Source: Syntrophorhabdaceae bacterium (lineage in GTDB: Bacteria; Desulfobacterota; Deferrimicrobia; Deferrimicrobiales; Deferrimicrobiaceae). From it: DNA of 35,601 nucleotides. Where the stretch lies: positions 1-35,601 of the forward strand of contig WRHP01000014.1 in the NCBI GenBank assembly GCA_009783195.1. Reading direction: 5' to 3'. Position 1 is the first letter of the stretch, and the number at the start of each line of letters is the position of its first letter. Below the pieces are notes generated by a model. The model ran no database searches. It was not told where the DNA came from and saw only the letters and a program-made list of their open reading frames with translations. The position numbers and the translations under genes were made by a program. This document shows positions 1 to 35,601 of the stretch, in pieces.

Positions 1-735
1 TATTCGATTGATACTGCTCTCAAATATTATCTTACCGCCATTAACGAGATTCCTGTTAAATGTATAAATAACACGCTTATCGGCAGGACTTTCGGGATCA
101 ACGTAAAACATATTGGTAACGTCTTTTATGCCGCCATTACCAGGTCCTGAACGTCGATAACCACTATGATATTCCCCATCACGTAATATCTCCTGTGGAA
201 AGATATTAAATTCGAAGGTTGTACCACCGTCGTAAGAGATATGAAATGCGCCATTCGAAGTACCTATATAGACAATGTTGTTATCGGCAGGATCAACCGC
301 AATCCTGCTAACCCGCGTAAGGGGTTTAAAATTAGGCTGTATATTATCCCAAGTGTCGCCGCCATCGACCGACTTCCACAACCCGCTCGCCGTTGCGCCG
401 GCGTAGATGATATTCGGATCGGACGGATCAAAACAATAGGTGTCGGTTGTCCCTTTAAAATAGAGTGTTTTCCACTGATTGCCACCGTCTTTAGTTAAAA
501 AAGTGCCGGTCATATCACACAAGGTCATCATCACGTCCTTATCGTGCGGGCTTATTACCGGCACAAATACTGTCCCGCCGCCGCCGGGTCCTATCGGAAT
601 CCATTCGTCGCAGTTATCGCCGATTAAACAGGATGGTTGCGTACCCGACCCGCACGAATTAAATAATACGGTCAGTAACATAAAACATACGGCTGAAATA
701 TGCCGTAAAAGGTTTGTCTTTTTTGATTTCATCAT
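1..735 (-). CDS. Asp-box (BNR-like) repeat lipoprotein, cut by the left edge
   Basis: The minus strand is open for 245 codons from an ATG at 735 to the window edge with no stop, so the C-terminus is missing. The N-terminus has basic residues, a hydrophobic stretch and a cysteine near residue 27 (LFNSC), which suggests a lipoprotein signal, although the lipobox is not ideal. The mature part repeats Asp-box-like motifs (KDGGNQW, SVDGGDTW, SYDGGTTF) and phrases such as DPSDPNIIYAG and DPADNNIVYIG. These are typical of BNR/sialidase-like or Ycf48-like beta-propellers. Such folds occur in secreted glycosidases and in assembly factors, and no substrate can be inferred. No earlier in-frame start was found. 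A purine-rich AGGAAAGAG lies about 22 bases upstream, farther than usual. The gene looks AT-richer than its neighbours. It lies 78 bases downstream of eno on the same strand. Confidence 0.75.
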   Translation of the reverse strand, partial: MMKSKKTNLLRHISAVCFMLLTVLFNSCGSGTQPSCLIGDNCDEWIPIGPGGGGTVFVPVISPHDKDVMMTLCDMTGTFLTKDGGNQWKTLYFKGTTDTYCFDPSDPNIIYAGATASGLWKSVDGGDTWDNIQPNFKPLTRVSRIAVDPADNNIVYIGTSNGAFHISYDGGTTFEFNIFPQEILRDGEYHSGYRRSGPGNGGIKDVTNMFYVDPESPADKRVIYTFNRNLVNGGKIIFESSINRI

Positions 736-813
736 ATTTGTTTTTTTTGAATAGTAACTCTTTCCTAATTCCGTATCAAGTGCAGCATGACAGTTCAGAA
801 TGACCTCGTAAAT

Positions 814-2399
<1,586 letters not shown>

Positions 2400-2684
2400 T
2401 TACTTTTTTTTGCCGCCAATCGCTTCTTTGAGAACTTTGCCAGGCGTAAACTTGGGAACCTTGGCAGCTTTGATCTTTATGGCCTCGCCGGTCTGAGGGT
2501 TGCGTCCCATGCGAGCCTTCCGGCTAGTGACTCCAAAGGTGCCAAAACCGGTTAAGGTCAACTTGTCTCCTTTTTTAAGGCATTTGATGACCGCATTCTG
2601 GAACGCTTCGACAGCTGATTCCGCCTGACCCTTCCCTATTCCCGCTCCCGCGCGAATGGCCTCGACCAGTTCTGCCTTCGTCAT
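2400..2684 (-). CDS. HU-family DNA-binding protein
   Basis: This is a small basic histone-like protein that dimerises, bends DNA and helps compact the nucleoid. The 94-residue product begins MTKAELVEAI. It carries the HU/IHF signature in the beta-arm region: GFGTFG, then RKARMGRNPQTGEAI with the DNA-intercalating proline. It ends in GGKKK. The length is normal for HU (about 90 residues). The ATG at 2684 has GGAGG eight bases upstream. A longer in-frame start at 2702 would contain this ribosome-binding site. A good sigma-70 promoter lies upstream and a strong hairpin terminator downstream, so it is probably monocistronic. Sequence alone cannot tell an HU-alpha type from an HU-beta type. Confidence 0.95.
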   Translation of the reverse strand: MTKAELVEAIRAGAGIGKGQAESAVEAFQNAVIKCLKKGDKLTLTGFGTFGVTSRKARMGRNPQTGEAIKIKAAKVPKFTPGKVLKEAIGGKKK

Positions 2685-2792
2685 ATTGCCGACCTCCATC
2701 AATTTTTATAAAGCTCCCCGGTGTACGGAGAAAAACAGCGAAAAACACGACATCACTTTGAACTTGGATTAGTTTTACAAACCCCGAACTCA

Positions 2793-2820
2793 TTAATACT
2801 GAAAGGAGTTCGCATGTCAA
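2793..2820 (-). promoter_or_regulatory. Sigma-70-type promoter for the HU gene
   Basis: On the minus strand TTGACA (2820-2815) and TATTAA (2798-2793) are separated by 16 bases. The start codon is about 110 bases downstream, giving a long leader. Confidence 0.65.
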
Positions 2821-2881
2821 GGCTAAACGATGTCTTTTGAAATCGAACGACTTACAAAAAGAACTTAGCGAACAGTACGGG

Positions 2882-2887
2882 TATAAT
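2882..2887 (+). promoter_or_regulatory. Perfect -10 box just before the TonB-like gene
   Basis: TATAAT ends eight bases before the ATG at 2896, so transcription would start at or within a few bases of the start codon. No good -35 hexamer is seen 16-18 bases upstream. No Shine-Dalgarno sequence precedes the ATG, which fits a leaderless message. Confidence 0.5.
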
Positions 2888-2895
2888 AAAATGTT

Positions 2896-3861
2896 ATGCT
2901 TCGAAACCGTAAACTCATCACCTTCATGGGCATATCGCTACTGTTCCACGTGGCCATGCTCCTGTTTGCTTATCTCTTCCCTTCGGCTCCGCCTAAAAAG
3001 GAAATAGTAACGGAGGTCAGTATCGCGGATATCCCGCGCTCCGAAGATTTTCTGCCTTCAAAGCCCGGCATCATTGAAGGACAACGTCCGACCGCGCCGC
3101 CGCCCACGCAAAAAGAAGATATGCTTGGACGAGTCCCCGACCTTCCCGTTAAAACAGATCTGCCGCCGGAAAAATCGTTCCCCGCTCCTCGCCCTGACGA
3201 GAAAGAGCAGCGACAAGCAAAAACCGAGAAGGCACGGCAGGCAAAAGCAACAGAGGCGGAACAAGCAGACGCCACTGAATCACAGAGCGCGTCTGACACA
3301 GAACCATCAAGTCTTACAGAATCTCCGGAAAGCCAGCCTTCTTCTTCAGGAGATTCGCCACGCTCTCTTCGCGATCTCACCCCAACGCTGGGAAAACTGG
3401 TGATGACCCAAAACGAACCGTCCGGCGGACGAGGTGAAGGAGAATCGCGCGGCAGCGCCGCAGGCACCGGAGGAAAAGCTTCCGAGAATAAAGGTGTCGT
3501 AGAAGAAAGCGGTGGCGGCTTCCGGCTGACATCGTTGAACGCGCCGGAAATTCAGTACATCTCCTATTTCGCGTCGATCAAGCGAAAAATAGAGCTTGTA
3601 TGGCAATACCCGTACGATGCGGCCGTACAAGGAATCCAGGGAGAACTGCAGATTGATTTCGTGATAGGGCGAAACGGCAAACTGGAATCAGTCGAGTTGG
3701 TACGAGGGTCCGGCTACAAAATTCTGGACGAAGAAGCAATCAGGTCGATACGGAAAGCGGCTCCTTTCGATCCTATTCCAGCAGAGTACAACATCCCCAA
3801 TCTCCAAATCCGGGGAAGGTTCGTTTACACGCACGGCGGCAAGCTGCGCATCATGCGCTGA
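2896..3861 (+). CDS. TonB/TolA-type energy-transducing protein
   Basis: This 321-residue protein has the layout of TonB family members. A short cytoplasmic tail and one membrane-spanning helix (about residues 8-27) come first. A long periplasmic region rich in Pro, Glu, Lys, Ser and Gln follows. The globular C-terminal TonB domain starts near residue 217 (SYFASIKRKIELVWQYP) and includes GELQIDFVIGRNGKLESVELVRGSG and EAIRSIRKAAPFDPIP. TonB couples the proton motive force, via ExbB/ExbD, to outer-membrane transporters. No exbB, exbD or receptor gene is nearby, so its partner is unknown and TolA-like use is possible. The start has no Shine-Dalgarno sequence, but a TATAAT lies eight bases upstream. 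It is divergent from HU. Confidence 0.88.
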   Translation: MLRNRKLITFMGISLLFHVAMLLFAYLFPSAPPKKEIVTEVSIADIPRSEDFLPSKPGIIEGQRPTAPPPTQKEDMLGRVPDLPVKTDLPPEKSFPAPRPDEKEQRQAKTEKARQAKATEAEQADATESQSASDTEPSSLTESPESQPSSSGDSPRSLRDLTPTLGKLVMTQNEPSGGRGEGESRGSAAGTGGKASENKGVVEESGGGFRLTSLNAPEIQYISYFASIKRKIELVWQYPYDAAVQGIQGELQIDFVIGRNGKLESVELVRGSGYKILDEEAIRSIRKAAPFDPIPAEYNIPNLQIRGRFVYTHGGKLRIMR

Positions 3862-3885
3862 CCCGGCGGCTTTACCTTTGTTCTT

Positions 3886-3917
3886 AAAATCAAAACGCTT
3901 CGCGTTTCACGCGAAGC
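3886..3917 (-). terminator. Terminator of the folD-gcvH-like operon
   Basis: A perfect eight-base stem GCTTCGCG/CGCGAAGC (3897-3904 and 3910-3917) has a five-base loop. On the minus strand it is followed by GTTTTGATTTT. It lies 56 bases past the gcvH-like stop and may also slow readthrough from the TonB-like gene on the other strand. Confidence 0.7.
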
Positions 3918-3972
3918 ATCCATACCGCGCATTCCAGATAAAAAATAAAGCCGCTTCCATTCCGGATTGGAA

Positions 3973-4359
3973 TTATCCCTCCCCGGAATACTTTTCGTAA
4001 TCGTCAGCAGACAGCAGGAAATCCATTTCACCGCAATCAGAAGGCGTGATTTCCAGGAGCCACCCTTCGGCGTATGGATCGCGGGTGACATTTCGCGGAA
4101 CAATTTCCGCAACGGAGTTCGCGTCCACCACGCTCCCCGTAAGAGGAGAAACGATCTCGAAAACAGTGAGAGAAGACCCTACAAGCCCTATCGGTTCCCC
4201 GGCCGCTATCGCTGTATCCCTATTTGGCAATCCCACGGAAACAGCGTCTCCCAGAAACCTTCCAGGAACGTGGGTCAACCCCATGCGTATTTTTCCGCCG
4301 GAAACCGGAAGCGCCCATATGTGCGACCTCGAGTACCTTCGGTCGGAGGGAGGGATCAT
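3973..4359 (-). CDS. GcvH-like protein lacking the lipoyl lysine
   Basis: The 128-residue product follows the fold pattern of glycine cleavage H protein. YSRSHIWA near residue 9 corresponds to the usual Y-x-x-x-H-x-W, followed by [43 protein letters not shown] and [10 protein letters not shown]. The lipoylated lysine of the H protein lies in an ESVKA motif just before the D-x-Y-x-P-x-S-G segment. Aligned by SPLTG, that position here is Leu64 (GSSLTV), and no lysine is nearby. Carrying lipoate in the normal way is therefore not expected. The gene overlaps the folD stop by four bases (ATGA), so translation is coupled. FolD uses 5,10-methylene-tetrahydrofolate, the product of glycine cleavage, which hints at a regulatory or structural role in one-carbon metabolism. 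It could also be a decayed H protein, but the reading frame is intact. Confidence 0.8.
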
Positions 4360-5210
4360 TTCAGCGACCGCGTGGCCGCTTCGTATGTATTCTGGAGAAG
4401 CATGGCGATGGTCATCGGGCCGACCCCACCGGGCACAGGGGTGATGGCCCCCGCAACCTCCTTCGCTTCATCGAAGGCAATGTCGCCACATAGCTTTCCC
4501 TGATCGTCCCGGTTAATTCCGACGTCGATGACAACCGCGCCGGGCTTGATCCAGGAACCCCTGATCATCCGCGCTTTCCCCACCGCCGCAATCACCACAT
4601 CGCCGCTGCGAACCACGGAGGACAAATCTTCGGTCCGGGAGTGACAAAGAGTGACTGTCGCGTGACGAGACAAAAGAAGCATGGCCACAGGCTTTCCCAC
4701 GAGATTGCTGCGTCCCACGACCACGGCATGCTTTCCCTTGAGCTCTATTTTCTCATGGTCGAGCATCCGCATGACTCCGTACGGCGTACACGGTATAAAT
4801 CCGGCGTCACCCGCAAACAGAAGGCCGGCGTTTACCGGATTAAGGCCATCGACATCTTTTGCCGGGTCAATCGCCTTTATCACTTTTCCGGAATCAATAT
4901 GCTTTGGAAGCGGCAGTTGCACGAGAATTCCGTGGACGGAGGGGTCGGCGTTCAGACGCGACACCACCTTCAACAACTCCCGCTCCTCCGTCTCCGTCGG
5001 AAGTTCGATCATGCGAGAAAGAAACCCGGCTTCGTCAGCGGCCTTTTCCTTGTTGCGAACGTAAATCCTGGAAGCGGGGTCCTCTCCGACAAGAACCACA
5101 GTAAGTCCGGGCCTAACTCCGGTTCGCGCAACCAGCTCCGCGACTTTGGTTTTGACTTCCGCGCGAACGGAGGCGGCGATAGCCTTTCCGTCGATCAAGG
5201 CCGCAGTCAT
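4356..5210 (-). CDS. folD: Bifunctional methylene-THF dehydrogenase/cyclohydrolase
   Basis: FolD oxidises 5,10-methylene-tetrahydrofolate with NADP+ and hydrolyses the methenyl product to 10-formyl-tetrahydrofolate, feeding purine and formyl-Met synthesis. The 284 residues match the family length. Visible landmarks are the catalytic Tyr50 and Lys54 (YVRNK), QLPLP near residue 100, DVDGLNP, the Rossmann segment [12 protein letters not shown] and the C-terminal PGGVGPMT. The ATG at 5210 follows GAGAGG with a five-base gap. The stop codon overlaps the start of the GcvH-like gene (ATGA), forming a two-gene operon ended by the hairpin near 3900. Confidence 0.97.
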
Positions 5211-5250
5211 CCGGACCTCTCTTGAAAACTCTTTTTTTATTTTTCTCTTT

Positions 5251-5541
5251 TTAGTCGGGATCGGTCGACAGCTTCGGCAAAGGCCGCGTTGACATAGCGG
5301 GAGCGGACGCTCCTTTTTTCTTTCCCGCCGTCTGGCCTTTTTCCGGAGCCGGAAGCTGCGATTTTTTTCCGTAGTCGGTGGCGTAAAACCCGCTCCCCTT
5401 GAAAATAACCGCGCCGCTTGATATTTTCCGCTCCGACGCGCCGCCGCACTCTTCGCATTTTACCCGCGGGGTCTCGTTCATCCCGTGAATCCGCTCGGTA
5501 ATTGCCCCGCATTTTTTGCATATGTATTCATAAATCGGCAT
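5251..5541 (-). CDS. FmdB-family zinc-ribbon protein
   Basis: This 96-residue protein starts with [12 protein letters not shown], the hallmark of the FmdB putative regulatory protein family. Two CxxC pairs (CKKC at 8-11, CEEC at about 29-32) should bind one zinc. [13 protein letters not shown] after the ribbon is also typical. The tail from residue 65 is low-complexity, rich in Lys, Pro and Ala, and probably disordered. FmdB was first noted beside an amidase operon in Methylophilus, but the general role is unknown. The ATG at 5541 has GGAGG twelve bases upstream, and the product starts exactly at the conserved MPIYEY. It lies between the groEL terminator and folD on the same strand. Confidence 0.9.
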
Positions 5542-5580
5542 ATCTTTTTTAATCCTCCGTAGCGCCTGTTTCGCTGCAAC

Positions 5581-5620
5581 AGAAAAGGCGCTCCCCGGAC
5601 CGCGTAGCCCGGAGAGCGCC
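5581..5620 (-). terminator. groES-groEL terminator
   Basis: A twelve-base stem with one mismatch (GGCGCTCCCCGG with CCGGAGAGCGCC, 5587-5598 and 5609-5620) is followed on the minus strand by TTTTCTGTT. It begins 18 bases past the groEL stop. Confidence 0.85.
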
Positions 5621-5637
5621 ATAAGCGCTTGTTTATC

Positions 5638-7278
<1,641 letters not shown>

Positions 7279-7324
7279 TTATCCTCCTTCTTCGGATTCT
7301 TTGTGTATATTTTGATTTCAGGTT

Positions 7325-7615
7325 TTACTTGGAGATGACAGCGAGAATGTCGTCTTCGCGCATGATCAGATGCTCGACGCCGTCGACTTTTATGTCGGTT
7401 CCGGAGTATTTCCCAAACAGAATGCGGTCGCCTTCTTTCACTTCACAGGGAATGCGGGAGCCGTTATCGGCCACCTTGCCGGGACCCACCGCTACCACCA
7501 GGCCTTCCTGCGGCTTTTCCTTGGCGCTGTCGGGGATGATGATTCCGCCCTTGGTTTTCGTTTCCTCTTCCATCCGCTTGATCAGTATTCTGTCCTGCAA
7601 CGGCTTGACTTTCAT
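7325..7615 (-). CDS. groES: 10-kDa co-chaperonin GroES
   Basis: GroES caps the GroEL chamber as a heptamer. The 96-residue product begins [14 protein letters not shown] and contains the mobile-loop region [14 protein letters not shown], whose hydrophobic GGIII edge binds Gro[28 protein letters not shown] and the terminal DDILAVI follow. The ATG at 7615 is preceded by a repeated AAGGAGGAGGAGG five bases upstream, a strong ribosome-binding site. A longer reading frame begins upstream but adds no conserved sequence and runs back toward the CIRCE. It is the first gene of groES-groEL and is heat-regulated through the CIRCE operator. Confidence 0.98.
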
Positions 7616-7668
7616 GCTTACCTCCTCCTCCTTGATATGGAATGATGCTTCAAATCGCTTTGTCGTTG

Positions 7669-7695
7669 TTAGCACTCGTTTTTATCGAGTGCTAA
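7669..7695 (-). promoter_or_regulatory. CIRCE operator (HrcA binding site)
   Basis: This is a perfect match to the CIRCE consensus, TTAGCACTC-N9-GAGTGCTAA. The dyad continues outward to CGTTG/CAACG (7664-7700). It sits between the promoter and the groES start, overlapping the likely transcription start, as expected for repression by HrcA. No hrcA gene is in the window. Confidence 0.98.
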
Positions 7696-7700
7696 CAACG

Positions 7701-7730
7701 ATCATAACGAAGCGCTCAAAGTCCTGTCAA
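7701..7730 (-). promoter_or_regulatory. Sigma-70-type promoter of groES-groEL
   Basis: On the minus strand TTGACA (7730-7725) and TATGAT (7706-7701) are 18 bases apart. The CIRCE begins a few bases downstream, so HrcA would block initiation. Confidence 0.85.
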
Positions 7731-7765
7731 GAAAATTGCGATGCCGGGTAAAAAAGCAGAAAAAT

Positions 7766-8038
7766 TCAGAGCTTACGACGAAACATTTCTTCTTCGAAAT
7801 ATTTCTTATAAAGGATGTCCCACTCCCGTTCGCCCTCATGTACGCGACGGGAAAGACGGGAAATCTTCTCGCGGGCAGCGGCGTCCGCCCCCTCCTCCAT
7901 ACGAGCATACGACAGCAGTACCGCCTTGGCCTCGCGGTGCGCGGCGGATTCGTCAGTAAACACAGCCGCCTCCGCCTTCTGGAGAGACTTGCGGACAAGA
8001 TGAGCCAAGTGTGAAATACGCGCTTCCGTCAAACGCAC
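7766..8038 (-). CDS. DUF507 family protein, copy A
   Basis: The 90-residue product matches the DUF507 family: MRLTEARISHLAHLV at the start, a middle segment with FTDESAAHREAK, and the C-terminal KISRLSRRVHEGEREWDILYKKYFEEEM. It is charged, predicted helical and has no membrane segment or signal. The function of the family is unknown. The start is GTG at 8038, with GGAGGT seven bases upstream. It lies 14 bases after the second DUF507 gene, with which it shares the opening M-(K/R)-L-T and overall length, so the two are tandem paralogues. They follow the methylthioadenosine phosphorylase gene in one operon. Confidence 0.88.
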   Translation of the reverse strand: MRLTEARISHLAHLVRKSLQKAEAAVFTDESAAHREAKAVLLSYARMEEGADAAAREKISRLSRRVHEGEREWDILYKKYFEEEMFRRKL

Positions 8039-8052
8039 CTGCTTTACCTCCG

Positions 8053-8334
8053 CTATAAAACAATGCCCCGCTCATGCGCGAGGCGTTCCTTGATCTTCTG
8101 GAAGAGAATCCGCGTATTGGCCTGCATCGCATCGGCCTTCCCCACATGGCGGTCAAGCAGTTTGGCCGCTTCCAGATCGAGATCCTCTTCCCGCTGAATG
8201 TCTTTTCTTATTTCGGCGGCCATCCTGGCCACAACAGCCTCATCAGCTTCCTTCGAGCGAATAAGCCCCTTCGATTTCCAGCGGGAAAGAATCTCCGCGC
8301 AGATGCGCCGGATCTGTTCGTCTGTAAGTTTCAT
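8053..8334 (-). CDS. DUF507 family protein, copy B
   Basis: The 93-residue product begins MKLTDEQIRRICAEIL and resembles copy A in size and layout. It is more diverged, with DLDLEAAKLLDRHV and ILFQKIKERLAHERGIVL toward the end. It is helical, charged and cytoplasmic by appearance, with function unknown. The ATG at 8334 overlaps the stop of the preceding phosphorylase gene (ATGA) and has GGGAGG five bases before it. A much longer reading frame upstream in this phase is only a shadow of the phosphorylase gene. Divergence between the two DUF507 copies suggests they are not simple duplicates and may form a hetero-oligomer, but this is inference. Confidence 0.85.
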   Translation of the reverse strand: MKLTDEQIRRICAEILSRWKSKGLIRSKEADEAVVARMAAEIRKDIQREEDLDLEAAKLLDRHVGKADAMQANTRILFQKIKERLAHERGIVL

Positions 8335-9209
8335 CCGGGCCTCCCGCCGCGCCGGCTTCCGCTGACCCATTTTCGGAAATCGGAGCCGATTATCCCTTTC
8401 TTCCTGTATCTTTCCATCGAAACCGCGCAGGGGCAATCTCTTACTTCTTTTTCTATGGACGCCATGGCGGCAATGGCAATTTCGGGAATGGCGTTTTTTG
8501 CAGCCTCCACCGCCGAAACTTCCTTTTGAGGCAACATTCCTTCGAACAGATCGCCAGGGCGATACGGGAGATCGCGCACTCCTTCCGCGTAATTCGTCAC
8601 GTAAGCCACCGCGGCGTAGCAAATTTCGAGCTCTCGGGCGAGGAAGGCTTCGGGGCACAGCGTCATGCCGACAAGATTTGCCCCGGCCATGGCAAAGAAG
8701 CGGATCTCGGCGGCCGTTTCGAGCCGCGGCCCCTCGGTGCAAGCGTAGACGCCGCCTGAATGAAGCCGGGAGACAGAGTTGTTCTTATCCGCAGCGGCAC
8801 GAAACGCAACCCGAAGCGCCTCGCAGAACACGGGATGCTGCCTGATAAAGCCTATGCCGCCGTTTTCATAAAAAGTCGACGGACGGCTCCGCGTAAAATC
8901 GAGGAGGCCGTCAGGTAGAACCAGATCGCCTGGGCGGTATTTTTTGGAGATAGCTCCCGGTCCCGTCCAGGAAAGAATCCTCTCCACCCCCAACAGCTTC
9001 GCCGCATAGACGTTGGCACGGTAATTTACATAAGAGGCTGTCTTTTCGTACCCTCGCTCGCCGTGACGGGACAAAAAGAGATACCGGAAACCGTCTTTAT
9101 GAAAATCGTGGACAGGGTTAGAGAGACCATAAGGAGTGCGAACCCGCCGGGAAGAAAGACACTCCCCCAAGATCCCCGAAGGAAGGGCATATGCTCCTGA
9201 TCCTCCCAA
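8331..9209 (-). CDS. mtnP: S-methyl-5'-thioadenosine phosphorylase (MTAP/PNP family)
   Basis: This enzyme would cleave methylthioadenosine, a by-product of polyamine synthesis and other AdoMet reactions, with phosphate. MTAP-family landmarks are present: GGSGAY (phosphate loop), LSRHGERG, NYRANVYAAKLLGV, the EGPRLETAAEI segment and VGMTLCPEAFLARELEICYA. The substrate-site sequence NYAEG leaves some room for methylthioinosine or another purine nucleoside. The start is odd. The family normally has a strand of about six residues before GGSG, and here the codons reading PRILLL do precede it, yet no in-frame ATG, GTG or TTG exists upstream of the TTG at 9209. A CTG at 9251 overlaps the stop of the preceding gene (CTGA) and would restore the strand. 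The 3' end overlaps DUF507 copy B. Confidence 0.85.
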   Translation of the reverse strand: MGGSGAYALPSGILGECLSSRRVRTPYGLSNPVHDFHKDGFRYLFLSRHGERGYEKTASYVNYRANVYAAKLLGVERILSWTGPGAISKKYRPGDLVLPDGLLDFTRSRPSTFYENGGIGFIRQHPVFCEALRVAFRAAADKNNSVSRLHSGGVYACTEGPRLETAAEIRFFAMAGANLVGMTLCPEAFLARELEICYAAVAYVTNYAEGVRDLPYRPGDLFEGMLPQKEVSAVEAAKNAIPEIAIAAMASIEKEVRDCPCAVSMERYRKKGIIGSDFRKWVSGSRRGGRPG

Positions 9210-9247
9210 CAGGAGGATCCGCGGCTTCCCGCAAAAGGCAGCGCGGC

Positions 9248-9928
9248 TCAGAATAAAACCCGTACGCCCATAAGCGCGTTCCAGCCGCTCAAATCGACGT
9301 TGAAACCCTCAAACCTGGATTTGATCCAGTGATACCGCCCTTCCATATTCAAGGCAACTCTTGGGGTCAGCCAGAAGTCCATCCCAAAAGACATGTACCC
9401 GCCTAAATCCGCCGTATCGTCTTTTACGCCTCTTTTTTCGTCGAGGCTGGCAAAATATATCCCCAACCCCGCGCCTATATAAGGCTCAACGACAGGATTG
9501 GGAATAATCAGCCGACCGCCGACCGTAAGCGGCAACACGGAAAGATCTCCATCGTAAACATTGCTTTTCGATCCGAAATATCCGACCGATCCCTCAACCG
9601 CGAAAAACGGCGTTAGGCGGTTGCCGAAAATTACGTTGAAGGCAAAGCCGGTATTATAGGTCGCCAGGCCGTCGCGCCAATCATCATTGGGCTCGTAAAA
9701 ACCCAACTGGACGCCGACATACCCCGGGCCGTAATTCATGTGGGTCTGCGGCGGAACCGCGGCGGCTCTCGGGGGAGAAGACGACGCCGGAGGCGGTGGC
9801 GGTGGTAGTGAAGAAGGCTCTTCTCTCGTGTATCCCCGTTCATACCGATCATATTCGGCGGCAAAAGCTGCCCCGGCCAAAACCGCCATTACCACCAACG
9901 CTGTCGACAAAACCACAGCTTTTCTCAT
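9248..9928 (-). CDS. Outer-membrane beta-barrel protein
   Basis: The 226-residue product has a clear Sec signal peptide (MRKAVVLSTALVVMAVLAGAAFA, cleaved near residue 23). A low-complexity linker with a run of prolines follows (about residues 40-65). The remainder has the alternating pattern of a small barrel: YVGVQLGFYEPN, GFAFNVIFGNRLTPFFAVEGSVGYF, VEPYIGAGLGIYFAS, YMSFGMDFWLTPRVALNMEGRYHW. It ends in phenylalanine, as expected for BAM recognition. It resembles the OmpA-like/porin family 8-strand barrels. Ligand and role are unknown. The ATG at 9928 has AAGGAGG five bases upstream, and a GTG one codon earlier is too close to it. The mtnP frame follows immediately. Confidence 0.85.
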   Translation of the reverse strand: MRKAVVLSTALVVMAVLAGAAFAAEYDRYERGYTREEPSSLPPPPPPASSSPPRAAAVPPQTHMNYGPGYVGVQLGFYEPNDDWRDGLATYNTGFAFNVIFGNRLTPFFAVEGSVGYFGSKSNVYDGDLSVLPLTVGGRLIIPNPVVEPYIGAGLGIYFASLDEKRGVKDDTADLGGYMSFGMDFWLTPRVALNMEGRYHWIKSRFEGFNVDLSGWNALMGVRVLF

Positions 9929-10136
9929 CACAACCTCCTTTAATCACCGAAGCAATGATACCGGCTTCGAGGATATAATGAGCATATTTTGCAAACAACC
10001 AATTACAAAATAATACGAAGCGGTCGCAAAAGAAATTCATGATCATTACTATGAAGACAAGAGTTGATCCAGCTTATGAAAAGGCGCAATCCGAGGGCCT
10101 TGGTCACTGACATTTGATAAATTCGCCGACCTGACG

Positions 10137-12491
10137 GTGACAATTCGAACCTTTGTCCAGGCGACGGAAAGGACGCTTACGATCCGTAAACTAATCCTGC
10201 TGGCTCTCGCGGCAACGCTGTTGATTTTCATTGTTCTGCTTTTCCGCGCAAGCATGCTGTATATCAAGTTGGGAAACGACTTCGCGGGAGACTCCTGGGA
10301 AATCCCTTCGATACTATACGGACGTCCCACAAAAATCCGTGTCGGGGATCACTTGGGGAACTTGAGGCTCGAGGAGCGCCTGAAAAGACTCTCCTACACG
10401 AAGGTCTCCGGGACCCCGGATCGTCCAGGAACCTATTCCCTGGAATCTGGGCGAGCCCGGATATTCACCCGCGGCTACCGTATATATGAACTCCCTTCAA
10501 GCGGCGGCCCGGCGGAACTGGAAATCCGCAACGGCAGGGTTGCGTCCATCGTCACGCGGGCTGGAAACCCGCTTGAGTCGGTCCGCATCGAGCCGGAAGA
10601 AATTGCGCGTATCCTGGGACCCAAGAGGGAATCCCGCCGGCTGATTCCTCTCTCTTCTATCCCCGACTCGATGAAGAACGCGGTGATCGCCTCCGAGGAC
10701 ACGCGTTTCCATTCCCATCGTGGGATCGATTTCGTCGGAATCGCGCGAGCTACGTTAACCAACCTCAAGGATCGACGCTTTACCCAGGGCGGCTCCACCA
10801 TCACGCAACAGGTGGCGAAAAACTTCTTCCTGTCTCCGAAAAAAACCCTGATGCGGAAACTGCGCGAAGCCGAGCTTGCGATCATCCTCGAGTTGCGGTT
10901 CACGAAAAACGAAATTCTGGAAATGTACCTGAACAAGATCTATTTCGGGCAGGACGGCACCGTCGGGGTATACGGAATAGAGGAAGCCGCGCACTTCTAT
11001 TTCTCGAAGGAAGCTTCCGACCTGACTCTCGAAGAGTCGGCGCTTTTGGCCGGAATCATCCGATCTCCGAACCGCTACTCCCCTTTTAAAGACAAGCGCG
11101 CGGCCAAAGAACGGCGAAACACGGTCCTTAACCAGATGCGCCGCATGAACATGATCAGCGAAGATGAACTGCGCGTAGCATTAACATCTCTTTTGGTCGT
11201 CCAGCCGCAACCAACCAAGCCGCGGCTTGCGCCATATTTCATGGACTATATCCAGCGGATCACGGCCGAGGAACTGGGAGACGAGGAACTGTTCCGCACC
11301 GGGTACCGCTTCAACACGACGCTTGATCCGCTCCTTCAATCGTTGGCGGAGAAAGCTGTCGCCGAAGGATTGGCCGAAATAGACAAGACGCTTCCTCCCT
11401 CCGACGAGCCGCTTCAGGCGGCGCTGGTGGCAGTGGACCCGGCCACCGGAGAAATGATCGCCATGGTCGGAGGGCGGGAGTACGGCATCTCCCAGTTCAA
11501 CCGGGCCACAAGCGCCAGACGGCAGCCCGGAAGCGCCTTCAAGCCTTTCGTCCTGCTGGCTGCGATGCGGCAGACGTTAGAAGGCAGGGGTGGGATCACC
11601 CTCTCGACGACAGTCTCGGGCGAACCAATCACTTTCAAGACCCCCCAAGGACCGTGGACGCCGTCAAACAGCGACGGGAAAACATACGGAAACATCTCCG
11701 TGCGGACGGCGATCGAGAACTCCGTAAACACCGCGACTGTCCGGCTCGCCGACGAAGTGGGGCTCGATGAAGTGGTAAAAACCGCCAAGGCCGCCGGAAT
11801 CACAAGCCGCCTGCCCTCCTTGCCTTCCATGCCGCTTGGAAGCTTCGAGGTAACCCCTATGGAGCTTGCGTACGCTTACACGACAATCGCCTCGCGGGGA
11901 ATCCGGTTCGATCCGTTTCCGCTGTTCTCCATTACGAACGCCGACGGCGGGATCATCTCGGAAAAAAGGGGGCGCAATGAGCGGACGATTGATCCGCGCA
12001 CGACATACCTGACCGCCTACGCAATGGAAGGGACGATTGAGCGCGGCACAGGGAGAATCGCCAGGGCATTGGGAATCCGCTTCACGGCATCCGGCAAGAC
12101 CGGCACGACGAATGACAACCGGGACTCCTGGTTCGTCGGTTTTACTCCAGACATCGTTTGCGCCGTCTGGGTGGGATACGATTCCGAGGCCAACACAAAG
12201 CTGACCGGCGCGCGCGGGGCGCTGCGCATCTGGTCGCGCTTCATGCGGTCCGTTTATCCCGAAGCGGAACCGACGGCCCTGACACCCCCCGACGGTGTGG
12301 AATTCGAGGAGATTGACCCCGCCTCTGGCTTTCTTGCCACAAGCAACTGCACACAGAAGTTTCGGGAAGCGTATCTGATCGGTACAGCCCCTAAAGATAC
12401 TTGCCCCATCCACCCGGTAAGCCCGGCTTTGGACATTTTCCGTAAAGGATTCAAAAGCCTTGGCGATTATTTCCGGAGCCTGTTCAAGTAA
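10137..12491 (+). CDS. Bifunctional class A penicillin-binding protein (PBP1B-like)
   Basis: This protein polymerises lipid II and cross-links peptidoglycan in the periplasm. It has 784 residues. A short cytoplasmic part and one membrane helix (about 18-38) come first. A region resembling the UB2H domain of PBP1B follows (YRIYELPSSGG near 114-124). The glycosyltransferase domain has catalytic Glu187 in EDTRFHSHRGID, GGSTITQQ at 218-225 and RKLREAELAIILE. The transpeptidase domain has the S466-x-x-K469 motif (GSAFKP), S529-V-N531 and K654-T-G656. The UB2H-like part suggests PBP1B and implies an outer-membrane LpoB-like partner, which is not seen here. The GTG at 10137 has no clear ribosome-binding site, so the exact start is uncertain. 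ileS follows after 54 bases. Confidence 0.93.
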   Translation: MTIRTFVQATERTLTIRKLILLALAATLLIFIVLLFRASMLYIKLGNDFAGDSWEIPSILYGRPTKIRVGDHLGNLRLEERLKRLSYTKVSGTPDRPGTYSLESGRARIFTRGYRIYELPSSGGPAELEIRNGRVASIVTRAGNPLESVRIEPEEIARILGPKRESRRLIPLSSIPDSMKNAVIASEDTRFHSHRGIDFVGIARATLTNLKDRRFTQGGSTITQQVAKNFFLSPKKTLMRKLREAELAIILELRFTKNEILEMYLNKIYFGQDGTVGVYGIEEAAHFYFSKEASDLTLEESALLAGIIRSPNRYSPFKDKRAAKERRNTVLNQMRRMNMISEDELRVALTSLLVVQPQPTKPRLAPYFMDYIQRITAEELGDEELFRTGYRFNTTLDPLLQSLAEKAVAEGLAEIDKTLPPSDEPLQAALVAVDPATGEMIAMVGGREYGISQFNRATSARRQPGSAFKPFVLLAAMRQTLEGRGGITLSTTVSGEPITFKTPQGPWTPSNSDGKTYGNISVRTAIENSVNTATVRLADEVGLDEVVKTAKAAGITSRLPSLPSMPLGSFEVTPMELAYAYTTIASRGIRFDPFPLFSITNADGGIISEKRGRNERTIDPRTTYLTAYAMEGTIERGTGRIARALGIRFTASGKTGTTNDNRDSWFVGFTPDIVCAVWVGYDSEANTKLTGARGALRIWSRFMRSVYPEAEPTALTPPDGVEFEEIDPASGFLATSNCTQKFREAYLIGTAPKDTCPIHPVSPALDIFRKGFKSLGDYFRSLFK

Positions 12492-12545
12492 TGGATTTTC
12501 TGATATAAAAGCTGACTTTAATCCGAGGAAAGAAGCAAACCAGCC

Positions 12546-15329
12546 ATGGATTACAAGGACACCCTGAACCTGCCGCAGACAGATTTCCCGATGCGGGCAA
12601 ACCTCGCCCAACGCGAACCCGAGACGCTTGCCCGGTGGGACACGATGGATCTGTACCGGATGATGCTGGAACACCGTAAAGACCGTCCCACCTTCGTCCT
12701 CCATGACGGCCCGCCGTACGCAAACGGCCATATCCACATCGGGCACGCGCTGAACAAGATCCTTAAGGACATCATCATAAAGCACCGCTCGATGACAGGT
12801 CACCTCTGCAAGTACATCCCCGGCTGGGATTGCCACGGCCTGCCTATCGAACACCAGGTGGACAAGACGCTTGGCGAGAAGAAAGAGACAATCCCGACGG
12901 ATGTAAAAAGACGTCTCTGCCGTGAATACGCCGAAAAGTTCATCGACATACAAAGAAAAGAGTTCAGGCGCCTTGGCATCCAGGGCGATTGGGAACACCC
13001 GTACCTGACGATGAAATACGAATATGAAGCGCAAATCTTGCGGGAGATGGGGCGCTTCTTTGAGTCGGGAGCGGTCTACCGCGGAACAAAGCCGGTCTAC
13101 TGGTGCATGACCTGCCGCACCGCTTTGGCCGAAGCCGAAGTCGAATACGCGGACCATGTCTCCCATTCCGTCTACGTTAAGTTCCCGTTCATCGACCCGC
13201 CGGAGAAGATCCACCCGGCGCTGGCGGGGAAAAAGGTCTCCTTTGTCATATGGACAACCACACCCTGGACCATTCCGTCAAATCTGGCCGTAGCGATGCA
13301 TCCGGATTTCGATTACGCCGCCATAGAGGCTCAAGGCGAAGTCTTTGTCGTCGCCAACGAACTGGCCGATCGGTTTATCGAAGAAACAGGCCTTCACGAC
13401 GCGAGCAAAATAGCCGTGTTCCGCGCGGATGGCCTGGAACGGCTACGCTGCAAGCACCCGCTCTTTGACCGGGACTCTATTCTTGTTTTGGCCGATTACG
13501 TGACGCTTGACACCGGTACCGGCCTGGTCCACACCGCGCCCGGACACGGACGCGAGGACTACGAAACCGGCATTAAATACGGCCTCCCGGTCTATGCGCC
13601 GCTCGATGACAACGGGCGCTTTACAAAAGATGTTCAATTCTTCGCGGGCAAACAGGTCTTTGAGGCAAACCCTCTGGTGGTCGAAAAACTGGAAGAAGCT
13701 GGCGCGCTCATGCGGCAAGGGAAGCTCACCCACTCCTACCCGCACTGCTGGCGCTGCAAATCGCCTATCATCTTCCGGGCGACGAAACAGTGGTTCATCT
13801 CGATGGACAAAACAGACCTTAGGGAAAAAACGCTCTCCGAGATCCGCAAGGTGCGCTGGGTCCCCGACTGGGGACAGGAGCGGATCGAAGGGATGATCGC
13901 CAACCGGCCCGACTGGTGCATTTCCAGGCAGCGTTCCTGGGGTGTGCCTATCGCCGTTTTTCAGTGTACCGAGTGCGAGCGCCTGCTCATGGACCGCCCG
14001 ATCATCGACCGCGTTGCCGACTTCTTCGAAAAGGAAGGAGCGGACGCCTGGTTCAAACGGGAAGCGGCGGAACTACTCCCGCCGGGAACAACATGCCCGG
14101 ATTGCGGAAAATCGTCCTTCCAGAAAGGATCCGACATCCTGGATGTGTGGTTCGACTCCGGAGTCTCTTACGCCGCCGTGTGCGAAGGAAAGGAGGCGCT
14201 TGGAATACCAGCGGATCTGTACCTCGAAGGCTCGGACCAGCACCGCGGCTGGTTCCATTCCTCAATCCTCGCTTCGGTTGGAACTCGCGGCTTTGCCCCC
14301 TACCGCAGCGTACTCACACACGGGTTCGTTGTAGACGGCAAGGGCGAGGCGATGCACAAATCCAAAGGAAACGTAATTGCCCCTGAGGAGATCATCAAGA
14401 AAAACGGCGCCGAGCTTCTGCGCTTGTGGGTTGCCGCCGCGGATTACCGGGACGACATCCGGCTGTCCAAAGACATTCTCGACCGGCTTACGGAAGCGTA
14501 TCGCAGAATCCGCAACACCATCCGGTACCTGCTTTCAAACTTGAGCGATTTCGTGCCCGGCTGGGAGACGGTTCCGTTCGAAAAAATGGAAGAGATCGAC
14601 CGGTATGCCCTTGTCACGTTCCAGCAACTCGTGTCGAAGGTGCGAAACGCTTACGAAAATTACGAGTTCCACATCGTCTATCACTCGGTAAATGATTTTT
14701 GCGCCGTTGACTTATCCTCGTTTTATCTGGATGTCCTGAAGGACCGGATATACTGCTCCGACGCCAACGCCCCCAGCCGCAAATCCGCGCAGTCGGCCAT
14801 CTTCGAAATCGCAAAAGGGATGCTGACGCTGATCGCTCCGGTTTTGTCTTTCACAGCGGAAGAGGCATGGGGATACCTGCCCAATCACCTTGGGAAAACG
14901 GAAAGCGTCTTTTTGACCGACATGCACGAGGCGCAAAATCTGCCCGACGCCGACGGACTGTCCGCGCGCTGGGAGCAGATCCTTGCGCTTAGGTCCGAAG
15001 TGGCCAAACCGCTGGAGACCGCGCGCAAAGAAAAACTCATCGGAAGCAATTTAGACGCGCTGGTGACTGTGACTCCCGGCCCGTTTTCCGGCCTGATGGA
15101 GTCTCATCTACAGGCGATCCGTGAAACGCTCATCGTATCCGGCATCCAGATCGGCGACCTTTCAGGCCCGGATTTGTACGAAAGCGCAACGTTTCCCGGC
15201 CTCAAAATCAAGATTGAAAAAGCGCCATGGGAGAAATGCGAGCGGTGCTGGACCCACGCGCCGGAGGTCGGCACGCTTGACGGAAGCCCCGACCTGTGCG
15301 GTCGCTGCGCCGCTGTGATAGGCAAGTGA
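12546..15329 (+). CDS. ileS: Isoleucyl-tRNA synthetase
   Basis: This class I synthetase charges tRNA-Ile. The 927 residues fit the bacterial form. DGPPYANGHIHIGHALNKI holds the HIGH motif (64-67). PGWDCHGLPIE follows, then the editing domain (WTTTPWTIPSN) and LEGSDQHRGWF. The second ATP motif reads MHKSKGN in place of the usual KMSKS. The C-terminal zinc ribbon (CERCWTHAP, then CGRC) is intact, as in most bacterial enzymes. The ATG at 12546 is about thirteen bases after GAGGAAAG. The stop is one base before the lspA ATG, and the ileS-lspA pairing is conserved in many Proteobacteria. Confidence 0.97.
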   Translation: MDYKDTLNLPQTDFPMRANLAQREPETLARWDTMDLYRMMLEHRKDRPTFVLHDGPPYANGHIHIGHALNKILKDIIIKHRSMTGHLCKYIPGWDCHGLPIEHQVDKTLGEKKETIPTDVKRRLCREYAEKFIDIQRKEFRRLGIQGDWEHPYLTMKYEYEAQILREMGRFFESGAVYRGTKPVYWCMTCRTALAEAEVEYADHVSHSVYVKFPFIDPPEKIHPALAGKKVSFVIWTTTPWTIPSNLAVAMHPDFDYAAIEAQGEVFVVANELADRFIEETGLHDASKIAVFRADGLERLRCKHPLFDRDSILVLADYVTLDTGTGLVHTAPGHGREDYETGIKYGLPVYAPLDDNGRFTKDVQFFAGKQVFEANPLVVEKLEEAGALMRQGKLTHSYPHCWRCKSPIIFRATKQWFISMDKTDLREKTLSEIRKVRWVPDWGQERIEGMIANRPDWCISRQRSWGVPIAVFQCTECERLLMDRPIIDRVADFFEKEGADAWFKREAAELLPPGTTCPDCGKSSFQKGSDILDVWFDSGVSYAAVCEGKEALGIPADLYLEGSDQHRGWFHSSILASVGTRGFAPYRSVLTHGFVVDGKGEAMHKSKGNVIAPEEIIKKNGAELLRLWVAAADYRDDIRLSKDILDRLTEAYRRIRNTIRYLLSNLSDFVPGWETVPFEKMEEIDRYALVTFQQLVSKVRNAYENYEFHIVYHSVNDFCAVDLSSFYLDVLKDRIYCSDANAPSRKSAQSAIFEIAKGMLTLIAPVLSFTAEEAWGYLPNHLGKTESVFLTDMHEAQNLPDADGLSARWEQILALRSEVAKPLETARKEKLIGSNLDALVTVTPGPFSGLMESHLQAIRETLIVSGIQIGDLSGPDLYESATFPGLKIKIEKAPWEKCERCWTHAPEVGTLDGSPDLCGRCAAVIGK

Positions 15330-15330
15330 C

Positions 15331-15825
15331 ATGCCGCCGTCGGCAGGCGCAAGAACCATCTTTGCTTCTCTTTTGGTGGCGCTGCCGGTTGCCGTAGCCG
15401 ATCAGGTTACTAAAGTGTGGGCGGCCGCCCGCCTTCTCCCGCATGAAGTAACGGAGGTCATCCCCGGCTGTTTCAACCTTGTCCATGCCCGAAATCCCGG
15501 AGTGGCTTTTAGTCTGTTTGCCGGTTTTGATGAACGATGGGTGCGCCCGACCTTGACGGTCATAACTATCCTGGCAATAGGCGGGCTGCTCGCCGCTTCC
15601 CGATCCCTCTCCGGCAAACGATCAGGGCTATGGGGGCTTGGGCTGGTCATCGGCGGAGCGGTCGGAAACCTGATCGACCGGATAAGGCTTGGCTACGTAA
15701 TCGACTTTATCGACGTCTACCTTGGCCGCTTCCACTGGCCCGCTTTCAATGTCGCGGATATAGGCATCACCGTGGGAATCTGCCTGCTCGCCGCGGATAT
15801 GATCTTCGAAAATAAATCAGCGTAA
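15331..15825 (+). CDS. lspA: Lipoprotein signal peptidase II
   Basis: LspA is an inner-membrane aspartyl protease that removes signal peptides from diacylated prolipoproteins. The 164-residue product has four hydrophobic segments (about 9-25, 74-90, 98-113 and 141-157). Conserved motifs are DQVTK near residue 24, RNPGVAFS, GNLIDR with catalytic Asp116 and FNVAD with Asp143. The ATG is separated from the ileS stop by one base, so translation is probably coupled. It would process the several lipoproteins encoded in this window. It converges with the NHL-repeat lipoprotein gene, leaving 22 bases between the two stops. Confidence 0.96.
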   Translation: MPPSAGARTIFASLLVALPVAVADQVTKVWAAARLLPHEVTEVIPGCFNLVHARNPGVAFSLFAGFDERWVRPTLTVITILAIGGLLAASRSLSGKRSGLWGLGLVIGGAVGNLIDRIRLGYVIDFIDVYLGRFHWPAFNVADIGITVGICLLAADMIFENKSA

Positions 15826-15847
15826 GGTAAAACCGGGCAAACCCAAA

Positions 15848-17341
15848 TCAAGGAAGCGCGCCGCCGACCACCATCCGAATCGCGTGATTGCCGTAGTCGG
15901 CGATATAGACGTTGCCGCGTGAATCGACCGTAATGCTGCGCGGATCGTACAGTTGCGCTTCGGTTGCCGGACCGCCGTCACCCGAAAACCCTAAACTTCC
16001 ATTGCCGGCAAATGTCCGTACAACATTTTCGGAAGTAATGTGCAAGACACGGCTTTTACCCTCTTCAACGAAAAAGATCTTGCCTGTTATCGGATTGTAG
16101 TCAACGACACGAGGTTTTACCGGCGCCATGGCAAGAGGCGCCACTCCTTCTGAAAAAGGTCTTTTATTTACGTCATCCGCGACAAGATATCGAACATCGC
16201 TGTCTAAAAGATTTAATTGCATAATCCGGTTATTTCCGGTGTCGGCAATTATCAAGGAGCCACTTTCCGAAGCATATGTGATCCCGGATGGTTCGTTGGC
16301 CGAGTAACAATTAAATGGCTCCGTAGCGCCGCACAACGCGCCATCCTTGACAAAATTAGGCACAGTTAAATCAGAAATTTGGTGGAAATAGACCCGCGAA
16401 TCGACGTGGTTCACAAAAAACAACAAGTTACTGCTTACAACGGCAAGGTTGAACCAGTCCCAGCCTGCGGGACTGATTGCCTTGCCGTCGTACATGACCT
16501 TCAGGATTTCGCCTTCGTCGGAAATTTTGATGATCTGGTTCGAATAGGTGGACAGGTATATGTTGCCTGCCCGATCGACATCTATGTCAGAAGCAAAACC
16601 GACGGGAGCGGAAGAAGCGTCGATACCAACAATGTTACCGGCGTCGGCTGGGCCAAATCCGCCGTTTCCGGCAAAGTTTGAGACATAGCCGTAGCGATCG
16701 ATCCGTTTTACTTTTCCGTTTTCGGCGGACGAAAAATAGATCGAGTCATCCGGCCCCGACTTGACAGCCGAAGGATTCCTGGTTTTTGCGGCGCTGCTTA
16801 GACCTCCGTCGCCAGAATCGCCGGACACGCCGTGCCCTCCGGCGGCTTGGGCACCGCAGATTGTCACAATAGTCCCTTTCGCGTGCATCACCACCCCGAC
16901 CGTTTTATCCTCCCCCGGCGAAAGCGTAATGCCGCGTGTCCAGCCGCGGCCAAGCAACTCGGATCTCGTGCCAAGGAAAGGCGCGTCGCCGCGGTACTCG
17001 TCCACCTCGACCGAAATGCGCGTTCCGGGCGGAACGCCTCTTATTACCCCGCGCCCTTCGGAGCGCTCAAACCATGCCTCGATCGGGCTAAAACCGGGGC
17101 CAAGAACCCGAATAAGAATCCGGTTTGAAGGATTCAACTCGTATGAGGCGGAAACAGGGTTGTGAAATACCGAGGCATACGGAAGCTCCGACCGGGATTC
17201 AGCGTCCGGCATATTCCAGGAAGCAGCGGGATCGGAATATGCCAGATTCACTGAAAGAACGCCGTCGGAGTCAAAGCGTCCGCATGAGGAAAGGCCAACA
17301 GCGGCAAACAGAAAAACTATGCGCAAAACAGAGCCGAACAC
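15848..17341 (-). CDS. NHL-repeat lipoprotein
   Basis: This is a secreted lipoprotein of about 497 residues. The signal RIVFLFAAVGLSSC ends in a good lipobox. After an N-terminal beta-rich region (residues 25-160), the sequence carries NHL-type beta-propeller repeats. Each has a phrase like GPDDSIYFSS, DRAGNIYLST, SGSLIIADTGNNRIMQL or DSRGNVYIADYGNHAIRMV, often preceded by FAGNGxxGxxGDGGxA. The last repeats are the strongest. NHL propellers bind proteins, RNA or ligands, and no enzymatic motif is seen. I chose GTG at 17341, six bases after GGGAG. A TTG one codon upstream is possible. It stands alone between lspA and the glnA terminator. Confidence 0.85.
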   Translation of the reverse strand: MFGSVLRIVFLFAAVGLSSCGRFDSDGVLSVNLAYSDPAASWNMPDAESRSELPYASVFHNPVSASYELNPSNRILIRVLGPGFSPIEAWFERSEGRGVIRGVPPGTRISVEVDEYRGDAPFLGTRSELLGRGWTRGITLSPGEDKTVGVVMHAKGTIVTICGAQAAGGHGVSGDSGDGGLSSAAKTRNPSAVKSGPDDSIYFSSAENGKVKRIDRYGYVSNFAGNGGFGPADAGNIVGIDASSAPVGFASDIDVDRAGNIYLSTYSNQIIKISDEGEILKVMYDGKAISPAGWDWFNLAVVSSNLLFFVNHVDSRVYFHQISDLTVPNFVKDGALCGATEPFNCYSANEPSGITYASESGSLIIADTGNNRIMQLNLLDSDVRYLVADDVNKRPFSEGVAPLAMAPVKPRVVDYNPITGKIFFVEEGKSRVLHITSENVVRTFAGNGSLGFSGDGGPATEAQLYDPRSITVDSRGNVYIADYGNHAIRMVVGGALP

Positions 17342-17654
17342 CAAAATCTCCCGGAAAAAAAGTTGCTCATATTAACTCTCTTCCGGGTGTCACGCAAGAA
17401 AACTCTACGCCGTAACGCCAAAAAACCAAACCCCGCATCAGGCGGCGAATACCGCAACCGCGGCATCAACGCGGCGCTTTTCATTGGCAGCCGATCATTG
17501 AAACTGATTTTGAAAAGGCGCAAAGCGCAAACTTTCACGCGCATCATTTAACAAGTAAGGAAACAAAAAAGAGGGGGCATTAAAAATTCGCCCCCTCTTA
17601 TTCGCAGCATTTCAGCCAAAGCGCACCGCGTGCGGACGCTCCGGTATTTATGCG
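17342..17654. other. Spacer between glnA and the NHL lipoprotein gene
   Basis: No convincing gene lies in this stretch of about 313 bases. It carries the glnA terminator near 17580 and presumably the promoter of the NHL lipoprotein gene. I cannot assign that promoter with confidence. Confidence 0.5.
17563..17599 (-). terminator. glnA terminator
   Basis: GAGGGGGC (17571-17578) pairs with GCCCCCTC (17590-17597) around an eleven-base loop. On the minus strand the stem is followed by TTTTTTGTTT. It lies about 55 bases past the glnA stop. Confidence 0.88.
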
Positions 17655-19067
17655 TCAGCAATCAAAGTACAGGAAAAATTCGTGCGGATGCGGCCGCAGA
17701 TTGATCTGGTTTACTTCGGCCTCTATCTTGTACTCGATCCACTTCTCAATCACGTCGATGGTGAACACATCACCCTTGAGCAGAAATTCGTGGTCCTGCT
17801 CAAGCATCTTCAAGGACTCCTCAAGCGATCTTGGAGTAGTCGGGACACCCGATAGTTCCTCTGGCGAAAGCGCGTATATGTCCTTGTCAAGCGGCTGCCC
17901 CGGATCGATCTTGTTCTGGATACCGTCCAGGCCCGCCATGAGCTGCGACGCAAAGGAGAGATAACCGTTGCACGCCGGATCGGGCGTGCGAAACTCCAGC
18001 CGTTTTGCCTTCGGGGAGGCGGAATACATCGGTATCCGGATCGACGCGGAACGGTTTCGGCTGGAATACGCAATATTTACCGGCGCTTCATATCCCGGAA
18101 CCAGACGCTTGTAAGAGTTTGTGGTCGGGTTGCTGAAGGCGCACAGCGCCTTTGCGTGCTTCAGGACACCGCCGATATACCAAAGCGCCATCTTTGAAAG
18201 GCCGCCGTACTCATCCCCCGCGAAAAGCGGCTTGCCGTCCTTCCAGAGCGACTGATGAGTGTGCATGCCGGACCCGTTATCCGAGAAAACCGGCTTCGGC
18301 ATGAACGTAACCGTCTTGCCTGCCTTGCGGGCAACATTTTTCACGACGTACTTGTACCACTGCAAAGCGTCGGCGACCTTCACAAGAGTGTCGAAACGCA
18401 GGTCTATCTCTGACTGCCCGGCAGTGGCAACCTCGTGGTGCTGCGCTCCGATCTTCAGCCCCACCTGCGTCATAACGCGAACCATCTCGTCGCGCAGGTC
18501 ATGAAGAGAGTCGGCTGGCGGAACGGGAAAATACCCTTCCTTGTAGCGCTGTTTATACCCAAGGTTTGGTTTTTCGTCGCGCCCTGAGTTCCAGATCCCT
18601 TCCACGGAATCAAGAAAGTAATAACCGTGATCCGGACCGGTGGAATACCGAACATCGTCCAGGATGAAAAATTCCAGTTCGGGACCAAAAAAAGCCGTGT
18701 CGGCGATTCCGGTCGACTTCAGGTAGGCTTCGGCCTTGCGAGCGATATTGCGCGGATCGCGGCTATACGCTTCTTTGGTAATCGGATCGACAATATTGCA
18801 TATAAGCGACAATGTCGGCCGCTTGATAAACGGGTCCATGACCGCCGTATCCGGATCCGGGATGACGAGCATATCGGAAGCGTGAATCGGCTGCCAGCCC
18901 CGGATAGACGACCCGTCGAACCCGTACCCTTCCTCGAAGCTGTCCTCGTCGAGCTCGTAGTTGGGGATCGTAAAGTGCTGCCATGTTCCTATGAAATCCA
19001 TAAATTTCAGGTCCACCATCTCGAAATTATTGCTCTCGGCAAACGCCAACGCTTCCTTCCCGTCCAT
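17655..19067 (-). CDS. glnA: Glutamine synthetase type I
   Basis: GlnA joins ammonia to glutamate using ATP and is the main entry of nitrogen into metabolism. The 470-residue product is full length. Landmarks are [39 protein letters not shown] (metal ligands), the ATP site [47 protein letters not shown] and [15 protein letters not shown]. Tyr398 in DKDIY sits where the adenylylated tyrosine of GSI-beta enzymes lies, so control by adenylylation is likely. The ATG at 19067 has AGGAGG seven bases upstream. It follows glnB by 54 bases and should share the sigma-54 promoter. Confidence 0.98.
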
Positions 19068-19121
19068 TACGATCCCTCCTGGTGATTGACGAATCCTCAA
19101 AATACGCGGTTTTGTAACGCT

Positions 19122-19475
<354 letters not shown>

Positions 19476-19493
19476 TCACATCACCTGCTATAC

Positions 19494-19510
19494 GGCAATC
19501 AGCGTGCCGG
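19494..19510 (-). promoter_or_regulatory. Sigma-54 promoter of glnB-glnA
   Basis: On the minus strand CGGCACG-N4-TTGCC has GG (19508-19507) and GC (19496-19495) exactly ten bases apart, against the consensus TGGCACG-N4-TTGC. Transcription would start near 19484, about 24 bases before glnB. I found no clear NtrC dyad upstream. Confidence 0.8.
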
Positions 19511-19616
19511 GCTTACCGTCAAGCAAAAAACACTTAAGACAATACAGCAAAAACAGCTTCAAAAACAAAGAATTGCGCAAACAAATAGTGGACAAACCTT
19601 CTCTGGCGGGTTCTTA

Positions 19617-19944
19617 GAAACGGCAACAACGCGCCCATTTTCCAGGCAGCGCGTGCCCACTTTTTAAGCATTGCAGACAGGCGGTATCTCTCCTACGGGT
19701 GCCTTCTGTTTCGCAGCGCAGCCAGGGATGGCGAAAGCAAGAAACAGGGTAGCGACGCGAGTCAGGGAGGACGAGCGAGCGTACCCAAAGGAGAAGCCTC
19801 CCTGCTATGTCCGTTCAGCGCGGCGGACAATGACGGACGACGGGCAAGCGTTATCGCATAGCGCCTCTCTTGGAAGGGACGTAGACTCCGAAGCGGAAGG
19901 CAAAGGGATGTCAGGCAAGCGTGCCCAGAGGAGAGTGTCGTGAG
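19617..19944. repeat. Spacer with a diverged direct repeat between glnB and plsY
   Basis: This stretch has no recognisable gene. Two 20-base copies of GCRAGCGTRCCCARAGGAGA (19775-19794 and 19915-19934) are 140 bases apart and match at 17 positions, all differences being A/G. Each is preceded by an AGGGAGGA or AAGGGATG-like purine-rich run. Translations on either strand look like no protein family. A noncoding RNA, a dispersed intergenic element or a decayed mobile element are all possible. Confidence 0.5.
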
Positions 19945-19980
19945 CGAAAAAACCGCTCAAGCCGCCAAGGCAAGCGGCTC
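19945..19980 (-). terminator. Probable plsY terminator
   Basis: On the minus strand, shortly after the plsY stop, AGCCGC and GCGGCT (19979-19974 and 19965-19960) form a stem. TGAGCGGTTTTTT follows, and GAGCG/CGCTC can also pair around the T run. The gap between stem and T run makes this a moderate call. Confidence 0.5.
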
Positions 19981-19986
19981 TACGAG

Positions 19987-20589
19987 CTACTTCGCCCCAA
20001 ACCGGGGCTCCTGCCCCATGAAAAGGCGGCGGATGTTTTGTCTGTGCGCCCAGAACACGACCAGGGAGATAAAAAACGCCATATAAAGACAGGAGCGCGG
20101 CATACCGAGAAGCGCCATCATAACCGGCAACCCGGCCGCGCAGCAAAGCGAACCAAGCGACACGTACTTCGTAAAAAAGAACACCAGGAAAAACAACGCC
20201 ATGAGCGCCAACGCAGCAAGGGGAGACAAAAACATCACGACCCCAAGCGCAACGGCAACCCCTTTGCCTCCCTTGAAACTCAGGTAAACCGGAAACACAT
20301 GACCCAGAAAAACAGCTCCGCCGACCATGGCAAGCCAGGTATCGGCGGAAGCACCCACCACAAAACGCGCAAGCGCAAGGACTAACACCGCCTTGCCGGC
20401 GTCCAGCAGAAGCGTCAGAGCTCCCGCCTTTTTACCCAGAGCACGGGCAACATTCGTCGCGCCGATGTTCCCCGAACCGGTATTCCTGATGTCTATTTCC
20501 CGATTAAAAACTCTCGACACAACCATGCCAAACGGAATGGAGCCGATCAAGTACGCGACAACAATCAGTAAGGTTCCTTCCATTTGCAT
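19987..20589 (-). CDS. plsY: Acyl-phosphate:glycerol-3-phosphate acyltransferase
   Basis: PlsY is an inner-membrane enzyme that makes lysophosphatidic acid from acyl-phosphate, the first step of phospholipid synthesis. The 200-residue product has five or more hydrophobic segments. It also has the three family loops: YLIGSIPFG, GSGNIGATNVAR with ALTLLLDAGKA, and GHVFPVYLSFKGGKGVA. No Shine-Dalgarno sequence precedes the ATG at 20589, nor the ATG two codons later. A TTGACA-18-TATCAT promoter ends seven bases before the first ATG, which points to a leaderless mRNA. It is divergent from the inositol-3-phosphate synthase gene. Confidence 0.95.
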   Translation of the reverse strand: MQMEGTLLIVVAYLIGSIPFGMVVSRVFNREIDIRNTGSGNIGATNVARALGKKAGALTLLLDAGKAVLVLALARFVVGASADTWLAMVGGAVFLGHVFPVYLSFKGGKGVAVALGVVMFLSPLAALALMALFFLVFFFTKYVSLGSLCCAAGLPVMMALLGMPRSCLYMAFFISLVVFWAHRQNIRRLFMGQEPRFGAK

Positions 20590-20596
20590 GAGGGAA

Positions 20597-20626
20597 ATGA
20601 TATTTTTTTTATTTCTGTGGTGTCAA
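20597..20626 (-). promoter_or_regulatory. Sigma-70-type promoter at the plsY start codon
   Basis: On the minus strand TTGACA (20626-20621) and TATCAT (20602-20597) are 18 bases apart. Seven bases separate the -10 from the plsY ATG, so the transcript would begin at or next to the start codon. Confidence 0.65.
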
Positions 20627-20654
20627 TCACGCAAGATCGCTTGGGGAACACTAC

Positions 20655-21809
20655 ATGGATAAAATCCGTATCGCTATATCTGGTGTTGGAAACTGCTGCA
20701 GCGCGCTGCTGCAAGGAATCGAATATTACCGCGACGGCGCGCCTGGCGCCCGTGGTGAATTCATTTCTGGATTGATAACCCCTGACATCGGCGGTTATCT
20801 CCCCGGAAGCATCGAAGTTGTGGCCGCGTTCGATATTGATCGCCGGAAAGTCGGCCGCTCCTTATACGAGGCTATTTTTTCCGCGCCCAATTGCACAAAG
20901 CGGTTCGTCGAGAATATGCCGCCTGGTGGGCCAATCGTCCTTATGGGACCAATTCTCGACGGTATCGCCCCCCACATGTCCGACTACCCCGATGACCGCA
21001 CATTCCTGCCCGCCGACGAAAAACCTTGCGATGTGGAACAGGTACTGCGCGAGTCGGGCGCCGAGATCCTCGTAAACTACCTGCCGGTGGGATCAGAGAA
21101 GGCGACGCGGCATTATGCCGAAGCGTGCCTGCGCACGGGCGTAAGCATCGTAAATTGCGTCCCCGTGTTCATAGCCTCTGACAAAGCCTGGGCCAGGCGC
21201 TTCCAAAACGCAGGCATCCCGATCATCGGCGACGACGTGAAATCTCAACTCGGGGCAACGATCGTTCACCGGGAATTGGCGCGCCTTTTCTCGGAACGCG
21301 GCATCCGCCTTCTGAGGACCTATCAGTTGAACACGGGAGGGAACACCGATTTCCTGAACATGCTGAACCGCTCGCGGCTGGAGTCGAAAAAGATCTCCAA
21401 AACAGAGGCTGTCGTCAGCGCCTTGTCACACGAAATCGAGATAGACGACGTTCATATCGGACCGTCGGACTATGTTCCCTGGCAAAAAGACAACAAACTC
21501 TGCTTCATGCGTATCGAGGGGGAAGGGTTCGGGGGACTGCCGATCGAGGTTGAACTGCGGCTCTCGGTTACAGATTCGCCAAACAGCGCGGGAGTCGTTA
21601 TCGACGCGATCCGCTACTGCCGTCTGGGAAGGGACACGGGATTATCGGGGCCGCTGAACGCCCCATCCGCGTACTTCATGAAACATCCTCCCGAACAATA
21701 TCCAGAGGATTCGGCGCGCCGTGATCTTGAGGAATTTATCGCGGATTATAAAGCGTGGAAAAAGACGAGATCAGCTTCGCCCACGAGCCGGTACACTTTT
21801 CCTGCTTGA
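20655..21809 (+). CDS. ino1: myo-Inositol-3-phosphate synthase
   Basis: This enzyme converts glucose 6-phosphate to 1L-myo-inositol 3-phosphate (also called 1-phosphate) with bound NAD, the only de novo route to inositol. The 384-residue protein is of the short prokaryotic type. The N-terminal Rossmann part reads IAISGVGNCCSALLQGIEYY, and later come NYLPVGSE, VNCVPVFIAS, GDDVKSQLGATIVHR, TYQLNTGGNTDFLNM and the SKTEAV segment. These match the actinobacterial/archaeal Ino1 family. The ATG at 20655 follows GGGGAA by about nine bases. Its last 74 bases overlap the 3' end of the convergent glycosyltransferase gene. Inositol is uncommon in proteobacteria, so the product probably feeds a dedicated pathway with the neighbouring genes. 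Confidence 0.93.
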   Translation: MDKIRIAISGVGNCCSALLQGIEYYRDGAPGARGEFISGLITPDIGGYLPGSIEVVAAFDIDRRKVGRSLYEAIFSAPNCTKRFVENMPPGGPIVLMGPILDGIAPHMSDYPDDRTFLPADEKPCDVEQVLRESGAEILVNYLPVGSEKATRHYAEACLRTGVSIVNCVPVFIASDKAWARRFQNAGIPIIGDDVKSQLGATIVHRELARLFSERGIRLLRTYQLNTGGNTDFLNMLNRSRLESKKISKTEAVVSALSHEIEIDDVHIGPSDYVPWQKDNKLCFMRIEGEGFGGLPIEVELRLSVTDSPNSAGVVIDAIRYCRLGRDTGLSGPLNAPSAYFMKHPPEQYPEDSARRDLEEFIADYKAWKKTRSASPTSRYTFPA

Positions 21810-22911
21810 ACGATTCCGCCACTTTCGGTCCCGAGAAGGCAAGACGAGCGCGAAGGAACGGATCGGAAAGCAGCAACGTCATTGCTTTCACCAGCCCTTC
21901 CGGGTCATCCGCTGAATAAACAAGCCCTCCGCCCTCCGACCGGATCATTTCCCCCCAGAAAGTGCCTTCCGGCACAATCACCGGCACGGCTGTCGAGAGC
22001 GACTCAAGCGGCACCAGACCAAACGACTCGTAACGGGCAGGACAGACCACCGCATCAACGGCGGAATACAAAAGCGCCATGCTGTCGTGCGGAACCGGGC
22101 CAAGGTATATGACATGCTCCTCATTCGCTTCGCCCGCCTCGTCTTGTCCGGCGACTATAAGCAGGATTTTCTTGTTCAACCGGGAAGAGAGAATACGGAT
22201 CGCTTCCAGCGCCTCTGACAGGTTCTTCCCCGGATCTTTCCGCGCCGCGAATAAAAAGACATCACCGGTAATAGGTAGTCCAAGCAGCGAACGGGCGACC
22301 TCGCGTGGAACGGGGAAGCGAAACCTGTCGTCGATCCCAGGCGGAATGACAAACGACTTTCCTTTAAGCTCCGGGAATATCTGGATCGTGCGGTTCTGCT
22401 CATGCTCGGTGAAAAAAACCACGCCTCTGGCTTCGACGGCCAGCCGCGCCTCCTCCTCGTAGCGAATGAGGGATAACGGACTTTCTTCTCCGCCACGCCT
22501 CGCTTTATGAGCTTCAATCGTGTGATATGACAGCAGCATGGGCGCTTTGAAAAGGCGCTTGGCCGCCACGCCGGACATCCAGTAGTGGGCGGAAACGACC
22601 GTAGGCTCGATCCGCTCTCCATGAAGCAAAAGGCGGGCCTTCTCGATAAAGACATCTATAGACTCCCAGGCGCTTTCCCGGGTCGGCGGTTTTTTCCAAA
22701 AGCATGGCACATGGAATATTCGGACACCCTCAAACGGTTCGGAAATTTCAACCGTTTCTCCGACAGCCCGCGTTATAACATTCGTATTTATTCCTTCTTC
22801 AGCGAGCCTGCGAAGCAACCCTTCCAGAAAGACATTCATGCCGCCGGCTAATCCCTCGCCCGGCTCCTCCAAGGGGCATGTGTGGTATGAGACCAGCAGA
22901 TGTGAAATCAA
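21736..22911 (-). CDS. MshA-like GT4 glycosyltransferase
   Basis: The 391-residue protein has the two Rossmann-like domains of GT-B enzymes. The N-terminal segment SYHTCPLEEPGEGLAGGMNVFLEGLLRRL and the later AHYWMSG closely follow MshA, the D-inositol-3-phosphate glycosyltransferase that makes GlcNAc-inositol-phosphate in mycothiol synthesis. The C-terminal donor site has RKDPGKN and ARYESFGLVPLESLSTAVPVI with the E-x7-E motif. Sucrose-phosphate synthases share some of this, so the exact substrates are not proven. Close linkage to an inositol-3-phosphate synthase supports an inositol-phosphate acceptor. The start is TTG at 22911, overlapping the upstream stop (TTGA), and matches the usual N-terminus of the family. 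It is the last gene of a three-gene operon. Confidence 0.85.
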   Translation of the reverse strand: MISHLLVSYHTCPLEEPGEGLAGGMNVFLEGLLRRLAEEGINTNVITRAVGETVEISEPFEGVRIFHVPCFWKKPPTRESAWESIDVFIEKARLLLHGERIEPTVVSAHYWMSGVAAKRLFKAPMLLSYHTIEAHKARRGGEESPLSLIRYEEEARLAVEARGVVFFTEHEQNRTIQIFPELKGKSFVIPPGIDDRFRFPVPREVARSLLGLPITGDVFLFAARKDPGKNLSEALEAIRILSSRLNKKILLIVAGQDEAGEANEEHVIYLGPVPHDSMALLYSAVDAVVCPARYESFGLVPLESLSTAVPVIVPEGTFWGEMIRSEGGGLVYSADDPEGLVKAMTLLLSDPFLRARLAFSGPKVAESFKQEKCTGSWAKLISSFSTLYNPR

Positions 22912-23891
22912 GAAGCCACCGTCACGCGACGCACCGCACGATCTCTTCCTCCAAGATCATATTTATATCGCTCCGTGCCGCGGAGAAAATCGTATTCAAC
23001 CGCTCCTTCCTCAATAGCGCTCTCGATACACCGCGCAATGAGGACCAGGCCTGGGTTAGCTGACCGACGCCTGGGATCGTACCCCGAATTATATAGGAGT
23101 ACAGAGCGCCCGGCCCGAAACTGTAACGCCGCAGCAATATCTTCTCCCTCACTGGACAGAAACGCAAGGCGCAGCATCCCCGCCCGGAAAAAGCCGCTTG
23201 CAACTTCATGAAAAAAAGCCGCCATCTGGTCGTCCATGAACTTTTCTTTGCCGGGAGCGCTCTTGCGGTGAAGATCAATAAATGACCGCATATCCAGCAT
23301 GAATTCTCCCTCGGTCATGGTCAAGCGAAAGGAAAGCCCCGGCAGTTGTTCCGCCGCCCTGCGCATTTTTCTGCGCAGTTCGTGCCGCTCCTTTTGCCCG
23401 AGCAAAGCAAGGTAATCTTCGAAGGAACCGGGCAGCGAAACATACGGCGCCTGATCCATTTCCTCAACGAGGCAGGAGAGACCGGCTTCCTCGCACAGCC
23501 GCGGCAGTATCACATGGGAAGGGGTATCTTCCGCCAATCCCGGCAGCAAAAGAGGCCCGCCCCCCAGCGCAGGGAGCCCCTCTTCCAGGAATTCCCGCCA
23601 GAAAGCTTCCTCTCCGCCCGGAGTAACAATGGCGTCAAAGTAATCCGTCACATTCTCGCCGCCAAGAAACGTCCATCCTCCGTAATCCAAGCGACGAAGG
23701 AACAAAAGCCCCTCCGGCGTGTCGCCAGACGGGAACCAGGCGACCACGCGAACGCTTTGTCCGGAACAGAATGCGAGACACCATGGAACGAGAAACAACC
23801 GCGAAAGAAATGGCGACGGAGAAGAAAGCCGCGCTAACAAAGCATCCCATACTTCGAAGGATATTTTCTCAAATTCGATCAGCCGGATCAT
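22908..23891 (-). CDS. GNAT-type acyltransferase (BioF2-like/Acetyltransf_6)
   Basis: The 327-residue protein resembles the BioF2-like branch of the GNAT fold, also called CelD/BcsL-type. Signs are LFLRRLDYGGWTFLG in the first half, the basic segment QKERHELRRKMRRA near residue 190 and the C-terminal half with LRLAFLSSEGEDIAAALQFRAGRSVLLYNSGYDP, followed by GLVLIARCIESAIEEG and YDFLRGTERYKYDLG. Members transfer acyl or aminoacyl groups to sugars and peptides. No signal or membrane helix is seen. Mycothiol synthase MshD is also GNAT but differs in sequence, so equivalence is not claimed. Both ends overlap neighbours by four bases (ATGA upstream, TTGA downstream), tying it tightly to the lipoprotein and the glycosyltransferase. 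Confidence 0.8.
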   Translation of the reverse strand: MIRLIEFEKISFEVWDALLARLSSPSPFLSRLFLVPWCLAFCSGQSVRVVAWFPSGDTPEGLLFLRRLDYGGWTFLGGENVTDYFDAIVTPGGEEAFWREFLEEGLPALGGGPLLLPGLAEDTPSHVILPRLCEEAGLSCLVEEMDQAPYVSLPGSFEDYLALLGQKERHELRRKMRRAAEQLPGLSFRLTMTEGEFMLDMRSFIDLHRKSAPGKEKFMDDQMAAFFHEVASGFFRAGMLRLAFLSSEGEDIAAALQFRAGRSVLLYNSGYDPRRRSANPGLVLIARCIESAIEEGAVEYDFLRGTERYKYDLGGRDRAVRRVTVAS

Positions 23892-24517
23892 CTGGAAGTT
23901 CCAGCCACGCCCTTCTCTCGCAAACGCCGAGCAGCTTCATCTGCGGCACTGTTGGCGGCAGATGAGAGCGCTTCCCGGATATTGTCCGGCAACGGAAATA
24001 CTTCCTGCGTAACGGCGTTGCTCGAAACCGATGTTTCCCACGGAACCGGCACGCTTCGCCCGGATACGGAAATAGCCAACTCTATCGTCGTATCTATGTA
24101 TACGTTGACTATGTTCCGGCGGCGGATATCAACGCCAAACCGCCGGACTGTCCCCTTGATTACGCTTGAAAAGTCATCCGTTACCGGGTCTCCCGGTTTC
24201 AGCCGTGACACCGGCACGCCCCGTTCCGACAGCGCGTCGGCAACCAGACCGGCCATCAGGCTACCAGGATCGCCTTCCCAGACAATCTGGCGCGCCCGAT
24301 CATAATCCCGGCCGATAACCTTTGGTTCGTCCGTAGGCGTATAGGAGAAATCCATCACCGCAACCTTGATACCGGACAACTCCGGAACAGGCGGATCAAC
24401 GACGGGCGGGCGGGAAATCCCGTCAGGAATGAGCAACTGGTTTGCCGGACCGCAACCCGCAAAGACAGCCGCAAATGACATAATGCAGAGAAAAAACGCC
24501 AAAATATTTCGCTCCAA
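23888..24517 (-). CDS. Putative lipoprotein, operon head
   Basis: I read a 209-residue lipoprotein starting at TTG 24517, with AGGAGG just upstream. The signal ERNILAFFLCIMSFAAVFAGC ends in a good lipobox. The longer reading frame to 24562 also begins with TTG and adds no useful sequence. The mature part begins with a Pro-rich stretch. It then has KVAVMDFSYT, GSLMAGLVADALSERGVPV, IKGTVRRFGVDIRRRNIVNVYIDTTIELAISV and a helical C-terminus. The pattern is reminiscent of YajG- or CsgG-like outer-membrane lipoproteins, at low confidence. It heads the operon with the GNAT and glycosyltransferase genes, suggesting that the product of that pathway may relate to the envelope. Confidence 0.75.
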   Translation of the reverse strand: MERNILAFFLCIMSFAAVFAGCGPANQLLIPDGISRPPVVDPPVPELSGIKVAVMDFSYTPTDEPKVIGRDYDRARQIVWEGDPGSLMAGLVADALSERGVPVSRLKPGDPVTDDFSSVIKGTVRRFGVDIRRRNIVNVYIDTTIELAISVSGRSVPVPWETSVSSNAVTQEVFPLPDNIREALSSAANSAADEAARRLREKGVAGTSR

Positions 24518-24683
24518 AGTCCCTCCTGGAAAAGCCACAAAAAGCGAATTCTTATGCAACAAATGGCTTAACTTTAAGACATGCTATTACAGGATTCAAC
24601 CGCCTCTTGCCGCGCCCGCCGGAAGTGGTATCGTTACAATTTGTTATTACAGAACAAAGCGCCAAAGATACGCAGGGGGGGAA

Positions 24684-25883
24684 ATGCCCGCGGCTAAAGA
24701 GATACGCGAAGTTATCGCAAATGGATCATGGATCAGAAAGATGTTCGAGGAAGGCGCGATACTGAAGAAGGAGCGCGGCGAAGAAAACATTTTTGATTTT
24801 ACTCTCGGCAGCCCGTATGGCGAGCCTCCTCCCGCCTTCCTGGCGGAACTGGTCCGCCTGATTTCCACGCCTCCTCACGGGCTGCACAAGTACATGCCCA
24901 ATGCCGGTTACGCTGAAGTCCGCCAGGCCGTCGCCCGCGACCTGATCTCCATGACGGGACTTCCATTCACCCAGGATATGGTGGTTATGACCGCGGGAGC
25001 CGCAGGAGCCATAAACACGGCATTGCGCTCCATAATTTCCCCAGGTGATGAAGTGCTCATCTTTAGCCCCTATTTCGTGGAGTACATTTTCTACGCGCGA
25101 AATGTCGGAGGCGTCCCTGTCGTCGTCGAAACCGACAAGCGATTCCAGATCGATCTGGCGGCGGTAGAAGCCGCGCTTACGCCAAAGACCCGCGCTATCA
25201 TCATCAACACGCCCAACAACCCGTCCGGGGCGATCTACCCCCAAAAGACGCTTGCCGCGCTCGATACCATTCTTGCGGCCGCGGAACGCCGGTTCGGAAC
25301 AACGATCTACGTGATTTCCGACGAACCATACCGGAAGATAGTTTACCGTGGCATGCAGTTTACGCCGCCCGCGTCCATGTTGCGGAACACGCTCATCTGT
25401 TATTCGCACTCAAAAGATCTCAACATCTCCGGAGAGCGTATCGGATACCTGGCGGTGTCGCCTACCGCGGAAGACGCCGACGAGATAGCGCAAGCCTGCG
25501 TCTTATGCAACAGAATCCTGGGCTTTGTAAACGCGCCTTCCATTTTTCAACTCGCGGTTGAAAAATTCCAGAGCTACCCCGCGGACATGTCGGTATATCG
25601 GGAGAATAGGGATCTGCTGCTATCGGTATTCGAAAAAACAGGAATAGAATGCACTTCGCCCGGCGGCGCATTCTACCTGTTCCCGAAATCGCCAATCGAA
25701 GACGAGATGGAATTTATCCTGGCCGCAAAGAAAGAAGGAATCCTGCTGGTACCCGGCAGCGGATTTGGCCGAAGCGGCTACTTTCGCGTCGCCTTTTGCG
25801 TATCCACCAGCACGGTTCGCAACTCCATCCCGGCGTGGGAACAACTGGTGTCGAAACTCCGTAACCGGGAGACAAAGGGATGA
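24684..25883 (+). CDS. PLP-dependent aminotransferase, class I/II
   Basis: The 399-residue protein belongs to the aspartate aminotransferase superfamily (fold type I). Landmarks are GSPYGEPPPAF near the N-terminus, TAGAAGAINTAL in the cofactor phosphate cup, NTPNNPSGAIY with the cofactor-contacting Asn, ISDEPYRKIVY with the Asp that pairs with the pyridine N, and the Schiff-base lysine in YSHSKDLNISGERIGYL. The substrate cannot be read from sequence. The ATG at 24684 follows a GGGGGG run by two bases. A much longer frame upstream is open but overlaps the divergent lipoprotein gene. It overlaps the next gene by four bases (ATGA). Confidence 0.88.
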   Translation: MPAAKEIREVIANGSWIRKMFEEGAILKKERGEENIFDFTLGSPYGEPPPAFLAELVRLISTPPHGLHKYMPNAGYAEVRQAVARDLISMTGLPFTQDMVVMTAGAAGAINTALRSIISPGDEVLIFSPYFVEYIFYARNVGGVPVVVETDKRFQIDLAAVEAALTPKTRAIIINTPNNPSGAIYPQKTLAALDTILAAAERRFGTTIYVISDEPYRKIVYRGMQFTPPASMLRNTLICYSHSKDLNISGERIGYLAVSPTAEDADEIAQACVLCNRILGFVNAPSIFQLAVEKFQSYPADMSVYRENRDLLLSVFEKTGIECTSPGGAFYLFPKSPIEDEMEFILAAKKEGILLVPGSGFGRSGYFRVAFCVSTSTVRNSIPAWEQLVSKLRNRETKG

Positions 25884-26929
25884 CCATACCCTTCCGTCGA
25901 AACATCGCGCGCATGGACGGGTACGCCCCGGGCGAACAGCCTCAGGAGCCGGGCTTTATCAAGCTGAATACAAACGAAAACCCATATCCGCCGTCGCCAA
26001 AGGTTCGTAAAGCGATCCTCCGGGAAACCGACAACCGGCTGCGCCTGTATCCCGACCCCGACGCAAACGCTTTACGAAAACAGGCCGCGCGGACATACGG
26101 ATTCGACTTGTCGAATATCATCGCCGGAAACGGGTCCGACGACCTGCTGGCCATGATCGCGAAAGCGTTCATTGGGGAAAAATGCGTTATGGCGTACCCA
26201 ACCCCTACCTACACTTTGTATGACACCCTGGTCCAGATCCAGGGAGGCAGGACCGTCCGCGTACAGTTTCCGCAAGATTTTGCCCTCCCGGTAAAGGCGC
26301 TTGCGGGAAAAGGCGCGCCCGTCACCATGGTGGCAAATCCTAACGCTCCTTCCGGAACGGCGGTCTCCACCGACACGCTTGCCGCGCTTGCCGACGCTGT
26401 TTCCGGCGTCCTCGTTGTTGACGAAGCGTACGCCGATTTCGCAAACGACACCGCGCTGCCTCTTGCGCGCGAGCGCAAAAACGTTATCGTTTTGCGAACA
26501 TTTTCAAAGTCGTTCTCGCTTGCCGGAATGCGGATCGCGCTTGGGTTTGCCCACCCAAAAATTATCGAAGGGCTAAACAAGGTGAAGGATTCCTACAACC
26601 TGGACCGGCTCTCGATCGCGGCCGGGGAGGCCGCGCTTTCCGACATCTTGTGGATGAAGCAAAATACGGCGCGAATATTAAAGACGCGGGAGACGCTGTC
26701 TGAAGCGCTGCCTTCCGTAGGCTATACGCCTTTCCCGTCCCAAACCAACTTTATCCTGGCCCGGCAAACACGCGGCGGCTCCGCCCGCCCCGTTTTCGAA
26801 GCGTTGAAGCGCCGCAAGATCCTTGTGCGGTACTTCGACACGCCGCGCCTTGCGGATTGCATACGCATCACCGTCGGAACAGACGAAGAGATCGGGCGGC
26901 TACTGGCTGCAATGAAGAAACTGCGGTAA
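25880..26929 (+). CDS. hisC: Histidinol-phosphate aminotransferase
   Basis: HisC transfers an amino group from glutamate to imidazole-acetol phosphate in histidine synthesis, and some homologues act on aromatic amino acids. The 349 residues fit the family. Visible landmarks are KLNTNENPYPPSP, LYPDPDANALR, AGNGSDDLLAM, ANPNAPSGT, VVDEAYADF, the Schiff-base lysine in RTFSKSFSLAGMRIAL, and RYFDTPRLADCIRITVG near the end. The start overlaps the preceding aminotransferase stop (ATGA), an unusual pairing of two related enzymes. No other his gene is present, so a role in tyrosine or phenylalanine synthesis is possible. It converges with a minus-strand gene 12 bases away. Confidence 0.9.
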   Translation: MTIPFRRNIARMDGYAPGEQPQEPGFIKLNTNENPYPPSPKVRKAILRETDNRLRLYPDPDANALRKQAARTYGFDLSNIIAGNGSDDLLAMIAKAFIGEKCVMAYPTPTYTLYDTLVQIQGGRTVRVQFPQDFALPVKALAGKGAPVTMVANPNAPSGTAVSTDTLAALADAVSGVLVVDEAYADFANDTALPLARERKNVIVLRTFSKSFSLAGMRIALGFAHPKIIEGLNKVKDSYNLDRLSIAAGEAALSDILWMKQNTARILKTRETLSEALPSVGYTPFPSQTNFILARQTRGGSARPVFEALKRRKILVRYFDTPRLADCIRITVGTDEEIGRLLAAMKKLR

Positions 26930-26941
26930 CAAAAAAACGCG

Positions 26942-27889
26942 TCAGAGAAGCACGCTCCAGTTTCCTCCCTCTTCCCGATTGCGCCACCGCGTTTCGCTCT
27001 CTCCCGACGGAAGACGAACGACCACCTGGTAACAATATTCGACCCGGCTTCCCGAAGGCCCAAACACGCGCGCCTCGAAAGTGCGCGGCACGGGCAGCCG
27101 GGAAAGGGCCGCAAACCGCTCCACGCGCGCCAATTCGAGATCCTGCGCAAAATATTCGTTGGCAGCCGAGAGTTCCCCTTCGACCATTCCTTTGGCCTCC
27201 ATTGGGGATACGTTGACAGCCCGCCATGAGGGATCGCTCCATATGAGCCGCGCGGAGATAATTTCTCCAGGCTCATCCAGAAGCGTGATTCGGGCGCAGG
27301 CGATCTTGTCGCGCCGAAGCTCCTCGTCGCCAGAGGTATGGTAGAAAAAATAAGGCATGGGGCTATTTTTCAGCACCGAAAGCGTCTCCGGTATCTCTAT
27401 GACCGGAGGCAGCCCGTCCCCTACTTCCACGGCGGCGCGGCAAAGCAGCGGCGAGGGTTTCTTCCGCATCGCGCCAAAACCGTACCGGATGGTTCCGGAC
27501 GCCCGTTCCCCGTCTTCAACGGGCAGAGCAAACCGGAAATATCCGCGGCCGGCGGCAGGAACGAGGTTGCCGCCTTCTTCTTCGGGAATACGACACAGAT
27601 CGCGGGTCAGTTCGTCGGAAGGAACCTTTACTTCATAAACGGGAGAGTCCCATTCCTTGCCGCGGCAGACGGAGGAAAAACGATACCGGACCAGCACATG
27701 TCCGCCCTCCGGAGGTTCAGGAATCGATATGTGCGCTACGCGCAGGCCCGGATCCTCCGTGGGAGCCACCACTCGAGTCGCTTTGTAAGGAAAAGCCTGG
27801 TTTTCACCGTCAGTGGCAACTTCAGCGTGCAGGAACACGATCTCCGGATGTTCAGCGGCATCATGGTATTCGCGTCTTAACAGAAGCAT
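26942..27889 (-). CDS. Conserved-looking protein of unknown function
   Basis: I do not recognise this 315-residue protein. It has no signal peptide or membrane helix. The sequence is rich in beta-strand-like stretches such as GGHVLVRYRFSSV, SGTIRYGFGAM, FEARVFGPSGSRVEYCYQVVVRLPSGESETRWRN. The first and last thirds look somewhat alike, as if two immunoglobulin-like or carbohydrate-binding-like domains flanked a middle section. The ATG at 27889 has AAGGAGG seven bases upstream. It is the last gene of a run that begins with flgM and includes the small metallopeptidase, 38 bases upstream. Confidence 0.65.
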   Translation of the reverse strand: MLLLRREYHDAAEHPEIVFLHAEVATDGENQAFPYKATRVVAPTEDPGLRVAHISIPEPPEGGHVLVRYRFSSVCRGKEWDSPVYEVKVPSDELTRDLCRIPEEEGGNLVPAAGRGYFRFALPVEDGERASGTIRYGFGAMRKKPSPLLCRAAVEVGDGLPPVIEIPETLSVLKNSPMPYFFYHTSGDEELRRDKIACARITLLDEPGEIISARLIWSDPSWRAVNVSPMEAKGMVEGELSAANEYFAQDLELARVERFAALSRLPVPRTFEARVFGPSGSRVEYCYQVVVRLPSGESETRWRNREEGGNWSVLL

Positions 27890-27927
27890 TTCCGGGCCTC
27901 CTTAAACGGTGTGCTGCCTTTTGTGGG

Positions 27928-28296
27928 TTATCTATACCCCAGCCTCTCCAGTTCCTCTTCCTCCATTCCAAAATAATGTCCAATCTCATGAAGCAATGTA
28001 ATGCGGATTTCGTCAGCCAGCTCCGATGGGTCCGGAAAATCTTCTTCGAGAGGCCCCCGATAGATCGAGATGCTGTCCGGCAGACTGCCCGAATCCTGGA
28101 TCGACCGTTCCGGCAGAGGAATCCCGTGGAAAAAACCGTACAGGGTCTCCTCCGGCGGAATGTTCATATCATCGAGCAGCCACTCGGGAGGCCAATCCTC
28201 CAAGACGATTGCCACGTTCGTCAACGCATCCCGAAATACAGCCGGCAACTCCGAAAGCGCTTTTTCGAGCGCCCGGTCAAACCCGGGTTTACTCAT
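27928..28296 (-). CDS. Small zincin-type metallopeptidase
   Basis: The 122-residue product matches the 'metallopeptidase family protein' group of minimal zincins. The motif HEIGHYFGM (residues 103-111) supplies two zinc-binding histidines and the catalytic glutamate. The third ligand is not obvious from the sequence. Earlier segments ALTNVAIVLEDWP, LYGFFHGIPLPERS and ISIYRGPLEED are also typical. It has no signal, so it is probably cytoplasmic. Substrates of this family are unknown. The ATG at 28296 has only a distant AAGG upstream. It lies between two genes of unknown function in the flgM-headed run. Confidence 0.85.
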   Translation of the reverse strand: MSKPGFDRALEKALSELPAVFRDALTNVAIVLEDWPPEWLLDDMNIPPEETLYGFFHGIPLPERSIQDSGSLPDSISIYRGPLEEDFPDPSELADEIRITLLHEIGHYFGMEEEELERLGYR

Positions 28297-28330
28297 AAAT
28301 AAAACTTTACCTTAAGTCCTGGAAATCCGG

Positions 28331-28957
28331 TTATTGAGCTTTACGGCTACGCATCGCGGAAAAAAATGCAGCCCATTCCTCAATATGGGGTGTGATTTCA
28401 TTTTCGAGTATGGAGGCTATCCGAGGCCAACCCTGCGCTTTCCATGCGTCGAGCAGCCGATGAAGGATCGCGGAGATCTCCGCCGGCGGCTCCGGAAGCT
28501 TGAGGCTTTTACCGGAAGCAGACTCTGGCAACGTAAACGCGCCCGCGCGTACGCCGTTAAAAACCGCCCCGGTCAACTGAAAGAATGTCCCAAGAGATTC
28601 GATGCAGGAAACAACTAAAGCTTTCGAGTCGGAGGCGTCGTCTTCCCGGATAAAAGCCACCACGGTCCGTATATCGTGGCGTAGCGCTTCGGACAGGTAA
28701 ACAGCGCCGTCTATGGCTTCCTTGAGCAGTTCCTCGGAGGTTGTGGTGCGAATATTGATAAGACCGATTTTCTCGACGGGACAATCGGACATTTCCCGCT
28801 CTTCATCGAGTGAAATGTCTTTCCCGTCAACCCCTACCCCGTGCACTATCCGGCCCGCCGCCGACGCGCGCCGCGTAACCTCTTCGATCACTGTCCCAAA
28901 TGTGCAACAGCAGGACAGATCCAACGCCATTTCTGTTTCGTCGAGAAACAAACGCAT
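28331..28957 (-). CDS. Unknown protein downstream of flgM
   Basis: I do not recognise this 208-residue protein. Its first 75 residues (MRLFLDETEMALDLSCCCTFG, then GRIVHGVGVDGKDISLDEE, then IGLINIRTT) follow a strand-helix-strand-strand pattern. The rest is mostly helical, including LLKEAIDGAVYLSEALRHDIRTVVAFI and ISAILHRLLDAWKAQGWPRI. There is no signal or membrane helix. The layout hints at a beta-grasp-like N-terminus with a helical effector part, but this is inference. It follows flgM by 43 bases in a flagellar control region, so a role in flagellar gene control or assembly is plausible. It has no clear Shine-Dalgarno sequence. A TTGCCG-18-TATCTT promoter-like site ends seven bases before its ATG. 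Confidence 0.65.
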   Translation of the reverse strand: MRLFLDETEMALDLSCCCTFGTVIEEVTRRASAAGRIVHGVGVDGKDISLDEEREMSDCPVEKIGLINIRTTTSEELLKEAIDGAVYLSEALRHDIRTVVAFIREDDASDSKALVVSCIESLGTFFQLTGAVFNGVRAGAFTLPESASGKSLKLPEPPAEISAILHRLLDAWKAQGWPRIASILENEITPHIEEWAAFFSAMRSRKAQ

Positions 28958-28964
28958 AATTGAA

Positions 28965-28994
28965 AAGATACGCCATTCTCGCGCAAAACGGCAA
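28965..28994 (-). promoter_or_regulatory. Possible promoter at the start of the 208-residue gene
   Basis: On the minus strand TTGCCG (28994-28989) and TATCTT (28970-28965) are 18 bases apart, with the -10 seven bases before the ATG at 28957. If used, it gives a leaderless transcript in addition to readthrough from flgM. Confidence 0.35.
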
Positions 28995-29000
28995 CAGTAT

Positions 29001-29222
29001 TCAGCGAGTCTGCTCTCTCAGGTAGCGAACCGCGTCCGACACCATCTTCTCCGCAATCTGGCGTCCGTCGATGTTGTACGTGCCTGCCTTGAAAGCTTTA
29101 CAAATATCTTCAAACCGCCGGAGACGGGACGCATACAGAACAGCCGCGGCTTGTTGAGCCTTGCCGGGCAGGCGTTTTCTGTTGCCTTCGTCGGAGCCTT
29201 TTGATGAACCGCGATCTTTCAA
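29001..29222 (-). CDS. flgM: FlgM-like anti-sigma-28 factor
   Basis: FlgM binds FliA (sigma-28) and holds late flagellar genes off until the hook is complete, when it is exported. The C-terminal part FEDICKAFKAGTYNIDGRQIAEKMVSDAVRYL matches the FlgM core I-(x)-G-x-Y-x-(V/I)-D-x-x-x-(I/V)-A-E-K-(M/L). The preceding 30 residues are basic and look disordered, as in other FlgM proteins. I chose the TTG at 29222 (73 residues) because GGGAGG lies ten bases upstream. Longer TTG and GTG starts at 29264 and 29255 lie at or upstream of the likely transcription start of the sigma-28 promoter. The cognate fliA is in the same window. Confidence 0.78.
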   Translation of the reverse strand: MKDRGSSKGSDEGNRKRLPGKAQQAAAVLYASRLRRFEDICKAFKAGTYNIDGRQIAEKMVSDAVRYLREQTR

Positions 29223-29267
29223 ACGTTTATTGCCTCCCGTAGCCGGAGCGAACACCGTCGGCAATTT

Positions 29268-29295
29268 TTATCGACCATTGAGAGACGAAACTTTA
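29268..29295 (-). promoter_or_regulatory. Sigma-28 (FliA) promoter of flgM
   Basis: On the minus strand TAAAGTTT (29295-29288), twelve bases, then GTCGATAA (29275-29268). The E. coli sigma-28 consensus is TAAAGTTT-N11-GCCGATAA, so the -35 is perfect and the -10 differs by one base. Transcription would start near 29260. Confidence 0.75.
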
Positions 29296-29320
29296 CCCAG
29301 AGACCGGGTTTGGATAAACT
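29292..29320 (+). promoter_or_regulatory. Possible sigma-70 promoter of the NtrC-type regulator
   Basis: TTTACC (29292-29297) and TAAACT (29315-29320) are 17 bases apart, with the -10 seven bases before the ATG at 29328. It overlaps the divergent flgM promoter. Both hexamers are only partial matches. Confidence 0.4.
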
Positions 29321-29327
29321 TTATTAA

Positions 29328-30725
29328 ATGAAAAAATCACTTCTTATTGCGGAAGACGAAGAGATCACCCTTTCTCTTCTGCGAAATGTCTTCGAACGCT
29401 CCAGCCTTATCCTCCACGAAGCGCGCAACGGCAAGGAAGCCATAAGGATTATCGACCAGTATCCGGTGGATGTCGTCCTGACCGATCTCAAGATGCCGGA
29501 AGCTGACGGATTGTCGGTCCTCGCCCATTGCCGCAATGTGCGCCCAGACTCGGAAGTGATCCTCATGACAGGACACGCAACCGTCGAATCCGCGGTCAAC
29601 GCAATGAAAATGGGCGCTTTCCATTACATTACGAAGCCCTTCATCGTCGATGAGGTAGTCCAACTCGTTAACCGGGTTTTGGAAATGACCACCGTCCGCA
29701 AGGAAAACGCAAACCTGCGCACCATGGTGCGCGACCATAGCGGGCTTGAGAACATCATCGGCGTCAGCGATTCGATCAAAAAAGTTCTCTCCCTTATCCG
29801 AAAGGTGGCCGACACCAACTCCACTGTGCTGCTAACGGGGGAAAGCGGAACCGGCAAAGAACTCGTCGCGCGAGCCATCCATTACCTGTCTCCCCGGTCG
29901 CGCCAGACGTTAATCCCCATAAACTGCTCCGCCATACCATCAGAGCTGCTCGAAAGCGAGCTGTTTGGCCACGTAAAGGGGGCTTTTACCGGAGCGCACA
30001 CAGGGCGGGCGGGAAAGTTTGAAGCGGCCCACAACAGCACGATTTTCCTGGACGAGATCGGCGAGATGAGCCCCAATCTCCAGGCAAAGCTGCTCCGGGT
30101 TCTCCAGGAAAAGTCGGTCACCCCAATCGGCGGAAACAAGCCGGTTCCGGTAGACACGCGCATCATTGCCGCTACCAACAAAAACCTGGAGAAAGAGGTT
30201 GCTGAGGAACGGTTTCGCTCCGACCTGTTTTTCCGTCTGAACGTCATACCAATACATATCCCGCCCCTGCGGGAGCGCAAGGACGACATCCCCTCTCTCG
30301 TGCCCACCTTCATCGAACGGTACGCCTCCGAGAAAAGCCGGCACATTGACGGAATACGCAAAGACGCCATGGATATGCTCCAGCGTTACCACTGGCCAGG
30401 CAATGTCCGGGAGCTTGAAAACCTCATCGAACAAGTCGTAGTCCTGAAAGGGCGCGGATGGATAGAAGTATCCGACCTTCCGGATAAAATCAGGCAGCCG
30501 GGAAAGCCCCTCAACGCCGCGATCCCCGTACTTGGCGAAAGCGGTCTCGATATCCGCAACGCAACAGCCGAATTCGAAGCCGCGCTCATACGGCAGGCGC
30601 TCCACCTCTCCGGTGGAAACAAAAACCGCGCCGCCGCTCTGCTCGGCCTCAAGCGGACAACCCTCGTCGAAATGATCAAGCGAAAGCGGATCGACGACAA
30701 GGAAATCCGCCCCTACTTAAGTTGA
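29328..30725 (+). CDS. NtrC-family sigma-54 activator, response regulator
   Basis: The 465-residue protein has three domains. The receiver has phospho-acceptor Asp53, Glu9/Asp10, Thr81 and Lys103. The AAA+ sigma-54 interaction domain has Walker A GESGTGKE at 171-178 and the sigma-54-contacting GAFTGA loop at 218-223, with FLDEIGEMS as Walker B. The C-terminal Fis-type helix-turn-helix includes SGGNKNRAAALLGLKRTTLVEMIKRK. It should open sigma-54 promoters after phosphorylation by the kinase encoded next. The location between flgM and fliA, with a -24/-12 promoter before fliA, suggests a FleR/FlgR-like flagellar role. No Shine-Dalgarno sequence precedes the ATG. The stop overlaps the kinase start (TTGA). 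Confidence 0.92.
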   Translation: MKKSLLIAEDEEITLSLLRNVFERSSLILHEARNGKEAIRIIDQYPVDVVLTDLKMPEADGLSVLAHCRNVRPDSEVILMTGHATVESAVNAMKMGAFHYITKPFIVDEVVQLVNRVLEMTTVRKENANLRTMVRDHSGLENIIGVSDSIKKVLSLIRKVADTNSTVLLTGESGTGKELVARAIHYLSPRSRQTLIPINCSAIPSELLESELFGHVKGAFTGAHTGRAGKFEAAHNSTIFLDEIGEMSPNLQAKLLRVLQEKSVTPIGGNKPVPVDTRIIAATNKNLEKEVAEERFRSDLFFRLNVIPIHIPPLRERKDDIPSLVPTFIERYASEKSRHIDGIRKDAMDMLQRYHWPGNVRELENLIEQVVVLKGRGWIEVSDLPDKIRQPGKPLNAAIPVLGESGLDIRNATAEFEAALIRQALHLSGGNKNRAAALLGLKRTTLVEMIKRKRIDDKEIRPYLS

Positions 30726-31477
30726 GTTCCGAACCAAAACAACCGGACAGACCAAGCGCGCCAACACGCGGGCTTGAAGACCTCGGATACGTCGCCGGGG
30801 AGATCGCGCACGATTTTAACAGCCTTTTGACTGGAATTCTGGGATACGCCTCATACCTGAAAACCCTCCTCCCCGAAGACGACAAGAAGTTTCAGGCAGC
30901 CAGCGCCATCGAAACTTCGGCGCGCCGCGCGGCCGAGTTTACACGCCGAATGTCCGAGTGTTCCCACAAAGAGATGCCAAAGCCCCGGCCGGTCATAATC
31001 AACCAGATAGTGGAAGAAGCGGTAAACGAGTTGTCGGCTGTCGCGGCGGAGAAGGTGCGGATATCAACGAAACTCGGAGCGCCTCCCAGCCTGGTTCTGG
31101 GCGATCCAAACGCTCTGTTTAGGGCTTTCTTTCATCTGGGAGAGAACGCGATCGAGGCCATGCCCAACGGCGGCATACTAACCATCTCCACTCGCCCGTT
31201 TGTCTCCGGCGGAGGAAGCGTTGTGTTCGACAACCTTGCCATTCCCGAGGGTAACTACATTTCTATTATTTTCTCTGATACCGGCGTTGGCATTCCCGGA
31301 TCTTTGCTAAACCAGGTGTTCGACTGCTTCTTCACAACCAAACCCGGAGGAGACGGGCTTGGCCTTCCCATAGTGAACCGTTGTGTACGGAAACATGAGG
31401 GGTTTTTGCGGATTGACAGCCGGGAAGACGGCACTACCTTCGAAATTCTGCTCCCGATATTACCGTCATCGATTTGA
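30722..31477 (+). CDS. Soluble histidine kinase without a sensor domain
   Basis: The 251-residue protein is only a kinase core. The H-box is AGEIAHDFNSLLTGILGYASYL with phospho-accepting His30. The HATPase domain has the N-box GENAIEAMPNGG, G1 DTGVGIPG, F-box FDCFFTTK and G2 GGDGLGLPIV. It has no membrane helix, PAS or other recognisable input domain, only about 20 residues before the H-box. Cytoplasmic partners such as FleS and FlgS in flagellar systems are comparable, though those usually have some input region. The TTG at 30722 overlaps the regulator stop (TTGA), so the pair is translated together, regulator first. The signal must come from a binding partner, possibly the flagellar export apparatus. 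Confidence 0.9.
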   Translation: MSSEPKQPDRPSAPTRGLEDLGYVAGEIAHDFNSLLTGILGYASYLKTLLPEDDKKFQAASAIETSARRAAEFTRRMSECSHKEMPKPRPVIINQIVEEAVNELSAVAAEKVRISTKLGAPPSLVLGDPNALFRAFFHLGENAIEAMPNGGILTISTRPFVSGGGSVVFDNLAIPEGNYISIIFSDTGVGIPGSLLNQVFDCFFTTKPGGDGLGLPIVNRCVRKHEGFLRIDSREDGTTFEILLPILPSSI

Positions 31478-31549
31478 CGCTTTTCGGTAAACTTGGCGCT
31501 TTTTTCGCTTTCCTTAAGCAGGGCCTTGTCAAGATAATCCTTTAAATAC

Positions 31550-31566
31550 AATAGCTTATAGCTATT
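31550..31566. promoter_or_regulatory. Dyad upstream of fliA, possible activator site
   Basis: AATAGC-TTATA-GCTATT is a perfect inverted repeat. It ends eight bases before the -24 element of the fliA promoter. This is close for a classic enhancer, so a repressor or an unusual activator site is equally possible. Confidence 0.4.
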
Positions 31567-31574
31567 CATGCTCA

Positions 31575-31590
31575 TGGCATGCTGCTTGCT
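31575..31590 (+). promoter_or_regulatory. Sigma-54 promoter of fliA
   Basis: TGGCATG-N4-TTGCT matches the consensus TGGCACG-N4-TTGCW with one change. GG and GC are exactly ten bases apart. Transcription would begin near 31601, about 40 bases before the fliA ATG. Confidence 0.85.
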
Positions 31591-31639
31591 CTATTTAACT
31601 GCGAACAGCAAAACCTTTTAAATAATACGAGGTCACGCC

Positions 31640-32413
31640 ATGATGCAGAATAAAGCTGAACGCGTTACCACGAAACCTAAAAAAGCTTCATCGAAAAAAA
31701 CCAACCTTAAGAATCGCGACAAGATCGTCGCGGAGTTTCTGCCGGGAATACGTATCCAGGCAATGCGCCTGAAGATGCGGCTGCCGTCACACATTGAAGT
31801 GGATGATCTTATCAGCTCGGGCGTTGTCGGGCTGCTCGATGCGCTTGACCGGTACGACGCCTCGCGCGACACCAAGTTCCGCACGTACGCCGATTTCCGA
31901 ATTCGCGGCGCAATGCTTGATTACCTGCGGGAAATGGACTGGTTCCCCCGGTCCGTCCGCAAGCACTCCTCACGTCTGCAATCCACTTATGCCCGCCTCG
32001 AGAATATTCTCGGGCGCCCTCCCGAAGAAAGCGAAGTAGCCAATGAAATAGGGATCACTGTAGACGAACTAAACAAGCAATTAGCAATGTTCATGGGCGT
32101 AACAGTCTTTTCTCTCGACGCAATCCAGGATGGAGACGAAGAAAGCGGCGCTGGAATACGTTCCATGCTGGCGGAAGCCGCAAAGGAAGAAAGCCGCGAG
32201 GAAGAACTGACCCGTGAACTGAAGGACCAGTTAGGCAAAGCGATCGACATGCTGCCGGAACGCGAAAAGCAGTTGATAGCGTTGTATTACGGCGAAGATC
32301 TTACTTTGCGCGAGATAAGCCATATCTTAAGTCTGGGCGAACCCAGGATCTGCCAGTTGCACGCGCAGGCAGTGCTCAGGCTTAAGAGCAAGCTCAACCG
32401 GCACTTCAAATAG
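31640..32413 (+). CDS. fliA: Flagellar sigma factor FliA (sigma-28)
   Basis: FliA directs RNA polymerase to late flagellar and chemotaxis promoters. The 257-residue product is full length. Region 2 has HIEVDDLISSGVVGLLDALDRYD and KFRTYADFRIRGAMLDYLREMDW, followed by FPRSVRKHSSRL, the sequence typical of the FliA/WhiG/SigF group. Region 3 includes GRPPEESEVANEIG. Region 4 has LPEREKQLIALYYGEDLTLREISHILSLGEPRICQLHAQAV. The first 25 residues are basic. The ATG at 31640 has GAGG seven bases upstream. A sigma-54 promoter precedes it and hairpins follow. The anti-sigma factor FlgM is encoded 2.4 kb away. Confidence 0.95.
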   Translation: MMQNKAERVTTKPKKASSKKTNLKNRDKIVAEFLPGIRIQAMRLKMRLPSHIEVDDLISSGVVGLLDALDRYDASRDTKFRTYADFRIRGAMLDYLREMDWFPRSVRKHSSRLQSTYARLENILGRPPEESEVANEIGITVDELNKQLAMFMGVTVFSLDAIQDGDEESGAGIRSMLAEAAKEESREEELTRELKDQLGKAIDMLPEREKQLIALYYGEDLTLREISHILSLGEPRICQLHAQAVLRLKSKLNRHFK

Positions 32414-32425
32414 GCCCCCCCTCCT

Positions 32426-32452
32426 CTCAAAGGAACCGGGCTCCCCTTTGAG
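32426..32452. other. Hairpin downstream of fliA
   Basis: CTCAAAGG (32426-32433) and CCTTTGAG (32445-32452) form an eight-base stem just after the fliA stop, without a clear T run. It may support the stronger terminator that follows. Confidence 0.5.
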
Positions 32453-32477
32453 AATTCCTGCCATAAGCCCAACCAGA

Positions 32478-32515
32478 GCCCCCGCCGGTACACAAACCGA
32501 CGGGGGCTTCTCTCT
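32478..32515 (+). terminator. fliA terminator
   Basis: GCCCCCGCCGG (32478-32488) pairs with CCGACGGGGGC (32497-32507), with one mismatch, followed by TTCTCTCTAT. It separates fliA from the convergent kinase gene. Confidence 0.75.
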
Positions 32516-32578
32516 ATCAGGTTGCTTACAAGTGAAACGCGGCAAAGCCACGCGCTTTGCATCACACGTTTTTTTGCG

Positions 32579-33490
32579 TCACCCGGGAATTTCAGACAGG
32601 GAGCGAAACGATGAGACCCTTTGCGCAATATCGTCCCGCGACAACGATTCCAGCCGCTGCGTGCCAAACGCCTGCACGGTGAAAGAGGCAACAGCGCTCC
32701 CATATACCGTTGCCATACGGTAATCCTTCTCCGATATCTCTTTGTCTCCCATTGATGCCAGGTATCCCATGAAACCGCCGGCGAAGCTGTCGCCAGCGCC
32801 TGTCGGGTCAAATATCGTATCGAGCGGATAGGCCGGCACGGCGAAGATTCCGTCGCCGGACAAGTGAAGCACCCCGTACTCTCCCCTTTTTATCACCACA
32901 CGTTCGGGACCGGCATCCATCAGCAACCTGGCTGCCCGTATCAAATTCAGCTCCCCCGTCAATTGCCGGACCTCCGCTTCGTTTATGACGAGGATATCTA
33001 TGTTTCGAATAGCTTCACGCAGCGGTTGGGGGCTTTTCTCTATCCAGAAATTCATTGTGTCGAGCGCGACAATCCTGGGTTTACGGATCTGGGCCATCAC
33101 GTCCAACTGGAGCCGGGGGTTTATGTTCCCAAGAAACACGTATGGCGTTTCTTTCCACTCCGCAGGCAGGACCGGGGCGAAATCTTCAAAGACGTTCAGG
33201 TTCGTGCGCACCGTATGCGCCACGTTCAGGTCATTCTCGTAGTATCCCTTCCAACGGAAAGTTTCTCCTTCCGCCACGGTAAGCCCTTGCAGGTCAATCC
33301 CTCGCGCGGAAAGCTTCCCTATAGCCGCTTCCGGGAAATCCCGTCCGACGACCGATACAAGGCGCACCGGCGTAAAACAGCTTGCGGCGATGGAAAAATA
33401 GGTGGCGGACCCGCCCACAATCTGTTCCGCTTCGCCAAACGGAGATTTTATGCTGTCAAAGGCCATTGATCCGACGACAAGAAGGCTCAT
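32579..33490 (-). CDS. PfkB-family sugar kinase
   Basis: The 303-residue protein belongs to the PfkB/ribokinase family. It has GSMAFDSI at the start, GGSATYFSIAAS (substrate-side glycines), VSVVGRDFP, NEAEVRQLTGE in the middle and the signature DPTGAGDSFAGGFMG near residue 230, whose Asp is the catalytic base. The family phosphorylates sugars and nucleosides such as ribose, adenosine and fructose derivatives. The small-lid region (RWKGYYENDLNVAHTVRTNLNVF) does not let me choose. The ATG at 33490 has GAGGT six bases upstream. It stands alone, converging with fliA. Confidence 0.9.
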   Translation of the reverse strand: MSLLVVGSMAFDSIKSPFGEAEQIVGGSATYFSIAASCFTPVRLVSVVGRDFPEAAIGKLSARGIDLQGLTVAEGETFRWKGYYENDLNVAHTVRTNLNVFEDFAPVLPAEWKETPYVFLGNINPRLQLDVMAQIRKPRIVALDTMNFWIEKSPQPLREAIRNIDILVINEAEVRQLTGELNLIRAARLLMDAGPERVVIKRGEYGVLHLSGDGIFAVPAYPLDTIFDPTGAGDSFAGGFMGYLASMGDKEISEKDYRMATVYGSAVASFTVQAFGTQRLESLSRDDIAQRVSSFRSLSEIPG

Positions 33491-33629
33491 GCAAGCACCT
33501 CGAGGAAGGAAATTTTTCGCATAATAACTATACGACTATCTAACAGCGCTTCATAGAATCCGCGCAAAAACCACATACATAAAGCGGGCAGCGCAAACGA
33601 AGCCCCCATGTCAATGGGGCTGTTTGCCG

Positions 33630-33658
33630 TTATCCGCCACCATCGGCTGGATTATAAT
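33630..33658 (+). promoter_or_regulatory. Promoter of the DUF362 gene
   Basis: TTATCC (33630-33635) and a perfect TATAAT (33653-33658) are 17 bases apart. The start codon is 30 bases downstream of the -10, leaving room for the GGGGG ribosome-binding site. A hairpin of AGCCCC and GGGGCT lies just upstream, at about 33600-33621. Confidence 0.55.
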
Positions 33659-33687
33659 ATCCGCATAGAAAAAACAGGGGGAAACCC

Positions 33688-34770
33688 ATGAACGGAAAAC
33701 ATGTGGTGATGCTGCGCCCAGCCGCCTATGACGCCTGCCGGACGGCCGTTGATAACGCGTTTGAGCTTTTCCCTCTAAGCCTCACAGGCAAAAAAGTCTT
33801 GGTCAAACCCAATGTGCTGCGCCGGTCCGCGCCTGAAGAGGCTGTAACCACGCATCCCGCGGTGCTCAAAGCCGTGGTTGAACGAGTGCTGGAAAGCAAG
33901 CCGGAAACGCTTTGGGTGGGCGACAATCCGGGCATTGTCGGATACGGCGAGAATGAGGAATGCTTCAGAGCTACCGGACTCAAGGACGCGGCGGGAAAGC
34001 ATTATCTGAACCTGAACGAAAGAATCACCTCTGTGCCATTTGCCGCGGCCGCGGAAGGCAGCATACAGGTTTCGTCCGCCGTGCTCGAGGCCGACATTAT
34101 CATCTCTGTACCCAAGTTTAAAACCCACGGCCTCACCGTGCTTTCCGGCGCGATAAAAAACAGCTACGGCATTTTGCCCGGCGCGATCAAGGGCCTGATG
34201 CACCAGCGGGCAGGCACTCCCCTGGCCTTTCAGCGTATGGTGCTGGATGTGTTCAAGCTGCGTGTACCCGATCTGTTCATAATGGACGCTATTGTGGGTA
34301 TGCAGGGCAACGGCCCGGCAAGCAAGGATCTGCGCCACATCGGCCTGATAATGGCCTCGAACAACGCCATAGCTATGGATGCCGTAATGGCAATGATGGC
34401 CGGCTTTGATCCGGCCAATCTGCCGGCGTTAACTATGGCCGCCGAAGAGGGTCTGGGCTCATTTGAGAAAAACGACATAACGATTGACGGCGAATTCAAG
34501 ACCCTGCAAGACTTTATGCTGCCGCCAATGCCCGAAAGCGGTTATGCCGCTCCAGGAATGGGGCAATTTTTCGATAAAGCCCTCACAGCCGCCCCCGTGA
34601 TAAACCCCGAACTATGCACAATCTGCGGTGAATGCGTTGAAATCTGCCCGGGAAACGCCTTGAAAATAGAAGAGACCCTCCTCCGCATCGATTTGGGCAA
34701 ATGCATAAAATGTTACTGTTGCCAGGAGCTTTGCCCTCAAAACGCCATTCAGCTAAAAATGCGGGGGTAG
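33688..34770 (+). CDS. DUF362 protein with two [4Fe-4S] clusters
   Basis: The first 300 residues of this 360-residue protein match DUF362: GKKVLVKPNVL near residue 35, TTHPAVLKAVVE, VGDNPG, ISVPKFKTHGLTVLSGAIKNSYG and DAIVGMQGNGPASKD. The last 50 residues are a bacterial 2[4Fe-4S] ferredoxin domain with CTICGECVEICPGN and CIKCYCCQELCPQN. There is no signal peptide, so it is cytoplasmic. The reaction is unknown. These proteins are frequent in anaerobes and are thought to move electrons, sometimes near corrinoid or CoA enzymes. The ATG at 33688 follows GGGGGAAACCC. It is a single gene with its own promoter. Confidence 0.9.
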   Translation: MNGKHVVMLRPAAYDACRTAVDNAFELFPLSLTGKKVLVKPNVLRRSAPEEAVTTHPAVLKAVVERVLESKPETLWVGDNPGIVGYGENEECFRATGLKDAAGKHYLNLNERITSVPFAAAAEGSIQVSSAVLEADIIISVPKFKTHGLTVLSGAIKNSYGILPGAIKGLMHQRAGTPLAFQRMVLDVFKLRVPDLFIMDAIVGMQGNGPASKDLRHIGLIMASNNAIAMDAVMAMMAGFDPANLPALTMAAEEGLGSFEKNDITIDGEFKTLQDFMLPPMPESGYAAPGMGQFFDKALTAAPVINPELCTICGECVEICPGNALKIEETLLRIDLGKCIKCYCCQELCPQNAIQLKMRG

Positions 34771-35233
34771 GCCGCAAAATTAAGCACGTACAGGAAGACC
34801 CGCCGTTTCATCCGTGGCTGTGGTCCCCCAACTATCCGGGCGTAATCAATGAGGGTTTCGTTGGCGCCAACCATACCGGACAAACAAAACGTTTCGCCTA
34901 TGTGGTTTCAGCATGCGGCATTTCCTGGCAAACAACGTTAAACAATTTAATTTCGCGTTAAATTAATTCATCATTTCCCCCATCAAAGCGCGTTGCGGGC
35001 ATAAAAGCTTGAGTTGTCGGCATTTTTGTCGCATCCATAACCCACTAATAACAAAAACGATTTATAGCCGCACGAAAAAAAGAACAATTTTACGCAATAT
35101 CAATAATGATTTTAAATAGCGGCATGATTCTTGTTATTTACCTAATTGCCAAAAATTAGGACAGCGATTCGCAAAACTTAGTGTCGCAAGTAATCGCGAC
35201 GCCCGAAACAAACAGATCGAAAGGAAGCGCGTT
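34771..35233. other. AT-rich spacer with inverted repeats
   Basis: I see no convincing gene here, and base composition drops below that of the neighbouring genes. Three perfect dyads stand out: AATTTAA/TTAAATT (34944-34950 and 34958-34964), CCTAATT/AATTAGG (35141-35147 and 35154-35160) and GTCGC/GCGAC (35183-35187 and 35196-35200). Reading frames that cross it are short and match nothing I recognise. Confidence 0.5.
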
Positions 35234-35389
35234 ATGCAGAGCATTCGTCGTTCATATTCTACCCCCTCCGCAACATGCGTCGCTTATGGATTTGGCAAAA
35301 TGGCGGTTACGCGGAACCGGCGGACGATAGCGCGCTCGGTGGCGCACCGCCGGACGCGAGAAGCGAAACAACCACAAGCGGCGGCTTGA
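35234..35389 (+). CDS. Possible small protein, 51 residues
   Basis: An ATG at 35234 has GGAAG about eight bases upstream and opens 51 codons. The product (MQSIRRSYSTPSATCVAYGF, then an Arg-rich tail) is basic and resembles no family I know. A short noncoding RNA leader is an alternative. Its GC-rich centre contains the inverted repeat CGGTG/CACCG. Confidence 0.25.
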   Translation: MQSIRRSYSTPSATCVAYGFGKMAVTRNRRTIARSVAHRRTREAKQPQAAA

Positions 35390-35403
35390 CTTCAGGGGGA
35401 GCT

Positions 35404-35592
35404 ATGGTTATCTTGAGAAAAACGAGTGAGGCGGCAATTCGGGGAACAACTAAAAACATTTTTACTTTAAAGCGCTTACACAATTATTTTTCACATGTTT
35501 TGAACATATTCAAGCATTTCAGGCAACCGGTTGGCACACGCGGTTTAGGCAATCCAACCGGAGGAATAAATTTGGGGGGAATATTTAATTAA
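35404..35592 (+). CDS. Possible small protein, 62 residues
   Basis: An ATG at 35404 preceded by AGGGGGAG opens 62 codons. The product is basic with KRLHNYFSHVLNIFKHFRQPV in the middle and GGINLGGIF at the end. No family is recognised. A perfect eight-base stem CCGGTTGG/CCAACCGG (35527-35534 and 35554-35561) lies inside the frame, so it may equally be the end region of a transcript. Confidence 0.25.
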   Translation: MVILRKTSEAAIRGTTKNIFTLKRLHNYFSHVLNIFKHFRQPVGTRGLGNPTGGINLGGIFN

Positions 35593-35601
35593 TATAGAGA
35601 G

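Follow-up and report, generated by a model that had tools for sequence, protein, structure and literature searches.

PMC6282198 reports the mycothiol genes mshA-D only from Actinobacteria, and PMC9874932 describes low-molecular-weight thiols as understudied in anaerobic bacteria. MshC, which makes the amino-sugar-cysteine link, is a CysS paralogue and the Fem ligases are GNAT-fold users of aminoacyl-tRNA (PMC2922099); Orf11 adds glycine to streptothrisamine with Gly-tRNA as the donor (PMC12945691). Given that MshC and Fem chemistries are both described in PMC2922099, each is already known; the proposal here is that one stands in for the other within a single pathway, and this pathway was not found in print among the matches listed from the open-access literature. 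The window, a stretch of 35,601 nucleotides analysed as a whole, carries an operon of lipoprotein, GNAT and GT4 genes on which ino1 converges. Tentatively, and with a confidence that falls just short of even, we propose that these genes together make a mycothiol-type thiol, the GNAT adding cysteine, likely from Cys-tRNA, and thereby replacing MshC.

Coordinates, family models and motifs bear out the preliminary description of ino1 converging on this operon and of MshA landmarks in the GT4 (Table 1); the lipoprotein ORF and GNAT overlap by 4 bp, as do GNAT and GT4. The host assembly measures 1.74 Mb in 81 contigs and is 88% complete. Judged by the names of relatives, the setting of the locus looks non-actinobacterial and the host is likely a deltaproteobacterium: L001-L005 are named as Deltaproteobacteria and L006 as bacterium CPR1, and among the matches listed four GNAT homologues at 53-57% identity bear the name Candidatus Deferrimicrobiaceae. 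Elsewhere in the window lie two ORFs, one of 315 aa (26942-27889, no Pfam match) and one of 122 aa (27928-28296, no NCBIfam match), which L001, L002 and L005 likewise keep near two aminotransferase genes.

Table 1. Features of the locus, in window coordinates.
Feature	Position	Strand	Length	Basis and assignment
ino1	20655-21809	+		PF01658, TIGR03450, solved Ino1 1gr0; inositol-3-phosphate synthase, mycobacterial/mycothiol type
GT4 glycosyltransferase, MshA-like	21736-22911	-		TIGR03449; predicted to act on inositol phosphate
PF13480 GNAT	22908-23891	-		Modelled as a FemX-like double GNAT; putative aminoacyl (cysteinyl) transferase
Lipoprotein-like ORF	23888-24562	-		Precedes GNAT in loci of the class; matched by neither Pfam nor NCBIfam
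Tail-to-tail overlap of GT4 and ino1	21736-21809		74 bp	Coordinates

A survey of 26 genomes of the class found the GT4 in 22, ino1 in 23 and the GNAT in 21. In 21 of the 22 GT4-bearing genomes GT4 and ino1 share a contig and converge, the exception (G004) having both at contig ends, and the GNAT lies directly upstream of the GT4 in 20 of the 22, the GT4 of G015 and G017 standing at a contig end. Gene order is kept even in two genomes of a second family, where the GT4 is 31% identical to that of the window. Given this conservation across relatives, the arrangement is not due to chance. The preliminary description had held that its reading would be undone by a GT4 grouping with sucrose-phosphate synthases (SPS) or unrelated GT4 clades, together with a want of linkage with ino1 in relatives; the linkage is conserved. 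All three genes are missing from G016 (97% complete), and G002 (74% complete) has GNAT pieces only. The same 74-bp overlap recurs in L001-L004; matched GT4 and ino1 stretches overlap in all 19 window-family genomes with both on one contig, and no such overlap is present in the two second-family genomes. The lipoprotein-like ORF, in which a lipobox-like GC was seen by eye, is retained in L001-L005 at 29-41% identity. In L003 (1412-4974) and L004 (1382-4962) it is separated from the GNAT by two extra genes, one of which by eye encodes a substrate-binding-like protein and the other a sensor kinase.

Beyond the class, the search covered a phylum sample of 395 genomes taken out of a larger group. 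No more than four candidates from the first look were scored in any one genome, so that some genomes called GT4- or Ino1-negative may in fact be misses. The GT4 occurs at E <= 1e-45 in 48 of the 395, 32 of them outside the class, and 28 of these 32 loci have a same-strand GNAT no more than ~400 bp upstream of the GT4, cut by a contig end in L103 and matched in two pieces in L107. The other outside loci have GNAT fragments (L084), contig ends (L090, L105) or a CysS-tail gene instead (L101, whose genome carries a GNAT on another contig). Downstream of the GT4, on the same strand, a PIG-L gene is found in 17 of the 32; two operon PIG-L proteins that were scanned scored best with BshB models. Likewise, a glyoxalase-II-like hydrolase lies less than 2 kb away in 13 of the 32, TIGR03413 being the best model in two scanned. 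Glyoxalase II in known cases acts on thioesters of such thiols, and the hydrolase beside the pair in relatives may be a user of the thiol.

Further neighbours carry the mark of CysS. A protein with an S51-like front and a CysS anticodon-binding domain lies 0.4-4.5 kb from the GT4 in eight of the 32 outside loci and is further seen in L006 and upstream of the G156 GNAT (L138); PF23493 is over cut-off in both copies scanned, and matches run through the tail in the eight. The joining of S51-like and PF23493 parts is an unusual fusion (L006:8503-9687, L116:5140-6393; homologues L091, L097, L101, L102, L107, L110, L111, L138). In G379 an inositol-phosphate synthase of another type, the S51-like/CysS-tail protein, two Gfo/Idh/MocA proteins, GNAT, GT4 and PIG-L follow one another on one strand. 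In G051 a CysS-like protein without PF23493 is encoded between the hydrolase gene and the GT4; it scores 376.9 bits against the MshC model (cut-off 485.1), other CysS matches in the genome search reaching at most 327.3, and the genome also carries a full-length CysS. Beside this gene lie GNAT fragments in different frames (L084 8870-9300), a gene remnant where the ligase appeared, and G051 has no GNAT elsewhere in the genome at E <= 1e-5. The only other such case is G156 (374.7 bits), which in addition retains a GNAT, and for that reason strict mutual exclusion of GNAT and MshC was dropped as a rule. Both MshC-like proteins score higher with the CysS model than with the MshC model. An OsmC-family peroxiredoxin gene directly follows the G156 MshC-like CysS gene (L115 9582-10010).

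These neighbours bear on the best surviving alternative, an unlikely one in our estimate, that the cluster makes a non-thiol inositol-glucosamine conjugate, the GNAT adding an amino acid other than cysteine, or an acyl group, to give a charged solute or a glycolipid of the envelope. FemX, FemA and MprF, all near the GNAT in fold in an AlphaFold2 model, have envelope precursors or lipids as their substrates; in the class a lipoprotein ORF stands upstream of the GNAT; and many of 120 listed GNAT homologues bear the JGI name 'CelD/BcsL family acetyltransferase involved in cellulose biosynthesis'. The lipoprotein ORF, read in the preliminary description as a hint of the envelope, however turned up nowhere but in the class, as far as searched, and outside it the pair adjoins PIG-L, the glyoxalase-II-like hydrolase or the CysS-tail protein, with an MshC-like CysS in one genome, neighbours that point to cysteine. 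Similarly, the own genome has two CDP-alcohol transferases, by eye one PgsA-like and one adjoining psd, and no third, so that no phosphatidylinositol synthase was found in this incomplete assembly, which speaks against a phosphatidylinositol route. The preference of the preliminary description for an envelope glycolipid has thus found no support, and the thiol option is now ahead of the envelope option.

A second and still less probable alternative accepts a mycothiol-like thiol but makes the GNAT the finishing acyltransferase, in the role of MshD, with cysteine ligated by another enzyme such as a CysS paralogue. The GNAT family itself stands (PF13480, 99.9 bits), but by best fold match the protein resembles FemX rather than MshD: the nearest predicted fold is the FemX-type double-GNAT over the whole length, and FemX-type folds match ~4 Z units above MshD. 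A CoA-loop pattern ([QR]xxGx[GA] after residue 240) occurs in two of 43 GNAT rows and, by eye, not in the window GNAT, which also leans against the MshD role. K310, near the C-terminus, is invariant in the 43 rows and may be a counterpart of the catalytic Lys305 of FemX. The FemAB_like model PF04339 scores 22.1 bits in the window GNAT, under the cut-off of 27, and 32.6 in the G379 GNAT; the GNAT profile against solved sequences gave only two chance matches.

As to another ligase, the preliminary description placed MshB- and MshC-like genes outside the window, and none is present among the window ORFs scanned, IleS reaching 18.8 bits against the MshC model. The search of the own genome that it proposed brought a pair of PIG-L proteins (L010 and L011; best 107.5 bits to the MshB model TIGR03445, cut-off 224.35) and no MshC over cut-off, the only match being IleS at 18 bits. 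Little weight attaches to absences in the own assembly, which lacks even a CysS match at E 1e-10, and 54 GT4-positive genomes were used instead, none of which has an MshC over 485.1. Two or more CysS-like matches occur in 14 of the 22 class genomes. The divergent second proteins L132, L133 and L136 were rejected as MshC equivalents, since by eye they are full-length proteins that carry a CysS-like tail, and several near-complete genomes of the class, among them G020 and G006, have just one match, which falls short of the MshC cut-off.

Against the ino1 product PF01658 scores 120.5 bits, TIGR03450 (mycothiol_INO1) is the sole NCBIfam match at 424 bits, under its cut-off of 638, and the solved Ino1 1gr0 matches at E 2.1e-116. 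In the phylum sample window-type Ino1 occurs in 40 of 48 GT4-positive and 136 of 347 GT4-negative genomes (Fisher p 4.9e-9, kinship ignored), and with the class removed in 24 of 32 and 136 of 346 (p 9.7e-5, kinship ignored). Another PF01658 synthase is present in six of the eight GT4-positive genomes without it, giving a synthase of some type in 46 of 48, a search of GT4-positive genomes only, with no matching control; the two without any match are 85% and 73% complete.

For the GT4, the best of 18 NCBIfam models is TIGR03449 MshA (134.4 bits, under the curated cut-off of 462.5), MshA is the top solved fold match of its AlphaFold2 model, and the motifs EPGEGLAGGMNVFLE and AHYWMSG are confirmed. 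The acceptor residues, which we take to be N25, Y110, T134 and R154, are retained in the window GT4, the acceptor residue K78 being replaced by R. Likewise conserved there are the UDP- and inositol-phosphate-site residues named in PMC12182360 (G23, H133, R231, K236, E316, F318, E324). A tree that includes three of the five own-genome GT4s leaves MshA and SPS unseparated, bootstrap not settled; L080 was excluded from tree and residue table for an unread codon in the translated stretch and a long 5' extension. That the GT4 is nonetheless an SPS-like enzyme on another sugar phosphate, with ino1 merely a convergent neighbour, is very improbable given 33.7 bits to TIGR02472 (curated cut-off 576) against those to MshA, M24 in 40/40 and T134 in 38/40 rows where SPS has Q and S, the near-constant synthase, and an adjacent PIG-L that fits an N-acetyl sugar. 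The inositol-linked pseudo-disaccharide of the preliminary description is thus supported by the GT4-ino1 linkage in the class, the MshA-type pocket, the fold and the accompanying synthase.

In the thiol pathway that we favour, Ino1 is predicted to supply inositol-3-phosphate, to which the MshA-like GT4 would add GlcNAc, giving GlcNAc-Ins-P; a phosphatase step presumably intervenes, the amine would be freed by a PIG-L deacetylase whose gene lies elsewhere in the own genome, and the FemX-fold GNAT would take over from MshC, attaching cysteine to that amine with Cys-tRNA as the likely donor. The product would be des-acetyl mycothiol (Cys-GlcN-Ins) or a compound derived from it. In the class the pathway is predicted to run on the same enzymes, with ino1 replacing the deacetylase gene at the site. 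More speculatively still, a widespread Gram-negative set may make Cys-GlcN-Ins without MshC, the FemX-fold enzyme loading cysteine from Cys-tRNA onto glucosaminyl-inositol; in some lineages the CysS tail of the S51-like protein may help to bring tRNA-Cys, and in one a truncated CysS may have taken over as the FemX-like gene decayed. The conserved set of Ino1, MshA-like and PIG-L proteins with a FemX-fold enzyme is a named, testable candidate pathway. If it is real, mycothiol-type chemistry reaches far beyond Actinobacteria, and Cys-tRNA has a new use in making a redox cofactor.

Set beside mycothiol biosynthesis in Actinobacteria (Ino1, MshA, MshB, MshC, MshD), the locus shares the Ino1 type and the MshA-like pocket residues of its GT4, and in relatives a PIG-L deacetylase gene adjoins the GT4; it differs in that no MshC passes the cut-off and in linking the GT4 gene with one for a FemX-like GNAT. 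With the FemABX-type GNATs (FemX; Sbb17/Sba18, PDB 9wqx, 9wqy, the latter two solved with streptothrisamine, an amino-sugar compound) the window GNAT shares the predicted double-GNAT fold over its whole length, whereas its identity to them is 9-18% and its gene is linked to an MshA-like GT4 and ino1. Bacillithiol biosynthesis (BshA, BshB, BshC) likewise combines a GT4, a PIG-L protein and a cysteine-adding step, the same three parts that are proposed here.
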